Below are positions 1-64,000 of a stretch of 64,000 nt of DNA, one piece after another (position 1 is the stretch's first letter; the number at the start of each line of letters is the position of its first letter). The translations under genes were made by a program, and so were the position numbers. The stretch spans positions 2,604,001 to 2,668,000 of the forward strand of contig NC_019673.1 in NCBI RefSeq assembly GCF_000328705.1. Direction: 5' to 3'. This stretch comes from Saccharothrix espanaensis DSM 44229 (GTDB taxonomy: Bacteria; Actinomycetota; Actinomycetes; Mycobacteriales; Pseudonocardiaceae). Under the pieces are notes generated by a model. It worked only from the letters and a program-made list of their open reading frames with translations. It searched no databases and was not told where the DNA came from.

Positions 1-317
1 GCCTGCCGGTCGTGTTCCACACCCCCAGCGAGGTCAAGGCCGCCGTGACCGGCTCCGGCCGCGCCGACAAGGCCCAGGTCACCACCATGGTCACCAAGCT
101 GCTCGGGCTCAAGGAGGCGCCGCGGCCCGCGGACGCCGCCGACGCCCTCGCGCTGGCCATCTGCCACCTGTGGCGCGCGCCCATGCGCGCCCGGCTGGAG
201 GAGGCCCAGGCCAGGGCGGCCGAACTGGCCCGCGCGCACCGCGCGAGACTTGCCCAGGCCAGTGCCCGGCTCCCCGCCGGGCCGACGGGCGCCAAGACCG
301 GAGGGAAGACCAAGTGA
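1..317 (+). CDS. ruvC: RuvC Holliday junction endonuclease, C-terminal part
   Basis: Only the last ~105 residues are present; the gene starts upstream of the window and reads in the frame whose codons begin at position 3. RuvC resolves Holliday junctions with RuvA and RuvB. The visible C-terminus has the family's [18 protein letters not shown] stretch and the [12 protein letters not shown] segment, which supplies the last catalytic acidic residue. An Ala/Arg-rich tail follows. The stop overlaps the ruvA GTG start by 4 nt, so ruvC-ruvA-ruvB is a translationally coupled operon. In mycobacteria ruvC is LexA-controlled; its promoter lies outside this window. Confidence 0.95.
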
Positions 318-904
318 TCTCCTCGCTGCGCGGGCAGGTGCTGTCCATCGGACTCGACCACGCGGTCGTGGAGGTCGGCGGCGTCGGCTTCGCCGTGCAG
401 GCCACGCCCACCACGCTGGCCGTGCTGCGCCGCGGCGAGGAGGCCCAGCTCGCCACCGCGCTGGTGGTCCGCGAGGACTCGCTGACCCTGTTCGGGTTCG
501 CCGACGCCGAGGCGCGCGAGCTGTTCGGCCTGCTCCAGACGGTGTCCGGGATCGGCCCCCGGCTCGCCCTGGCCACCCTGGCGGTGCTGGAGCCGGACAA
601 GCTGCGCGCCGCGCTCGCCGAGGGCAACATCACCGTGCTCACCCAGGTGCCCGGCATCGGCCGCAAGGGCGCGGAGCGGCTGATCATCGAGCTGCGGGAC
701 AAGGTCGGCCAACTGCAGACCGCGCCCGCCGCCGCGTCCGGCACCGGCCTGGTGCGCACCCACGTCGCCGAGGCGCTGCTCGGGCTCGGGTTCCCGGCCA
801 AGCAGGCCGAGCAGGCCGTGGACGCGGTGCTCGCCGAGGACGGCTCGCTGGGCACCTCCGAGGTGCTGCGCCGGGCGCTGGCCGCGTTGGGCCGCAAGCG
901 ATGA
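314..904 (+). CDS. ruvA: Holliday junction DNA-binding subunit RuvA
   Basis: A 196-residue protein that forms the tetrameric junction-binding platform for the RuvB motor. It has the N-terminal OB fold ([13 protein letters not shown]), two helix-hairpin-helix motifs ([11 protein letters not shown] near 75 and [13 protein letters not shown] near 110), and a C-terminal RuvB-contacting domain ending [14 protein letters not shown]. Length is normal for the family. The GTG start at 314 overlaps the ruvC stop (GTGA), and its own stop overlaps the ruvB ATG (ATGA). Confidence 0.97.
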
Positions 905-1965
905 CCTTCGAGGAGTTCGAGCCGGAGGGCGCGCTCGACCCGCTGCGCGACCCCGCCGAGCGCGACGTCGAGTCCACCCTGCGGCCCCGGGACCTGCACG
1001 AGTTCGTCGGCCAGCCGAAGGTGCGCGAGCAGCTGGAGCTGGTGCTGCAGGGCGCGATGCGGCGCGGCGCGCCCCCCGACCACGTGCTGCTGTCCGGGCC
1101 GCCGGGCCTGGGCAAGACCAGCCTCGCGATGATCATCGCCGCCGAGCTCGGCGCGTCGCTGCGGATCACCTCCGGCCCCGCCCTGGAACGCGCCGGCGAC
1201 CTCGCCGCGATGCTGTCCAACCTGGTCGAGGGCGACGTGCTGTTCATCGACGAGATCCACCGGATGGCCCGGCCCGCCGAGGAGATGCTCTACCTGGCGA
1301 TGGAGGACTTCCGGGTCGACGTGGTGGTCGGCAAGGGCCCCGGCGCGACCAGCATCCCGCTCGACATCGCGCCGTTCACCCTGGTCGGCGCGACCACCAG
1401 GTCCGGCGCGCTGACCGGGCCGCTGCGCGACCGGTTCGGCTTCACCGGGCACATGGAGTTCTACAACGCCGACGAGCTGGAGCTGATCATCCGGCGGTCG
1501 GCCAAGATCCTGGGCGTCGACCTGCGCGAGGACGGCGGCCGGGAGATCGCCGGGCGCTCGCGCGGCACGCCCCGGATCGCCAACCGGCTGCTGCGCCGGG
1601 TGCGCGACTTCGCCGAGGTGCGCGCCGACGGCGCGGTGACCCGGGACGTGGCGCGCGCCGCGCTGGCCGTCTACGACGTGGACGAGCTGGGCCTGGACCG
1701 GCTGGACCGGGCGGTGCTGGGCGCGCTGGTCAAGTCGTTCGGCGGGGGGCCGGTGGGCGTCTCGACGCTGGCCGTCGCGGTCGGCGAGGAGCCGACGACG
1801 GTCGAGGAGGTGTGCGAGCCGTACCTCGTCCGCGCGGGTATGTTGGCGCGTACGCCGCGTGGCCGGGTCGCGACCGCCACGGCGTGGCTGCACCTGGGGC
1901 TCCAGCCCCCGGCGAAGGCCCCTGGTGAGGCCACCCGCACGCTGTTCGACGACGCCGGCGACTGA
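901..1965 (+). CDS. ruvB: Holliday junction branch-migration helicase RuvB
   Basis: A 354-residue AAA+ motor that drives branch migration on RuvA-bound junctions. Walker A GPPGLGKT lies near residues 66-73, Walker B LFIDEIH near 114-120, sensor 1 GATTRSG follows, and then the arginine-finger region PLRDRFG. The C-terminal winged-helix domain covers roughly 265-340. The ATG overlaps the ruvA stop. It is the last gene of the ruvCAB operon; yajC follows after about 90 nt. Confidence 0.98.
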
Positions 1966-2057
1966 TCGGGATTGCTGACCTGGCACAATCGGCGGCGGCA
2001 TCCCAGAAATCCGGACGTTCCGGGCAGACCTGTCCCGCCGCGCCGGTTGAACGGAGA

Positions 2058-2480
2058 ATGATGGGCAACCTGTCTTCCTTGATGTTCCCGCTGCTGCTCG
2101 TGCTGCTCGCCGTGCCGCTGTTCCTCAGCGCGCGCAAGCAGAAGAGGGCGGTCGCCGAGCAGCAGGCGCTGCTCAACTCGCTGGAGCCCGGGGACCTGGT
2201 CATGACCACGTCGGGGCTGTACGGCACCGTCGTGGAGTCCGACGGGTCGCTGGACGACACCAAGATCGAGTTGGAGATCTCGGAGGGCGTCGTCACCACG
2301 TGGCTGCGCCAGGCGATCCGGGAGAAGGTCGTGGTGGACGCGGACGACGACGTGGTCGACGAGGAGGACGACGTCGTGGACGACGTCGCCGACACCTCCG
2401 CGATCACCGCCGACGAGCCGGCCAAGGCGGTCGAGCCGGCCAAGTCGGCCACGCCGGTCCAGCAGGACAGCAAGAAGTAG
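2058..2480 (+). CDS. yajC: Preprotein translocase subunit YajC
   Basis: A 140-residue small membrane protein of the SecDF-YajC accessory complex. One N-terminal transmembrane helix (about residues 6-24) is followed by the cytosolic YajC domain with the signature LEPGDLVMTTSGLYGTV. The C-terminus is long and acidic (VVDADDDVVDEEDDVVDD), as in other actinobacterial YajC. Two ATG codons sit in tandem (2058 and 2061) behind GGAG at 2053-2056; the second has the better spacing, so the true start may be 2061. It precedes secD and secF, matching the usual order. Confidence 0.95.
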   Translation: MMGNLSSLMFPLLLVLLAVPLFLSARKQKRAVAEQQALLNSLEPGDLVMTTSGLYGTVVESDGSLDDTKIELEISEGVVTTWLRQAIREKVVVDADDDVVDEEDDVVDDVADTSAITADEPAKAVEPAKSATPVQQDSKK

Positions 2481-2500
2481 CAGCGCGGAAAGCGAATGGG

Positions 2501-2522
2501 TTGTGCCGCCGGCGCGGCACAA
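2501..2522 (+). terminator. Hairpin after yajC
   Basis: Arms TTGTGCCG and CGGCACAA form an 8-bp perfect stem around a 6-nt loop, 20 nt after the yajC stop. There is no clear T tract, so it could be a weak terminator or an attenuator separating yajC from secD. Confidence 0.45.
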
Positions 2523-2812
2523 TCCTTTCCTCGTCGCGGGCCGATTCCCCCTGCGCTGAATCGACTGGTCAAGTGTGAACGCCGAACGGCCGATGCGATT
2601 GGTCCGGTGAACGCCTTATGGCCGGTCGGGGCATTGTCCGGGAGCTTCCGCAGCCGGTGGAGATCCGGTGACAGACAACTCACACGGTGCGGGGTACGCT
2701 GCGCAATCGACCCGGCAGGGCAGTGCCGGGCGGGCAAGCGCTGCCCTGATCCGCAACCACGGTCGCGGCGGCGTTCGACATCATCTTCGGAGTTCTAGGA
2801 GACGGACGGACC
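2523..2812. other. Noncoding gap between yajC and secD
   Basis: About 290 nt without a credible gene. It probably carries the secDF promoter. The only firm element is the AGGAG ribosome-binding site at 2797-2801 ahead of the secD GTG. I see no riboswitch or RNA gene. Confidence 0.4.
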
Positions 2813-4645
2813 GTGGCACCTCCGGCCGGGCAAATCCGCCCCGCGAAGTACTTGGGCGCGTTTGTCCTCATCGTGGTCGCGCTGTACTCCTTGGTGTTCT
2901 TCACCGGGAACGGCAAAGCGACTCCCAAGCTCGGCATCGACCTCCAGGGTGGCACGCGGGTCACGTTGACCGCACGCGCCCCGGACGGCCAGACGCCGAC
3001 GGACCAGGCACTGAACCAGGCCCGGGAGCTGATCGAGACCCGGGTCAACGGTCTCGGCGTCTCCGGCGCGGAGGTCGTGCGCGACGGAACCAACCTGGTC
3101 ATCACGGTGCCCGGTGCGGACAGCGAGGGCGCCAAGCGCCTGGGCCAGACCGCGAAGCTGAACTTCCGCAAGGTCGTCGGCTCGCCGCTGCCCAACGCGC
3201 AGGCCGCCCCGCCGTCGACGTCCGGCACGCCGGCCCCCTCGGGCTCGAACGCGCCGACGACGACGCCCAGCGCGCCCGCCACCGGTTCGGAGACGGCGTC
3301 CGCGCCGACCACCACCGCGCAGGGCCGCCCGGCCCCGGCGCTGGAGGGTCAGCCGACGACGACCGCGCCGCCCGCGACCACGACGCCGCCCGCCACGACG
3401 ACGTCCGCGCCGGCCAAGCCCGAGGTCGACTGCCGGAAGGTGTTCGCCGGCGAGTACTCGGGCAAGACCGAGGACGCGATCAACGAGTCGCGCACCTGCC
3501 GCCAGGACCCGGCGCTGACCACGTTGGACGCCCAGACCGTGCAGCAGGCGCTGACCGCCTTCACCTGCCCGGCCAAGGACCCGCTGCTGGGCAACGACGA
3601 CCCGTCGCTGCCGCTGCTCACGTGCGACCAGAAGAGCGAGTTCAAGTACGTCCTGGCGCCGGTCAACCCGCCCGCGGACGGCAGCGTCAAGGACTCCGAC
3701 TTCAGCCTGTACTCGCGGCTGTCCGGTGAGGACATCGGCAACGCCACCGCGGGCACCGACCCGCAGGGCGCCGGCTTCATCGTCAACCTGACCTTCAAGG
3801 GCGAGGGCGGTGACAAGTGGGGCAAGTTCACCTCGGCGAACGTGTCCCAGCAGGTCGCCGTCGTGCTCGACAGCCAGGTGGTGTCCGCGCCGAACATCAA
3901 CGAGCCGATCATCGGCGGCAACACCCAGATCTCCGGCAAGTTCACCCAGAAGGAAGCCGACGGCCTGGCGAACGTGCTGAAGTACGGCTCGCTGCCGCTG
4001 TCGTTCGAGGCGTCCGAGGCGGAGACGGTGTCCGCCACGCTCGGCCTGGCCTCGCTGGAAGCCGGTCTGATCGCGGGCGGCATCGGCCTCGCGCTGGTGT
4101 TCGTCTACTGCCTCATCTACTACCGCCTGCTCGGCCTGCTGACCATCCTGTCGCTGGTGCTCTCCGGCCTGGTGGTCTACGCGGTGCTGGTGCTGCTCGG
4201 TCGCTGGATCGGGTTCACCCTCGACCTCGCGGGCATCGCCGGTTTCATCGTGGCGATCGGTATCACCGCGGACTCGTTCGTCGTCTTCTTCGAACGACTG
4301 AAGGACGAGGTGCGCGAGGGCCGGTCGTTCCGCTCGGCCGTGCCACGCGCGTGGGTGCGGTCCCGTCGTACGATTCTCTCGGCGGACGCGGTCAGCTTCC
4401 TGGCCTCGGCGATCCTGTACGTGATCGCGGTCGGCCAGGTGAAGGGCTTCGCGTTCACCCTCGGCATGTCGACCGTCCTCGACCTGGTCGTGGTCTTCCT
4501 GGTCACGCACCCGCTGGTCTCGATGGTCTCCAAGTCGAAGTCCCTGTCCAGCCCGAAGCTGTCCGGCCTCGGCGGGGCCGTGCAGGACGGTGCCGACGAC
4601 CGGGCCAACGCGGCCGCCAAGAGCACCGCCGTGAAGGAGGTCTGA
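2813..4645 (+). CDS. secD: Protein translocase subunit SecD
   Basis: A 610-residue RND-type membrane protein that uses the proton gradient to help pull secreted proteins through SecYEG. TM1 lies at about residues 15-31, followed by the SecD signature GIDLQGGTRVTL. The large extracytoplasmic domain holds a Pro/Thr/Ala-rich low-complexity insert (about 125-205), which is common in actinobacterial SecD. The C-terminal five-helix bundle has VAIGITADSFVVFFERLKDE. The GTG start at 2813 is set by the upstream AGGAG. secF follows after 3 nt. Confidence 0.97.
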   Translation: MAPPAGQIRPAKYLGAFVLIVVALYSLVFFTGNGKATPKLGIDLQGGTRVTLTARAPDGQTPTDQALNQARELIETRVNGLGVSGAEVVRDGTNLVITVPGADSEGAKRLGQTAKLNFRKVVGSPLPNAQAAPPSTSGTPAPSGSNAPTTTPSAPATGSETASAPTTTAQGRPAPALEGQPTTTAPPATTTPPATTTSAPAKPEVDCRKVFAGEYSGKTEDAINESRTCRQDPALTTLDAQTVQQALTAFTCPAKDPLLGNDDPSLPLLTCDQKSEFKYVLAPVNPPADGSVKDSDFSLYSRLSGEDIGNATAGTDPQGAGFIVNLTFKGEGGDKWGKFTSANVSQQVAVVLDSQVVSAPNINEPIIGGNTQISGKFTQKEADGLANVLKYGSLPLSFEASEAETVSATLGLASLEAGLIAGGIGLALVFVYCLIYYRLLGLLTILSLVLSGLVVYAVLVLLGRWIGFTLDLAGIAGFIVAIGITADSFVVFFERLKDEVREGRSFRSAVPRAWVRSRRTILSADAVSFLASAILYVIAVGQVKGFAFTLGMSTVLDLVVVFLVTHPLVSMVSKSKSLSSPKLSGLGGAVQDGADDRANAAAKSTAVKEV

Positions 4646-4648
4646 CCG

Positions 4649-5827
4649 ATGTCGCAGTCCAAGCGCAGTATCTTCACCCGGCTGTACGTCGGCAACGGCG
4701 CGTTCGACATCGTCGGCAAGCGCAAGCGCTGGTACGTGCTGTTCGGCGTCGTGCTGCTGATCTGCATCGCGTCGATCATCTTCCGCGGCTTCAACCTGGG
4801 CATCGACTTCACCGGCGGCACCCGGATCCAGATGCCGGCGAACTCGGCGTCCGGCACGATCAGCCAGGAAGCGGTCAAGGAGAGCTTCGCCAAGGCGATC
4901 GGCGAGGAGCCGACCTCCGTGCAGACGGTGGGCACCGGCGAGTCCGCGACCATCCAGGTCCGCTCGGAGACGCTGGACGCGGCGAAGGTGACCTCCCTCA
5001 AGGAGGGCCTCAACGCCGACCTGAAGCCCACCGGCGGCCTGGAGACGATCAGCGACAGCGCCGTGTCGGCCTCCTGGGGCGGCGAGATCACCACGAAGGC
5101 GCTGATCGCGCTCGCGGTGTTCTTCATCGCGGTGGCGATCTTCCTGGCGCTGTACTTCGAGTGGTCGATGGCCGTGGCCGCGCTCGTCGCGGTGGTCCAC
5201 GACGTGGTCATCACGGCCGGCATCTACTCCCTGGTCGGCTTCGAGGTCTCGCCCGCGACGGTGATCGGTCTGCTGACCATCCTCGGCTTCTCGCTCTACG
5301 ACACGGTCGTGGTGTTCGACAAGGTCAAGGAGAACACCAGAGGACTGCTCGGCCTGACCAGGCGGACCTACCCGGAGGCCGCGAACCTCGCGGTGAACCA
5401 GACCCTGATGCGGTCCATCAACACCTCGCTGATCGCGCTGCTGCCCGTGGTGGGCCTGCTGGCGATCGGCGTGGGCCTGCTCGGCGTCGGCACCCTGAAG
5501 GACCTCGCGCTCGTGCAGCTGACCGGTATGGCGATCGGCGCGCTGTCGTCGATCTACATCGCCACCCCGGCGGCCGTGGACCTGAAGATGCGCGACCCGC
5601 GCTACAAGGCGCAGGCCGCCCGGGTGCGGCAGCGGCGGGACAACCTGGCCCGCAAGGCGTCGGGCGAGGTCGTGTCCGGCGGCGACGTCGTGGAGTCCTC
5701 GGACGACGAGTCGTTGCAGGCCGAGCTGCGCCGGGAGAAGGCGCTGACCGCGGCGGCCGGCGTGCCCAGCCGCACCGGCAAGGTCGCCGACGCCCGTCGC
5801 CGCCCGACCGGCAAGAAGCACCGTTGA
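4649..5827 (+). CDS. secF: Protein translocase subunit SecF
   Basis: A 392-residue partner of SecD. TM1 is near residues 29-50, followed by GIDFTGGTRIQM. The C-terminal membrane bundle contains the family motif GFSLYDTVVVFDKVKEN. The C-terminus is a ~70-residue charged cytosolic tail rich in Arg/Lys, longer than in E. coli. Its stop overlaps the TTG start of apt by 4 nt, coupling secretion and purine salvage genes in one transcript, as in mycobacteria. Confidence 0.97.
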   Translation: MSQSKRSIFTRLYVGNGAFDIVGKRKRWYVLFGVVLLICIASIIFRGFNLGIDFTGGTRIQMPANSASGTISQEAVKESFAKAIGEEPTSVQTVGTGESATIQVRSETLDAAKVTSLKEGLNADLKPTGGLETISDSAVSASWGGEITTKALIALAVFFIAVAIFLALYFEWSMAVAALVAVVHDVVITAGIYSLVGFEVSPATVIGLLTILGFSLYDTVVVFDKVKENTRGLLGLTRRTYPEAANLAVNQTLMRSINTSLIALLPVVGLLAIGVGLLGVGTLKDLALVQLTGMAIGALSSIYIATPAAVDLKMRDPRYKAQAARVRQRRDNLARKASGEVVSGGDVVESSDDESLQAELRREKALTAAAGVPSRTGKVADARRRPTGKKHR

Positions 5828-6342
5828 AGCTGGACCGAGCCCTCGGGCTGATGCGTGAGGTCCCGGACTTCCCCCGACCGGGGGTCGTGTTCCGGGACCT
5901 CACGCCCGTCTTCTCCGACCCCGACGCGCTGCGCGCCGTGGTCGACGCGTTGCAGGACAAGATCCACCCGGACACGCAGCTGGTCGCGGCGATCGAGTCG
6001 CGGGGCTTCCTGCTCGGCGCGGCGCTGGGCTACGGCTGGCGCTACGGCGTCGTGCCGCTGCGCAAGCCGGGCAAGCTGCCGGCCGTCGCGCACCGGGTGT
6101 CCTACGACCTGGAGTACGGGACGGCCACCCTGGAACTCCCGGCCGACGCCATCACGCCTGGTCAGCAGGTCGTGGTGGTGGACGACGTGCTGGCCACCGG
6201 CGGCACCGCCGCGGCGGCGTGCTCCCTGGTGGAGCGGGCCGGCGGCGTGGTCACCGGCGTCTCGGTGGTGCTGGAGATCCCGGCCCTGGGTGGCCGCGAC
6301 CGGCTCGCGGGCCGGTCGGTCGACGCCCTGATCTCGGTCTGA
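5824..6342 (+). CDS. apt: Adenine phosphoribosyltransferase
   Basis: A 172-residue cytosolic enzyme converting adenine and PRPP to AMP. The PRPP-binding motif VVVVDDVLATGGTA lies near residues 117-130, and FPRPGVVFRDLTPVF and ESRGF are typical of Apt. The TTG start at 5824 overlaps the secF stop (TTGA), leaving only in-frame translational coupling as initiation context. An internal ATG (MREVPDFPRPG) would remove the first nine residues and is a possible alternative. Confidence 0.95.
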   Translation: MKLDRALGLMREVPDFPRPGVVFRDLTPVFSDPDALRAVVDALQDKIHPDTQLVAAIESRGFLLGAALGYGWRYGVVPLRKPGKLPAVAHRVSYDLEYGTATLELPADAITPGQQVVVVDDVLATGGTAAAACSLVERAGGVVTGVSVVLEIPALGGRDRLAGRSVDALISV

Positions 6343-6345
6343 GGC

Positions 6346-6374
6346 GGCGGTGCCGGGCCCGTCCCGGCACCGCC
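6346..6374 (+). terminator. Strong hairpin after apt
   Basis: A perfect 12-bp stem, GGCGGTGCCGGG pairing with CCCGGCACCGCC, with a 5-nt loop starts 4 nt after the apt stop. C residues rather than T follow, so it resembles the tail-less terminators of high-GC actinobacteria. It ends the secDF-apt unit before rel. Confidence 0.65.
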
Positions 6375-6509
6375 CCCGACCGGGCGGGCGACCTGTCCGG
6401 CCGAACACCGACGTGCAGTTCGTCGTGTGAAGTTCGCCGCTCATCGGTCAGCCGACGAGACTGACCGCGTGACGGAGCTATCCTCGGTTCCTAGCCCCGA
6501 GGAGCGTGG

Positions 6510-8810
6510 TTGAGCCAGGACACCGAACCCGCCGCGACGACGCCGCCCGTGCCCGCACGGCCCCCGTCGGCCACCAGGCGCGTGCGCGCACGTCTCGCCC
6601 GCCGGATCACCGCCCAACGTGCCGCCCCGGTGAAGCAGGTCCTGGAGCCCCTCGCCGCGGTCCACCGGGACCTGCACCCCAAGGCCGACCTGGCCCTCCT
6701 CCAGCACGCCTACGACGTGGCCGAGGAGAAGCACCGCCCCCAGCGGCGCAAGTCGGGCGACCCCTACATCACGCACCCGCTCGCGGTGGCCACGATCCTC
6801 GCCGAGCTGGGCATGGACACCACGACCCTGGTGGCCGCCCTCCTGCACGACACCGTCGAGGACACCGACTACTCGCTGGACCAGCTGCGCGTCGACTTCG
6901 GCAACGAGGTCGCCCTGCTGGTCGACGGCGTCACCAAGCTGGACAAGGTCAAGCTGGGCGCGGCGGCCGAGGCCGAGACCATCCGCAAGATGGTCATCGC
7001 GATGGCCAAGGACCCCCGGGTGCTGGTCATCAAGCTGGCCGACCGGCTGCACAACATGCGCACCATGCGCTTCCTGCCGCCGGAGAAGCAGGCCCGCAAG
7101 GCCCGCGAGACGCTGGAGGTGCTGGCGCCGCTGGCGCACCGGCTGGGCATGGCGACGGTGAAGTGGGAGCTGGAGGACCTGGCGTTCGCCATCCTCCAGC
7201 CGAAGAAGTACGACGAGATCGTGCGCCTGGTCGCCAACCGCGCCCCCTCCCGCGACACCTACCTCAGCGGCGTGATCAACGAGCTGTCCTCCCAGCTGGA
7301 GGGCGCGCGGATCACCGCCAAGGTCGAGGGCCGGCCCAAGCACTACTACTCGATCCACCAGAAGATGATCGTCCGGGGCCGCGACTTCGACGACATCCAC
7401 GACCTGGTGGGCGTGCGGATCCAGGTCGACGAGGTCCGCGACTGCTACGCCGCCATGGGCGTGGTGCACGCGCTGTGGCAGCCGATGCCCGGCCGGTTCA
7501 AGGACTACATCGCCCAGCCCCGGTTCGGCGTCTACCAGTCGTTGCACACCACCGTGATCGGCCCGGACGGCAAGCCGCTGGAGGTGCAGATCCGCACCTA
7601 CGACATGCACCGCACGGCCGAGTACGGCATCGCGGCGCACTGGCGGTACAAGGAGACCCGGGGCACGCACACCGGCAAGGGCGTCGAGGTCGACGAGATG
7701 GCGTGGATGCGCCAGCTGCTCGACTGGCAGCGCGAGGCCGCCGACCCCGGCGAGTTCCTGGAGTCGCTGCGGTTCGACCTGGCCGCGCGGGAGATCTTCG
7801 TCTTCACGCCCAAGGGCGACGTGGTGACGCTGCCGACCGGGTCCACGCCGGTCGACTTCGCCTACGCCGTGCACACCGAGGTGGGGCACCGCTGCATCGG
7901 CGCGCGGGTGAACGGCCGGCTGGTCGCGCTGGAGCGCAAGCTGGAGAACGGCGAGGTCATCGAGATCTTCACCTCCAAGGCGGAGGGCGCCGGGCCGTCG
8001 CGCGACTGGCTGTCGTTCGCGGCCTCGCCGCGGGCCAAGGCGAAGATCAAGCAGTGGTTCGCGAAGGAGCGCAAGGAAGAGGCCATCGAGGTCGGCAAGG
8101 ACGCCATCGCCAAGGAGGTGCGGCGGGTCGGACTCCCGTTGCAGCGCCTGGTCTCGGCGAACTCGATGGGCGCGCTGTCCAAGGAGCTGCACTACCCGGA
8201 CGTCTCCGCGCTCTACGCGGCGGTGGGGGAGGGCCACACCTCCGCCCGGCACGTCGTGCAGCGGCTGGTCGCCCAGCTCGGCGGGGTCGACCACGCCGAG
8301 GAGGAGCTGGCCGAGCGCTCCACGCCGTCCACGGTGGCGCGCCGGCGGGTCACCGGCGACGCGGGCGTGATCGTCAAGGACGCGGCGGACGTCTGGGTGA
8401 AGCTGGCCCGGTGCTGCACGCCCGTCCCGGGTGACGACATCCTCGGGTTCGTCACCCGCGGCGGTGGCGTCTCGGTGCACCGCACGGACTGCACGAACGC
8501 CGACGAGCTGGTCAAGACGCCCGAGCGGCTGCTGGACGTGGAGTGGGCGCCGTCGTCGTCCTCGGTGTTCCTGGTGGCGATCCAGGTCGAGGCGCTGGAC
8601 CGGCACCGGCTGCTGTCGGACGTGACGAAGGTGCTGGCCGACGAGAAGGTCAACATCCTGTCGGCGTCGGTCACCACGTCCCGCGACCGGGTCGCGGTCA
8701 GCCGGTTCTCGTTCGAGATGGGCGACCCGAAGCACCTCGGTCACGTGCTGAAGGCGGTTCGGAGTGTCGAAGGTGTGTACGACGTCTACCGGGTGACGTC
8801 GGCGTCCTGA
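6510..8810 (+). CDS. relA: Bifunctional (p)ppGpp synthetase/hydrolase, Rel family
   Basis: A 766-residue stringent-response enzyme that makes and degrades (p)ppGpp. The N-terminal HD hydrolase domain keeps its catalytic HDTVED (near 113), so hydrolysis is expected. The synthetase domain has [22 protein letters not shown] (about 410-475), conserved Cys ([12 protein letters not shown]) and C-terminal ACT domains follow. The TTG start at 6510 has GAGGAG 5-10 nt upstream. Domain order and length match the single long RSH of actinobacteria. Confidence 0.97.
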
Positions 8811-8833
8811 CGGACGAACCGGGGGGTGGCTGG

Positions 8834-9607
8834 GTGCTCGAACCGGTCGGGGAACTGCACCGGGATCGCGCGCGGGCGGGGTCGTTCGGCTCGGTGGCGG
8901 GGCAGTACGACCGCTACCGCCCGTCCTACCCCGACGCCCTGCTCGACGACCTGGCCGGGCTGCTGCCGACCGCCGTGCTCGACGTCGGGTGCGGCACCGG
9001 CAAGGCGGCCGCGGCGCTCGCCCGGCGCGGCCTGCCCGTGCTCGGCGTCGAGCCGGACGCGCGGATGGCCGAGGTGGCGCGCGGGCACGGCCTGGCGGTG
9101 GAGGTCGCCGCCTTCGAGGAGTGGGACGCCGCCGGGCGCACCTTCGACCTCGTGACCTGCGGCGAGGCGTGGCACTGGATCGACCCCGCGCGCGGCGTCG
9201 GGAAAGCGGCCGAGGTGCTGCGCACCGGCGGGACGATCGCGCGGTTCTGGACCTTGACCGTGCTGGACGAAGCCGTCACCGCCGCGTTCGAGCCGGTGTA
9301 CCGCGAGCACGCGCCGGAGGTGACCGCCGTGTGGCGGCCGAACGGCCACCGGACGCACGCCACCGGCCCGGACCTGTTCGGCGGAAGCGGCCTGTTCACA
9401 CCTGCGGAACTGCGCACCTACCCGTGGGGGCGCAGCCTGACCGGCGACGAGTGGACCGGGATGGCGGCGACGGTCAGCGACCACCAGCGCCTGGGCCCCG
9501 AACGCCTGACCGCGCTGCTGAAAGCCCTGCGCGCCACGATCGACGGGCTCGGCGGCACCGTCCACGCCCACCAGGAGACCTACGCGCTGGTGACCGTGCG
9601 CACCTGA
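8834..9607 (+). CDS. Class I SAM-dependent methyltransferase
   Basis: A 257-residue cytosolic Rossmann-fold methyltransferase. Motif I VLDVGCGTGKAAAAL binds S-adenosylmethionine, ending in the acidic VEPDARM strand; the N-terminal FGSVAGQYDRYRPSYP is typical of the Methyltransf_11 group. The substrate cannot be told. The GTG start at 8834 lies 23 nt after rel behind a G-rich Shine-Dalgarno, so it is probably co-transcribed with rel. A strong bidirectional terminator follows. Confidence 0.85.
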   Translation: MLEPVGELHRDRARAGSFGSVAGQYDRYRPSYPDALLDDLAGLLPTAVLDVGCGTGKAAAALARRGLPVLGVEPDARMAEVARGHGLAVEVAAFEEWDAAGRTFDLVTCGEAWHWIDPARGVGKAAEVLRTGGTIARFWTLTVLDEAVTAAFEPVYREHAPEVTAVWRPNGHRTHATGPDLFGGSGLFTPAELRTYPWGRSLTGDEWTGMAATVSDHQRLGPERLTALLKALRATIDGLGGTVHAHQETYALVTVRT

Positions 9608-9717
9608 GACCGGGGTGCGCGGCGGCACTCCCGCAGGAGTGCGGAGAGCGTCAGCGAAACGTTAGTCAGGGGTGCCACTATCCGCCTGCCGGGTGCCTCA
9701 CACCCCGGCGGGGAAGA

Positions 9718-9760
9718 CGAAGGGGCCCGGCACTCCTCTCCCGAGTGCCGGGCCCCTTCG
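9718..9760. terminator. Bidirectional terminator between converging genes
   Basis: A perfect 18-bp stem: arm 9718-9735 pairs with 9743-9760 around the 7-nt loop CTCTCCC. It lies between the methyltransferase (plus) and the cyclophilin (minus), so it can stop transcription from both sides. Confidence 0.85.
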
Positions 9761-9790
9761 CGTCCACAAGTCCGTCAGGCGGCTCTGGTG

Positions 9791-9836
9791 CAATTGTCGC
9801 CTCAGGCGACTCTGCCCAATTGTCGCCTCAGGCGAC
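9791..9836. repeat. Tandem copy of the cyclophilin gene's last bases
   Basis: The 20-mer CAATTGTCGCCTCAGGCGAC occurs at 9791-9810 and 9817-9836. Each copy contains the palindrome GTCGCCTCAGGCGAC. The second copy includes the last codons and stop (9828-9830) of the minus-strand cyclophilin; the first repeats them just downstream. This looks like a short tandem duplication with a 26-nt period. Confidence 0.8.
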
Positions 9837-10691
9837 GGTCACCGTCTCGAACTTCACTTCCTTGTTCGGCTTGCCACCACCGGGCGACGGGTCGAACGAG
9901 CCGTCGTGACCCGCGCGGGCCACGTCGTCGATCAGCTTCAGGCCGTCCTCGTCCAGGCTGCCGAACACCGTGTAGTCCGGCGAGAGCTGCGCGTCGCCGT
10001 AGACGATGAAGAACTGGCTGCCGTTGGTGCCCTTCTGGGTCTCCTGGTCCTTGCCCGCGTTCGCCATGGCCAGGTAGCCGCGCCCGTAGGTCAGCTCCGG
10101 CCAGGTCTCGTCGTCGAAGGCGTAGCCGGGGCCGCCGCTGCCGGTGCCCGACGGGTCGCCGCACTGGAGCATCTGCAGGCCCTGGGTGCCGATCCGGTGG
10201 CAGCCGACGCCGTTGAAGTAGCCCTGCTTGGCCAGGCTGATGAACGAGTTCACCGTGCACGGGGCCAGCGAGCGGTCCAGGGTCAGCTTCAGGTCGCCGA
10301 TGTTCGCCTTGACGGTGGCGGTCGCGGTGCCGGTGGAGGAGATCCCGGCCGCCTCGGGGGCCTTCGTGCCCTCCTTGGCCGAGGGCTCCTTCGACGCCCG
10401 GTACTCGCAGCCCACCGGGTCCGCGAGCGGGGTCGGCCGCTTGGGCAGCGCCTTGACCTCGGTCGGGATCTGGATCGGGGCGGCCGAGGTGGAGCTGGCG
10501 GCGGTGTCGGTGTCCCCGCCGCCGAAGTCCGCGGTGGTGAGCCAGTAGACCCCACCCGCGACCACGACGACGAGCACGACGGTCAAGCCCACCGAGAGGA
10601 CTCGGCGCCGCTTCGCGCGCTCCGCCCGACGGACGAGCTGGCGCTCCAGCTTCCGCTTGGCCTGCTCGCGGCGCTGCACGTTGGTCGGCAC
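9828..10691 (-). CDS. Membrane-anchored cyclophilin-type peptidyl-prolyl isomerase
   Basis: About 287 residues. A basic N-terminus ([13 protein letters not shown]) precedes one transmembrane helix ([20 protein letters not shown]), a Ser/Thr/Ala-rich linker and an extracytoplasmic cyclophilin domain with [22 protein letters not shown] and [11 protein letters not shown]. It probably helps fold exported proteins. GTG at 10691 is preferred because GGGAGG lies 6 nt upstream; the upstream TTG at 10697 leaves no room for that site. Position between rel and hisS matches the mycobacterial ppiB-like gene. The stop lies in a duplicated 20-mer. Confidence 0.9.
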
Positions 10692-10836
10692 CTGCAACCT
10701 CCCTGTTCTCGCGTCGACCGGCGACGATCGCTCAGCAGTCTAGGGGGCTCGTATATAGCTGGTGTCAGGCGGATAGGCTGGTCGGGAGGTCCACCGGCAT
10801 CCGTTGCCGTTGGCGTTGCCGTCGAGAGGTGTCCGC

Positions 10837-11535
10837 GTGCTGGTGATCGGGTTCCCCACCGGCGCCCTCCAGGCCAACTGCTTCCTGCTCGCGACCGAGG
10901 CCGGCGGCCCGTGCGTGGTGGTCGACCCCGGCCAGGACGCGACCGAGCCGCTCGCCGAGGCGCTGCGCGAGCACCGGCTGTCCCCGGTCGCCGTCCTGCT
11001 CACCCACGGCCACTTCGACCACACCTTCTCCGTCGCGCCGGTCTGCGACGGCAACGACGTGCCCGCCTGGATCCACCCCGCCGACCGCGCGCTGCTGTCC
11101 GACCCGCTCAAGGGGATCAGCGCCGAGTCGCGCGCGTTCTTCGGCGGCGACCTGGAGATGCGCGAGCCGCGCGAGGTGCGGGAGCTGACCGACGGGGTCG
11201 AGCTCGACCTCGCGGGCCTGCGGCTGACCGTCGACCACACCCCGGGCCATACCGGCGGGTCGGTGATGTTCCGCGCCGGCACCGAGGAGGGCGGACGGCT
11301 CGTGCTGTCCGGCGACACCCTCTTCGCCGGCTCCATCGGACGCACCGACCTGCCGGGCGGCGACCACCGGTCCATGCTCGCGTCACTGCGCACCAAGGTG
11401 CTGACGCTGGGGGACGACACGGTGGTCCTGCCCGGCCACGGGCCCACGACGACCATCGGCCGCGAGCGCGTGAGCAACCCGTTCCTGCTGGAACTGGGCG
11501 ACGACGCGCCCGCCGCACCGCACCGAGGACTGTGA
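10837..11535 (+). CDS. MBL-fold metallo-hydrolase (glyoxalase II-like)
   Basis: A 232-residue metallo-beta-lactamase-fold enzyme. The metal-binding THGHFDH lies near residues 56-62, and HTPGHTGGS and [19 protein letters not shown] follow, as in glyoxalase II/persulfide-dioxygenase-like proteins that sit beside hisS in actinobacteria. The exact thioester substrate is not known. GTG at 10837 is chosen because GAGAGG lies 7 nt upstream; an in-frame start at 10804 lacks one. The stop overlaps the hisS GTG. Confidence 0.88.
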
Positions 11536-12803
11536 TCACCGTGACCGCGTTCGCCGCCCCCAAGGGCGTCCCGGACTACTTCCCGCCCACCTCCGCCGGT
11601 TTCGTCGCCGTCCGCGACACCCTGGTGGACTCCGCGCGCCGCGCCGGCTACGGGTACATCGAGCTGCCCGTCTTCGAGGACACCGCGCTGTTCGCGCGTG
11701 GCGTCGGCGAGTCGACCGACGTGGTGACCAAGGAGATGTACACCTTCACCGACCGGGGCGACCGGTCGATCACCCTGCGCCCCGAGGGCACCGCGGGCGT
11801 GATGCGGGCCGTGATCGAGCACGGCCTGGACCGGGGCCAGCTCCCGGTGAAGCTGGTCTACGCGGGCCAGTTCTTCCGCGCCGAGCAGCCGCAGGCCGGC
11901 CGCTACCGGCAGTTCCACCAGGTCGGCGTCGAGGCGATCGGGGTGGACGACCCGGCGCTGGACGCCGAGGTCATCGCGGTCGCCGACGAGGCGTTCCGGC
12001 GGATGGGCCTGACCGGCTACCGGCTGGAGCTGACCTCGCTGGGCGACGCGTCGGACCGGCCCGCCTACCGGGAACTCCTCCAGGCGTTCCTGGCGGGGCT
12101 GCCGCTGGACGCCGACACCCGCCGGCGCGCCGCGATCAACCCGCTGCGCGTGCTGGACGACAAGCGGCCCGAGGTGCGGGCCCTGGTGCAGGACGCGCCG
12201 CTGATGCGCGACCACCTCTCCGCCGCCTCGCGCGAGCACTACGAGGCGGTCAAGGGCTACCTGGTGGACCTGGGCGTGGAGTTCGTGGAGAACCCGCGGA
12301 TGGTGCGCGGCCTGGACTACTACACCAAGACCTGCTTCGAGTTCGTCCACGACGGCCTGGGCGCGCAGTCCGCCATCGGTGGCGGCGGGCGCTACGACGG
12401 CCTGATGGAGCAGCTCGGCGGGCAGCCGCTGTCCGGGGTCGGTTTCGGCCTGGGCGTGGACCGCTCGCTGCTGGCGTGCCAGGTTGAAGGGGTGCAGCCG
12501 GGCGACCTCACCCGGTGCGACGTGTACGGCGTGCCGCTGGGCGAGGCGGCGAAGGCGCGGCTGGTGGCGCTGTCCGCGCCGCTGCGCGCGGCGGGCGTCC
12601 GGTACGACCTGGCGTACGGCGGCAAGGGCCTCAAGGGCGCGATGAAGGGCGCCGACCGGTCCGGCGCGCGGTTCGCCCTGGTGCTCGGCGAGCGGGACAT
12701 CGAAGCGGGCGTCGTGCAGCTCAAGGAGCTGTCCTCCGGCGACCAGCGCGAGGTGCCGCTGGTGGACGTGTTGATCTCGGTGACGGAGGCGTTGGGCCGG
12801 TGA
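11532..12803 (+). CDS. hisS: Histidyl-tRNA synthetase
   Basis: A 423-residue class II aminoacyl-tRNA synthetase charging tRNA-His. Seen are [13 protein letters not shown] (motif 2 region), [19 protein letters not shown], the histidine-binding [12 protein letters not shown], and motif 3 [13 protein letters not shown]. The C-terminal anticodon-binding domain contains [26 protein letters not shown] at 11532 overlaps the preceding stop; an internal GTG at 11541 gives a protein three residues shorter. A membrane-protein gene overlaps the 3' end by 4 nt. Confidence 0.97.
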
Positions 12804-13426
12804 GCGAGGAGCGGATCCCACTCGACCTGCTGGATCCCGCCGCGGTGCGCAAGCGCGCCCGGACGGTGGCCATCGGCGCGCTGCTGGTGGCCGGCGCGTT
12901 CGGCGGGTTGCTGGGACTGCTCGCCGGGCAGACCGCGGGCCTGGTCACCGCCGCCGTGTTCGCCGTGCCGCTGCTGTTGCTGGCGTGGTCGGAGGCGCGG
13001 CGGCGGGTGTGGCTGGCGGGCCGCGTGCTGTCCGTGCGCGCCTTCGGCACCCGGTCGGTCGACCTGCACGCCGCCGACCAGGTCGACCTCCTGGTGACCG
13101 ACCTGCGCGGCAGCCGGACGGTGGGGCTGTTCGTGCGCGGCGGCGGCAAGGCGATCAACCTGGCGCTGGCCATCTACGCGGGCACCGGCGGCCGGGAGCA
13201 GGGCGTGTTCGGCCTGCGCAAGCTCGCCGACGTGCTGGCCGGCCGCGGCGACGCCCTGGGCCTGGTGTTCTCCGACCTGCTCGTGGCGCAGCTGCGGGCC
13301 GAGGCGCGCGGCTTGGCCGCCGCTGACCGCCCGCTCTACCAGCTGGGTTCGCTGGCCCCGGCCGGGCGGCTCGCGCAGAAGCTCAACCCGGACGCGGTGT
13401 CCCGGTTCGTCTCGACCCTGGACTGA
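12800..13426 (+). CDS. Hypothetical two-helix membrane protein
   Basis: A 208-residue protein with no recognised family. Two hydrophobic helices lie near residues 25-45 and 48-65 ([34 protein letters not shown]), followed by a hydrophilic ~140-residue domain that may be PH-like. The GTG overlaps the hisS stop by 4 nt, so it is translated with hisS. No catalytic motif is visible. Confidence 0.75.
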
Positions 13427-13431
13427 CGGCC

Positions 13432-13470
13432 CCGACCTAGACGGCTCCGACCTAGACGGCCCTGACCTGG
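13432..13470. repeat. Short tandem repeat, 15-nt unit
   Basis: Two near-identical 15-nt units (CCGACCTAGACGGCT then CCGACCTAGACGGCC) plus a partial third lie just after the membrane-protein stop. The rest of the gap to 13674 shows no clear gene. A minus-strand frame ending near 13490 reads like a protein C-terminus but has no start, so it may be a remnant. Confidence 0.6.
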
Positions 13471-13674
13471 CGCTGGGAGGACTGGCGGCTCAGGTCACGG
13501 CGAACCGCCCGACGAGGGTCGTCTCGGTGAGCCCGCCGGCCGTACCCTCAGCAGCCAGGCCACGCAGCCGCCAGGCCACGGTGCCGGACCCGCTCGGCGT
13601 CCCGTCCGGCCGCACGGCGTGCCGCTCACCCGGCGGGCCACCGTCGACCGCTGCGGGGTGAGCCGGAGCCCGGC

Positions 13675-14538
13675 TCAGTCGTTCGGCAGGCCCCAGGTGC
13701 CCTTCGGCGGTGACGGCGACTGGGTGGCGGTCGCGTCCGTGGTCGGCGGGGTGCCGCCGATGAAGCGCACCAGCGACTCGTCGTGCTCCACGCGGCCGGG
13801 GAACGGATCGCCGGCCGTGCGCCGGGCCAGGTCGGCGATCGGCAGTTCGAGGTGCGAGCCGAGCAGCACGAAGTTGCCGAACCGCCGGCCCCGGAACACC
13901 GCCGGCTCGGCCATCACGCACGCGTGCCGGAACACCGCCCGCACGGTCGCGGCCTGCGCCTTGGCGAACCCGAGCCCGCCGCCGTCGCCGATGTTGGCCG
14001 CGTAGACCCCGCCGCCGCGCAGCGCCCGCGCGGCCAGTTCCACGAACTCGACCGACGTCAGGTGCGCCGGCGTCCGCGCGCCCGCGAACACGTCGGTCAC
14101 CACCAGGTCGAACGTGTCCGGCGGGGCCTTCTCCAGCACCGCCCGCGCGTCGCCGTTGCGGATCTTCACCCGCCACCCCTTCTCCAGCGGCAGCAGGCCG
14201 CGGACCAGGTCGATCAGCGCCGCGTCGACCTCCACCACCTGCTGGGTGGACCCCGGCCGGGTGGCGGCCACGTACCGGGGCAGCGACAGGCCCCCGCCGC
14301 CCAGGTGCAGGGCGCGGACCGGCTCGTCGCCGGGCGCGATCAGGTCGGCCACGTGGCCGAGCCGGCGCAGGTACTCGAACTCCAGGTGGCGCGGGTCGTC
14401 CAGGTCGACGTGCGACTGCGGGGTGCCGTTGAGGCGCAGCGTCCACGCGCGCGGCACGTCCGGGTCGGGGACGAGTTCCGCGATACCCGAGTCGACCTCC
14501 CTGGTGATGGTCTCGTCGGCTTTCCGGGTGCGTCCCAC
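13675..14538 (-). CDS. Spermidine synthase-like (polyamine aminopropyltransferase fold) protein
   Basis: A 287-residue Rossmann-fold protein of the spermidine synthase-like group. It has ALHLGGGGLSLPRYV (cofactor loop), VVEVDAALIDL, the nucleotide-contacting NGDARAVL, and VTDVFAG at the catalytic-Asp position. Many actinobacterial members of this group are not proven polyamine enzymes, so the substrate is open. It is transcribed alone, divergent from the DUF1304 gene. The C-terminal ~30 residues are a Pro/Ser/Thr-rich tail. Confidence 0.8.
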   Translation of the reverse strand: MGRTRKADETITREVDSGIAELVPDPDVPRAWTLRLNGTPQSHVDLDDPRHLEFEYLRRLGHVADLIAPGDEPVRALHLGGGGLSLPRYVAATRPGSTQQVVEVDAALIDLVRGLLPLEKGWRVKIRNGDARAVLEKAPPDTFDLVVTDVFAGARTPAHLTSVEFVELAARALRGGGVYAANIGDGGGLGFAKAQAATVRAVFRHACVMAEPAVFRGRRFGNFVLLGSHLELPIADLARRTAGDPFPGRVEHDESLVRFIGGTPPTTDATATQSPSPPKGTWGLPND

Positions 14539-14651
14539 CCGGTCGATTATCCCGGTAGCGCCCGGCCGCGCCCCCGCCGGTCGGCCGGCCCGCCCAGCCG
14601 CTCGGTCGTGCCCCGCGGCGGGCCGGGCGCGGCGTCGGTACGGTACCCGCC

Positions 14652-15014
14652 GTGCAGACCGTCGCGAACGTGCTCACCGCGCTGGTCGCGGCCATCCACC
14701 TGTACATCCTGGTGCTGGAGATGTTCCTGTGGAACACCCCGCGCGGGCGCGCGGCCTTCGGCACCACGCCGGAGTTCGCCGCCGAGTCCGCGACGCTGGC
14801 CGGCAACCAGGGCCTGTACAACGGCTTCCTGGCCGCCGGTCTGGTGTTCGCCCTGGTGGCGGGCGATGTCACCGGGTACGCGTTCGCCGTCTTCTTCCTG
14901 ATCTGCGTGATCGTGGCGGGCCTGTACGGCGCGGCCACGGTCAGCCGGCGAATCCTGTTCGTGCAGTCGGTGCCGGCGGCCCTGGCGCTGCTCGCGGTCT
15001 TCCTGGCGAGCTGA
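14652..15014 (+). CDS. DUF1304 small integral membrane protein
   Basis: A 120-residue, four-helix membrane protein matching the DUF1304 pattern: HLYILVLEMFLWNTPRGRAAF, then NQGLYNGFLAAGL and IVAGLYGA. The function of the family is unknown. GTG start at 14652. It faces the convergent YibE/F gene, whose end lies 18 nt beyond its stop. Confidence 0.85.
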   Translation: MQTVANVLTALVAAIHLYILVLEMFLWNTPRGRAAFGTTPEFAAESATLAGNQGLYNGFLAAGLVFALVAGDVTGYAFAVFFLICVIVAGLYGAATVSRRILFVQSVPAALALLAVFLAS

Positions 15015-15032
15015 CCGGGTCCCAGCGGGCGT

Positions 15033-16454
15033 TCACGGCCTCGGGCCGGGCCGCCGCCACGGGCCTTTGGCCGGGTCGTAGCCGGTGCGCAGGTCGCCGG
15101 TCATCCGGGTCCGCCACGCCGGTTCGGCCGGCTCGTCCCAGCCCGGGTCGTCCCAGTCGTCGTACTCGTCGTCGGTGTCGGCGTCGTCGGTGTCGACGTC
15201 CTCCGGTTCGGGTTCCGGTTCGGGTTCGCGGGCCGGCGCGGTCACGGGAGCGGGTTCGCGGATCGCCACGAACGCCGCCAGCGCCGTCGTGATCGGAACC
15301 GCCGCGACCAGGCCGATGCTGCCCACCAGGGTCCGCACGACCTCCTGCGCGACGTTCTGCGCGGTGAGGATCTCGCCCAGGTCCCGGCCGGACAGCGAGA
15401 ACGTCAGCAGCAGCGGGAGTGCGGTGCCCGCGTACGCCATGACCAGCGTGTTCACCACCGACGACAGGTGGTCGCGGCCGATCCGCGACCCGGCCGCGTA
15501 CAGCTCGCGGAAGCCGAGCGCCGGGTTCGCCCGGCGCAGCTCCCACACCGAGCTGGTCTGGGTCACGGTCACGTCGTCCAGCACGCCCAGCGCGCCGATG
15601 ATGGTGCCCGCGAGCAGCAGGCCGCGGGTGTCGATGCCGTGCCCCAGCGCCGCGACCAGGTTCGCGGTGTCCTGGTCGAGCCCGGTCAGCTTGGTCAACG
15701 CCGAGAACGCCAGGCCGAGCACGCCGATCAGCACGAGGCTGGCCAACGTGCCCAGCACCGCCGTGGACGTCCGCGCGGACACCCCGTGCGTCAGGTACAG
15801 CACCACGAACATGATCAGCCCGGCCCCGACGACGGCGACCGTCAACGGGTCCTCGCCGGCCAGGATCGACGGCAGCACGAACAGCACCAGCACCACGAAG
15901 CTCAGCGCCAGCGCGCCCAGCGCCGCCAACCCCTGCCAGCGGCCCAGCAGCAGCACGGCCGCGACGAACAGCACGGCCAGCAGCAGCATCGGCACGCCGC
16001 GCTGGAAGTCGGCGAGCTGGTAGGACTGGCCGGAGCCGGGATCGCCGCCGGCGTAGGACAGCACGACCGCGTCGCCCACCGCGAACGTCGGCGAGGTCGC
16101 CACGTCCGGCACCGGGATCCGCACCTCGCGCCCGGCCGCGTCGCCGTCGGACATCCTGACGGTCACCAGCACGCAGCCGGACGCGCCGGGCTGGTCGGCG
16201 TCCGGCCCGCACCCGCCGCGCGTCGCGGCCGTCACCTCGCCGCGCACCGGCACCTGGGTGAGCCCGGCCTCCGTGCCGGTGGCCTGGTCGTGGCCGAACG
16301 GGTAGAGCACCAGCGCGCCCACGACGGTGGCCAGCACCAGCGGCAGCAGCAGGACCAGCAGGAGCCTGCGAACGGGGGTGGAAGCGGGTTCGGCGTGCCG
16401 GCCGTGGCCGTGCCCGTGTGCGGTGGTCTGGTCCTTGGCGTGCACGGCGCACAT
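15033..16454 (-). CDS. YibE/F family multipass membrane protein
   Basis: A 473-residue membrane protein of the YibE/F family, whose function is uncertain. One N-terminal TM helix is followed by an OB-like extracytoplasmic domain (RGEVTAATRG... VTVRMSDGD), then about seven TM helices with GLDQDTANLVAALGHGIDTRGLLLAGTIIG, the family signature. The N-terminus is His-rich (GHGHGRH). The C-terminal ~80 residues are very acidic with Glu-Pro repeats. ATG start at 16454. Confidence 0.85.
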   Translation of the reverse strand: MCAVHAKDQTTAHGHGHGRHAEPASTPVRRLLLVLLLPLVLATVVGALVLYPFGHDQATGTEAGLTQVPVRGEVTAATRGGCGPDADQPGASGCVLVTVRMSDGDAAGREVRIPVPDVATSPTFAVGDAVVLSYAGGDPGSGQSYQLADFQRGVPMLLLAVLFVAAVLLLGRWQGLAALGALALSFVVLVLFVLPSILAGEDPLTVAVVGAGLIMFVVLYLTHGVSARTSTAVLGTLASLVLIGVLGLAFSALTKLTGLDQDTANLVAALGHGIDTRGLLLAGTIIGALGVLDDVTVTQTSSVWELRRANPALGFRELYAAGSRIGRDHLSSVVNTLVMAYAGTALPLLLTFSLSGRDLGEILTAQNVAQEVVRTLVGSIGLVAAVPITTALAAFVAIREPAPVTAPAREPEPEPEPEDVDTDDADTDDEYDDWDDPGWDEPAEPAWRTRMTGDLRTGYDPAKGPWRRPGPRP

Positions 16455-16484
16455 CCTGCCCGATCACCGAGCCCGCCTCGCGTC

Positions 16485-16515
16485 GGAGCGCGCCCCCGGC
16501 GGGAGGGCGCGCTCC
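16485..16515 (-). terminator. Hairpin after the lipoprotein gene
   Basis: A perfect 11-bp stem (GGAGCGCGCCC with GGGCGCGCTCC) around a 9-nt loop lies 7 nt beyond the minus-strand lipoprotein stop and ahead of the YibE/F start. No T tract is seen. Confidence 0.6.
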
Positions 16516-16521
16516 TCGTGC

Positions 16522-17091
16522 TCAGTTGTGGCAGCCCTGGTCGCGCTTGAAGACCAGCAGCTTGGTCACCGGGTCGCCGGAGAACCCGTAGCCGGTGTCA
16601 CCGCTGCGGTCGACGGAACTCCAGCTCACGCCCTCGCGCAGGGTCGGGTAGGCCGCACGGACCTCGGCCGCGGTCGACCCGAAGGTGATGCCTTCGGGAG
16701 TGCGCGCGGCGCGGTCCAGGCCGATCGACGCGACCCCCGTGCCGTCCTTCTGCAGCCAGAGCGAGCCCTCGCCGGACTTGAGCCGGTAGAGCTCGCACAG
16801 CTCCTGCCCCTCCGGCCCCTCCACCAGGCCGGTGGCGACGAGCTGCTCGGCGGTCATGCCGAGTCTGATGGCCCCGAACCCGCCCGGGTCGAGCACGCCC
16901 GACGCGGCGGCGGCCGACGTGGTCGGTGCGGGAGCCTTGGTGTCCGACGCCGGCGGCACCTGCGTGGCCGGACTGGTCGAGGTGGACGGCGCGGTGGGCG
17001 GCTGTTCGGCCGCCGGAGTGCCCGCCGTGCAGCCGGCCAGCGTGACACCCAGCGCACCGACGATGACCGCGGCCTTGAACGACTTCATCAT
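16522..17091 (-). CDS. Secreted lipoprotein of unknown function
   Basis: About 189 residues. A lipobox signal peptide (VGALGVTLAGC) is followed by a Ser/Thr/Pro/Ala-rich linker and a ~110-residue domain (FGAIRLGMTAEQLVATG) that resembles small actinobacterial cell-surface domains with an IRLGMT start. The only Cys residues in the mature domain are in ELCELY and the C-terminal DQGCHN, so they may form a disulfide. Tandem ATGs at 17091 and 17088 follow AGGGGGA; the second has better spacing. It is a single-gene unit. Confidence 0.8.
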   Translation of the reverse strand: MMKSFKAAVIVGALGVTLAGCTAGTPAAEQPPTAPSTSTSPATQVPPASDTKAPAPTTSAAAASGVLDPGGFGAIRLGMTAEQLVATGLVEGPEGQELCELYRLKSGEGSLWLQKDGTGVASIGLDRAARTPEGITFGSTAAEVRAAYPTLREGVSWSSVDRSGDTGYGFSGDPVTKLLVFKRDQGCHN

Positions 17092-17352
17092 TTCCCCCTG
17101 TGGCACAACGGAATCGGGCAGCCCAAACAACGTCCACAATGGACGTTCGGTAGCCGATTCCCCCCGGTGGAAGGGCCCGTTGGCCGCTTCCGGGTAGAGA
17201 GATGTTCGGCGGGCCGGTCTGGTTGCGAGTTCTCGGGTCACAGGTGGATCTCGCCCCGGATACGTGGTGAACCGTTCGACATCCGGACACTTCGGTGCGA
17301 ATTTCGGGTCGAGGTCTTCAACCCGGCGGGTCGCGGTGTCACAGTCCCAGGG

Positions 17353-18042
17353 GTGACGAACTGGACTCCCAACCACGGCCAGGACTTCGACCCGGTGCCC
17401 TACCGGCCCGAGCGGATGCCGGTCGAGCAGTCGCTGCGCACGGCGGCCGAGCTGCGCTCGCGGATGGACGAGCGGCGCACCGTCCGGATGTTCTCCCCCG
17501 ACCCCGTGCCCACCCAGGTCGTGCTGGACGCGATCGCCGTCGCCTCGACCGCGCCCAGCGGTGCCCACCAGCAGCCGTGGACCTTCGTCCGCGTGGTGGA
17601 CCCCGAGGTGCGCAAGGCCATCCGCGCCGCCGCCGAGCACGAGGAGCGCATCTCCTACGACGGCCGGCTGGGCGAGGAGTGGCTCGACGCGCTGCGCCCG
17701 CTGGGCACCGACGACGTGAAACCCCACCTCACCGACGCGCCGGAACTGGTCGTCGTGTTCCAGCAGCGGTTCTACCTGGAGCCCGACGGCAGCAGCCGCA
17801 AGCACTACTACGTCGACGAGTCGGTCGGCATCGCGGTCGGCATGCTGCTCACCGCGCTGCACCTGGCCGGTCTCGCCGCGCTCACCCACACGCCGTCGCC
17901 GATGAAGTTCCTCGGCGAGGTGCTCAACCGGCCGCGCAACGAAAAGGCGTTCGCGGTCATCCCGATCGGCTACCCGGCCGACGACTGCGTGGTGCCCAAC
18001 CTGGTCCGCAAGACGCTGGACCAGGTCGTGGTCACCGTCTGA
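17353..18042 (+). CDS. Nitroreductase-fold flavoprotein, iodotyrosine deiodinase-like
   Basis: A 229-residue FMN-dependent protein. The RRTVRMFSPDPVP and STAPSGAHQQPWTFV motifs bind FMN. The lid segment carries Glu98, Tyr102 and Lys123 (HEERISY ... DDVK) with the same 4- and 21-residue spacing as the substrate-binding Glu/Tyr/Lys triad of iodotyrosine deiodinase. The sequence TDAPELVVVFQQ also matches that subgroup rather than general nitroreductases. Reductive dehalogenation of halotyrosine is a reasonable inference, but a different substrate is possible. GTG start at 17353. Confidence 0.85.
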   Translation: MTNWTPNHGQDFDPVPYRPERMPVEQSLRTAAELRSRMDERRTVRMFSPDPVPTQVVLDAIAVASTAPSGAHQQPWTFVRVVDPEVRKAIRAAAEHEERISYDGRLGEEWLDALRPLGTDDVKPHLTDAPELVVVFQQRFYLEPDGSSRKHYYVDESVGIAVGMLLTALHLAGLAALTHTPSPMKFLGEVLNRPRNEKAFAVIPIGYPADDCVVPNLVRKTLDQVVVTV

Positions 18043-18060
18043 CCCGCCGCGCCGGCCCGT

Positions 18061-19140
18061 TCAGCCCAGCGGGTCGGCGAACGCGAAGTGCCGGGCCACG
18101 GCCTCCGCCACGGCGGCGGTGGCCCGGCGCAGCCGGTCGGCGGGGGAACCGGTCACCTCCAGCCACGGCACGCCGCGCGCGGCCAGCCCCGCCCGGAACA
18201 AGTCGGTCATCCACGGGCGCAGGTGCTCGCCGTCGCGCCACCCGTCCTGCTCGAACGGCACCCCGTCGTGGTCGGTGAGCAGGTAGAGCGCGGGTCGCGC
18301 GGCGTCCGGCGCGATGTCCGCGCGCGGCGCGCCCAGGTACCGGTGACCCCACACCACCGCCGCCCACGGGTCGTTGTCGCACACCACGACCGGCGCTTCG
18401 ACCGCCGCCGCGTCGATCAGCGCGTCCTGCCGCGCGGCGACGTCCTGGAAGTCACCGACCGTCCACACCAGACCGTCGAGGTCGGCGGCCGGGTCGAACG
18501 CCTTCGCGGCGGTCAGCTTGCGCTCGGTGTGGATCCGGCCGTACTCGGGTACCCAGGGTGCGCCGAGGTGCGCCGCGAGTTCTCGCGACAGCGTCGTCGT
18601 GCCGGTGCTCTCGGCCCCGACCACCACGATCCGGGCGGCCAGTCCGATCCGGGTCGCCGGGGCGAGGTGCGGCCAGAACGCCCGCGGGTCGGCGCGCACG
18701 GCGGTGCCCGACACCGGGTGCGCGACCCGCTCCCGGTCGACCAGGACGTGCCGCGCACCAAGGCGTTTCGCCATTTCGTCACCGTAGTGCTCGCTGGAGA
18801 ACACCGCGTCGACCGGAGCCGACGCCGGGTCGCCGTCGAGGATCGCCCGGCGCGCCAGCACCGCCCGCGCCACGCCCATGTGCAGCTCCCAGACCGGGTC
18901 GCTGTGGAAGTCCATCGGGTGGTCGTCCACGTCGCCGAGAATCACCAGCCCCGGCGTGCCGGCGTGCTCGGCGCGCAGCCACCGCACCCGGGACGCCAGG
19001 GGGATCGACTCGACCGACGACGCCAGCACCGCCACGGTGACCCGGGCGCTGCGCGCCACCGCCGTGCGGATCAGGTGGTGGTGCCCGGCGTGCGGCGGGT
19101 AGAACTTGCCCAGCACCAACGAGTGTGTGAACTCCGTCAT
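18061..19140 (-). CDS. nadR: NadR-like NMN adenylyltransferase / ribosylnicotinamide kinase
   Basis: A 359-residue protein with two domains. The N-terminal nucleotidyltransferase has GKFYPPHAGHHHLI (HxGH motif). The C-terminal P-loop domain starts VVGAESTGTTTLSRELA near residue 172. It would phosphorylate nicotinamide riboside and adenylylate NMN to NAD. The P-loop has Thr where Walker A normally has Lys (GxxxxGT rather than GK); this may be a subfamily trait or affect kinase activity. It lacks the DNA-binding domain of enterobacterial NadR. The ATG overlaps the pnuC stop by 4 nt. Confidence 0.85.
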   Translation of the reverse strand: MTEFTHSLVLGKFYPPHAGHHHLIRTAVARSARVTVAVLASSVESIPLASRVRWLRAEHAGTPGLVILGDVDDHPMDFHSDPVWELHMGVARAVLARRAILDGDPASAPVDAVFSSEHYGDEMAKRLGARHVLVDRERVAHPVSGTAVRADPRAFWPHLAPATRIGLAARIVVVGAESTGTTTLSRELAAHLGAPWVPEYGRIHTERKLTAAKAFDPAADLDGLVWTVGDFQDVAARQDALIDAAAVEAPVVVCDNDPWAAVVWGHRYLGAPRADIAPDAARPALYLLTDHDGVPFEQDGWRDGEHLRPWMTDLFRAGLAARGVPWLEVTGSPADRLRRATAAVAEAVARHFAFADPLG

Positions 19141-19775
19141 GCCGCCACCCGGTCCGCGCGCAGCGCCCGGGTCCAATTCCGCAGGCCCAGCACGCACAAC
19201 GCGATGAACCCCAGGTAGAGCAGCGCGGTGAGCCACAGGTCCTTGTAGGCGTACAACGGAACGTAGATCACGTCCGCGGTGATCCACAGCCACCAGCACT
19301 CGACCTTCTTGCGCGTCTGACCCCAGGTGGCGAGCAGGGACAGCACGGTGGTCACCGCGTCCGCCCACGGCACCGTCGAGGTGGTGAACGTCATGAGCAC
19401 CCACGCGATCAGCGCGGTCCCGGCGACACCGGCCGCCGCCAACCACGCCCACTGGACCGGTGCGGTGCGGCTGACCGGCAGCGGGGTCCGCTCGACGCCC
19501 CCGTGCAGCCACGCCCACCACCCGTACAGGGCCAGTGCGATGTAGACGATCTGGAGCCCCGAGTCCGCGTACAGCCCGCCCGCCGCGAACAGCACCAGGA
19601 AGGCGATGTTGTTGAGGATCCCGATCGGCCAGTTCCACGCGTTCTGCCTGGCCACCAGCCACACGCACAGCGCGCCCGTGACGAAACCCGCCACCTCGCC
19701 CCAGCTCGTGGCGACGCCGCCGAGGGTGAACGCGGGGGTGGTGAAGGGCCAGAGGATGACGTCGAGTGGTGACAC
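19137..19775 (-). CDS. pnuC: Nicotinamide riboside transporter PnuC
   Basis: A 212-residue membrane protein with about seven helices and PnuC hallmarks: ARQNAWNWPIGILNNIAFLVLF, ALYGWWAWLHG and ECWWLWITADVIYVPLYAYKDL. It imports nicotinamide riboside, which the coupled NadR-like enzyme would trap as NMN. GTG at 19775 is preferred. A longer start in the same frame would run through the palindromic SOS box upstream, which argues against it. Confidence 0.9.
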   Translation of the reverse strand: MSPLDVILWPFTTPAFTLGGVATSWGEVAGFVTGALCVWLVARQNAWNWPIGILNNIAFLVLFAAGGLYADSGLQIVYIALALYGWWAWLHGGVERTPLPVSRTAPVQWAWLAAAGVAGTALIAWVLMTFTTSTVPWADAVTTVLSLLATWGQTRKKVECWWLWITADVIYVPLYAYKDLWLTALLYLGFIALCVLGLRNWTRALRADRVAA

Positions 19776-19786
19776 GGGTACTCCGT

Positions 19787-19815
19787 TTGACGGTGATTCG
19801 AACACGTGTTCGAAT
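19787..19815 (+). promoter_or_regulatory. Predicted promoter of the radical SAM gene, leaderless
   Basis: A good -35 (TTGACG, 19787-19792) is followed after 17 nt by a weak -10 (TCGAAT, 19810-19815). This puts the start of transcription about at the ATG (19822), so the mRNA would be leaderless; no Shine-Dalgarno is visible. The SOS palindrome fills the spacer and the -10. Confidence 0.5.
19796..19815. promoter_or_regulatory. LexA-binding SOS box
   Basis: The 20-bp sequence ATTCGAACACGTGTTCGAAT is a perfect palindrome. It contains TCGAAC-N4-GTTCGA, the actinobacterial LexA consensus. It lies 6 nt before the radical SAM ATG and 20 nt upstream of the divergent pnuC start, so LexA could repress one or both transcripts. 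Confidence 0.85.
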
Positions 19816-19821
19816 GTGGTC

Positions 19822-21729
19822 ATGCGATGGGACGGGCAGAAGGACGGGGCTGACCGGCAGCAGGCTCTGCCGGGGTTGCCGGGACTGGTCCGCAGCGTAC
19901 GAACTCCGGAGTTCGCCGACGTCGTGTTCCACGAGGTGCGCGCCAAATCGGTGCTGAACAAGGTGGCCGGCGGCCGGCTGCCGTTCGGGTGGACGGTCAA
20001 CCCGTACCGGGGCTGCACGCACGGCTGCACCTACTGCCTGGCCGGCGACACGCCCGTCCTGCTGGCCGACGGCCGCACCAAGCCGATCGCCGACCTGTCG
20101 GTGGGCGAGGAGGTCTTCGGCACGTTCGAGGGCCGGTACGTCCGGACCCGCGTGCGGGCGCACTGGAGCACGGTCAAACCCGCCTACCGGATCACGCTGG
20201 AGGACGGCACGCAGGTCGTGGCCAGCGGCGACCACCGGTTCCTCGCCGAGGACGGCTGGCGGCACCTCACCGCGGGCCGGTGCGACGACTTCGAGGAGCG
20301 GCCGTTCCTCGCCAAGGGCACCCGGCTGGTCGGCACCGGCCGCTTCACCGCGCCGCCGACCGTGAACGACGACTACCGCCGCGGCTACCTGTGGGGGCTG
20401 GTGCGCGGCGGCCTGCCGGGCGACCCGGACGTGCTGGCGCGGGCGCGGGAGTACGCCGCGGGCCCGGTCCCGCGCGAGAGCGACTTCATCGAGTGGCCGA
20501 CCGTGCCCGGCGACGACTGGTCCAAGGGCTTCCTCGCCGGCCTGTTCGACGCGCGCGGCACGGCGAGCGGCGGCGACCTCGTCCTGTCCAGTTCGGACAG
20601 CGCGGTGTTCGACGCCGCCGTGCTCGCGCTGACCCGCTTGAAGATCGGCCACGTCGTGGAGGTGCGCGGGGTGCGGATCACCGGCGGCCTGGCCGAGCGG
20701 CTGCGGTTCCTGCACCTGGTCGGCCCGGTGGTGGCGCGCGGGAACTGCGTGGAGGGCGTGGCCGTCCCGCGCGAGACGCGGCTGGCGGTGGCGGCGGTCG
20801 AGGCGCTGGGCGTGACCAGGACGTTGTACGACATCACCACCGGCACCGGTGACTTCGTCGCCAACGGGCTGGTCAGCCACAACTGCTTCGCCCGCAACAC
20901 CCACACCTACCTCGACCTCGACGCCGGGCACGACTTCGACACCCAGGTCGTGGTGAAGGTCAACGCGGTGGAAGTCCTGTCCGCGCAGCTCAAAGCCCGC
21001 ACGTGGCGGCGAGAGCACGTGGCCATGGGCACGAACACCGACCCGTACCAGCGGGCCGAGGGCCGGTACGCGCTGATGCCCGGCATCATCCGGGCGCTGG
21101 CCGAGTCCGGCACGCCGTTCTCCGTGCTGACCAAGGGAACCGTGCTGTCGCGGGACATCCCGCTGCTGGCGGAGGCCGCCCGGCAGGTGCCGGTCGGCAT
21201 CGGCGTGTCGATCCCGCTGCTGGACCGCGACCTGCAGTCCGGGCTGGAACCGGGCACGCCGAGCCCGCAGGCGCGGCTGGAACTGGTGCGCAAGGTGCGT
21301 GAAGCCGGGCTGCCGTGCGGGGTGTTCGTCGCGCCCGTGCTGCCCGGCCTGACCGACGGCGTGGACGAATTGGGCGCGTTGCTGGGGGAGATCGCGGCGG
21401 CGGGCGCGTCCGGCGTGACGGTGCTGCCGCTGCACCTGCGGCCGGGCGCGCGGGAGTGGTTCGCGCGGTGGCTGGTGCGGGAGCGGCCGGACCTCGCGGA
21501 CGGGTACCGCAAGCTCTACGCGCGCGGCTCGTACGTCGACGCCAAGTACCGGCGGTGGCTCGCCGCCCGCATCCAGCCGTTGCTGCGCGAACACGGGCTG
21601 GACGTGAAGCGCGGGCTGGAGGAGGTCGGCGTGCCCGGCGACGACGACGGCGTGTGGCCCGAGGGCAGCCTGCCTTCGACCGCGCCGTTCCCGCGCGGCG
21701 TGGACCGGGAGCAGCTCACCCTGCTGTAG
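19822..21729 (+). CDS. Rv2578c-family radical SAM protein with in-frame intein
   Basis: A 635-residue precursor; about 352 residues remain after removal of the 283-residue intein. The N-terminal extein has YRGCTHGCTYC, the CxxxCxxC iron-sulfur motif (Cys65, 69, 72), interrupted by the intein at its third Cys. The remainder (CFARNTHTYLDLD onward) follows. Similar to spore photoproduct lyase-like radical SAM proteins of M. tuberculosis Rv2578c type; the reaction is unknown. Splicing is needed to place the proper Cys-Phe-Ala-Arg sequence at the cluster. The SOS box suggests DNA-damage induction. Confidence 0.92.
   Translation: MRWDGQKDGADRQQALPGLPGLVRSVRTPEFADVVFHEVRAKSVLNKVAGGRLPFGWTVNPYRGCTHGCTYCLAGDTPVLLADGRTKPIADLSVGEEVFGTFEGRYVRTRVRAHWSTVKPAYRITLEDGTQVVASGDHRFLAEDGWRHLTAGRCDDFEERPFLAKGTRLVGTGRFTAPPTVNDDYRRGYLWGLVRGGLPGDPDVLARAREYAAGPVPRESDFIEWPTVPGDDWSKGFLAGLFDARGTASGGDLVLSSSDSAVFDAAVLALTRLKIGHVVEVRGVRITGGLAERLRFLHLVGPVVARGNCVEGVAVPRETRLAVAAVEALGVTRTLYDITTGTGDFVANGLVSHNCFARNTHTYLDLDAGHDFDTQVVVKVNAVEVLSAQLKARTWRREHVAMGTNTDPYQRAEGRYALMPGIIRALAESGTPFSVLTKGTVLSRDIPLLAEAARQVPVGIGVSIPLLDRDLQSGLEPGTPSPQARLELVRKVREAGLPCGVFVAPVLPGLTDGVDELGALLGEIAAAGASGVTVLPLHLRPGAREWFARWLVRERPDLADGYRKLYARGSYVDAKYRRWLAARIQPLLREHGLDVKRGLEEVGVPGDDDGVWPEGSLPSTAPFPRGVDREQLTLL
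20035..20883 (+). mobile_element. Intein (283 residues) with degenerate LAGLIDADG endonuclease
   Basis: The intein begins at Cys (CLAGDTPVLLADG, block A) and ends SHN before the Cys+1 of the extein. Block B has SGDH (Ser for the usual Thr) and block F YDITTGTGDFVANGLV. Splicing residues (Cys1, penultimate His, terminal Asn, Cys+1) are intact. The endonuclease motifs YLWGLVRGGL and FLAGLFDARG both lack the catalytic acidic residue (Gly and Arg respectively), so homing activity is probably lost. The fold is smaller than a full intein of this type. Confidence 0.9.
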
Positions 21730-21756
21730 TGGCGGCGAAGGACCTAGGCTGCGCCG

Positions 21757-22407
21757 GTGAGGGTGATCGTGTTCGGCGCGACGGGCATGGTGGGTCAGGG
21801 CGTCCTGCGGGAGTGTTTGCGGGTGCCCGACGTGACAGAGGTCCTGGCGGTCGGCCGGCGGCGCACGGGGCAGTCGCACCCGAAGCTGCGTGAGCTGGTG
21901 CACGGCGATTTCACCGACTTCACGCCGGTCGCCGGGCAGCTCACGGGGTACGACGCGTGCTTCTTCTGCCTGGGGGTGTCGTCGGTCGGCATGTCGGCCG
22001 AGGACTACCGGCGGATCACCTACGACTACACGTTCGCCGCCGCGCGGGTGTTGGCCGAGGTGAACCCGGGCTCGACGTTCGTCTACGTCTCCGGCGCGGG
22101 CACGGACCGTGACTCCCGCCGGGCGTGGGCGAAGGTGAAGGCGCGGACGGAGGACGACGTGATCGCGCTGCCGTTGCGCGGCTACGCGTTGCGCCCCGGC
22201 TACATCCAACCGATGCACGGCGTGCGCACGAAGGTCCGCTGGTACGGGTGGGCCTACGCGGCCCTGTCACCCGCGTACCCCCTGATCCGCCGCCTGCTGC
22301 CGAAGTGGACGACGACCACGGAGCAACTGGGCCGCGCGATGCTCGCGCTAGCCAGAACCGGCGCCCCCATCCGCCGCCTCGAAGTCCCCGACATCAACGC
22401 CCTCTGA
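21757..22407 (+). CDS. NAD(P)-binding oxidoreductase/epimerase-like protein
   Basis: A 216-residue Rossmann protein of the NAD-dependent epimerase (NAD(P)H-binding) group. The nucleotide motif FGATGMVGQGVLREC is at the N-terminus, followed by CFFCLGVSS and a YVSGAGTDRDSRRAWAKVKARTE segment with the expected Tyr/Lys region displaced. The substrate is not known. GTG start at 21757, 27 nt after the radical SAM stop, so co-transcription under SOS control is possible. Confidence 0.8.
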   Translation: MRVIVFGATGMVGQGVLRECLRVPDVTEVLAVGRRRTGQSHPKLRELVHGDFTDFTPVAGQLTGYDACFFCLGVSSVGMSAEDYRRITYDYTFAAARVLAEVNPGSTFVYVSGAGTDRDSRRAWAKVKARTEDDVIALPLRGYALRPGYIQPMHGVRTKVRWYGWAYAALSPAYPLIRRLLPKWTTTTEQLGRAMLALARTGAPIRRLEVPDINAL

Positions 22408-22500
22408 CCCCCCGGCGCACGCCCTCCGCCCTCCGCCCCCGCCCTCCGCTCTCCGCCTTTCGCCCTCAGCCCTCCGCCCTGTGTCCTGAGCCACATCAAC
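22408..22500. repeat. Pyrimidine-rich simple sequence
   Basis: From about 22421 to 22485 the plus strand is a run of degenerate CGCCCTCC units. It has no coding potential and may act in transcription termination or be slipped-strand DNA. It separates the oxidoreductase gene from the next operon. Confidence 0.5.
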
Positions 22501-22507
22501 CCAGCTC

Positions 22508-22563
22508 TTGAACGTGTTCAAAAATTTGGCGTACGCTCGTGCCGTCCAGTTGAACGCGTTCAA
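22508..22563 (+). promoter_or_regulatory. Promoter with two TetR-type operators
   Basis: Two palindromes of the form TTGAAC-N2-GTTCAA occur at 22508-22521 (near-perfect) and 22550-22563 (perfect). The first overlaps a likely -35 (TTGAAC) and the second lies just past a predicted transcription start set by TACGCT (22532-22537) at 18-nt spacing. This layout suits repression by the TetR regulator encoded as third gene of the operon. Confidence 0.65.
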
Positions 22564-22576
22564 AAAGGGGTTGGCG

Positions 22577-22975
22577 ATGAACGGCTTGGTCCTCACCTAC
22601 GTGCTCTACCTGGTGCTCAGCATCGCGCTGACGATCTGGGTGGGCCGCACGCTCAGCCGCAACGGCAAGATCTTCCTGGTCGACGTCTTCCACGGCAACG
22701 AGGAGCTGGCGCGGACCGTCAACCACCTCCTGGTGGTCGGGTTCTACCTGGTCAACTTCGGTTTCGTGGCCACCTACCTGCGCAGCAGCGACTACATCGC
22801 GGAGGCGCAGGACGTCTTCGAGACCTTGTCGGCGAAGGTCGGCACGGTGCTCGTGGTGCTCGGCGTGCTGCACCTGGGCAACGTCTTCGTGCTCAGCCGG
22901 ATGCGCCGGCGCAGCCTGCACCGCGCCCAGGACCTGCCGCCCGTCGGCCCCGACGGTTACACCAAGATCGCATGA
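22577..22975 (+). CDS. Hypothetical integral membrane protein of TetR/DCC operon
   Basis: A 132-residue protein with three predicted membrane helices (about 5-23, 52-72 and 94-114). No family is recognised. ATG at 22577 is chosen because AAAGGGG is 7-13 nt upstream; a longer in-frame start would begin inside the operators. The stop overlaps the DCC-family start by 4 nt, so the two may work together at the membrane. Confidence 0.75.
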   Translation: MNGLVLTYVLYLVLSIALTIWVGRTLSRNGKIFLVDVFHGNEELARTVNHLLVVGFYLVNFGFVATYLRSSDYIAEAQDVFETLSAKVGTVLVVLGVLHLGNVFVLSRMRRRSLHRAQDLPPVGPDGYTKIA

Positions 22976-23346
22976 ACGCCCTGACCGTCCTGTACGACGC
23001 GGACTGCCCGTTCTGCCGGCGTGCGACGGCGTGGCTGGCGGCCCAGGCGAAGCTCGTCCGCCTGGACTTCGTGCCGGCCGGCTCGGAGCAGGCGCGGCAG
23101 CGGTTCCCGGAGCTGGACCACGCGGAGACCATGCGCGTGATCACGCTCATCGGCGACCGGGGGGAGGTGTTTCGAGGCGACCGGGCGTGGCTGGTGTGCT
23201 TGTGGGCGCTGCGGGCGTGGCGACCGATGGCGAACCGGCTGACCGGGCAAGGTCATCAGCGGTTCCTGCGCGCGGCGACCAAGCTGGCCGACCGGCTGCG
23301 TGCGATGAGCAAGGACGAGGACTGTGACCAAGCCTGCCAAAAGTGA
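22972..23346 (+). CDS. DCC-family thiol-disulfide oxidoreductase-like protein
   Basis: A 124-residue thioredoxin-fold protein of the DCC (DUF393) family, named for its DxxCPFC motif, here VLYDADCPFCRRATAWL at the N-terminus. The CPFC pair is suited to dithiol chemistry. The C-terminus is Cys-containing (DEDCDQACQK). It overlaps genes on both sides (4 nt and 23 nt), tying it to the membrane protein and TetR regulator. The substrate is unknown. Confidence 0.85.
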   Translation: MNALTVLYDADCPFCRRATAWLAAQAKLVRLDFVPAGSEQARQRFPELDHAETMRVITLIGDRGEVFRGDRAWLVCLWALRAWRPMANRLTGQGHQRFLRAATKLADRLRAMSKDEDCDQACQK

Positions 23347-24025
23347 GCAGACCAGGGCCGCGATCGTGGAGAGCGCCATGAGGCTCTTCCTGGAGAACGG
23401 CTACGACCGCACGACGATGCGGGCGATCGCGGCGGACGCGGGGGTGTCGGTGGGCAACGCCTACTACTACTTCCCGTCCAAGGAGCACCTGATCCAGGGC
23501 TTCTACGATCGCATGGTCACCGCGCACCGGGCGGCGTGCGCGGAGATCCTGGCGTCGGACGGCGACTTCACCACCAAGCTGACCGGCGTGCTGACGGCGT
23601 GGCTGGAGGTGTCGTCCCCGTACCACGCGTTCGCGAGCCAGTTCTTCAAGAACGCGGCGGACCCGGACAGCCCCCTGAGCCCGTTCTCGACGGAGTCGGG
23701 CAACGCCCGTGACGGAGGCATAGCGATCCACCGCAAACTCGTGGACGGGGTGAAGGTGGATTCCCAACTACGTGAGGATCTGCCGGAACTGCTGTGGCTG
23801 TTCCAGATGGGCGTGGTCCTCTTCTGGGTGCACGACAAGTCGGAGAACCAACGCAACACGGACGTCCTGGTGCGCCGCAGCACGCCGATGATCGGTAAGC
23901 TGCTACAACTCTCACGAGTACCGGGCCTACGCTCGGTCACCCGCGAGGCGGCTCAACTGTTCCGCGACATCGGCCTAGGCACCCTGGGCAAATCCCGCGG
24001 ACCAGCAGGCCACTCAAACGGGTGA
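23324..24025 (+). CDS. TetR-family regulator
   Basis: A 233-residue TetR repressor. Its N-terminal HTH is AIAADAGVSVGNAYYYFPSKEHLI (written here as AIAADAGVSVGNAYYYF then PSKEHLI). The C-terminal ligand domain ends with a short positively charged tail. Its GTG start overlaps the DCC gene by 23 nt, so it is the last gene of the operon. The paired TTGAAC/GTTCAA operators in the operon promoter are its likely targets, giving autoregulation. The inducer is unknown. Confidence 0.88.
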   Translation: MTKPAKSEQTRAAIVESAMRLFLENGYDRTTMRAIAADAGVSVGNAYYYFPSKEHLIQGFYDRMVTAHRAACAEILASDGDFTTKLTGVLTAWLEVSSPYHAFASQFFKNAADPDSPLSPFSTESGNARDGGIAIHRKLVDGVKVDSQLREDLPELLWLFQMGVVLFWVHDKSENQRNTDVLVRRSTPMIGKLLQLSRVPGLRSVTREAAQLFRDIGLGTLGKSRGPAGHSNG

Positions 24026-24888
24026 TCATCCGGCCGAGACGTACGAAAACACTGTTCCCAATACTCGGTTTGAAAAACTGAATCCCGCGAACCACCCCGC
24101 CAAACTCACAGCCCACAGCACCCCTGACCCGCTCACCGAAGCCGGCACCGACAGCGCCACAGCCCGCCACCACCGGCCAACACGGGCCAGCGAGCATCAG
24201 GCCACGGCCACGGGCCACGGGCCACGGGCCACGGGCCCCTGGGCACCGGGCAGGAGGGCAGCGGGCAGCAGGGCAGCAGGACCCCGAGAGCTGCCAGGCC
24301 CAGGCGCTAGATGGCCACGCCGGCCGCCGATGCGAAGGCACTTGCCCAGGTATGAGGCGGCGCACTGAGTCGGTGGCTGACTGCCTGTACTGACTGGCTG
24401 CCTGCGCTGCCTGCCTGCGCTGGGCGAAGGACGGGGCGACGGAGCAGGGTCTGGAACGGTGCGCGCTCGCGAAAACGCGCGAGGCCGATGCCGCCCCGTT
24501 TCCGTCGCTCGTCGCTGACCGTCGTCTGCCGGCTATGACCGGTAGCCGCCGCCGACCGTTGCGATCGCCCGATGTCGCCCGCCCTCGCCCGCCGCCGGCA
24601 TGCGCTGAGATCGCCTGTCGGCGCGCCCACACCCGCCGCATTTCCCGCCCGCCGAGCACGGTACCGACCGCACCGCCGACGTGGCGGCATGTGGTCGTGC
24701 CCCGGTCTGCGCGCTGCCCGCGTCGTGCCGCTGGGGTTCGTCGGCGTGCGTGTGTGGCTCGGTGGAGTGTTCGGGCGGGCGTTCGGGCGGGTGATGGAGT
24801 GGAGCGGGGCGGGGTGGGGCGGGGGGCGGGGTGGGGCTGAGCTGCGCGAATGCGGATGAGTGGCGGACTCCGTACGGCGTACGGTACG
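24026..24888. other. Noncoding low-complexity gap
   Basis: About 860 nt without a credible gene. The first ~60 nt are AT-richer (near 24040-24085). Tandem GGGCCAC units follow at about 24195-24240, then CTGCCTG-type units near 24365-24425, and GC-rich sequence to 24840. Open frames here have no start context or domain. It could be a remnant of deleted genes. Confidence 0.5.
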
Positions 24889-24897
24889 ATGTACGAC

Positions 24898-25299
24898 ATG
24901 AGTGCTGCGCCGGGTAGTGGGGCTGGGTTCGTGCCGACTGATGACGACGTTTCGGGAGTGCTGGGGTGGTTCGCGCGGTGGGATGCGCTGGCGGTGGCGA
25001 AGGACGTCGAGGCGATGGCGGGGATGGCGTTGTTCCCGGTCAACGCGGTGACCGACGGCTCGGCTGAGTCGTGGGACCGTGCGCGGTTCCTCAACGACAT
25101 GGCCGCGCAGCTCGGGGACGGCGACGTGCAGATGGAATCTGTGCGCACGCCGATCTTCCTCAACGCGAACCTGGTGTTCGTGATCACCGACGCGACCATC
25201 ACGGTGGGCGAGTTTTCGCAGGTCGTGCGGTACGGCGACTTGCTGGTGAAGAAGGATGGCGAGTGGTTGTTCCAGACGATGGTTCAAGGTGGTTGGTGA
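24898..25299 (+). CDS. SnoaL-like (NTF2-fold) protein, hypothetical
   Basis: A 133-residue cytosolic protein with an NTF2/SnoaL-like pattern: helix FARWDALAVAKDVEAMAGMALFPV, later VVRYGDLLVKKDGEWLFQTMVQ. No catalytic residues can be assigned. No Shine-Dalgarno precedes ATG 24898; TACGAT at 24885-24890 could be a -10 giving a leaderless start. An in-frame ATG at 24889 is the alternative. The upstream CGTACGGCGTACGG repeats may be an operator. Confidence 0.65.
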   Translation: MSAAPGSGAGFVPTDDDVSGVLGWFARWDALAVAKDVEAMAGMALFPVNAVTDGSAESWDRARFLNDMAAQLGDGDVQMESVRTPIFLNANLVFVITDATITVGEFSQVVRYGDLLVKKDGEWLFQTMVQGGW

Positions 25300-25459
25300 T
25301 CGACGGGCAATCGACGGCGGTCGGCTGGTGAGTCGGGAGCGGGTGGGGGTGTGACTCGCGGTGATGCCTGATCGGGGGTGACTGCCGCCTGATCGTGATG
25401 GGTCCGCGCCCTTAGCGTCGGCGGAGGTGTTTGGGCTCCTCGACGAACAGGGGTAATGC

Positions 25460-25744
25460 ATGTCCATCATCCGACGAGGGGTGCTCGTCGCGGCTGCGGT
25501 TCTGGTGGCGGGTGCCTTTTCGGTTGGGTCGGCGCTGGCCGGTCCGGGTGCTGCTGAAGGTGGGGGTGGTGGCGACACCGCTGCGTCCGCCGATCGCATC
25601 GCGCACGGACACGCCCACGGTCACGGGGGGATTCGGCCCGGCGACTGGGGTCACTGGGGCGCGGACCCCGAGGACTGGCGTCACTGGGGTGCCGACCCTG
25701 AGGACTGGGGTGACTGGGGCGGTGACCCGGGCGACTGGGGGTAG
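25460..25744 (+). CDS. Small secreted protein with Trp-Gly decapeptide repeats
   Basis: A 94-residue protein with a signal peptide (RRGVLVAAAVLVAGAFSVGSALA) and an AGGGG Shine-Dalgarno before ATG 25460. The mature part is Gly/His-rich (HGHAHGHGG) and ends in three 10-residue repeats of the form P(E/G)DW-xx-WG-(A/G)-D. No family is recognised. The Trp/Asp repeats with a leader invite comparison with multi-core peptide precursors or with a metal- or wall-binding surface protein; neither is shown. No processing enzyme is adjacent. Confidence 0.65.
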   Translation: MSIIRRGVLVAAAVLVAGAFSVGSALAGPGAAEGGGGGDTAASADRIAHGHAHGHGGIRPGDWGHWGADPEDWRHWGADPEDWGDWGGDPGDWG

Positions 25745-25836
25745 GCCGAGGCGCGGTGGAGGTAGGTGGGGCGGGTCTCCTGTGGGGACTCGCCCCACGG
25801 CGTGTGGTGGGGAGCGAGATGAGAGGGGAGGCTCGA

Positions 25837-25870
25837 CAACTAACAATCAGTCTTGACTGTTTGTTAGTTG
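25837..25870. promoter_or_regulatory. TetR operator and promoter of the atu-like operon
   Basis: Two 15-nt arms (CAACTAACAATCAGT and ACTGTTTGTTAGTTG; one mismatch) flank a 4-nt centre. The centre contains TTGACT (25853-25858), a good -35. AACACT (25876-25881) lies 17 nt later and would place transcription at the ATG (25889), i.e. leaderless. The site lies directly before its TetR gene. Confidence 0.75.
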
Positions 25871-25888
25871 GGCGGAACACTCGGGTAC

Positions 25889-26491
25889 ATGGCCACGGAG
25901 ACCAGACAGCGGCAGGCCGACCGCAGTGCGGGCACGCGGCGCAAGCTCATGGAGGCGACTGTCGAGTGCCTGGTCGAGTTCGGCTGGTCGGGCACCACGA
26001 CCACGGTCGTCGCCGAGCGCGCGGGCGTGTCCCGGGGTGCTCAGTTGCACCACTTCCGCACTCGCGGTGAGCTCGTCGCCGCGGCCGTCGAGCATCTGGG
26101 CGCGGAAAGCGTTTTCCAGCTGAAGGAACGGGCTGCGGTCGTCGGGGGCGCGTCCCCGGGGGAGCGCATCACCGCAGTGGTCGAGCTGATCGCCGACTTC
26201 TACGCCAGCGACCTGTTCACCGCCGCCCTCGAACTGTGGGTGGCCGCGCGCACCGACGAATCGCTGAAAACCGTCGTCGTGCCGCTGGAAGTCCGGCTGG
26301 GCCGAGAAACCCACCGCCTCGCGGTGGAGCTGCTCGACGCCGACGAGACGAAACCGGGCGTCCGCGAGGCCGTGCAGATCACCCTCGACCTGGTGCGCGG
26401 GCTGGCCTTGGCCAACCAGCTCACCGACGACGGCAAGCGGCGCAAGCGGATCGTCCGGCACTGGGCGCGGATGTTGGAGGCTTCGCTGTGA
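25889..26491 (+). CDS. TetR-family regulator of the atu-like operon
   Basis: A 200-residue TetR repressor with [24 protein letters not shown] (core [12 protein letters not shown]) and an all-helical ligand domain with the [12 protein letters not shown] segment found in TetR regulators next to CoA-ligand operons. It is the first gene of the operon and sits just behind its likely operator, so feedback on the catabolic genes is expected. ATG 25889 is used rather than the TTG at 25868, which lies inside the palindrome. The stop overlaps the next start. Confidence 0.9.
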
Positions 26492-27237
26492 TCAACGAGA
26501 TCCTGGACGACCTGCGCGCGGAGAGCGCCGTGCTGGACGACCTGGTCGCTCCGCTGGACGACTGGTCCGCGCCGACCCCGGCCGCCGGCTGGACCGTCGC
26601 GCACCAGATCAGCCACCTGCGCTGGACCGACCGGATCGCGGTGCTGGCCGCGACCGACCCCGACGCGTTCGCTGAACGCCTCAAGACCGCGTCGCCGGAC
26701 CTGGTGGACGTGGGCGCGGCCGAACCGGTCACGCTCGCCGAGTGGCGGGCTTCGCGGGTCGCGCTGGAGGAGGCGCTGCTGGGGGTGCCCGCCGGCGGCA
26801 AGGTGCCGTGGTTCGGGCCGCCGATGAGCCCGGCGTCGATGGCGACCGCGCGGCTGATGGAGACCTGGGCGCACGGCCAGGACGTGGCCGACGCGCTCGG
26901 CGTGGTCCGCGAGCCGACCGCGCGGCTCAAGCACGTGGCGCACATCGCGGTGCGCGCGTTCGGCTATGCCTTCCTGGTCAACGGTATGTCCGCGCCGCAG
27001 GAACCGGTGCGGGTGCAGCTCACCGGACCCGGCGGCGAGGTGTGGGCGTGGGGGCCGGAGGACGCGGAGAACCGGATCACCGGTCCGGCGTTGGACTTCT
27101 GCCTGCTCGCCACGCGCCGCCGGCACCGCGACGACCTGGCCGTGACGGCGGTCGGTGACGTGGCGCGGGCGTGGCTGCCGATCGCGCAGGCGTTCGCCGG
27201 CCCACCCGGGTCCGGCCGGGAGAAGGAGTCGTCGTGA
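26488..27237 (+). CDS. TIGR03084-type putative metal-binding protein (DinB/MDMPI fold)
   Basis: A 249-residue member of the actinobacterial TIGR03084 group, related to the mycothiol-dependent maleylpyruvate isomerase N-domain. [13 protein letters not shown] and [14 protein letters not shown] provide the expected metal-ligand His residues. Such genes commonly neighbour AtuA genes. The function is not known. GTG at 26488 overlaps the TetR stop, and its own stop overlaps the AtuA GTG. Confidence 0.85.
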
Positions 27238-28475
27238 TCCGGATCGGGAACGCGTCCGGCTTCTACGGCGACCGGTTCGCCGCCGTGCGGGAGATGCTCG
27301 AAGGCGGCGAGCTGGACGTGCTCACCGGGGACTACCTGGCCGAGCTCACCATGCTCATCCTCGGCCGGGACCGGGCGAAGGACGCGAACCTCGGCTACGC
27401 CCGGACGTTCCTGCGCCAGCTGGAGGACTGCCTCGGCCTGGCCCTGGAGAAGGGCGTGAAGATCGTCTCCAACGCGGGCGGCCTCAACCCGGCCGGGCTC
27501 GCGGTGGCGATCGACAAGCTCGGCCTGGGTGCCCAGGTCGCCTGGGTGACGGGCGATGACGTCCGGTCGCGGTTCCCGGATGCCTTGACCGCCAACGCTT
27601 ACCTGGGCGCGTGGGGGATCGCGCGGTGCTTGGAGTCCGGCGCGGACGTCGTGGTCACCGGGCGGGTCACCGACGCGTCGCTGGTGGTCGGCCCGGCCGC
27701 CGCGCACTTCGGCTGGTCGCGCGACGACTGGGACGCGCTGGCCGGTGCGACGGTTGCCGGGCACGTGCTGGAGTGCGGAACCCAGGCCACCGGCGGAAAC
27801 TACTCGTTCTTCAGCGAAATCGACGTGTCCCGGCCGGGTTTTCCGATCGCGGAGGTGCACGCCGACGGCTCGTCGGTGATCACCAAGCACGACGGCACGG
27901 GTGGCGCGGTCACCGTCGACACCGTCACCGCCCAACTGCTCTACGAGATCGGCGCGCCCGCCTATCCCGGTCCGGACGTGGTGAGCCACTTCGACACGAT
28001 CCGGCTGGACCCGCACGAGCGGGGCGTGCGGATCTCCGAGGTCCGGGGCAGCGCGCCGCCGGACACGCTCAAGGTGTGCTTGAACTACCTGGGCGGCTTC
28101 CGCAACTCGACCACGTTCGTCCTGTGTGGACTCGACATCGAGGCGAAGGCGGACCTGGTGCGCCGCCAGCTGGAATCGGCGCTCGGGTCGGACGGCCTCA
28201 CGTGGACGTTGGCCCGCACCGAACACGTCGACGCGGACACCGAAGAGGCCGCCTCGGCGCTGCTGCACGTGACCGTGAAGACGACGGATCCGCAGCGCGC
28301 CAAGGCGTTCTCGCGGGCAGGGATCGAGTTGGCGCTGGGGTCCTACCCCGGTTTCCACGTCACCGCGCCGCCCGGCGACGGAACACCGTTCGGGGTGTAC
28401 AAGCCCGCGTACGTGCCACGGGATTCCGTTGCGCACCAGGCCATTCTTCCGGGCGGAGAGGTGGTCGGGGTATGA
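27234..28475 (+). CDS. Acyclic terpene utilisation AtuA-family protein
   Basis: A 413-residue cytosolic protein of the AtuA (DUF1446) family. It begins [14 protein letters not shown] and has [26 protein letters not shown] and [13 protein letters not shown]. In Pseudomonas AtuA belongs to the citronellol/geraniol pathway, but its reaction is undefined. Here it is coupled to carboxylase and dehydrogenase genes. The GTG overlaps the preceding stop, and the stop overlaps the start of the small AtuA-C partner. Confidence 0.88.
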
Positions 28476-28846
28476 GGGTCCCGCTCGGCACGATCGTCGG
28501 CGCTCGGTCCGGGGACAAGGGCGGCGACGCGAACCTGGGCGTGTGGGTGCGCACGGACGCGCAGTACGCGTGGCTGGTCGAGGAGTTGACCGTGTCGCGG
28601 CTGAAAGAACTGCTGCCCGAGGTCGGTAGGGCCGGCGAGGTCAGTGGGGCCGGACTGGCGGGTGGGGTGGCAGAGGTCCGTGGGGTTGAGCGGTACGAGT
28701 TGCCGAATTTGAGGGCGCTGAACTTCGTGCTGCACGGGCTGTTGGGCGACGGGGTGGCGTCGTCCACCAGGTTCGACCCGCAGGCCAAGGCGCTGGGGGA
28801 GTGGCTGCGCTCGCGGTACGTGGAGATCCCGGAGGAGTTGCTGTGA
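28472..28846 (+). CDS. AtuA-type small ferredoxin-fold subunit
   Basis: A 124-residue protein matching the C-terminal domain that is fused to AtuA in some bacteria: VPLGTIVGARSGDKGGDANLGVWVR and LRALNFVLHGLLGDG, ending in RYVEIPEELL. A Gly/Glu/Val-rich segment (about residues 50-71, DNA 28622-28685) is unusual and looks like a low-complexity insertion. It overlaps its neighbours by 4 nt on both sides, so it probably forms a complex with AtuA. Confidence 0.8.
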   Translation: MRVPLGTIVGARSGDKGGDANLGVWVRTDAQYAWLVEELTVSRLKELLPEVGRAGEVSGAGLAGGVAEVRGVERYELPNLRALNFVLHGLLGDGVASSTRFDPQAKALGEWLRSRYVEIPEELL

Positions 28847-29985
28847 GCGTGTTCGAGACGCCCGAGAGGAACCAGCTCCGGGCGACCGTGCGCAGATTCG
28901 TGGAGCGGGAAGTCGTTCCACACCTAGCGGACTGGGAACGGGCCGGTGAGCTGCCGCACGAGCTGCACCGCAGGGCGGCGGCGATCGGATTGCTGGGCAT
29001 CGGGTTCCCGGAGCACGTCGGCGGCGCGGGTGACCTGCTGGACACCGTGGTGGCGACCGAGGAGCTGATCCAGGCGGGCGGGTCGTCCGGTCTGGTCGCC
29101 GGGCTGCTCACGCACGGCATCGCGTTGCCGCACATCGTGGACGCCGGCGGCGCCGATCTGGTCGACCGGTTCGTGCGGCCGACGCTGGACGGCGAGCTGA
29201 TCGGGGCGTTGGCGGTCACCGAACCCGGCGGCGGGTCGGACGTGGCCGCGTTGCGCACCACCGCCCGCCGTGAAGGCGACCACTACGTCGTCAACGGTGG
29301 CAAGACGTTCATCACCTCCGGTGCCCGCGCGGACTTCGTGACCACGGCGGTGCGCACCGGTGGGCCCGGCCACCAGGGCGTGAGCCTGCTGGTGGTGGAG
29401 AAGGGCACGCCCGGCTTCGGCGTGGACCGCCGGCTGGAGAAGATGGGCTGGCACTGCTCGGACACCGCTGAGCTGTCCTTTGTGGACGCACGGGTGCCGG
29501 TGGCGAACCTGGTCGGCGAGGAGAACGGCGGGTTCGGGCTGATCATGCGGCAGTTCCAGGTCGAGCGGATCTCGTTGGCCGTGCAGGCCTACGCCACGGC
29601 GCAGCGCTGCCTGGACCTGGCGACCGGCTACGCACGGCAGCGGGAGACGTTCGGTCGGCCGCTGATGAGCCGCCAAGTGGTGCGGCACAAGCTGGTCGAG
29701 ATGGCGCAGCGGATCGACCTCGCCCGCGTCTACACCCGTGAGGTCGCGGTGCGGATCGCGGCGGGCGAGGAGTGCGTGGCGCAGGTGTGCTTCGCCAAGA
29801 ACTTCGCCGTGGAAACGTGCTCGTTCGTGGTCGACGCGGCCGTCCAGCTGCACGGCGGCGCGGGCTACATGCGGGACAGCGAAGTGGAACGGCACTACCG
29901 GGACGCCCGCATCCTGGGCATCGGCGGCGGGGCGACCGAGGTGATGGTGGAGCTGGCCGCCAAGCGATTGGGGTACACCGCATGA
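28843..29985 (+). CDS. Acyl-CoA dehydrogenase
   Basis: A 380-residue flavoenzyme. ALAVTEPGGGSDVAALRT and TSGARADFVTTAVRTG bind FAD and substrate, and VQLHGGAGYMRDSEVERHYRDARI is the C-terminal helical region. It would introduce the alpha,beta double bond before carboxylation. The closest roles are isovaleryl- or citronellyl-CoA dehydrogenase; the chain-length specificity cannot be read from this sequence alone. GTG overlaps the preceding stop. Confidence 0.92.
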   Translation: MSVFETPERNQLRATVRRFVEREVVPHLADWERAGELPHELHRRAAAIGLLGIGFPEHVGGAGDLLDTVVATEELIQAGGSSGLVAGLLTHGIALPHIVDAGGADLVDRFVRPTLDGELIGALAVTEPGGGSDVAALRTTARREGDHYVVNGGKTFITSGARADFVTTAVRTGGPGHQGVSLLVVEKGTPGFGVDRRLEKMGWHCSDTAELSFVDARVPVANLVGEENGGFGLIMRQFQVERISLAVQAYATAQRCLDLATGYARQRETFGRPLMSRQVVRHKLVEMAQRIDLARVYTREVAVRIAAGEECVAQVCFAKNFAVETCSFVVDAAVQLHGGAGYMRDSEVERHYRDARILGIGGGATEVMVELAAKRLGYTA

Positions 29986-31577
29986 CCACGTTGGGCACCG
30001 GGCTGGACAGCCGGACGGCCGAGTACCGCGCGAACCGCGAGGCGCTGCTGGGCAAGCTGGCGGAGCTGGACGCCGAGCAGGCCAAGGCGCTGGCGGGTGG
30101 CGGCCCGAAGTACACCGAGCGGCACCACAAGCGCGGCAAGCTCCTGGCGCGCGAACGGATCGAGCTGCTCGTCGACCAGGACGGCCCGTTCCTGGAGCTG
30201 TCGCCGCTGGCCGCGTGGGGCACGGAATTCCCGGTCGGCGCGAGCGTGGTGACCGGGATCGGCGTGGTCGAGGGCGTCGAGTGCCTGATCGTCGCGAACG
30301 ACCCGACCGTGCGCGGCGGCGCGTCCAACCCGTGGACGTTGCGCAAGACGTTCCGCGCCAACGACATCGCGATGCAGAACCGGCTCCCGGTGATCAGCCT
30401 GGTCGAGTCCGGCGGCGCGGACCTGCCCAGCCAGAGCGAGATCTTCATCCCCGGCGGACGGGCGTTCCGCGACCTGACCCGGCTGTCCGCCGCGGGAATC
30501 CCGACCATCAGCACGGTGTTCGGCAACGCCACGGCCGGCGGCGCGTACGTGCCGGGCATGTCGGACTACACGGTGATGGTCGACGGGCGCTCCAAGGTGT
30601 TCCTCGGCGGGCCGCCGCTGGTGAAGATGGCGACCGGCGAGGAGTCCGACGACGAGTCGCTGGGCGGCGCGCGGATGCACGGGTCGACCTCGGGCCTCGC
30701 CGACTACGTGGCCACCGACGAGGTCGACGCGATCCGGCTGACCCGGCGGATCGTCGCCCGGCTGAACTGGCGCAAGCTCGGACCGGCGGCCCAGGCCGTG
30801 GAGGATCCGCTGCACGACGAGGAGGAGCTGCTCGGGCTGGTGCCGACCGACCCGCGGATCCCGTTCGACCCCAGGGAAGTCCTCGCCCGGCTCGTGGACG
30901 GCTCGCGGTTCGACGAGTTCAAGCCCGACTACGGCACGAGCCTGGTCACCGGCTGGGCCGACCTGCACGGCTACCCGATCGGGATCCTGGCCAACGCGCG
31001 CGGTGTCCTGTTCAGCGAGGAAGCGCAGAAGGCCACCCAGTTCATCCAGCTCGCCAACGCCAAGGACACCCCGCTGCTGTTCCTCCAGAACACCACCGGG
31101 TACATGGTCGGCGCGCAGTACGAACAGGGCGGGATCATCAAGCACGGCGCGATGATGATCAACGCGGTGTCCAACAGCAAGGTCCCGCACCTGACCGTGG
31201 TCATGGGCGCGTCCTACGGCGCGGGCAACTACGGCATGTGCGGTCGAGCCTACGACCCCCGTTTCCTGTTCACCTGGCCCAACGCCAAGTCCGCGGTCAT
31301 GGGGCCGGTCCAGTTGGCCGGCGTGCTGTCGATCGTGGCACGGCAGGCCGCCGCCGCGAAGGGCCAGGACTACGACGAGGAGCACGACGCGGCCATGCGG
31401 CAGGTGGTCGAGGGCCAGATCGAGCAGCAGTCCCTGGCCGCGTTCCTGTCCGGCCGGCTCTACGACGACGGCGTGATCGACCCGCGCGACACCCGCACCG
31501 TGCTCGGCCTGTGCCTGTCGGCGATCCACAGTGGACAGATCAAGGGCGCCGAGGGCTACGGCGTCTTCCGGATGTGA
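29982..31577 (+). CDS. Acyl-CoA carboxylase beta subunit (carboxyltransferase)
   Basis: A 531-residue carboxyltransferase subunit moving CO2 from biotin to an acyl-CoA. It resembles methylcrotonyl/geranyl-CoA carboxylases: N-terminal GPKYTERHHKRGKLLARERIE, SGGADLPSQSEIFIPGG, GNATAGGAYVPGMSDY and GIIKHGAMMINAVSNSKVPH. Both crotonase folds appear complete. Stop overlap with the preceding gene and a 7-nt gap to the alpha subunit show operon coupling. Confidence 0.92.
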   Translation: MTTLGTGLDSRTAEYRANREALLGKLAELDAEQAKALAGGGPKYTERHHKRGKLLARERIELLVDQDGPFLELSPLAAWGTEFPVGASVVTGIGVVEGVECLIVANDPTVRGGASNPWTLRKTFRANDIAMQNRLPVISLVESGGADLPSQSEIFIPGGRAFRDLTRLSAAGIPTISTVFGNATAGGAYVPGMSDYTVMVDGRSKVFLGGPPLVKMATGEESDDESLGGARMHGSTSGLADYVATDEVDAIRLTRRIVARLNWRKLGPAAQAVEDPLHDEEELLGLVPTDPRIPFDPREVLARLVDGSRFDEFKPDYGTSLVTGWADLHGYPIGILANARGVLFSEEAQKATQFIQLANAKDTPLLFLQNTTGYMVGAQYEQGGIIKHGAMMINAVSNSKVPHLTVVMGASYGAGNYGMCGRAYDPRFLFTWPNAKSAVMGPVQLAGVLSIVARQAAAAKGQDYDEEHDAAMRQVVEGQIEQQSLAAFLSGRLYDDGVIDPRDTRTVLGLCLSAIHSGQIKGAEGYGVFRM

Positions 31578-31584
31578 GGAACCC

Positions 31585-33582
31585 ATGATCGAGAAGCTGT
31601 TGATCGCCAACCGGGCGGAGATCGCCCGCCGGATCGCCCGCACCTGCCGCGAACTGGGCATCGGCACGGTCGCGGTGTTCTCCGACCCGGACGCGGACGC
31701 GCCGCACGTGCGCGAGGCCGACGCCGCGGTCCGGCTGCCGGGCGCGACCCCCGCCGAGACCTACCTGCGGATCGACGCCCTGGTCGACGCGGCCAAGGCG
31801 GCGGGCGCGGACGCGGTGCACCCCGGCTACGGGTTCCTCTCGGAGAACGCGGACTTCGCCCGTGCGGTGGTCGCCGCCGGTCTGACCTGGGTGGGGCCGG
31901 ACCCGGCCGCCATCGAGGCGATGGGGTCGAAGGTCGCGGCGAAGAAGCGGATGGCGGACGCCGGTGTGCCGGTGCTGCCGGAGTTCGATCCGGAGTCGGG
32001 GCTGCGGTTGGGCGAGGGGCTGGGGTCGGCCGAGGGGGCGGGTGTTGGGAAGGGGGTGAAGTCCTTCCCGTTGCTGGTCAAGGCATCTGCGGGCGGCGGC
32101 GGCCGTGGGATGCGGGTGGTGCGTTCGGCGGATGAGCTGGCGGGCCAGGTGGCCGCGGCACGTCGGGAAGCCGAAGCCGCGTTCGGCGACGGCACTGTGT
32201 TCTGCGAACCCCTGCTGGAGAACGCCCGGCACGTGGAGGTGCAGGTGCTCGCCGACGCCCACGGAACGGTGTGGGTTCTGGGCGAACGGGAGTGCTCCGT
32301 CCAGCGCAGGCACCAGAAGATCATCGAGGAGACGCCCAGCCCGGCGGTCGGACCCGAAGCGCGCCAACGGTTGTTCGACGCGGCCACGAAGGCGGCGCTG
32401 GCCATCGGGTACGTCGGCGCGGGCACCGTGGAATTCCTCTTCATCGATGACCAGGAGTTCCACTTCTTGGAGGTCAACACCCGGTTGCAGGTCGAACACC
32501 CGGTGACCGAGGAGGTCTTCGGCGTCGACCTGGTGGCCTGGCAGCTCGCGATCGCCGAGGGCGAGCGGCTGCCGGCCACCCCGCCCGAGCCGCGCGGCCA
32601 CGCTGTGGAAGCCCGCCTCTATGCGGAAGACCCGGCGCACGACTGGCGCCCCTCGACCGGTGTGCTGCACCGGTTCCACGTGCCGGATGGCGTAAGAACC
32701 GACAGCGGGGTGGAGGACGGCAGCAGGGTCGGTGTGCACTACGACCCCATGCTGGCCAAGGTCATCGCGTGGGCACCGACCCGCAAGGGCGCGATTCGCA
32801 AACTGGCCGGCGCTTTGGACCGGTCGGACGTGCACGGGTTGGTCACCAACCGGGAACTTCTGGTGCGGGTGTTGCGCCATCCGGCCTTCGGGGCGGGGGC
32901 CACCCACACCGGGTTCCTGGAGCAGCACGGACTCACCGAACCCCCGGTGGTGGACGTTCGACCGGCCGCACTGGCGGCGGCGTTGGCCTTGGCGGAAATT
33001 CGTCGGACGAACCTACCGCTGGGGTGGCGGAATCTTCCGTCGCAACCCCAGAAAACAGTGTTCGAATTCAACGGTGAAACCGTGGAAGTGACCTACCGGT
33101 ACACCCGGCGCGGGGTCGTGGCCGATCCCGGGGTGCACGTGGTATCGGCGTCACGCAGCGAAGTCGTCCTGGAGCGGGACGGGGTGCGGCGGGCGTTGCG
33201 GGTGGCCGTGCACGGGGACCTGGTGGTCGCCGACGGCGTCGCGCTGCGGGTGCGGCCCCGGTTCCCCGTGCCGGTCGCCAAGATCGCCGAGGGCGCGACC
33301 GCGGCACCGATGCCGGGCACGGTCGTGCGGGTGGCCGTGGTGCCCGGTCAGGTCGTCGAAGCGGGGGCGGAGCTGCTCGTGCTGGAGGCAATGAAGATGG
33401 AGCACCGGGTGCTCGCCTCGGTCGGCGGTGTGGTCGCCGAAGTCCGCGTAAGTGCGGGGGAGCAGGTCGACGCGGGGGACGTGCTGGCCGTGGTCGAAGC
33501 CGGCGGTGGCGCGGTCGATGGGGGTGCTGCTGCCGGCTTGGCGGGTGGTGCGGGAGCGGGTGGTGCGGGCGAAGGCCCGTAG
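31585..33582 (+). CDS. Acyl-CoA carboxylase alpha subunit (biotin carboxylase/BCCP)
   Basis: A 665-residue subunit: biotin carboxylase (MIEKLLIANRAEIARRI; ASAGGGGRGMR ATP loop; EVNTRLQVEHPVTE), a BT linker, and a C-terminal biotinyl domain with EAMKMEH. Two Gly-rich segments are unusual: residues about 137-158 (DNA 31996-32062), inside the ATP-grasp region, and a 25-residue tail after the biotinyl domain. GAGGA precedes ATG 31585. It pairs with the beta subunit just upstream to form a methylcrotonyl/geranyl-CoA-type carboxylase. Confidence 0.92.
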   Translation: MIEKLLIANRAEIARRIARTCRELGIGTVAVFSDPDADAPHVREADAAVRLPGATPAETYLRIDALVDAAKAAGADAVHPGYGFLSENADFARAVVAAGLTWVGPDPAAIEAMGSKVAAKKRMADAGVPVLPEFDPESGLRLGEGLGSAEGAGVGKGVKSFPLLVKASAGGGGRGMRVVRSADELAGQVAAARREAEAAFGDGTVFCEPLLENARHVEVQVLADAHGTVWVLGERECSVQRRHQKIIEETPSPAVGPEARQRLFDAATKAALAIGYVGAGTVEFLFIDDQEFHFLEVNTRLQVEHPVTEEVFGVDLVAWQLAIAEGERLPATPPEPRGHAVEARLYAEDPAHDWRPSTGVLHRFHVPDGVRTDSGVEDGSRVGVHYDPMLAKVIAWAPTRKGAIRKLAGALDRSDVHGLVTNRELLVRVLRHPAFGAGATHTGFLEQHGLTEPPVVDVRPAALAAALALAEIRRTNLPLGWRNLPSQPQKTVFEFNGETVEVTYRYTRRGVVADPGVHVVSASRSEVVLERDGVRRALRVAVHGDLVVADGVALRVRPRFPVPVAKIAEGATAAPMPGTVVRVAVVPGQVVEAGAELLVLEAMKMEHRVLASVGGVVAEVRVSAGEQVDAGDVLAVVEAGGGAVDGGAAAGLAGGAGAGGAGEGP

Positions 33583-33662
33583 GTGGCGCTGGAGGGCCTG
33601 TAGGCGGCCTCGGAGGGCCCTGTGGGTGGGTGCGGGTGGTTGGGCGAGCACTGGAGGCGTGA

Positions 33663-34820
33663 GTGGACTTCGTGGAGAGTGACGAGCGGCGGGCGCTGCG
33701 CAAGGCGGTCGCGGACTTCGCGAGCGGGTACGGGCACGAGTACTTCGTGGCCAAGGCGCGGGCGGGGGAGAAGACCGACGAGCTGTGGGCGGCGGCCGGG
33801 GAGCTGGGCTACCTGGGCGTGGCCGTGCCGGCGGAGTACGGCGGCGGTGGCGGCGGCATCGGTGACCTGGCGGCGGTGTGCGAGGAGTTGGCGGCGGCGG
33901 GGTGCCCGATGCTGCTGATGGTGGTCTCGCCGGCCATCTGCGCCACGGTGATCGCCCGCTACGGCACGGCGGAGCAGAAGCGGCGGTGGTTGCCCGGGTT
34001 CGCCGACGGCACCACGAAGATGGCGTTCGCGATCACCGAGCCGGACGCCGGGTCCAACTCCCACAAGCTGGCCACGGCCATCCGCCGCGACGGCGACGAC
34101 TGGGTGCTGTCGGGCGGCAAGTACTACATCTCCGGGGTGGACGAGGTGGCGGCGGTGCTGGTGGTGGCCCGGCACGTCGACTCGGCGGGTCAGCGGCTGA
34201 TGCCGTCGCTGATGATCGTGCCGACCGACGCGCCCGGCTTCACCTACCAGCACATCCCGATGGAGGTCGTGTCGCCGGAGAAGCAGTTCACCTGCTTCTT
34301 CGACGATGTCCGCCTGCCACCGGACGCGCTGGTAGGGGCCGAGGACGCCGGGTTGGCCCAGCTGTTCGCGGGGCTCAACCCGGAACGGATCATGGCGGCC
34401 TCCTTCGCCACCGGGATGGCCCGCCGCGCCTTGGACCAGGCGACCGACTACGCCCGCACCCGTGCGGTGTGGGGCACGCCGATCGGTGCGCACCAGGGCA
34501 TCGCGCACCCGTTGGCGCAGTGCGCGATCCAGGTCGAGCTCGCTCGGCTGATGACCCAGAAGGCCGCGGCTCTCTACGACGCTGGAGAAGACCGGGCTGC
34601 GGGTGAGGCGGCCAACATGGCCAAGTATGCGGCGGGTGAGGCGGTGGCGGCGGCGGTGGACCAGGCCATCCAGGTGCACGGCGGGAACGGGCTTTCGGCC
34701 GAGTACGGACTCGGTGCCCTGCTCGCCGCGTCCCGGTTGTCCCGGATCGCTCCGGTCAGCCGCGAGATGATCCTGAACTTCGTTGCGCAGCACACCCTCG
34801 GGCTGCCGCGGTCCTACTGA
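33663..34820 (+). CDS. Second acyl-CoA dehydrogenase
   Basis: A 385-residue acyl-CoA dehydrogenase distinct from the first: AFAITEPDAGSNSHKLAT, SGGKYYISGVDEVAAVLV and QVHGGNGLSAEYGLG. Its substrate is unknown. It lies 80 nt after the carboxylase alpha subunit, still in the same orientation, so it is likely in the operon or read through. GTG start at 33663. No enoyl-CoA hydratase or thiolase follows within the operon. Confidence 0.9.
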   Translation: MDFVESDERRALRKAVADFASGYGHEYFVAKARAGEKTDELWAAAGELGYLGVAVPAEYGGGGGGIGDLAAVCEELAAAGCPMLLMVVSPAICATVIARYGTAEQKRRWLPGFADGTTKMAFAITEPDAGSNSHKLATAIRRDGDDWVLSGGKYYISGVDEVAAVLVVARHVDSAGQRLMPSLMIVPTDAPGFTYQHIPMEVVSPEKQFTCFFDDVRLPPDALVGAEDAGLAQLFAGLNPERIMAASFATGMARRALDQATDYARTRAVWGTPIGAHQGIAHPLAQCAIQVELARLMTQKAAALYDAGEDRAAGEAANMAKYAAGEAVAAAVDQAIQVHGGNGLSAEYGLGALLAASRLSRIAPVSREMILNFVAQHTLGLPRSY

Positions 34821-34864
34821 GCCACGACCACCGGGGTCGCGCCCGCCGGGTCACGGTCGCCAGG

Positions 34865-35827
34865 TCACGACCATCGCCAGCGCAGGCCGACCACGCCGGG
34901 ACCGAAGTCCAAGGCGACGGCGTACGCGTAGCCCCAGGTGTCCACCGGGGTTTCGCGCACTTCGGCGGGTTCGCCGCCGGAGAGGTCGGAGGTGAACTGC
35001 TCGCAGCGGACCGGTCGGCAGCGCGAGTCGTACCGGACTTCCAGCACGTACTCCCGAACCGGGTGCCGGAACCGGCGCGAGTGGGTGTTGTCGTAGGTGG
35101 GGTGGTGCGGCGCGACGTGGATCAACTCGTACTCCACGGCGGTGCGCTCTCCCCTGCGCAGCGGCCGGTCGAACAGCAGTTCGGCGATCATCAGACCGTT
35201 GCGCGGGTCGGCGGAGACCCGCCCCAGTCTGCACGACCGCAGCGTGCCGATCACCGGCAGCGGGTCGCCCGGCAGCCGGGTGTCGTAGCCCAGCAGCACC
35301 CGGTCCACGCCCGCCCGTTCGGCGCGCAGCACCTGTCGCGACCGCACCCGGCGGGTGCTGCCGTCCATCGCCAGCTCCACCTGGTCCCGCAGGCTGAGTC
35401 GGGTCAGGTCCTGGTCGGTGGTGGTGTCCACGTCCGCCAGCAGTTCCGCCACGGACTCGTAGTCGCCCGCGTGGGCCCACCCCTCGGGGCCGGCCAGTCG
35501 CATGCGGGGTCGTGCCTTCCCGCGTGGTCGTGGCGGTCCCAGCAGGGTGCTCAGGCCGCCCTCGCCGACCTCCAGGATCTCTTCGAGGTGGCCGACTGCG
35601 GTCAGTGAGTCCGGCCGTTCCGGTCGGCGCCGCCCCGACTGCCAATAGCTCAGCGCGGCGATGCTCACCGCCACGCCGCGTGACCGCAGCTTGTGCTGGA
35701 TGCGTTCCAGGCTCAGCCCTTTCGCCCGGATCGCCGATCGCAATGCGTCCGCGAAGGGGTCCGCTCCTGCGTCGATGCGTCGGGGATCGCGTACCCGCGA
35801 TTCCGGTCCGACGACTGGCGTAGGCAT
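34865..35827 (-). CDS. Helix-turn-helix protein, unknown C-terminal domain
   Basis: A 320-residue protein. The N-terminal part (about 25-95) resembles a Xre-type HTH: LRSAIRAKGLSLERIQHKL, VAVSIAALSYWQSGRRRP. The remaining ~200 residues are hydrophilic with no recognised family. It is convergent with the acyl-CoA dehydrogenase and divergent from the first S8 protease. A role as a regulator is inferred from the HTH alone. Confidence 0.65.
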   Translation of the reverse strand: MPTPVVGPESRVRDPRRIDAGADPFADALRSAIRAKGLSLERIQHKLRSRGVAVSIAALSYWQSGRRRPERPDSLTAVGHLEEILEVGEGGLSTLLGPPRPRGKARPRMRLAGPEGWAHAGDYESVAELLADVDTTTDQDLTRLSLRDQVELAMDGSTRRVRSRQVLRAERAGVDRVLLGYDTRLPGDPLPVIGTLRSCRLGRVSADPRNGLMIAELLFDRPLRRGERTAVEYELIHVAPHHPTYDNTHSRRFRHPVREYVLEVRYDSRCRPVRCEQFTSDLSGGEPAEVRETPVDTWGYAYAVALDFGPGVVGLRWRWS

Positions 35828-36168
35828 CTCCGCTCCGTTCTCCCGAGGACAAGGCGAGCGACGTTATCGTGAGAAATACTCCCCGCGGTACAGCCGATCG
35901 GGTTTCCCGACGTGAATTTAACCGAATCGGCGGGCAAAATCCGGTCGGCCATGGAATGTTTGAATTCTCATTAACAGCACCGGTGTGAAGGTGGGGCCCG
36001 CGCGATCGTCCCACCGGCACTGGGACGTCTGGTCGCTTCCCGGTACCCGAACCGCCGCATAGCCTCGAGACGTGGGGTGATGTGTGGCACACCCCGCGCG
36101 GTCGCGGCCCCGCTCCCTTGCCGCTGGTGGGTGTCGGCGACCGTTCCCTGCGAAGAACGGACACGAGT
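35828..36168. other. AT-richer divergent promoter region
   Basis: This 341-nt stretch lies between the HTH gene and the first S8 protease. A lower-GC patch (about 35855-35975) includes AATTTAACCGAA and TTGAATTCTCATTAACAG, unlike the surrounding sequence. It probably carries the promoters in both directions. No gene is seen; a start at 36082 in the protease frame would add a non-signal N-terminus and is rejected. Confidence 0.5.
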
Positions 36169-37335
<1,167 letters not shown>

Positions 37336-37353
37336 ACCTCCCTGTCACCCGGG

Positions 37354-37386
37354 AACCCCGGCGCGCAACCCGCGCCGGGGTTTTCC
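37354..37386 (+). terminator. Rho-independent terminator after protease 1
   Basis: A perfect 12-bp stem (AACCCCGGCGCG with CGCGCCGGGGTT) around loop CAACC is followed by TT and CCCC. It lies 19 nt after the stop and separates the first and second protease genes. Confidence 0.85.
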
Positions 37387-37409
37387 CCATCCCTGCAAAG
37401 GAAACATCC

Positions 37410-38597
37410 ATGCGCACACAGATGAGATCGAGAGGGCTGTTACCGGGACTGGTCGGGGCGGTGCTGCTGCTGGGGGTGGTCGCCGGGCCCGCCTCCGGGG
37501 CTGAAGTCGTGGCGGTTCCTGGGGCTGGGGCCGAGGTTGAGGGGGTTGTGCGGAACGCCGGGTCGGCGTCGGCGGTGCCGGGTAGTTACCTGGTGAAGGT
37601 GAAGGACGTGGCGGCGCTTGGTGATGTGACGTCGCGGGTGAGTGGTGTGGATCGGGTGTTCGGTGGTTCGTACAACGGTTTTTCGGCTCGGTTGAGCGAG
37701 AAGCAGGCGCGGCGGTTGGCCGCTGATCCGGCTGTGGAGTACGTGGAGCAGGACCAGGTCGTGCGGGCGTTGACGCCGACGACCCAGAACAACGCGCCCT
37801 GGGGGCTGGACCGGATCGACCAGCGTGCACTGCCGCTGGACACGAAGTACAGCTACACGTCGACGGGCGAGCGGGTCACGGTGTACGTGATCGACACCGG
37901 GATCCGGACCACGCACCAGGAGTTCGGCGGCCGGGCGTTCCACGCGTGGGACGCGGTGGACAACGACAACGTGGCGCAGGACGACAACGGCCACGGGACG
38001 CACGTGGCGGGCATCATCGCGGGCCGGGTCTACGGCGTGGCCAAGGGCGTGTCCGTGGGGGCGGTGCGCGTGCTCAACGCCCAGGGCAGCGGGACGATCG
38101 CGGGCGTGATCGCGGGCGTGGACTGGGTGACCCGCAACGCGCGCAAGCCGGCGGTGGGGAACTTCAGCCTCGGCGGCGGGGTGTCCACCGCCCTGGACGA
38201 CGCGGTACGGGCGATGATCCGCTCCGGGGTGACGGCGTCGGTGACGGCGGGCGGCAGCGGCAGCGGCACGGTCAACACGTCGCCGGCGCGGGTGACCGAG
38301 GCGCTGGTGTCGGGATCCTCCACGCAGACGGACACGAGGGCGTCCTTCTCGAACTACGGACCGGGCGTCGACCTGTACGCGCCGGGCATCGGGATCACGG
38401 CGGCGTGGCACACCAGCGACACCGCGACCAACACGCTGAGCGGCACGTCCATGTCGACGGGCTTCGTGTCCGGAGTGGCCGTGCGGTTCCTCCAGTTCAA
38501 CCCGACCGCGACACCGGCCCAGGTGCACGCGGAACTTGTGAACCAGGCGACACCACTGCCGTGGGGGCGGCTCCTGTACTGGTCGCCCACGAGGTGA
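37410..38597 (+). CDS. S8 protease paralogue 2, oxyanion Asn replaced
   Basis: A 395-residue secreted S8 protein. The triad Asp162, His195 and Ser347 is kept, but the oxyanion Asn is Gly (TAGG at 269-272 region, Gly282) and the Ser motif is SGTSMSTGFVSG rather than [12 protein letters not shown]. Catalysis is therefore doubtful or altered. Residues from about 55 to 133 (DNA 37571-37807) are nearly identical to protease 3. AAAGGA precedes ATG 37410; it has its own downstream hairpin. Confidence 0.9.
   Translation: MRTQMRSRGLLPGLVGAVLLLGVVAGPASGAEVVAVPGAGAEVEGVVRNAGSASAVPGSYLVKVKDVAALGDVTSRVSGVDRVFGGSYNGFSARLSEKQARRLAADPAVEYVEQDQVVRALTPTTQNNAPWGLDRIDQRALPLDTKYSYTSTGERVTVYVIDTGIRTTHQEFGGRAFHAWDAVDNDNVAQDDNGHGTHVAGIIAGRVYGVAKGVSVGAVRVLNAQGSGTIAGVIAGVDWVTRNARKPAVGNFSLGGGVSTALDDAVRAMIRSGVTASVTAGGSGSGTVNTSPARVTEALVSGSSTQTDTRASFSNYGPGVDLYAPGIGITAAWHTSDTATNTLSGTSMSTGFVSGVAVRFLQFNPTATPAQVHAELVNQATPLPWGRLLYWSPTR
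37571..37807 (+). repeat. Near-identical propeptide tract, copy in protease 2
   Basis: This 237-nt tract matches 38767-39003 except at 37676 and 37773. Outside it the two genes diverge strongly. The tract uses more T-ending codons than neighbouring genes (for example GGT, GAT, GCT). Gene conversion or a recent partial duplication is suggested. Confidence 0.85.
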
Positions 38598-38603
38598 TGT
38601 TCC

Positions 38604-38633
38604 ATCCCGGAGACGCGGTGTGGTCTCCGGGAT
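38604..38633 (+). terminator. Terminator after protease 2
   Basis: Arms ATCCCGGAGAC and GTCTCCGGGAT pair perfectly (11 bp) around an 8-nt loop, just after the protease 2 stop and before the ribosome-binding site of protease 3. Confidence 0.75.
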
Positions 38634-38662
38634 CCCTTACCCTGCTGCAAAAGGACAAGTCC

Positions 38663-39793
38663 ATGCGGAAGATCGTGACAGGCTTGGGCGTCGTAGCCCT
38701 GGCGATGGGAGCCGTGTCGACACCGGCACAGGCCGAGGGCGCGGTGCGGTACGCTGGGTCGGCGTTGGCGGTGCCGGGTAGTTACCTGGTGAAGGTGAAG
38801 GACGTGGCGGCGCTTGGTGATGTGACGTCGCGGGTGAGTGGTGTGGATCGGGTGTTCGGTGGTTCGTACAAGGGTTTTTCGGCTCGGTTGAGCGAGAAGC
38901 AGGCGCGGCGGTTGGCCGCTGATCCGGCTGTGGAGTACGTGGAGCAGGACCAGGTCGTGCGGGCGTTGGCGCCGACGACCCAGAACAACGCGCCCTGGGG
39001 GCTTGATCGGATCGACCAGCGGAAGTTGCCGCTGGACACGAAGTACAGCTACACGACGAACGGGCGCGGCACGACGGCGTACGTGATCGACACCGGAATC
39101 CGGGTCACGCACCAGGAGTTCGGCGACCGGGCGTGCAACGGCTGGGACGCGGTGGACAACGACAACGTGGCCCAGGACGACAACGGTCACGGCACGCACG
39201 TGGCGGGTCTGGTCGCGGGCAAGACGTACGGGGTCGCGAAGCTGGCCAAGGTGTGTGGCGTGCGGGTGCTCGACGGCTCCGGCAGCGGCACGACGGCGGG
39301 CGTCGTCGCGGGCATCGACTGGGTGGCGCGCAATGCGGTGAAGCCGGCGGTGGCGAACCTGAGCCTCGGCGGCGGGGCGTCCACGGCGATGGACGACGCG
39401 GTGCTCGCGTTGATCAAGTCCGGCGTCACGGCGTCGGTGACGGCGGGCGGCAGCAACGCGGACGCGATCAACTACTCGCCGGCACGGGTGGGCGAGGCGA
39501 TCACGTCCGGGTCGTCGACGAACACGGACACGAAGACGACGTTCTCCAACTACGGCAAGGTAGTGGACGTGTACGCGCCGGGGCAGAACATCATCTCGGC
39601 GTGGCACACCAGCGACACGGCGACCAACACGATCAGCGGCACGTCGATGTCGACGGGGTTCGTGTCGGGCGTGGCGCTGAGGTACTTGCAGCGCAACGTG
39701 AAGGCGACCCCGGCTCAGGTGCACGCCGAGATCGTGAAGGCGGCTACGCCGTTGTCGTTCGGTCCATTGCTGTACTGGTCTCCGTCGCGGTAA
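38663..39793 (+). CDS. S8 protease paralogue 3, oxyanion Asn replaced
   Basis: A 376-residue secreted S8 protein with a signal peptide ending near residue 24 and I9 propeptide. Asp143, His176 and Ser328 are kept; the oxyanion Asn is replaced by Gly263 (TAGGSN) and the Ser motif is SGTSMSTGFVSG. Cys158 (RACNG) and Cys198 (KVCGV) could form a disulfide absent from the other three. A 237-nt tract in the propeptide is shared with protease 2. AAAGGA precedes ATG 38663. Confidence 0.9.
   Translation: MRKIVTGLGVVALAMGAVSTPAQAEGAVRYAGSALAVPGSYLVKVKDVAALGDVTSRVSGVDRVFGGSYKGFSARLSEKQARRLAADPAVEYVEQDQVVRALAPTTQNNAPWGLDRIDQRKLPLDTKYSYTTNGRGTTAYVIDTGIRVTHQEFGDRACNGWDAVDNDNVAQDDNGHGTHVAGLVAGKTYGVAKLAKVCGVRVLDGSGSGTTAGVVAGIDWVARNAVKPAVANLSLGGGASTAMDDAVLALIKSGVTASVTAGGSNADAINYSPARVGEAITSGSSTNTDTKTTFSNYGKVVDVYAPGQNIISAWHTSDTATNTISGTSMSTGFVSGVALRYLQRNVKATPAQVHAEIVKAATPLSFGPLLYWSPSR
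38767..39003 (+). repeat. Near-identical propeptide tract, copy in protease 3
   Basis: Second copy of the 237-nt tract (partner 37571-37807; two mismatches). It covers the inhibitory propeptide and the start of the mature domain, but not the catalytic residues. Confidence 0.85.
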
Positions 39794-39897
39794 TGCGGGT
39801 CTGCCGGGGGTGAGGGCTGGAGCTGCGGGGTGAGGGCGAGGGCTGAGGGTGAGGCTGAAAGCGAGGGCTGAAAGCGAGGGCTGAGGGGCGAGGGGAG

Positions 39898-40338
39898 TTA
39901 GTGCGGGAGGGCGAGGTCGTGTTTCATGACGATCTCGTCCTCTTGCATTTCGCCGGTCTCGGTGAAGCCGAAGGCCTTGTAGAGGCCGTGGGCCACGGCG
40001 TTGTCGGGGACGAGGCTGAGGGTGAGCTGGGCGCGCTGCTCGGAGCGGGCGATGTCGGCGATGGCGGCCAGGGCCTTGCGTCCCAGGCCGCGGCTCTGGG
40101 CTCTCCGGTCGATCATGAAGCGGACGATGTGCAGGTCGTCCGGGTACTGCCGGTAGAGGAGGGTGAACCCCACGAGGTCGTCGCCCGAGTACATCGCCAG
40201 CGGTTCCATGTGGGGCCGGTGGATCCACGCGTCGGCGATGGACTTCAGGTTGGTGGCCACGAAGTTGCGTTGCTCCTCGTGCACTTCCAGGGCGACGACG
40301 GCGCGGTAGTTGTCCTCGGTGACGGGTTCCAATCGCAT
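39898..40338 (-). CDS. GNAT N-acetyltransferase, polyamine acetyltransferase-like
   Basis: A 146-residue GNAT enzyme. RLEPVTEDNYRAVVALEV, QRNFVATNLKSIADAW, IVRFMIDRRAQSRGLGRKAL (acetyl-CoA loop) and GLYKAFGFTETG resemble BltD/PaiA-type diamine acetyltransferases, but the substrate is unproven. It lies on the opposite strand within the S8 protease cluster and interrupts it. ATG 40338 is used; a TTG at 40347 would add three residues. Confidence 0.85.
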   Translation of the reverse strand: MRLEPVTEDNYRAVVALEVHEEQRNFVATNLKSIADAWIHRPHMEPLAMYSGDDLVGFTLLYRQYPDDLHIVRFMIDRRAQSRGLGRKALAAIADIARSEQRAQLTLSLVPDNAVAHGLYKAFGFTETGEMQEDEIVMKHDLALPH

Positions 40339-40578
40339 GTCGGGCAAGGTAGCGCCTGGGTTTTACCAGGTCTCCCGAAACTCGGGAAAGCGCTGGTCAC
40401 GGGACTTCTTCACGCCGCGTTACAACTGGCAATCTTTCACTCTTGGCTGGTGAGGGGTCCGGCTGTTTGAGTTGGTGACTGTCAGCGAGGGCAAGGTGGC
40501 CCAGCGTCACACCCGCACCCTGCGAGTTCGTCCCGGTGGGTGGGCGCACAGGTCATCGCTTCGAGAACGGAAGACTTG

Positions 40579-41766
40579 ATGCGACAGTCACGACAGACCC
40601 GGTTCCTGGCCGGCTTCGGCGCGGTGGCGATCACCGCCGCGGCGTCCACCCTGTTGGCTTCCCCCGCCCAGGCCGCCGAAGGGGAGATCCGCGCCGCGGA
40701 CGCGGCCGAGAAGGTGCACGGCAGCTTCATCGTGAAGCTGAAGGAGGGCTCGGCTGACTCCGCCGCGTCGTTGGCCGCCCGCTACGGCGGCAAGGTCGAC
40801 CGCGTGTTCAGCAAGGCCCTCAACGGGTTCACCGTGTCGCTGCCGGAGTCGGCGGCGAAGCGCCTGGCGGCCAACCCGGCCGTCGAGTACGTCGAGCAGG
40901 ACCAGGTGTTCCACGTCGAGGCCACGCAGACCAACCCGCCGTCGTGGGGGCTGGACCGGATCGACCAGAAGAACCTGCCGCTGGACTCGAAGTACAGCTA
41001 CACGTCGACCGGCACCGGCGTGAACGTCTACGTCGTGGACACGGGTGTGCGGATCAGCCACTCGACGTTCGGCGGCCGGGCCCGCAACGGGTTCGACGCG
41101 GTCGACAACGACAACGTGGCGCAGGACGGCCACGGCCACGGCACGCACGTGGCGGGCACCGTCGCGGGCAGCCAGTACGGCGTCGCGAAGGGCGCGACGA
41201 TCTACGGCGTGCGGGTGCTGGACAACGCCGGCAGCGGCACCACGGCGGGTGTCGTCGCGGGCATCGACTGGGTGACCAAGAACCACGTCAAGCCGGCGGT
41301 GGCGAACCTGAGCCTCGGCGGCGGCGCGTCGACCACGATCGACAGCGCGGTGCGCAAGTCGATCCAGGCCGGCGTCACGTACGCGATCGCGGCGGGCAAC
41401 AGCAACACCAACGCGGGCAGCACCTCGCCGGCTCGGGTCACCGAGGCGATCACGGTCGGTGCGACGGAGAAGAACGACGCGCGGGCCAGCTACTCGAACT
41501 ACGGCTCGGTGCTGGACATCTTCGCGCCGGGGTCGGGCATCACGTCGTCGTGGAACACCTCGGACTCGGCCACGAACACCATTTCGGGCACCTCGATGGC
41601 CACGCCGCACGTTGCGGGCGCGGCGGCGCGGTACCTCCAGAACAACCGCGCGGCGACGCCGGCGCAGGTCGCGTCCTACCTGGTCGCCCAGTCCACGGCG
41701 GGCAAGGTGACCAGCCCGGGGTCGGGGTCGCCGAACCGGCTGCTCTACCTGGCGCCTGGCGCCTGA
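40579..41766 (+). CDS. S8 (subtilisin-like) secreted serine protease 4
   Basis: A 395-residue preproenzyme with signal peptide to about residue 32 (SPAQA|AEG) and I9 propeptide. Asp154, His187, Asn274 (AAGNSN) and Ser338 ([12 protein letters not shown]) form a complete catalytic site. It is closer to protease 1 than to 2 and 3. ATG 40579 has GGAAG just upstream and starts a proper signal peptide. A terminator hairpin follows. Confidence 0.95.
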
Positions 41767-41782
41767 TTGTCTGAATCGCGGT

Positions 41783-41813
41783 GCCGCCTCCGGTCCTTCG
41801 GGCCGGGGGCGGC
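41783..41813 (+). terminator. Terminator hairpin after protease 4
   Basis: GCCGCC (41783-41788) pairs with GGCGGC (41808-41813), and inner CCGGTCC / GGCCGG bases extend the stem around a TTCG loop. TTCGTTCGT follows. Confidence 0.65.
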
Positions 41814-41842
41814 TTCGTTCGTGGGTTCGGAGGGTTGCGACG

Positions 41843-42274
41843 TCAGTCTGCTGACAACATCGGAACCCAGTACGCCATCACCCGGCGCACACGCTGCTGA
41901 TGGGCTGCGATCCAGCCGTCCGGAAGGGCGAGCGGGACTCTCACGGTGACCATGGATCCCGACTCGTCCTCCACCACCACCTCCGGACAACCACGCTCAC
42001 CGCTGAGCTGGATCCGGACGGCCGGCCCCCTGCCCTGGTCCATCCAGGCGACGTCCTCGCCGGTGTCGAGCCTGTTCAGCGCATCCGCCCAGCACTCCAG
42101 TTCCGGGGTGGACAGCACCAGAGCGACACGGCCGGACACGAAGGGCGTCCGAACCGCGATTGCGGCGTCCAGCCCGGCGTTCCACTGGGGATGGCGCCCC
42201 AGGACGGTGACGGTGACGCTGTTCCCCTCGTCATCGGCGAGGGAGATGAGCTCCCTCGTGGCGATGTCGCCCAT
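41843..42274 (-). CDS. DUF5959-family protein
   Basis: A 143-residue cytosolic protein like the Streptomyces DUF5959 family: LISLADDEGNSVTVTVLGR, FVSGRVALVLSTPELECWADAL, GEDVAWMDQGRGPAVRIQ and a C-terminal DGWIAAHQQRVRRV. Its function is unknown. ATG 42274 has AGGGA upstream. The open frame continues into the 174-bp repeat beyond the gene, but that extension is not coding. Confidence 0.8.
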   Translation of the reverse strand: MGDIATRELISLADDEGNSVTVTVLGRHPQWNAGLDAAIAVRTPFVSGRVALVLSTPELECWADALNRLDTGEDVAWMDQGRGPAVRIQLSGERGCPEVVVEDESGSMVTVRVPLALPDGWIAAHQQRVRRVMAYWVPMLSAD

Positions 42275-42387
42275 GGCTGTCCCTTCATCGGCGAGTAGTG
42301 GGATCGCCGCCCTGCCGGGAGTGCGCCCGCCACTCCGTTCGATATGAGTTTCGAGTGGAACCAGTTTTCGAGTTGCCTGGGTTTTCA

Positions 42388-42561
42388 AGCGGCGCTCGCC
42401 GCTGGGCAGGCCGCCGGGGGAGGAAGGGCACGCCGTGTTCTCCCCGTATGGCCTGGTCGGGAGACAACCACCCTTGAGCAGGTAGTGCAAGCGGAAAGCG
42501 TGCTTGCACTACCTGCTCAAGCGCGGTTCGCTGCGCGCAGGCCATACGGGGAGAACACGGC
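42388..42561. repeat. 174-bp palindromic dispersed element, copy A
   Basis: This element occurs again, inverted, at 55614-55787 with one mismatch. Its outer arms (24 nt, GCCGTGTTCTCCCCGTATGG-type) are perfect complements; an inner 19-bp stem (TTGAGCAGGTAGTGCAAGC) lies within. One end carries a ~45-nt tail with its own hairpin (AGCGGCGCTCGCCGCT). No target-site duplication is visible. It is a cruciform- or hairpin-forming REP/MITE-like element in an intergenic site. Confidence 0.85.
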
Positions 42562-42592
42562 TCGGGGGTGGGTGGGGGCAGGGGTGAGGGGG

Positions 42593-43264
42593 TTAGCGCT
42601 CTTGTACCTTTTTGAACTTCAGTTGTTTTACGGGTTTTCCGTCGGTTTTGCTGGTTACCGGGGTGACGCCGGCGGTTGCGACCTGGTCGATGATGTCCAG
42701 GCCCTTCGTGACCTTGCCGATGATCGGGTAGTCCGGGGGGAATTCGCTGTCCTTGTAGACGATGAAGAACTGGCTGCCGTTGGTGCCCGCCGTCGCCCTG
42801 TTGGCCATGCCGATCACGCCGCGTTCGTAGCCGCCGGTTCGGGCTTCGGGGTCGTCGTAGCGGTAGCCGGGGCCGCCCAGGCCGCTCGTGGTGGGGTCGC
42901 CGCACTGGACGATCCAGATGCCCTCCGTCACCAGGCGGTGGCAGGCGTTGCCGTCGTAGAGGCGCTTCTCGACCAGGTGCCGGAAGCTGTGCACGGAGCA
43001 CGGCGCGGAGGCGGCGTCGAGGGTGAACTCCAGGTCGCCGAGGGCGGTGTCCAGGCGCATCACGACCTCGCCGCCGGACGGGACGTCCTTGCCCGACGGG
43101 GGTTCGACGGCCTTGTTGTTCGCCTCTTCGGACGTGTCCACGTAGGTGCACTCGACCGTGGGCACCTCCGGCAGCGGGCCCGCCACGGGGGTGCCCTGGA
43201 TCGTGTAGGCGCAGCCGCTGCCCAGCAGGAGGAACACGGCGCTCACCAGCAGGCGTCTGACCAC
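42593..43264 (-). CDS. Cyclophilin-type peptidyl-prolyl isomerase lipoprotein
   Basis: A 223-residue exported cyclophilin. The signal peptide ends in lipobox LLLGSGC; the mature domain has [37 protein letters not shown] and PIIGKV. It resembles the membrane-anchored cyclophilin at 9828 but is lipidated instead. GTG start at 43264. It lies near aspS, as the other does near hisS, both in the core order of this genome region. Confidence 0.88.
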   Translation of the reverse strand: MVRRLLVSAVFLLLGSGCAYTIQGTPVAGPLPEVPTVECTYVDTSEEANNKAVEPPSGKDVPSGGEVVMRLDTALGDLEFTLDAASAPCSVHSFRHLVEKRLYDGNACHRLVTEGIWIVQCGDPTTSGLGGPGYRYDDPEARTGGYERGVIGMANRATAGTNGSQFFIVYKDSEFPPDYPIIGKVTKGLDIIDQVATAGVTPVTSKTDGKPVKQLKFKKVQER

Positions 43265-43402
43265 CGCGTGATCATAGGCACGCGAGGAGGGGCGGCGAGG
43301 GGCCGAAGCAAACCTGGTGGCGGGTTCCGGGGGGTCGTTGGCTAGCCTTGACGACCAAGCGACATTCAGCTAGCACCTTGAGACCTGAGGAGTGCAGTAC
43401 CC

Positions 43403-45175
43403 GTGATGCGCACGCACGAGGCCGGGACGCTCCGCGCCGAGCACGCCGGGCAGTCCGTCACCCTGACCGGGTGGGTGGCCCGCAGGCGCGATCACGGCGG
43501 CGTGATCTTCATCGACTTCCGGGACGCCTCGGGGATCGCGCAGGTGGTGTTCCGCGAGGGCGAGATGGCCGAGCGCGCCCACCGGCTGCGTTCCGAGTTC
43601 GTGGTGAAGGTCGTCGGCGAGGTCACCCTGCGACCGGAGGGCAGCGCGAACCCCGACCTGCCCACCGGCGCGATCGAGGTCTACGCCTCCTCGCTGGAGG
43701 TGCTCAACGAGTCCGCGCCGCTGCCGTTCCAGTTGGACGACCACCTGGAGGTCGGCGAGGAGGTCCGCCTCAAGCACCGCTACCTGGACCTGCGCCGCAG
43801 CGGCCCGGCCAAGGCGATCCGGCTGCGCAGCGAGGCCAACCGCATCGCGCGGGACGTGCTCGCCGGCGAGAACTTCGTGGAGGTCGAGACCCCCACGCTG
43901 ACCCGGTCCACGCCGGAGGGCGCGCGCGACTTCGTGGTGCCCGCGCGGCTGCGCCCCGGCTCCTGGTACGCGCTGCCGCAGTCGCCGCAGCTGTTCAAGC
44001 AGCTGCTGATGGTGGGCGGTCTGGAACGGTACTACCAGATCGCGCGCTGCTACCGGGACGAGGACTTCCGCGCCGACCGGCAGCCGGAGTTCACCCAGCT
44101 CGACATCGAGATGAGCTTCGTCGAGCAGGACGACGTCATCGCGCTCGCCGAGAAGATCCTGGGCCGGCTGTGGAGCGGGCTGGCGGGGTACGAGATCACC
44201 CTGCCGATCCCCCGGATGACCTTCGCCGACGCGATGGCCAAGTACGGCACGGACAAGCCCGACCTGCGGTTCGGGTTGGAGCTGACCGAGCTCACCGAGT
44301 ACTTCCGGGAGACGCCGTTCCGCGTCTTCCAGGCCCCGTACGTGGGTGCGGTGGTCATGCCCGGCGGCGCGGACCAGCCCCGGCGCACGCTCGACGCGTG
44401 GCAGGAGTGGGCCAAGCAGCGCGGTGCGCGTGGTCTGGCGTACGTGCTGGTCGCCGAGGACGGCACGCTGGGTGGTCCGGTCGCGAAGAACCTCTCCGAG
44501 CAGGAGCGGGCCGGGCTGGCCGAGGCCGTCGGGGCGAAGCCCGGTGACTGCGTGTTCTTCGGCGCGGGCGAGCCGGACGGCGCTCGCGCGCTGCTCGGCG
44601 CGGCGCGGGTGGAGATCGCGCAGCGCACCGGCCTGATCGAGGACGGCACCTGGTCGTTCGTGTGGGTCGTGGACGCGCCGATGTTCGAGGCCGTGGACAA
44701 GATCGGCGACGACATCGCGCTGGGCACCGGCCAGTGGACGGCGCTGCACCACGCGTTCACCTCGCCGAACTCCGAGTGGATCGACAAGTTCGAGACCGAC
44801 CCGGGCAACGCCCTGGCCTTCGCCTACGACATCGTCTGCAACGGCAACGAGATCGGCGGCGGGTCGATCCGCATCCACCGGGCCGACGTGCAGCAGAAGG
44901 TCTTCGACATCATGGGCATCGGGGCGGAGGAGGCCCAGGAGCAGTTCGGCTTCCTGCTCGACGCCTTCAAGTACGGCGCCCCGCCGCACGGCGGCATCGC
45001 GTTCGGCTGGGACCGGATCACGATGCTGCTCTCGGGTGCGGACTCGATCCGCGAGGTCATCGCGTTCCCGAAGTCGGGCGGCGGCTACGACCCGCTGACC
45101 TCCGCGCCGGCCCCGATCTCGGCCCAGCAGCGCAAGGAGGCCGGGGTCGACGCCAAGCCCCCGGCACCGAAGTAG
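43403..45175 (+). CDS. aspS: Aspartyl-tRNA synthetase (likely non-discriminating)
   Basis: A 590-residue class II synthetase: N-terminal anticodon-binding OB fold ([21 protein letters not shown]), catalytic domain ([36 protein letters not shown]), the bacterial GAD insert, and motif 3 [10 protein letters not shown]. His in RRRDHGG (where E. coli has Leu) suggests it also charges tRNA-Asn, as in other actinobacteria that rely on GatCAB. GTG 43403 and ATG 43406 are both possible; GAGGAG lies upstream at 43387. Confidence 0.95.
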
Positions 45176-45304
45176 TCGACAGGGCGCCCTCGGGGGCCTG
45201 TGGTCGTTCGGCGGCCGCTTTCGGGCATGTGCCCGAGGGCGGCCGCCGTGCGTTCCGGGCTGTTGGTGAGCGGGCGTCGTGGTGGGTCGGGCAGAGTAGT
45301 CGGC

Positions 45305-46246
45305 ATGTTGCACCTGCGGGTCGTGTGTCCGGTCGACGCCACTGACGAGGTGTTGGCCGTGCTCAAGGCCCATCCCGGCGTCACGCACGTCGCGTTGTTC
45401 CCCGGCGCGGCCATCGAGCCCGCCGGTGACGTCGTGGCGGCCGACCTGGCCCGGGAGGCCACCGACGAGGTCCTCTCGGCGTTGTGCGGGCTGGGGATCG
45501 ACCACACCGGCGGGGTCACGCTGGAGCAGATCGACACCGCGCTGTCCGACGCCGCCGACCGGGCCGAGGAGGCCGCTCCGGGCGAGGCGGCGGACGCCGT
45601 GGTGTGGGAGGAGCTGCTCTCCCGGACCGGGGAGGAGTCGCGGCTCAACGCCACGTTCCTGGCCTTCCTCACCATCGCGTGCCTGTTGGCGGCGGTGGGG
45701 GTGGTGACGAACTCGCCCGTCACGATCGTCGGGGCGATGGTCGTCGGGCCCGAGTTCGGGCCGTTGGCCGCGATCGCGGTCGGGATCGTGCTGCGGCGGT
45801 GGGACCTGGTCCGGCGGGCCGGGCTGGCGTTGGCGGTCGGGTTCCCGCTGGCGATGCTGGTCACGTTCGGCGGCGCGGTCCTCGGGTCCTACTCGGGGCT
45901 GTTCGACCGGACGATGGTCCTGTCCGCCCACCAGGTGGACTTCGTGTTCCAGGTCGGGCCGTTCTCGTTGATCGTGGCGCTGCTCGCGGGTGCGGCCGGG
46001 ATGCTCTCGATGACGTCGGCGAAGTCCGCGGCCCTGGTCGGGGTGTTCATCTCGGTCACGACGGTGCCCGCCGCGGGGTACGCGGCGATCGCCGCGGTGC
46101 TCGGGGAGTGGGCCATCTGCGGGATGTCGGTCCTCCAACTGGTGGTTAACCTGGTGGGGATCGTGGTGGCCGCCGCGGTGGTGCTGGCGCTGCGCAACCG
46201 GCGTAGTCGGACCCGTGACCTGGGGCGACCGCTCTCCAACGGCTGA
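45305..46246 (+). CDS. DUF389 membrane protein
   Basis: A 313-residue DUF389 protein. A ~100-residue N-terminal hydrophilic domain precedes about six TM helices with SPVTIVGAMVVGPEFGPLAAIAVG. The function of this family is unknown. ATG 45305 is used; the upstream in-frame region from 45200 is a readthrough of non-signal sequence. Confidence 0.85.
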   Translation: MLHLRVVCPVDATDEVLAVLKAHPGVTHVALFPGAAIEPAGDVVAADLAREATDEVLSALCGLGIDHTGGVTLEQIDTALSDAADRAEEAAPGEAADAVVWEELLSRTGEESRLNATFLAFLTIACLLAAVGVVTNSPVTIVGAMVVGPEFGPLAAIAVGIVLRRWDLVRRAGLALAVGFPLAMLVTFGGAVLGSYSGLFDRTMVLSAHQVDFVFQVGPFSLIVALLAGAAGMLSMTSAKSAALVGVFISVTTVPAAGYAAIAAVLGEWAICGMSVLQLVVNLVGIVVAAAVVLALRNRRSRTRDLGRPLSNG

Positions 46247-46394
46247 CGTCCCACCCAGTGGGAGAGCAGTGTCACTGTGCTGACTTGGTTGCAGTATCGA
46301 CAAATGGTGGTCGAACCATGCATATGACTACTACCGTCACGGTGCCCGGACGGGTTCTGTCAGGTCGGTGGCCACCGGGGTAGGGTCGGAGGGG

Positions 46395-47594
46395 ATGAGC
46401 GTGGAGATCACCGCCGGCCCGGCGGACGTCGACGACGCCGCCGACTCCGACCTGCTCGCGGCGGTGACCGCGGCCGAATCGGTGCTCAGCGGGCGGTTCG
46501 GCGCGACGGTGCGGCTGGCCGACCCCGAACGGCTCGGTGGAGCCGGCCGGTCCGTGGTCGTGCGCGTGCGGGTGGCCTCGACGCCGTTCTCGCTGCCGCG
46601 CACGCTCGTGGTCAAGCGCTACCCGTCGGCCGTCGCCGACCGTGACCCGTTCGCGCACGAAGCCGTCTCGCACAAGCTGCTCACCGCGCTGCCCGGCGAG
46701 GACCGGCTCACCCCGGAGCTCGTCGCCCAGGACAACGGCAAGCGGCTGGTCGTGCTGGAAGACCTCGGCAAGGCACCCCGGCTGGCGGAGAAGCTGCTCG
46801 GCTCGGACGCGCGGGCCGCCGAGCGCGGCCTGCTCTCGTGGGCGCACGCGATGGGCCGGCTGCACGCCACCACGGCGGGCCGGGACGCGGACTTCGACGC
46901 GTTGATGCGCCGGCAGGGCAGCCAGTGCTGCGCGGACCCGATCGCGGTCGACGTGCACGCCGCCCTGGCCGGTCTGCCGAAGCTGCTCCTTGAATCGTTG
47001 GAAGTCGACACCCCGCCCGCCGCGGTGGAGTTCGCCGAGCAGGCGCTGCGCGGTTTCGGCTCGTCCCGCCGGCGTGCGTTCAGCCCGTCCACGTCCTGCC
47101 CGGACAACCACCTGGTCACCAGCAAGGGCGTGCGGTTCCTGGACTTCGAGGGCGGCTGCGTGCGCGACATCGTGTTCGACGCGGCGTGCCTGCGGGTGCC
47201 GTTCCCGTCGTGCTGGTGCGGCTACGGGCTGCCCGCCGGGATGTCCGAGGCGATGGTGGCGGCGTGGCGGGCCGAGGTCGGCTCGGTGTGGCCGGACCTG
47301 GACGACGACGCGGTGTTCCTGCCCCGGCTGCTGGAGTCCCAGCTGCTGTGGGTGTGGCTGGGCACGTGGCGCGGCCTGCCGGGGCTGGACTCGGCGCTGC
47401 CGTCCGGGCACCGGCCGCTGGACTCGCCGCCGCGCGGCACGGTGCTCACCGCCCGGTGGGTGCGGCTGCGCTCGGACGCGCTGGCGCTGGGCGTCAAGCC
47501 GGTCGTCGCGCACGCCGAGGCGGTGATCGCGGCGCTGGTGTCCCGGTACGGTCAGCAGGCCGCGGAACTGCCGCTGTACCCGGCATTCCGGTAG
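46395..47594 (+). CDS. Aminoglycoside phosphotransferase-fold protein, catalytic Asp possibly lost
   Basis: A 399-residue kinase-fold protein. RTLVVKRYP (ATP Lys), DNGKRLVVLEDLG (hinge), HAMGRLHAT, and GVRFLDFEGG (DFG-like) are recognisable. The catalytic-loop segment reads SPSTSCPDNHLV where relatives have a GD before CPDN, so the catalytic base appears replaced by Thr. It may be a pseudokinase or use another acid. GGAGG lies very close to ATG 46395, so the start spacing is short. Confidence 0.75.
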   Translation: MSVEITAGPADVDDAADSDLLAAVTAAESVLSGRFGATVRLADPERLGGAGRSVVVRVRVASTPFSLPRTLVVKRYPSAVADRDPFAHEAVSHKLLTALPGEDRLTPELVAQDNGKRLVVLEDLGKAPRLAEKLLGSDARAAERGLLSWAHAMGRLHATTAGRDADFDALMRRQGSQCCADPIAVDVHAALAGLPKLLLESLEVDTPPAAVEFAEQALRGFGSSRRRAFSPSTSCPDNHLVTSKGVRFLDFEGGCVRDIVFDAACLRVPFPSCWCGYGLPAGMSEAMVAAWRAEVGSVWPDLDDDAVFLPRLLESQLLWVWLGTWRGLPGLDSALPSGHRPLDSPPRGTVLTARWVRLRSDALALGVKPVVAHAEAVIAALVSRYGQQAAELPLYPAFR

Positions 47595-47645
47595 CGTTCC
47601 GCCGGCTGTTCCCGGGTGGACACGTCGTTGCGCGATGGTCGTCGC

Positions 47646-48461
47646 GTGGCCAAAGCGGTGCGAAGCCTGGTGGTCCTGGGGGACTCGACGACGGTCGGGG
47701 TCGGCGATCCGGTCCGCGGCGGGTGGCGGGGTGTGGGTCGGCTGCTCGCGGCGTCCTTCCCGGACGTCGGCTACCTGAACCCGTCCTTCCCCGGCGCGCG
47801 GGTGGCGTCGGTCCGGTTCGAGCAGTTGCCCGCGGCCCTGCTCGCCGAGCCCGACGCGGCGGTGCTGCTGGCGGGGATGAACGACACCCTGCGCTCCGAC
47901 TTCGACGCGGTCCGGCTGCACGAGCACCTGGACGCGATCGTCGGCGAACTCGTCGCGGCGGGCGCGTCGGTGGTGACCGTGCGGTTCCACGACCACAGCC
48001 GCGTGTTCCGGCTGCCGGGCGCGTTGCGCCGGGCGCTGTCGGCGCGGATCGCCGAGCTGAACGAGGTGATCGACGCCGTCGTCCGGCGGTACGGCGTCGG
48101 GTGCGTCGACCTGGACCTGATGGACGGCGCGTACGCGCTGGAGACCTGGGCGGTGGACCGCCTGCACCCGTCGGAACTGGGGCACCGGCGGCTGGCGCAG
48201 GCGTTCGCGAACCGGTTGGCCGAACTGGACTGCGCCGTGCCGAAGCCGGTCAGCCTGGAGTGCAACGGCGGCATCCGGATCACGCCGCTGCACCACCTGG
48301 CGTGGCTGGTGTTCAAGGGCGTCCCGTGGCTGTGGAAGCGCGGCCGCGACTTCCTGCCCTTCGCGGCGACCATCGTGTACCGGTCGTGGGTGGGGAAGGC
48401 GGAGCAGGGGGCGGCGGCCGGCGGCCACCGCCCCGTCGAGGCGTACCGGCGTCCTAGCTGA
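47646..48461 (+). CDS. SGNH/GDSL hydrolase
   Basis: A 271-residue hydrolase. GDSTTVGVGD (block I Ser), LLAGMNDT (block III Asn), and DRLHPSELGH (block V Asp/His) make the catalytic set. The C-terminal ~60 residues are a basic extension outside the fold. No signal peptide is evident. GTG 47646 is preferred; GTG 47616 would add 10 residues. The 3' end overlaps by 8 nt the convergent GT39 gene. Confidence 0.85.
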   Translation: MAKAVRSLVVLGDSTTVGVGDPVRGGWRGVGRLLAASFPDVGYLNPSFPGARVASVRFEQLPAALLAEPDAAVLLAGMNDTLRSDFDAVRLHEHLDAIVGELVAAGASVVTVRFHDHSRVFRLPGALRRALSARIAELNEVIDAVVRRYGVGCVDLDLMDGAYALETWAVDRLHPSELGHRRLAQAFANRLAELDCAVPKPVSLECNGGIRITPLHHLAWLVFKGVPWLWKRGRDFLPFAATIVYRSWVGKAEQGAAAGGHRPVEAYRRPS

Positions 48462-50247
48462 GCCGGTAGACCGTCGAGCCGTCGATGGTGGTGGCCGGGT
48501 AGTTCTCGGCCACCCAGGCCCCGATCTCGTCGTTGCCGCCGCCGGGACCGCCCATGGACCGCCCGCCCGTCACGTAGTAGCCGACCTGGCCGTCCCGGAC
48601 GTACTGCTGGAACTCCGCCAACGTGGGAGCGGGGTCGCCGCCGCTCCAGCCACCGATGCCGATGACGGCCTTGCCGCTGGCCAGCGACAGGCTCGCCGCC
48701 CCCTGCGCACTGGTCGTCGCAGCCGCCCAGGTGCCAGTGGTCGCCTGGAGCACCTTCACCAGTTCGGAACTCTCCTCGCCCATGGGGCCGCCCAGGTTGT
48801 CGGAGTAGTCGGCGGGGCCGGACATCGGGATGGAACCGGCGTGGGGTGTCGCGGCCGTGGCGACGCCGAACGCCGCCGAGGACAGCAGTGCCGCGGCGGC
48901 CGCGAGTGCCGCCGTCCGCCGCACGCCCATCACGATCGCCGTGGCGACCACGACCGTCAGAGCGGCGACCGTCCACCGGACCGCCGGGGCCCAGTCGGGG
49001 AATCGGTTGAGCAGCGCGAACCCCCAGAACCCGGCGGCCGCGACCATCACCGCGAGGGTGACCCGCACCGGCAAGTGCGCCCGTCCCCGCCACATCTCCC
49101 GACCCGCGATGGCGACGATCGCGGCCACGCCGGGCGCGACGGCCACCGTGTAGTACGGGTGCGTGATGCCGCTCATGAAGCTGAACACGACACCGTTCAC
49201 CAGCACCCACAAACCCCACAGCAGCAACGCGGCCCGCGTGCGGTCGGTGCGCGGTGCGCGGCGGGTGAACCAGAGTCCGGCGACCAGGCCGACGATCGCG
49301 GCGGGCAGCAGCCAGGAGATCTCCGCACCCATGCTCGCCCCGAACAGCCGGTCGATGCCGGTGTTGCCGCCGAACCCGACGTTGCCGTTTCCATCGCCCA
49401 TGACCACGCCCGTCGAGCCGCCGCCGAAGATCCGGCCCAGGCCGTTGTAGCCCATCGCCAACTGCCACAGCGAGTCGTTCGTGGAACCGCCGATGTAAGG
49501 CCGGGACGCGGTCGGCCACAGCTCGACCAGCGCAATGAACCAGCCGGCCGACACGACTACCGCGACACCCGCGCCGACCAGGTGCAGGAACCGCTTGCTC
49601 AACGACGTGGGCGCGGCTACCAGGTAGGCGACCGCGAACGCGGGCAGCACCAGGAACGCCTGCCCCATCTTGGTCAGGAACGCGAACCCGATCGCGACCC
49701 CGGCCAGCGCCAACCACTTCCACGACGCCTTCTCTACGGCCCGGACCGTGCAGTACGCCCCCGCCACCATCAGCAGCACCAGCAGCGCGTCCGGCAGGTT
49801 GAACCGGAACATCAGCACCGCCACCGGGGTCAGCGCGAGCGCCGCGCCGGCCAGCAGCCCGGCCACCGCGCCGGACGTGCGCTTCACCGCGGCGTACAAC
49901 AACCACACCGCCAGCACGCCCTCGATCGCCTGCGGTGCCAGGACCGTCCAGGACGAGAACCCGAAGGCGCGGGCGAACAACCCGCTCACCCACAGCGCCG
50001 CCGGCGGCTTGTCCACCGTGATGGCACCGCCGGCGTCCAGCCCGCCGAACAGCCACGCCGTCCAGCTCTGCGCACCGGCCTGGGTCGCGGCGGCGTAGTA
50101 GCTGTTGCCCCAGCCGGAATCGGTGAGGTTCCACAGGTACAGCGCCGCGGTGCCGACCAGCAGCACGACCAGGGCCGGCGTGGTCCAGGAACGGCGCGGT
50201 GCCGGCGCGGTCGACACCGGCGCGGGTGCCGCGAGAGTGGCGGTCAT
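48454..50247 (-). CDS. GT39-family membrane glycosyltransferase (YkcB-like) 1
   Basis: A 597-residue polytopic GT39/PMT-type protein: GAITVDKPPAALWVSGLFARAFGF, MFRFNLPDALLVLLMVAGAY, and ~10 helices. The C-terminal extracytoplasmic domain (PAPTLAEFQQYVRDGQVGYYV) matches the YkcA/B-type mannosyltransferase tail. It likely transfers sugar from a polyprenyl-phosphate carrier to cell-envelope targets. The ATG overlaps the stop of the GT2/GtrA gene by 4 nt. It shares long near-identical stretches with the paralogue at 51488. Confidence 0.88.
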   Translation of the reverse strand: MTATLAAPAPVSTAPAPRRSWTTPALVVLLVGTAALYLWNLTDSGWGNSYYAAATQAGAQSWTAWLFGGLDAGGAITVDKPPAALWVSGLFARAFGFSSWTVLAPQAIEGVLAVWLLYAAVKRTSGAVAGLLAGAALALTPVAVLMFRFNLPDALLVLLMVAGAYCTVRAVEKASWKWLALAGVAIGFAFLTKMGQAFLVLPAFAVAYLVAAPTSLSKRFLHLVGAGVAVVVSAGWFIALVELWPTASRPYIGGSTNDSLWQLAMGYNGLGRIFGGGSTGVVMGDGNGNVGFGGNTGIDRLFGASMGAEISWLLPAAIVGLVAGLWFTRRAPRTDRTRAALLLWGLWVLVNGVVFSFMSGITHPYYTVAVAPGVAAIVAIAGREMWRGRAHLPVRVTLAVMVAAAGFWGFALLNRFPDWAPAVRWTVAALTVVVATAIVMGVRRTAALAAAAALLSSAAFGVATAATPHAGSIPMSGPADYSDNLGGPMGEESSELVKVLQATTGTWAAATTSAQGAASLSLASGKAVIGIGGWSGGDPAPTLAEFQQYVRDGQVGYYVTGGRSMGGPGGGNDEIGAWVAENYPATTIDGSTVYRLS

Positions 50248-51491
50248 GACGTGGACTCCAGGGGACGGATGCGGAAGACCCAGTTGCGCAGCAACAGGAA
50301 TCGCAGGACGGTGGCGAGCAGGTTCGCGCCCACGACGGCGGCCAGTTCCGCCGCGCCGCCGGGGGAGGAGAACTGGTGCAGCACGGCGAGCGCGCCGCTG
50401 GTGAGGGCCAGGCCCAGGCCGAACACCAGCAGCCCTTCGAACTGGTGCCGCCCGGCCCCGCGACTGCCGCGCACGCCGAACGTGAACCGGCGGTTGGCGG
50501 CCGTGTTGGCCACCGCGGTGACGAGCAGCGCGACGAGGTTCGCCCCCTGCGCGCCCAAGCCTCCCCGCAACACGAGGAACAACAACAGGTAGGCCAGCGT
50601 GCTGGCGACCCCGACGGCGGCGAACCGGACCAACTGCCGGAACAACCCGCGGGGCACCCCCGGCGTCACCGGCTCCAGCGGCGCGCGCCCCAACTGGGCC
50701 CGCAGCTCGCCGACCGGGATCCGCCCGGACACCAGCCCCCGCGCGACCCGGGCCACGCCCTTGAGGTCGGCCACCGCCGTCGACACGATGTCGACCCGGC
50801 TGTCCGGGTCGTCCACCCAGTCCACCGGCACCTCGTGGATGCGGGCACCGGCCCGTTCGGCCAGCACCAGCAGTTCGGTGTCGAAGAACCAGCCGGTGTC
50901 CTCGACGTGGGGGAGCAGCCGCCGGGCGACATCGGCCCGGATCGCCTTGAAGCCGCACTGCGCGTCGGAGAACCGGGCCGCCAGCGCACCGCGCAGGATC
51001 AGGTTGTAGCAGCGCGAGATGAACTCCCGCTTGGGCCCGCGGACCACCCGCGCGCCCCGGGCCAGCCGACTGCCGATGGCCACGTCGGAGTGCCCGGAGA
51101 TCAGCGGCGCGACCAGCGGGGCGAGCGCCGCGAGGTCCGTGGACAGGTCGACGTCCATGTAGGCCAACACCTGCGCGTCGGACGCGGACCACACGGCCGA
51201 CAGCGCGCGCCCCCGCCCCTTCTCCGACAGGTGGACCGTTACCACCTCGGCAAGCTCCTCGGCGAGTTCTCGCGCGACCGCCCACGTGCCGTCCGTGCTG
51301 GCGTTGTCGGCGATCGTGATCCGGAACCGGTACGGGAACGTCTGGGTCAGGTCCGCGTGCAGCTTGCGCACGCACGGCGCGAGGTCTCTTTCCTCGTTGT
51401 ACACGGGGACCACCACGTCGAGCACGAGGGTCGTCGTCGCGAGCGTCATGACGCCAGCCTCGAAGGCGGAGCTGGGCACGGAGTGTGTCAT
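50244..51491 (-). CDS. GT2 glycosyltransferase fused to GtrA-type membrane domain
   Basis: A 415-residue protein. The N-terminal GT2 domain (LDVVVPVYNEERDL; MDVDLSTDL DxD-like; SDAQCGFKAIR) resembles polyprenyl-phosphate sugar synthases of the DPM1/YkcC type. The C-terminal ~140 residues form a four-helix GtrA domain. It would make and flip the lipid-linked sugar used by the flanking GT39 enzymes. ATG 51491 overlaps the preceding stop (ATGA), which favours it over the internal ATG 51449. Confidence 0.9.
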   Translation of the reverse strand: MTHSVPSSAFEAGVMTLATTTLVLDVVVPVYNEERDLAPCVRKLHADLTQTFPYRFRITIADNASTDGTWAVARELAEELAEVVTVHLSEKGRGRALSAVWSASDAQVLAYMDVDLSTDLAALAPLVAPLISGHSDVAIGSRLARGARVVRGPKREFISRCYNLILRGALAARFSDAQCGFKAIRADVARRLLPHVEDTGWFFDTELLVLAERAGARIHEVPVDWVDDPDSRVDIVSTAVADLKGVARVARGLVSGRIPVGELRAQLGRAPLEPVTPGVPRGLFRQLVRFAAVGVASTLAYLLLFLVLRGGLGAQGANLVALLVTAVANTAANRRFTFGVRGSRGAGRHQFEGLLVFGLGLALTSGALAVLHQFSSPGGAAELAAVVGANLLATVLRFLLLRNWVFRIRPLESTS

Positions 51492-53266
51492 TGCTGTGCG
51501 CCCGCTGTGAGGTCGTAGACGTCGACCCCGTCAACGGTCTTCGCGGTGAACGTGTCGGCCACCCACTCGACGATCCGCTCGGCGGCATCCGACCCGCTCT
51601 CCCCCCGCATCCCAGCACCCCCGAGGAAGTAGTGGATCCGTCCACTTCGGACCAAATCCTGAAACTGGGCCAACGTAGGCGCGGGATCGGTCCCGTTGAA
51701 CCCGCCGACAGCCATCACCGGCACCCCGGCACCCAACTGGTACCCGGCCGCGTTGTTGGACCCGACAGCAGCCGCCGCCCACCGGAACTTTCCACTGTTG
51801 ACCTGCAACAACGAGACCAGCTCGGCCCCTGGGGCAGGCGCGCTCAACAACCCGCCCATCCCACCGCCACGCTGACCGCCAGGCGAGAACACCACCACCC
51901 CGCCCCGCATACCGCTCTCCGGTCCCGCACTGGGAATCGCCCCGGAATGCGGAACGGCCGCCGTAGCCATCGAGTAAGCCCCAGGCCCCGACAACGCAGC
52001 CACCACTGCAACCGGCACCACAACCACAGCAGGCGCGACCGCAGCCAGGAAGACACCCACCGCACCCAACAGCCCGAGCACCAAGACCACCATGGCCAAC
52101 CCGGAAGACCACCCCGACAACAGCAGGTAGCACTGCAACGAGGTCACGGCCAACGCCCCGGAAAGCGCCGCCGCCGCAACAGGTTCGTGCCTACGCCGCC
52201 ACAGCGCCACGGACCCGATCCCGATGATCGCGCCGATGGCCGGTGCCAGCGCCACGGTGTAGTACGCGTGGATGATCCCGCTCATGAAGCTGAAGACCCC
52301 GGCGGTGACCACCAGCCACCCACCCCACAGCCCCAACCCGACCCGCTCACGTCGACCGCCGGCCCACGTCCCGGCCACCAGCAGCACCACGGCCGTGGGC
52401 AACAACCAGGCGATCTGACTGCCCATCTCGTTCCCGAGCAGCCGACTCCACCCGGTGGACCCCCACCCGCCACCGCCGCCGACACTGCCGACCTCATCCC
52501 CGGTCAGCCGCCCGAACCCGTTGTACCCCAACGTAAGCTCAAGAACCGAATTGCTCTGTGATCCCCCGATGTACGGCCGGGACGCGGTCGGCCACAGCTC
52601 GACCACCGCGATGAACCAGCCCGCCGACACGACTACCGCGACACCCGCGCCAACCAAGTGCAGAAGCCGCTTGCCCAACGACGTGGGCGCGGCAACCAGA
52701 TACGCGACCGCGAACGCGGGCAGCACCAGGAACGCCTGAAGCATCTTGGTCAGGAACGCGAACCCCACCGCGACCCCGGCCAGCGCCAACCACTTCCACG
52801 ACGCCTTCTCGACCGCCCGAACGGTGCAGTACGCGCCCGCAACCAACAACAACACCAACAACGCATCAGGGTTGTTGAAGCGGAACATCAACACCGCGAC
52901 CGGCGTCAACGCCAGAACCGCACCCGCGATCAACCCGGCCGCAACACCCGCTACCCGCCGCACCGTCGCGTACAGCAGCCAGACACTGCCCACGCCCATC
53001 AGGGCCTGCGGAACCAGGATGCTCCACGCGTTGACCCCGAACAGCCGGGCGGAGAGCCCCATCACCCAGACCGAGGCCGGGGTCTTGTCGACGGTGATCG
53101 CGCCGGAGGAGTCCGTGGCCCCGAAGAACCAGGCCGACCAGCTCTGGGAACCGGCCTGGGCGGCGGCGGAGTAGTAGGCGTTGGCCCAACCGGAGTCACC
53201 CAACCGCCACAGGTACAGGACAGCCGTCCCGGCCAACAACAGCAACAACGGTAGTCGCGCTCGCAT
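51488..53266 (-). CDS. GT39-family membrane glycosyltransferase (YkcB-like) 2
   Basis: A 592-residue paralogue of the GT39 at 48454: ITVDKTPASVWVMGLSARLFG, MFRFNNPDALLVLLLVAGAY, SRPYIGGSQSN, and the same C-terminal domain (PAPTLAQFQDLVRSGRIHYFL). About 120 residues around the MFRFN motif are almost identical to the other copy at the protein level. The C-terminal region contains a Gly-rich insert (VFSPGGQRGGGMGG). ATG 53266 is preferred over GTG 53287. It lies 65 nt downstream of the kinase gene. Confidence 0.87.
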   Translation of the reverse strand: MRARLPLLLLLAGTAVLYLWRLGDSGWANAYYSAAAQAGSQSWSAWFFGATDSSGAITVDKTPASVWVMGLSARLFGVNAWSILVPQALMGVGSVWLLYATVRRVAGVAAGLIAGAVLALTPVAVLMFRFNNPDALLVLLLVAGAYCTVRAVEKASWKWLALAGVAVGFAFLTKMLQAFLVLPAFAVAYLVAAPTSLGKRLLHLVGAGVAVVVSAGWFIAVVELWPTASRPYIGGSQSNSVLELTLGYNGFGRLTGDEVGSVGGGGGWGSTGWSRLLGNEMGSQIAWLLPTAVVLLVAGTWAGGRRERVGLGLWGGWLVVTAGVFSFMSGIIHAYYTVALAPAIGAIIGIGSVALWRRRHEPVAAAALSGALAVTSLQCYLLLSGWSSGLAMVVLVLGLLGAVGVFLAAVAPAVVVVPVAVVAALSGPGAYSMATAAVPHSGAIPSAGPESGMRGGVVVFSPGGQRGGGMGGLLSAPAPGAELVSLLQVNSGKFRWAAAAVGSNNAAGYQLGAGVPVMAVGGFNGTDPAPTLAQFQDLVRSGRIHYFLGGAGMRGESGSDAAERIVEWVADTFTAKTVDGVDVYDLTAGAQQ

Positions 53267-53331
53267 GGGGCAAAGCCTGCTGCCCACGCCTGGGCGGTCG
53301 TTGTGCCCTTCCTATGAGCAGCCTGTGCGAC

Positions 53332-54807
53332 TCAGCCGGGCAGGCGCACCACGAACCGGGTACGTCCAGGCCGGCTCTCCACGGAAACTTCCCCTTCATG
53401 CGCGGCCACAACAGCCGCCACGATCGACAACCCCAACCCAGTGCTGCCCGCAGCACGAGACCGGGAAGTGTCCCCACGCGAGAACCGCTCGAACACCTCC
53501 CCCTGAAGACCGTCAGGAATCCCAGGCCCATCATCCGACACCACCATCACCACACAACCACCCCCGCCCCCGCCCCCGCCCCCATCCTCACCCTCACCCT
53601 CACACCGAAGCGAGGTCGTAACCGTGGTCCCCGCCGGCGTATGCACCCGCGCATTCGACAACAGATTCACCAACACCTGCTGCAACTTGTGGGCGTCCCC
53701 CGACACCGTCACCGGCTCCGGCGGCAGCTCCAACCGCCAATCGTGCTCCGGCCCGGCGATCCGGGCGTCGCTCACGCTGTCCACGACGACCCGCGACAGG
53801 TCGACGCTCTCCCGCCCCAGCGGCCGCCCGGCGTCCAACCGCGCCAACAACAGCAGGTCCTCCACCAGCGACGTCATCCGCACGGCCTCGGACTCCACCC
53901 GTCGCATGGCGTGCCCGATCTCCGGCGGGACCTCCTCCGAGGTGCGCCGCGTCAACTCCGCGTACCCGCGAATCGCGGCCAACGGCGTCCGGAGCTCGTG
54001 ACTCGCGTCGGCCACGAACTGCCGAACCCGCGTCTCACTGGCGTGGCGGGCCGACAACGCCTCGCCGACGTGGTCGAGCATCGAGTTCAACGCCAATCCC
54101 ACCTGTCCGACCTCGGTGTCGGGATTGGCATCGCCTTCGGGAACCCGTTCGGCCAACGCCACTTCCCCCTGGTGCAACGGGAGTTCCGCCACCCGGCCGG
54201 CCGTGGCCGCCACCCTCTCCAAGGGCCGCAGCGTCTTGCGGATGATCAAAGCGCCGGCCAGCGACACCGCCACCAACCCGGCCAATGCCACCCCGCCGAC
54301 GATGAACCCCATCCGGAGCACGACGGAATCCACCTCCGCCATCGGGAGCCCCGTCACCATGACGGTCCCGTCCCGCCCGCGAACCGCCATCACCCGGTGC
54401 TCGCCGAGTTCCGCGCCCAACTGGACGGTGCGCGCCGTGGCGTCCGCCGGAACCGACGCGAGCGCCCGCAACTCGCCCGCCGGCAGGTCGTCCGGCCGGT
54501 CCTTCCCGGGCTGGATCCTGGTCCCGTCCACCCCTGAGGTCCGGATGAACACCACCAACGTCCCGGGCGGGAAACCGGGCCGGTCCAACGGGTTGGGCGG
54601 AATCATGCCGGGCATCAACGGCCCGCCGCGCTCGACGCGACCGGACGCCTCCCGCAGCCGCTGGTCCAACTGGTTGATCTGGAAGTCCCGCAACGCGAAC
54701 ACGCTCACGATCCCGATACCGGCGCACACGATCGCGATCAGCACGACCTGTTCGACGATCAGCCGCGTACGCAGCGGCCAGCGCTTAGGGTGCAGGCTTG
54801 AGGACAT
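53332..54807 (-). CDS. Sensor histidine kinase
   Basis: A 491-residue HK: TM1 near 18-38, an extracytoplasmic domain, TM2 near 168-188, HAMP, HisKA with DASHELRTPLAAIRGYAEL (phospho-His), and HATPase_c with NLLSNARVHTPAG and STGLGLSIV. A nine-Gly run (GEGEDGGGGGGGGGC) is inserted in the ATP-binding domain between LRCE and VVMVV, beside a C-rich repeat tract in the DNA (about 53560-53610). It overlaps the response regulator by 23 nt. Related to MprB/TcrY-type envelope sensors by architecture. Confidence 0.93.
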   Translation of the reverse strand: MSSSLHPKRWPLRTRLIVEQVVLIAIVCAGIGIVSVFALRDFQINQLDQRLREASGRVERGGPLMPGMIPPNPLDRPGFPPGTLVVFIRTSGVDGTRIQPGKDRPDDLPAGELRALASVPADATARTVQLGAELGEHRVMAVRGRDGTVMVTGLPMAEVDSVVLRMGFIVGGVALAGLVAVSLAGALIIRKTLRPLERVAATAGRVAELPLHQGEVALAERVPEGDANPDTEVGQVGLALNSMLDHVGEALSARHASETRVRQFVADASHELRTPLAAIRGYAELTRRTSEEVPPEIGHAMRRVESEAVRMTSLVEDLLLLARLDAGRPLGRESVDLSRVVVDSVSDARIAGPEHDWRLELPPEPVTVSGDAHKLQQVLVNLLSNARVHTPAGTTVTTSLRCEGEGEDGGGGGGGGGCVVMVVSDDGPGIPDGLQGEVFERFSRGDTSRSRAAGSTGLGLSIVAAVVAAHEGEVSVESRPGRTRFVVRLPG

Positions 54808-55513
54808 AGCCCGCACCCCGCATCGTGTGGATCATCGGCGCGCGGCCGACGTCGATCTTCTTCCGCAGGTACGAGATGTAGAGCTCCACGATGTTGGCCT
54901 GCCCGCCGAAGTCGTAGCTCCACACCCGGTCCAGGATCTGCGCCTTGCTCAACACCCGCTTCGGGTTGCGCATCAGGAACCGCAACAGCTCGAACTCGGT
55001 GGCCGTCAACTCCACGGACGTCCCACCCCGCCGAACCTCGCGGGTGTCCTCGTCCAGGACCAGGTCCCCGACCACCAGCTCGGTCCCGGCGGTGGCCTCG
55101 GAAACCCCGGTGCGCCGCAACAACCCCCGCAACCGCAACACGACCTCTTCGAGGCTGAACGGCTTGGTCACGTAGTCGTCGCCCCCGGCGGTCAACCCCG
55201 CGATGCGGTCCTCGACGGCATCCTTGGCGGTCAGGAACAAGACCGGCAGCGCGGGAACCTCGGACCGCAACCGCCGAAGCACCTCCAGCCCGTCGAAGTC
55301 CGGCAGCATCACGTCCAGCACCACCACGTCGGGCCGGAACTCCCGAGCCACCCGAACCGCCGAAGTCCCGTCCAGGGCAGTGCGGACCTCCCACTTCTCC
55401 ATCCGCAGAGCCATGGACATCAACTCGGCCAAAGTGGACTCGTCATCGACCACGAGAACCCGAACCGGACTCCCATCGGCCCGCCGAAGCTCAGGAGCAG
55501 ACACCGCGCGCAT
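54785..55513 (-). CDS. OmpR-family response regulator
   Basis: A 242-residue regulator. Receiver: VRVLVVDDE, phospho-acceptor Asp in VVVLDVMLPDFDG, FLTAKDA and GGDDYVTKPF. C-terminal winged helix: ELTATEFELLRFLM and VWSYDFGGQANIVELYISYLR. It precedes the histidine kinase. ATG 55513 is used; ATG 55537 would add eight residues. The operon continues into the GT39-GT2-GT39 genes, making cell-envelope glycosylation the likely output. Confidence 0.94.
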   Translation of the reverse strand: MRAVSAPELRRADGSPVRVLVVDDESTLAELMSMALRMEKWEVRTALDGTSAVRVAREFRPDVVVLDVMLPDFDGLEVLRRLRSEVPALPVLFLTAKDAVEDRIAGLTAGGDDYVTKPFSLEEVVLRLRGLLRRTGVSEATAGTELVVGDLVLDEDTREVRRGGTSVELTATEFELLRFLMRNPKRVLSKAQILDRVWSYDFGGQANIVELYISYLRKKIDVGRAPMIHTMRGAGYVLKPAP

Positions 55514-56025
55514 ACCCCAATCGTCACAAGGCGCCATGAGCCCACCCTGTGCCGCACCTGTGTACCACCTGTGAACAAGGACGGCAGCCCACAACCACAC
55601 AAACCGCACCCTCGCCGTGTTCTCCCTGTATGGCCTGCGCGCAGCGAACCGCGCTTGAGCAGGTAGTGCAAGCACGCTTTCCGCTTGCACTACCTGCTCA
55701 AGGGTGGTTGTCTCCCGACCAGGCCATACGGGGAGAACACGGCGTGCCCTTCCTCCCCCGGCGGCCTGCCCAGCGGCGAGCGCCGCTCTTGCTCTTTCTG
55801 TGCTTTCCCCCCCACCCCCACCCGCCCGCCTCGCCCCGCCTCGCCCCGCCCACCGCGCCCCGCAGCCCCGCCCCGCCTGCCCGCCTCGCACCGCCTTGCC
55901 CGCGCATGGCGGGACAGCACAGGCGGGATGCAGCGCAGGGCCGGGCTGCGCCGCCGTCCACCCCACACAGGCACGCCCCAACAGCCACACAGCCCACGCA
56001 CAGACTCCCCGGCCACGTTGGTCGC
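55514..56025. other. Intergenic region with repeat and C-rich tract
   Basis: Besides repeat copy B, this 512-nt gap holds C-rich simple sequence (55800-55905; CCCCGCC-type) and the probable promoter region for the divergent regulator and membrane-protein genes. No gene is seen. Confidence 0.5.
55614..55787. repeat. 174-bp palindromic dispersed element, copy B
   Basis: Inverted second copy of the element at 42388-42561 (one mismatch, T at 55627 that gives a G-U pair in the outer stem). It lies upstream of the response regulator gene. The tail hairpin is at the 55770-55787 end. No target-site duplication is obvious. Confidence 0.85.
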
Positions 56026-56604
56026 ATGACTACCGAAACCGAGAACCCGACCTGGGGTGAGGAACCTCCACCGCAGGCCACTCCCGGCCCGAGCTGGTCC
56101 GGTCGGAAGATCGTGATCGCGGCGGCGATCGCCGTGGGCATCGCGGCGGCCGGCGGTGGCGTCATCTACGCCGCCAGCACCACCCAAGCGGCTCAGCAGG
56201 GGATGGGCGGCCCGCGGGGCTACGGCGGACCCGGCATGATGATCATGGGCTCGGGCCCCTTCGGTGACACCGCGCACGGCGAGTTCCAGAACGGCGAGGT
56301 CACCGAGCTGAGCGACTCGTCCATCACGGTCAAGAGCACCGACGGCTACACCCAGACCTACAAGATCGACGACAACACCACCGTCAACGGCACCAAGGGC
56401 ACCTCTGGCCTGGCCAAGGGCAACACCGTCACGCTGATCTCGTCCGACGGCACCGCCACCACCATCATGAACGGCAACGCCCGCGGCCAGCGCGGCAACC
56501 GCCAACAGCCCCCCGGCAACCCCAACAGCAACCCCAACAGCGACCCCCGCGGCAACCCCAACAGCAACCCCGGCAGCGAGCCGGAGCAGCCGCCCACCCG
56601 CTGA
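56026..56604 (+). CDS. DUF5666-like anchored protein with Asn/Pro-rich tail
   Basis: A 192-residue protein: cytosolic N-terminus, one TM helix (KIVIAAAIAVGIAAAGGGVIYAA), a Gly/Met-rich stretch, and a small beta domain with EVTELSDSSITVKSTDGYTQTYKID typical of DUF5666-like proteins. The C-terminus has PNSNPNSDPRGNPNSN repeats. Function unknown. It lies divergent from the two-component operon and upstream of the CopC-like gene (21 nt gap). Confidence 0.75.
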   Translation: MTTETENPTWGEEPPPQATPGPSWSGRKIVIAAAIAVGIAAAGGGVIYAASTTQAAQQGMGGPRGYGGPGMMIMGSGPFGDTAHGEFQNGEVTELSDSSITVKSTDGYTQTYKIDDNTTVNGTKGTSGLAKGNTVTLISSDGTATTIMNGNARGQRGNRQQPPGNPNSNPNSDPRGNPNSNPGSEPEQPPTR

Positions 56605-56624
56605 ACCCGGTACAACTGTCCGCT

Positions 56625-57299
56625 ATGAAGCGATTGGCGCTCTCGGCACTCCTGGCCACGTTCGCCGTGCTCACGGCGACCCCCACCGCGTTCGCCCACA
56701 CCGAACTGCTCAGCAGCAACCCGGTCGACGGGGCAACCCTGTCCCAGCCGCCCACGAAGCTGACGCTGACGTTCAGCGAGCCGGTGCCCGCCGAGAGCGC
56801 CACCATCACCATCACCGTCCCCGACGGCTCCCAGTGGCCGACCGGCGAGATCGCCGCGACCGGCCCCACCTTGACCGCCCAGGTCACCCCGCAGACCACT
56901 CCTCCCGGCCAGTACACGCTGAGTTGGCAGGTAGTCGCCTTGGACGGCGACTACGTCAACGGCAAGACCACCTTCACCCTGCCCTCTTCTCAACCCACCA
57001 CCCCCTCGACCTCCGCCCCTCCCTCGCCCACCTCGCCCTCAACCACCCCTTCCTCCACCACCTCTACTTCCACCACCGGTGCACCGACCACCGCCGCACC
57101 CACCAGCTCCACCGAACCCATCACCGAACCCGCCACCGCAGCCACCCCGCAGCAGCCCGAGTCCGGCGCCCTCATCTGGCCGTGGATCGTCGGAGCCCTG
57201 ATCCTGGTCGCGCTGGGCGTCGCGGTCGCCCTGCGCCTCAAGGACCGCAAGGAGCAACAGGGTCGCGACGACGAGACCCCCGAGCAGCCGTCCGAATAG
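56625..57299 (+). CDS. CopC-domain protein with C-terminal membrane anchor
   Basis: A 224-residue protein with signal peptide (AFA|H) so that His becomes the mature N-terminus, as in Cu-binding CopC. The domain has LTFSEPVPAESATITI and VVALDGDYVNGKTTF. The second copper His (usually DGHPV) is Asp here, so copper affinity may be lost. A Ser/Thr/Pro-rich linker and C-terminal TM helix (LIWPWIVGALILVALGVAVAL) follow. It may be a structural relative rather than a copper protein. Confidence 0.8.
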   Translation: MKRLALSALLATFAVLTATPTAFAHTELLSSNPVDGATLSQPPTKLTLTFSEPVPAESATITITVPDGSQWPTGEIAATGPTLTAQVTPQTTPPGQYTLSWQVVALDGDYVNGKTTFTLPSSQPTTPSTSAPPSPTSPSTTPSSTTSTSTTGAPTTAAPTSSTEPITEPATAATPQQPESGALIWPWIVGALILVALGVAVALRLKDRKEQQGRDDETPEQPSE

Positions 57300-57309
57300 G
57301 GTCACCCCC

Positions 57310-59031
57310 ATGACCCCAGGGCCCGGTTCGGGCTTCACCCTCACCGTGCTGGGCACCACCGACCTGCACGCCAACGTCTTCAACTGGGACTACTACGCCG
57401 ACCGCGAGTACGACGACCCGGCCCACGACGACGTCGGTCTGGCCAAGATCGCCACCCTGGTCCGCGAGTTGCGCCGGACCGCGCCGCACGCGCTGCTCAT
57501 CGACGCCGGCGACACGATCCAGGGCACACCGCTGGGCCACTACTACGCGGCGGTCGAACCGGCCCTGCCACACCCCATGGCCGTGGCGATGAACGCCATC
57601 GGCTACACCGCTGCGGCCGTCGGCAACCACGAGTTCAACTACGGCATCCCCCACCTGCGCGCCTTCGAGCGGCAGCTCGACTTCCCCCTGCTGGCCGCGA
57701 ACGCGCTCACCACGACCGGCGCCCCGGCCTTCCTCCCGCACACCACGGTCTCCGTCCACACGGGTTCGACTCCGCTGCGCGTGGGCATCCTCGGTCTGAC
57801 GAACCCCGGCGTCGCCGTCTGGGACAAGACCCGGGTCGACGGCCACCTGACGTTCCCCGGCGTGGTCGAGCAGGCGAGGATCGACGTTCCGGCACTGGCC
57901 CGGCAATCCGACCTGGTGATCGTCGCCGCGCATTCGGGCGCCGGCCTCTCCTCCTCGCTCGGTGACCTGCTGCCGTTCCCGGAGAACTGCGCCGCCCTGC
58001 TGGCGGAGGAGGTCGCGGGCATCGACGCCGTCCTGGTGGGGCACGCCCACGTGGAGATCCCGCAGCGGCACGTCGTCAACCGCGCGACCGGCCGGAAGGT
58101 GCTGCTCACCGAACCCCTGTACTGGGGCAAGCGGTTGAGCGTCATGGAGTTCGACCTGGCGGACACGCCGGACGGTTGGCAGCTCACCGAGTCCCGCGCC
58201 CACGTCCGCCACACCAACACCGTGCCGGAGGACCCCGCCATCACCGCCCTCCTCCGCACGGCGCACGACCGCGTGGTGACCTACACGAACTCCCGGATCG
58301 GCACCTGCCGCACCGCGATGTCCGTCCACTCCGCCCGCTACCAGCGCAACAACGCCCTCGACTTCGTCAACCACGTACAAGCAACAACCCTCGCCCTTTC
58401 CCTCTCCCTCCCCGCCGCCGCACCCTTCCCCACCACCGCACCCCTCCCCACCACCCACCCCCTCCCCGTCCTCTCCATCACGTGCCCCTTCACCAGAAAC
58501 GCCACCATCCCCGCCGGCGACGTGTCGATCCGCGACGTGGCCGCGCTCTACCCGTTCGAGAACACCCTGGTGGGCGTGGAACTGACCGGCTCGCAGCTCA
58601 AGGACTACCTCGAACGGTCCGCCACCTACTTCCGCCCGCAGACCACGCCCGGACCGCACCACCCCGACGACCTGACCAACGCCGACGACACCCCCGACTC
58701 CCTCTACGACGTCGCGGCCGGCCACACGGCCCCGCTCACCTACGACATCGACCTGGCCAGACCCGCGGGCGACCGCGTCACGAACCTGCACCACGCGCAC
58801 GCCCCGATCCGACCGGAGGACCGATTCGCCGTGGCCGTGAACAGCTACCGCCAGTCCGGCGGCGGCAACTTCCCGCACGTCCCGACCGCTCCCGTGCTGC
58901 ACAGCCGGCACCAGGAGATCCGCCGCCTGCTGATCGACTGGGTGGGTGCCGCCGGCGGCCTGGATCCCGCGGCGTTCGGGACCTCGGGCTGGCGACTGGT
59001 GGTCGACGGCACCCCGGTGGTCATCCGATGA
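57310..59031 (+). CDS. 5'-nucleotidase/2',3'-cyclic phosphodiesterase-type enzyme
   Basis: A 573-residue two-domain phosphoesterase. The metallophosphatase domain has GTTDLHANV, DAGDTIQG, GNHEFNYG, AHSGAG and VGHAHVEIP; the C-terminal 5'-nucleotidase domain ends around TSGWRLVVDG. There is no obvious signal peptide, unusual for this family. A Pro/Thr/Leu-rich segment of about 30 residues (361-391; DNA 58385-58480) interrupts the start of the C-terminal domain. The stop overlaps the mug ATG by 4 nt. Confidence 0.88.
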   Translation: MTPGPGSGFTLTVLGTTDLHANVFNWDYYADREYDDPAHDDVGLAKIATLVRELRRTAPHALLIDAGDTIQGTPLGHYYAAVEPALPHPMAVAMNAIGYTAAAVGNHEFNYGIPHLRAFERQLDFPLLAANALTTTGAPAFLPHTTVSVHTGSTPLRVGILGLTNPGVAVWDKTRVDGHLTFPGVVEQARIDVPALARQSDLVIVAAHSGAGLSSSLGDLLPFPENCAALLAEEVAGIDAVLVGHAHVEIPQRHVVNRATGRKVLLTEPLYWGKRLSVMEFDLADTPDGWQLTESRAHVRHTNTVPEDPAITALLRTAHDRVVTYTNSRIGTCRTAMSVHSARYQRNNALDFVNHVQATTLALSLSLPAAAPFPTTAPLPTTHPLPVLSITCPFTRNATIPAGDVSIRDVAALYPFENTLVGVELTGSQLKDYLERSATYFRPQTTPGPHHPDDLTNADDTPDSLYDVAAGHTAPLTYDIDLARPAGDRVTNLHHAHAPIRPEDRFAVAVNSYRQSGGGNFPHVPTAPVLHSRHQEIRRLLIDWVGAAGGLDPAAFGTSGWRLVVDGTPVVIR

Positions 59032-59543
59032 TCCCCGACGTGATCGCGCCGGACCTCGACGTCCTGTTCTGCGGCATCAACCCGGGACTGCTGTCCGAGG
59101 CGAAGGGGCAGCACTTCGCCCGCCCCGGGAACCGGTTCTGGCCCGCCCTGCACCTGTCCGGTTTCACCCCGCGCCGGCTCACCCCGGCCGAGCAGGACGA
59201 ACTCCTGGACCACGGCCTGGGCATCACCAACCTGGTGGCCCGCGCCACCGCGAAGGCCGACGAGCTGACCAGCGCCGAACTGACCGCCGGCGCGGTCACC
59301 CTCACCGAACTGGCCGAAGCCCAACGCCCCAGGTTCGTCGCGGTCGTGGGCATCACCGCCTACCGCACCGCCTTCGCCAGGCGCACCGCGCAGGTGGGTC
59401 CCCAACCCGAGCCGATCGCCGGTTCGCGGCTCTGGCTGCTGCCCAACCCCAGCGGTCTCAACGCCCACTACCAACTGCCCGACCTGGCCGACGTCTTCCG
59501 CGACCTGCGGCTCGCCGTCTCCCGCCACCAGTCGGCCGGCTGA
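59028..59543 (+). CDS. mug: G/U mismatch-specific uracil-DNA glycosylase
   Basis: A 171-residue Mug-type glycosylase: VLFCGINPGLLSE (active-site Asn), FARPGNRFWPALHLSG, ITNLVARATAKADEL and LLPNPSGLNAHYQL. It removes uracil or thymine opposite guanine. The ATG overlaps the 5'-nucleotidase stop, so the two are co-translated. Confidence 0.92.
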   Translation: MIPDVIAPDLDVLFCGINPGLLSEAKGQHFARPGNRFWPALHLSGFTPRRLTPAEQDELLDHGLGITNLVARATAKADELTSAELTAGAVTLTELAEAQRPRFVAVVGITAYRTAFARRTAQVGPQPEPIAGSRLWLLPNPSGLNAHYQLPDLADVFRDLRLAVSRHQSAG

Positions 59544-59614
59544 CCGGAACCCGCGCCGGCTTCCTCGCCTCCATCACCCGCGCCCCGCAGCACCCGCGCC
59601 CGCAGCATCCGCGC

Positions 59615-60289
59615 CTACAGCTTGCGGAGCCCTTGCAGCACCCGCTCCAGCAGCAGCATGTCCGGCCCGCCCGCCTCGGCCGCGTTGTCGTGCATGGCGA
59701 CGATCCCTAACGAGATCAGGTCGCCGAGCAGGACCCGCACCACGCCCAGCGGCAGCGCCAGCAACGCGGACACCTCCGCCACCGATCTCGGGTAGGCGCA
59801 CAGCTCCACGATGGACCGCTGTTCGGGCCCGGTGCTGCGCATGGCGATCGCGACGCCGTTCTCCTCCAACGAGACCAGGGTCTCCAACCGCAGGTCGTAG
59901 CTGGAGGAGGTCCGCCCGCCGGTCCACGCGTAGGGCCGGACCAGGGGACCGTTCCACTCCTTCTCCGCGGCCGGGTCCTCGTCCTGCACCGGGGTCACGT
60001 CCTCGAAGTGCCCGCTGAACGGCGCAGTCTCCTCCAGGAAACGCCCATCCCCACGCGCCCCCTCCCGCGACCCCGCGCTCGACCTTGAACCAGCGTCCCC
60101 TCGCGAACCCGCGTTCGACCTCGACCCGGCAGACCCGCGCTCCTCAAACCGCACGGACCCAGCATCCCGCACTTCAGCCGCGTCCGGCAGGTCCTCCAGA
60201 CCTTCGTCCAGAGTCCGCCGCGACGCCGCCGGCCCCAACCGGTTGTGACCACCCGCAATCCCCGCTACGGAGTGCACCTGCGGCCGCAC
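59615..60289 (-). CDS. DUF742-family protein (orphan conservon component)
   Basis: A 224-residue protein with the DUF742 domain (LVRPYAWTGGRTSS; VELCAYPRSVAEVSALLALPLGVVRVLLGDL; LLERVLQGLRKL), the CvnC-type partner of roadblock and GTPase proteins in actinobacterial conservons. No CvnA/B/D gene lies next to it. The N-terminal ~100 residues contain a Ser/Gly/Arg-rich repeat (GSRSNAGSRGDAGSRSSAG). GTG 60289 is possible; a downstream GTG at 60277 is an alternative. Confidence 0.78.
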   Translation of the reverse strand: MRPQVHSVAGIAGGHNRLGPAASRRTLDEGLEDLPDAAEVRDAGSVRFEERGSAGSRSNAGSRGDAGSRSSAGSREGARGDGRFLEETAPFSGHFEDVTPVQDEDPAAEKEWNGPLVRPYAWTGGRTSSSYDLRLETLVSLEENGVAIAMRSTGPEQRSIVELCAYPRSVAEVSALLALPLGVVRVLLGDLISLGIVAMHDNAAEAGGPDMLLLERVLQGLRKL

Positions 60290-60315
60290 GGACGGTGTTG
60301 CGGGATGATGACGAG

Positions 60316-60537
60316 ATGCGCATCCGCGAGGTGGAGATCGCCGACGACATGATCCGGCTCGGCCAGTTCCTCAAGCTGGCCGGCCTGGCGGAGAACGGCG
60401 CGCACGCGCGCGAGCTGGTCGAGGAGGGCGACGTCACCGTCAACGGCCGGCCGGAGTCCCGCCGGGGAGCGCAGCTGCACCACGGTGACGTGATCGCGGT
60501 CGGCGAGGAAAAAGCCCGTTTGGTCGCCAACCACTAG
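60316..60537 (+). CDS. S4-domain RNA-binding protein
   Basis: A 73-residue protein, nearly all S4 domain: IRLGQFLKLAGLAENGAHARELVEEGDVTVNGRPE. Small S4 proteins of this type bind structured RNA or ribosomes (RqcP/YaaA-like). It starts 27 nt from the DUF742 start on the other strand, so the two are divergent. ATG 60316; no strong Shine-Dalgarno. Confidence 0.88.
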   Translation: MRIREVEIADDMIRLGQFLKLAGLAENGAHARELVEEGDVTVNGRPESRRGAQLHHGDVIAVGEEKARLVANH

Positions 60538-60626
60538 AGCCGCGCACTTTCCGAAGATCCACCTCTTCAGCGACCTTCAGCCCCCGAAGCAACCCCGAAC
60601 CTTCCGCACACCCGCACACCTGTACG

Positions 60627-61181
60627 TCATCGAGCAGGTCCGGAAGGCGGCGCGCCCTGCACCCGGTACGCCCACTCCTCGTGCCAGCAGTGCGGGTACA
60701 CCCCGCGCTGGAAGTACGCCGCCACGCCGTCGATCGGCGCGCGCTCCCGGTCGTGGTAGAGCAGCCAGTAGGGCAGCACCGTCGCCACCACCCAGTTGAG
60801 CAGCACCAACGGCAGGTAGAACGGTCCGAGCAGGCGTGCCTGGAACACGTGCACCGCCTCGTGCCGGTCGATCCCGGGCGACACCCCGGCCTGCACCGGC
60901 CCCACGGTCGTGGCGAACCCCTTGATCACCCCGTCCCGCAGCCCGATGGTGCCGCTGTGCCGGGTGAAGGCCCGGTCCACCGCGTTCCCGCGCCCCAGCG
61001 CGTACAGCAGGAACAGCACTCCCAGCGCGGTGTTGGGCAGGCTCCACGTGAAGTCGATCACCCCGAGCCACCACCCGCGCGGCGAGCGGGGGTACAGCCG
61101 GGTGCGCCAGGCCCACCCGCCGTGGAGCGCACCGAGCAGGCCGCCGACTGCCAGCGTCACGTACACGGGCCCATTGTGCAC
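60627..61181 (-). CDS. Hypothetical membrane protein with HExxH motif
   Basis: A 184-residue protein with about four TM helices and the sequence GIDRHEAVHVFQARLLGPFY. The HEAVH matches the zinc-metallopeptidase HExxH pattern, but no third ligand can be assigned, so it may be coincidental. No family is recognised. GTG 61181 is used. Confidence 0.65.
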   Translation of the reverse strand: MHNGPVYVTLAVGGLLGALHGGWAWRTRLYPRSPRGWWLGVIDFTWSLPNTALGVLFLLYALGRGNAVDRAFTRHSGTIGLRDGVIKGFATTVGPVQAGVSPGIDRHEAVHVFQARLLGPFYLPLVLLNWVVATVLPYWLLYHDRERAPIDGVAAYFQRGVYPHCWHEEWAYRVQGAPPSGPAR

Positions 61182-61742
61182 CCGAAGTGAACTGGGTCAC
61201 TCTTGATGCCCCGGCCGGGTCGGGCATTCCCGCCGCCGGTCACCAGAAGTGCCCGGACCGTTGCGCCGAATAGTCGCTGCCGGTCTGTGAATGGGTGATA
61301 GCGGGGTGCCACCCGACTAGTCGGAACCTTAGGGCCATTGGACCCTTTGTGGACTCTCCGCGCACGGTTCGACGCCGGTCGAAAGGCAGGTGTAACGGAA
61401 GGCGTCCCAGGATCGATGGATCACCCCGCTCGTGCCCGGCCGGCCCCACCGGCACTGTGGACGCCCTCCACCTGTCACTTCCTGGGCTTTTTCGGGACAC
61501 TTGTTTGGTAACCGCACGTCACGCGCCGGTCCTCGTGTGTGCACGGTCGCGTGGCGCTGCGAATCTCCTTCGAGGAAGCTGTTCACTGTGTGTGTAACGC
61601 GCCGGCCTGGCCTGACGAATGACGGTTTGTGCAGGCGAGTAAAAACGCCGACCGCACATTTGCCACCACACCACACGCGGGTCCGTCGGGGATGCCCTGC
61701 GATGTTGCACGTCCGAACCGGCCCAACCGGGGGAGCACAGCG
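61182..61742. other. Long leader/intergenic region before the glycan locus
   Basis: This 561-nt gap lies ahead of the polyprenyl glycosylphosphotransferase. It is less GC-rich in places (61500-61680) and holds GGGGGAGC (61730-61737), the ribosome-binding site of that gene. I see no tRNA or known riboswitch; it may be a long regulated leader. Confidence 0.45.
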
Positions 61743-63299
61743 ATGAGCGAGCAGGTCCACCCCACGCGACGCAGACCGGTCGCGGGGGTGAGCACGACCA
61801 ACTTGACGGTGCCCAACTTGCCGGCCGCCGACTTGACGGTGCCCAACTTGGCGGCGATCAACTCGACGGCCACCAACCGCACCACCCATCCCACGGTCAG
61901 CACGTGGGAGCCCGCCTACCGGTACGGCGTGATCGCCGCCGACATCGTCTGCACCGTCCTCGTCGTGGTGCTCGCCGGTGCGGTGCTGTCCGCCAACCAC
62001 CTGACGTTCGGCCCGCTGCCCCTGCTCGCGCTCGAAGCGGTCACGGTCGCGATCGTCGTCGCGTCCCTCTACCTCAACCGGGTCTGGAACACGATGGTGC
62101 TCGGCCAGGGCGCGGAGGAGTTCCGCCGCCTGGGCCGGGGGCTGTTCGGCTCGGTCGTCGCGCTGGGGCTGGGCGCGCTGGCCGCCGGCATGCCCGGCGC
62201 ACGCCTGTGGGTGTTCGTGGTGGGCCCGGCGATCGCCCTCGTGGCGTTCCCGGTCCGCTACGCGCTGCGCCGGCCGCTGCACCGCGCACGCGGTGAGGGC
62301 AAGTGCCTGCTGCCGGTGCTCGCCGCGGGCAACGTGGACACCGTCAAGGACCTGATCTCGCGCACCCGCCGCGCGCCGCACCTGGGCTGGCGGGTCGACG
62401 CGGTGTGCACTGTGGACGGACGCGCGGAGATCGGCGTCGAGCTGGAGGGCATCCCGGTGGTCGGCCGGTTCGGCGACCTCGCCGAGCAGGTCCGCCGGGG
62501 CGGCTACCGGATCGTCGCGGTCACCCCGGACGCCTACTGGACGCCGCGCCGGCTCCAGCAGCTCGCGTGGAACCTGGAGGGCACCGGCACCGAGATGGTC
62601 GTCGCGCCCGCCCTGATGGACTTCGCCGGCCCGCGCCTGCACGTCACCGGTGTGCTGGGGATGCCGCTGCTGCGGGTCACCGAGCCGTCGTTCACCGGGT
62701 TCCGCCGGGTGATCAAGGCGATGGTGGACAAGGTCGGCTCGTTCCTGCTGATCGGCCTGCTCTCGCCGGTGCTGCTCGCGGTCGCCGTGGCGATCATGGT
62801 CGACACCAGGGGACCGGTGCTCTACAAGCAGCGCCGCGTCGGCAAGGGCGGCAAGCTGTTCACGATCGTCAAGTTCCGCACCATGGTCACCAACGCCGAC
62901 GCGCTGCGCGCCAAGCTGGAGTCGGTCAACGAGGGCGCGGGCGTGCTGTTCAAGATGAAGCGCGACCCCCGCGTCACCGCGGTCGGCCGCGTGCTGCGCC
63001 GCTACTCGATGGACGAGCTGCCGCAGCTGCTCAACGTGCTGGCCGGGTCGATGTCGCTGGTCGGACCCCGCCCGCCGCTGCCCGAGGAGACCGCGAAGTA
63101 CGCCCCCGACGTGCGCCGCCGGCTGATGGTCAAGCCCGGCCTCACCGGCCTGTGGCAGGTCTCGGGCCGCAGCGACCTGTCGTGGGAGGAATCCGTCCGG
63201 CTGGACCTGCGCTACGTCGAGGACTGGTCGCTCGCGCTGGACGCGCTGATCATCTGGAAGACCTTCCGCGCCGTCTTCGGCGGACAGGGCGCTTACTGA
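61743..63299 (+). CDS. Polyprenyl glycosylphosphotransferase (exopolysaccharide initiation)
   Basis: A 518-residue WbaP/CpsE-type sugar-phosphate transferase. An Ala/Thr/Asn-rich N-terminus contains LTVPNL repeats (DNA repeat near 61804-61860). It is followed by four TM helices, a nucleotide-binding-like middle (LLPVLAAGNVDTVKDL) and the C-terminal bacterial sugar transferase domain (KFRTMVTNADALRAKLESV; VGPRPPLPEETAKY; KPGLTGLWQVSGRS). It loads the first sugar of a glycan onto a lipid carrier. ATG 61743. Confidence 0.92.
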   Translation: MSEQVHPTRRRPVAGVSTTNLTVPNLPAADLTVPNLAAINSTATNRTTHPTVSTWEPAYRYGVIAADIVCTVLVVVLAGAVLSANHLTFGPLPLLALEAVTVAIVVASLYLNRVWNTMVLGQGAEEFRRLGRGLFGSVVALGLGALAAGMPGARLWVFVVGPAIALVAFPVRYALRRPLHRARGEGKCLLPVLAAGNVDTVKDLISRTRRAPHLGWRVDAVCTVDGRAEIGVELEGIPVVGRFGDLAEQVRRGGYRIVAVTPDAYWTPRRLQQLAWNLEGTGTEMVVAPALMDFAGPRLHVTGVLGMPLLRVTEPSFTGFRRVIKAMVDKVGSFLLIGLLSPVLLAVAVAIMVDTRGPVLYKQRRVGKGGKLFTIVKFRTMVTNADALRAKLESVNEGAGVLFKMKRDPRVTAVGRVLRRYSMDELPQLLNVLAGSMSLVGPRPPLPEETAKYAPDVRRRLMVKPGLTGLWQVSGRSDLSWEESVRLDLRYVEDWSLALDALIIWKTFRAVFGGQGAY

Positions 63300-63432
63300 C
63301 ATGGCTGCTGCGAACCCACCGCCCGCCCCGCACCCGGACCAGCGCACCGACCAGCGCCCGAACCAGCGCACCGACCCCCGCACCGGCCCGTCGGCCGACC
63401 CCACCGTGACACCCACTGATCTGAGGAGCGAG

Positions 63433-64000
63433 ATGGACCAGCCGATCGGCATCGCCGTCATCGGCGCCGGGTACTGGGGCCCCAACCTGGTGCGCAACGC
63501 CCAGGCCACCCCCGGCCTCAAGCTGCGGTACCTGTGCGACCTGGACACCGAGCGGGCCCGCCGCGTGCTCGGCGACTACTCGACCGTGCGGGTCTCCGGC
63601 TCGCTGGACGACGTGCTCGCCGACCCGGCCGTGGACGCGGTGGCCATCGCCACCCCGGCCGCCACCCACCTGCCGGTGGCGATGGCCGCGCTGCGCGCCG
63701 GCAAGCACGTGCTGGTGGAGAAGCCGCTCGCGGCCGGCTACGCGGAGGGTCTGGAGCTGGTGCGGGAGGCGGAGAACCGCGGTCTGACGCTGATGCTCGA
63801 CCACACCTTCGTCTACACGCCGGTCGTGCAGCACCTGCGGGAGCTCGTGCGCGGTGGTGAGATCGGCACCGTGCAGTACCTCGACTCGGTGCGGGTCAAC
63901 CTCGGCCTGGTCCAGCCCGACGTGGACGTCTTCTGGGACCTCGCGCCGCACGACCTGTCGATCTTCGACGCGATCCTGCCCGACGGCGTGAGCGTCACGC
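63433..64000 (+). CDS. Gfo/Idh/MocA-family dehydrogenase, 5' part
   Basis: The gene runs past the window end. Seen are the Rossmann GIAVIGAGYWGPNLVRN, LCDLDTERARRVLGDY, VAIATPAATHLPVAMAALRAGKHVLVEKPLA and MLDHTFVYTPVV. It would oxidise or epimerise a nucleotide sugar in the same glycan pathway as the upstream transferase. ATG 63433 has GAGGAG upstream; an in-frame ATG at 63301 would add 44 Pro/Thr/Arg-rich residues containing a direct repeat and is less likely. Confidence 0.9.
   Translation, partial: MDQPIGIAVIGAGYWGPNLVRNAQATPGLKLRYLCDLDTERARRVLGDYSTVRVSGSLDDVLADPAVDAVAIATPAATHLPVAMAALRAGKHVLVEKPLAAGYAEGLELVREAENRGLTLMLDHTFVYTPVVQHLRELVRGGEIGTVQYLDSVRVNLGLVQPDVDVFWDLAPHDLSIFDAILPDGVSVT

Follow-up and report, generated by a model that had tools for sequence, protein, structure and literature searches.

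The window analyzed here, the whole stretch of 64,000 nucleotides, spans C1:2604001-2668000 of the Saccharothrix espanaensis genome (G000; 9,360,653 bases in one contig) and holds a palindromic element twice, in opposite orientation. Copy 1 starts approximately 32 bp past the stop codon of a cyclophilin-type gene (42593-43264, minus strand; profile search) in a tandem setting, the gene beyond it also lying on the minus strand. Copy 2 is located between divergent genes, namely a response regulator gene (54788-55513, minus strand; profile search) and a plus-strand gene called approximately 326 bp to its right. In addition, at least three tandem subtilase genes (PF00082, profile search) occupy 36084-41766 of the window; in species without the element a similar protease gene, in reverse complement, faces the cyclophilin gene as judged by eye.

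Comparison of 42388-42561 on the plus strand with the reverse complement of 55614-55787 agreed with the earlier note in that exactly 1 of 174 bases is unlike. The difference lies at element position 161 (G at 42548 versus A); in copy 2 it sits at 55627, in the 5' arm of the outer stem, and gives a U-G pair on the putative RNA strand. The same note had described 24-nt outer arms and a separate hairpin, both of which were recovered, together with a 19-bp inner stem, which measured 20 bp in copy 1, with 6 further pairs below a mismatch. Its observation that both copies lack a visible target-site duplication and have unrelated surroundings also held by eye. Predicted RNA folds of copy 1 reached -125.3 kcal/mol on the minus strand (z = -12.8) and -120.6 kcal/mol on the plus strand (z = -10.1), values equalled by none of 200 shuffles in either case. 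The features of the two copies are as follows, with arms named in RNA sense.

42388..42561, minus strand: copy 1, whole element; putative RNA strand minus, reading 42561 to 42388
42538..42561, minus strand: copy 1, outer stem 5' arm
42529..42537, minus strand: copy 1, mini-hairpin 1, CGC-GCA-GCG (CCC-GCA-GGG or GGC-GCA-GCC in other copies)
42502..42522, minus strand: copy 1, inner stem 5' arm; the middle 11 bp are hypervariable among copies
42493..42501, minus strand: copy 1, apical loop; one orientation in all 129 readable distinct cores
42472..42492, minus strand: copy 1, inner stem 3' arm
42456..42465, minus strand: copy 1, mini-hairpin 2, GTC..GAC (GCC..GGC in other copies)
42432..42455, minus strand: copy 1, outer stem 3' arm
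42404..42422, minus strand: copy 1, arm-mimic segment, recognized by inspection
42388..42403, minus strand: copy 1, head hairpin; the T-rich foot of the family average is poor here
55614..55787, plus strand: copy 2, whole element; putative RNA strand plus, reading toward 55787
55615..55637, plus strand: copy 2, outer stem 5' arm
55653..55673, plus strand: copy 2, inner stem 5' arm
55683..55703, plus strand: copy 2, inner stem 3' arm
55720..55743, plus strand: copy 2, outer stem 3' arm
55753..55771, plus strand: copy 2, arm-mimic segment
55772..55787, plus strand: copy 2, head hairpin, with a T-rich stretch next to it

A structured repeat family in the genome and in part of the genus

The pair is part of a family spread across the genome and part of the genus, which extends the view taken in the earlier note. 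The search of the whole genome and of relatives proposed there as a check placed the repeat at a minimum of 39 distinct sites in G000: BLAST with the element gave at least 74 matches (40 of 115 first-look candidates scored), most palindromes matching on both strands, and a covariance model gave at least 78 (150 of 10,067 candidates scored) at the same 39 places. This number is a lower bound because some places are cut by insertion sequences. The presence of 39 places, some of them with partial copies, in a one-contig genome rules out that both copies are remnants of one larger duplicated gene or an assembly artefact. The window copy was matched by BLAST in 11 of 25 Saccharothrix genomes, G000 counted; the match in G012 is a single weak stretch, and those matches in G024 that were read are partial.

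From a part of the listed matches we took 40 loci of G000, with an overlap between L024 and L033, and 86 loci from other genomes. Six queries against these loci resulted in 175 hits, of which 151 near-complete elements were retained and the end-cut ones dropped; both outer arms were obtained from 149 elements, L005 and L113 being skipped. The elements fall into two main end classes, A and B, distinguished by their outer arms and head, and by inspection the arm-mimic segment resembles the 5' outer arm and varies along with it between the classes. The G000 loci carry single elements. Head-to-head paired units numbered 31, with 22 in G021 (nearly all loci read there) and 9 in G003 (9 of 17 loci read); their halves are separated by tens of bases, and the spacer resembles that of other copies. 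Among the 32 of 33 G000 copies that were readable we found 18 distinct variable segments, the commonest of which occurs in both end classes (3 A, 4 B), so that stems and ends assort like mosaics.

The covariance model also matched other genera (49 of 249 genomes, 13 of 46 genera). Upon re-reading 25 model loci, a GGCC-arm motif (at most 2 changes per arm) was present in 10, comprising 4 in Saccharothrix (two of them weak), 5 of 6 in genus g27 and 1 weak case in g17, and was not present in 15; since the model is weak in sequence and these 15 lack the motif, single model hits in other genera are not claimed for the family. In genus g8 (L219 in G208, L221 in G187) the model hit each genome several times, in very long hairpins whose outer arms are unrelated; the apical part of L219 (CAAGCGAAAAGCGTGCTTG) is identical to that of the Saccharothrix family, and these hairpins are perhaps a distant branch of it. 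A divergent copy within G000 (L040, C1:8417480-8417612) has an enlarged apical part carrying GTCAAGGGG/CCCCTTGAC and resembles the form in G134 (L224). Searches of a plasmid collection and a phage collection for carriage of the element returned zero matches. Rfam gave 0 matches in the window; its matches in five loci at E <= 0.5 were two tRNAs that lie outside the element and three weak microRNA hits that stayed under the gathering threshold.

The predicted fold of the element is a four-way junction in which two mini-hairpins and an inner stem branch from an outer stem of 22-24 bp; the separate head hairpin, which usually has a U-rich foot, comes next. For the consensus, 132 distinct cores were clustered into 57 representatives, and 56 were analyzed after omission of one over-long core. 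Among 50 consensus pairs, 34 were changed on both sides. The inner stem is hypervariable in sequence, yet almost always paired: across its 11 variable pairs 99.5% of 611 cells were paired, with 232 cells changed on both sides, 3 on one side and 3 unpaired. The outer stem (22 pairs) was paired in 98.3% of 1228 cells, with 107 both-sided, 35 one-sided and 21 unpaired, and the mini-hairpins (5 pairs) in 98.9% of 268 cells, with 39 both-sided. Paired cells, both-sided cells and covariation score lay above 500 of 500 shuffles and above every slid version for all three stem sets, a contrast that is in part expected, given that the structure was built from these very sequences and that they share descent. 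For neither the inner stem (133 and 16 of 500) nor the mini-hairpins (417 and 417 of 500) did the number of pairs with two-sided changes or of further pair types clearly surpass the shuffles. The rarity of one-sided changes in the inner stem, as opposed to their frequency in the outer stem, is independent of the caveat of relatedness and derivation.

That the two arms of the inner stem change together almost without intermediates suggests that, besides selection for pairing, sequence may be copied from arm to arm, as by replication template switching, or that whole hairpins may spread between copies. Passages of PMC8794818 propose that replication template switching creates and maintains RNA hairpins, and the joint changes seen here, several bases at once with pairing kept, are like those hairpins. 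The present case differs in being a multicopy repeat, in which the spread of whole hairpins would leave the same footprint, and in having no inverted loops: an inverted apical loop occurred in 0 of 129 readable cores (of 132 distinct), so that the inversion which template switching can leave behind is missing. This lends template switching no support, but selection on the loop could be the reason. The assortment of stems over end classes indicates that some exchange between elements occurs.

Two other ideas about the variable stem were rejected. A role as guide or target was not borne out, as exact matches to the 16-mer of the window copies are confined to elements (16 matches in 8 elements), and with up to 2 mismatches there were 28 and 27 matches per strand, elements counted, compared to 26 and 38 for a reversed control. 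Likewise, the idea that the halves of a pair are kept unlike to avoid a giant palindrome was not supported in G021 (22 units; p = 0.04 for cores, 0.33 for stems) or in G003 (9 units; p = 0.5 and 0.64).

Strand marks, gene neighborhood and a putative terminator role

Within the 20 outer-stem positions nearest the junction, counted over 60 distinct outer-arm pairs and uncorrected for shared descent, G-U wobbles were found on the strand reading toward the head in 46 cells and on the other strand in 6, with 10 true mismatches; a first count, which included conserved positions and repeated copies, had given 182 versus 137. On the toward-head strand, T makes up 73% of the bin at the head hairpin's foot (135 distinct heads), 35% and 30% of the next two bins, and 9-19% of those beyond (-80 to -21). 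The wobble bias, the T-rich foot and the constant orientation of the loop together favor an RNA with the sense of the toward-head strand and a terminator-like end at the head, although the outer-stem bias could partly be a transcription-linked mutation bias. As in intrinsic terminators, a GC-rich hairpin followed by a U-run characterizes the family, with window copy 1 itself poor in this respect.

The same marks bear on the idea that the element is a site acting at the DNA level, where a protein such as gyrase, a nucleoid protein or a recombinase would bind a cruciform or single-strand hairpin at places at which convergent transcription accumulates supercoils. The near-perfect palindromy of the DNA, the convergent location described below and an inner stem nearly free of G-U with a weak strand bias (18 versus 12 wobble cells in 87 distinct arm pairs) would suit such a site. 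However, the outer-stem wobbles favor one strand 46 to 6, the loop is constant in orientation in 129 of 129 readable cores, the T-rich foot is one-sided and the middle of the inner stem offers no conserved sequence for binding; we therefore regard a DNA-level site as unlikely.

Gene neighbors were taken from our own simple GC-based gene caller, and 2 of 125 rows without a neighbor on one side were dropped. Paired units lie between convergent genes in 21 of 30 cases, with 9 tandem and 0 divergent, and single elements in 52 of 93, with 33 tandem and 8 divergent (46, 32 and 7 of 85 after removal of seven loci with an insertion sequence gene as neighbor). In the two genomes that serve as background, convergent gene pairs amount to 14-16% (37 of 263 in G000 and 12 of 75 in G021). 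Location past gene stops holds for most elements and not for all: the tandem singles show no strand preference (15 with the neighbor reading into the RNA strand, 18 opposite), and the 7 divergent singles among 85 are copy 2 and six others, one of them the counterpart of copy 2 in G011. A search of the 1.5-kb flanks of the response regulator gene in 25 genomes found the element at this site in G000, G011 and G021. Two divergent genes have no end between them that would call for a terminator, so that copy 2 does not fit a simple one and argues more clearly than any other case against a plain terminator.

The site of copy 1 in relatives carries paired units in G021 and G003 and a short remnant in G001. 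In all 8 element-free orthologs scanned at this site, a hairpin of -26 to -48 kcal/mol lies no more than 160 nt past the stop, and a ninth, in G007, looks alike by eye. Furthermore, in convergent settings the flanks between stop and element had a median best hairpin of -17.6 kcal/mol (92 flanks, all genomes read), compared to -30.7 kcal/mol in element-free convergent gaps (23 gaps, G000 and G021; p = 0.0016), and hairpins below -20 kcal/mol occurred in 35 of the 92 flanks as opposed to 16 of the 23 gaps. A terminator role rests chiefly on the plain hairpins at element-free copy 1 sites and the weaker hairpins in element flanks. A mixed picture emerged when swapped terminators were looked for at dapC and at a tetR gene. 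In several species without the Saccharothrix element at dapC, a palindrome with TTCAAC...GTTGAA-like ends follows that gene (L333, L334, L336, L337, L339, L340).

These data point to the following putative course of events. A transcript entering from the outer end would fold into the four-way junction and next take in the head hairpin and its U-rich foot, the most likely point of termination. Where elements are paired, the two facing units would serve a pair of convergent genes, and an element could replace the plain terminator hairpin of relatives. The inner stem would have to pair and would need no fixed sequence. Counted against this terminator reading are the poor U-run of copy 1, the divergent singles, the tandem singles without strand preference, the weak strand bias of the inner stem, the G-T on the other strand at the base beside the loop in 65 of 87 inner-stem arm pairs, and a sequence block that faces the opposite way.

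This TTGTCGGTG-N8-GATAAT-like block occurs in 10 of 38 G000 element loci (L009, L016, L017, L019, L022, L023, L027, L028, L029 and L031), 86-164 bp upstream of the head and always pointing into it, and hence faces the strand opposite to the one marked by wobbles. The pattern, chosen after the block had been seen, had 1 match in 319 kb of background with both strands read; in the whole genome it was found at 10 places, 8 of them next to an element, one next to an interrupted element (L387) and one with no element beside it (L392). The block resembles what we take to be the PafBC DNA-damage motif. Its frequency in G000 loci relative to background would fit a regulatory or DNA-damage-inducible non-coding RNA family that is expressed, at least partly, from a PafBC-type promoter upstream of the head in some copies. 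We consider such a family very improbable, as the element loci of other genomes yielded one match only, differently oriented, the block faces away from the wobble-marked strand, no target was seen and the 16-mer of the window copies matches exactly in elements only.

Concerted change, probable spread and relation to known repeats

Many loci of different species are one site, as judged by flanking sequence. From these we picked 28 same-site locus pairs, some matched on one flank only and some plausible ones omitted, and scored 27. Mean identity was 0.827 for same-site pairs, 0.874 for copies of the same genome (best copy 0.971) and 0.808 for copies of the other species at other sites (best copy 0.880). 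The best same-genome copy surpassed the same-site copy in 26 of 27 cases, and some other-site copy of the other species equalled or surpassed it in 26 of 27 as well; the means carry more weight than these contests, because the best of many is favored. Taken together, the identities suggest that sites are old or repeatedly chosen and that sequences are replaced within genomes. Copies may persist at their sites through speciation and be overwritten by other copies of their own genome, resulting in concerted evolution.

Similarity in G000 was independent of distance (32 copies, 496 pairs, Spearman 0.04; permutation p = 0.24 for near pairs), so local duplication or distance-dependent conversion is not supported. 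The earlier note's suggestion of recent spread or conversion is strengthened by five 126-nt cores that are identical though 0.09 to 3.15 Mb apart. A stretch of G000, C1:3.51-6.79 Mb (35% of the genome), holds none of the 39 places; the chance that uniformly placed copies miss this stretch, which was chosen after the fact, is approximately 5e-8. A clustering of core genes around oriC, reported in the genome paper of S. espanaensis (PMC3469384), may be the reason for the empty stretch.

Of the REP-like, MITE-like or mobilized RNA element envisaged in the earlier note, the REP-like dispersed palindromes and the RNA-level structure were borne out, and the unseen transposase with matching ends was not. 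No autonomous copy was found among the loci read, which have no internal gene apart from inserted insertion sequences, and no target-site duplication was visible by eye around G000 copies and block edges. The Y1/RAYT family (PF01797) was not found in G000 nor in 8 of the 11 BLAST-positive genomes; it is present in 5 of 25 genus genomes, 3 of which are BLAST-positive. Membership in a RAYT-driven REP family is accordingly rejected, as G000 has no Y1 (RAYT-type) transposase. IS30-family elements sit at the foot of the inner stem in L033/L304, L037, L038/L305 and L039/L306 of G000 and in L106/L307 of G021; the assignment is by profile search (NF033563) for L033, which also shows a 3-bp CAC repeat. 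The stretches read from L038 and L039 are identical, and the two may represent a single duplicated event. A second type of insertion breaks the outer arm in L034, L035 and L387 of G000, the ends in L034 reading TTAACGGCATTGCCG.

These observations bear on the possibility of a selfish palindrome of the REP or MITE type, which would spread, persist chiefly between convergent genes because no promoter is harmed there, and end transcription only by accident. Similarity without dependence on distance, the five identical far-apart cores, the likeness of spacers between copies and a co-travelling block whose left edge is sharp are all as such a palindrome would leave them; moreover, PMC1525189 describes REPs as common between convergent genes and as targets of insertion sequences, and IS30-family insertions occur here too. 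On the other hand, the loci read hold no transposase or autonomous copy, most of the BLAST-positive genomes lack Y1/RAYT, several species share sites, element flanks have fewer strong hairpins than element-free gaps, and the strand-biased wobbles of the outer stem and the T-rich foot indicate use as RNA. On balance this explanation seems rather doubtful.

The likeness to REP, BIME and REPIN sequences lies in dispersed intergenic palindromes, enrichment between convergent genes, insertion sequence targeting and inverted pairing into composite units, of which the 31 head-to-head units of G021 and G003 are the instance here. REPs and REPINs are described as palindromes of 20-40 bp with a GTAG/CGTC tag in the relevant part of PMC3733652, whereas the element consists of a 126-nt core plus head, with a four-way junction and a hypervariable but paired inner stem, and its sites are common to several species and change in concert. 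Since it differs in size and architecture, and G000 lacks a RAYT-family gene, we keep it outside the REP family. With MITEs it shares short length, non-coding nature, inverted arms and many copies; it differs in its strong internal covariation; moreover, no target-site duplication was visible by eye, and the loci read contained neither a related transposase nor an autonomous element. Like intrinsic or bidirectional terminators, it has a hairpin with a T-rich foot a few tens of bases past many stop codons, and copy 1 stands where relatives have a plain hairpin. Its role in termination is putative, and unlike these terminators it is far larger, forms a repeated family with shared sequence and end classes, and is more alike within a genome than across species at one site.

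Among the papers listed by the literature searches, none dealt with this repeat. In the accessible portion of the S. espanaensis genome paper (PMC3469384) the words repeat, palindrom and terminator occur 0 times, and in that of a recent REP survey (PMC12306157) the word Saccharothrix is absent, the passage on actinomycetes listing three species of other genera. Relative to the earlier note, the present analysis adds the sites common to several species, the convergent setting, the plain hairpin of relatives at copy 1, the head-to-head pairing and the hypervariable stem that is almost always paired.

We conclude that the element is an interspersed palindromic repeat whose role is probably that of a terminator. 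As a whole, the reading that it is a dispersed, structured, terminator-like 3'-UTR repeat of Saccharothrix, evolving in concert and with an inner stem bound to pair, receives a probability of roughly 0.6 from us. A more specific version, in which a spreading terminator supplants native ones, is overwritten within genomes and has its inner stem rewritten in both arms together by template switching, is put forward tentatively and with considerable doubt.

If the broader reading is true, terminators can be dispersed, homogenized repeats and not only hairpins that evolved locally. The family offers dozens of parallel copies per species in several species, with one stem that is free in sequence yet bound to pair, and if the reading holds, it would become directly testable in bacteria how long RNA stems can evolve without passing through broken intermediates. 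Should the spreading-terminator version also prove true, the family would be a natural record of the evolution of a paired stem without unpaired intermediates.
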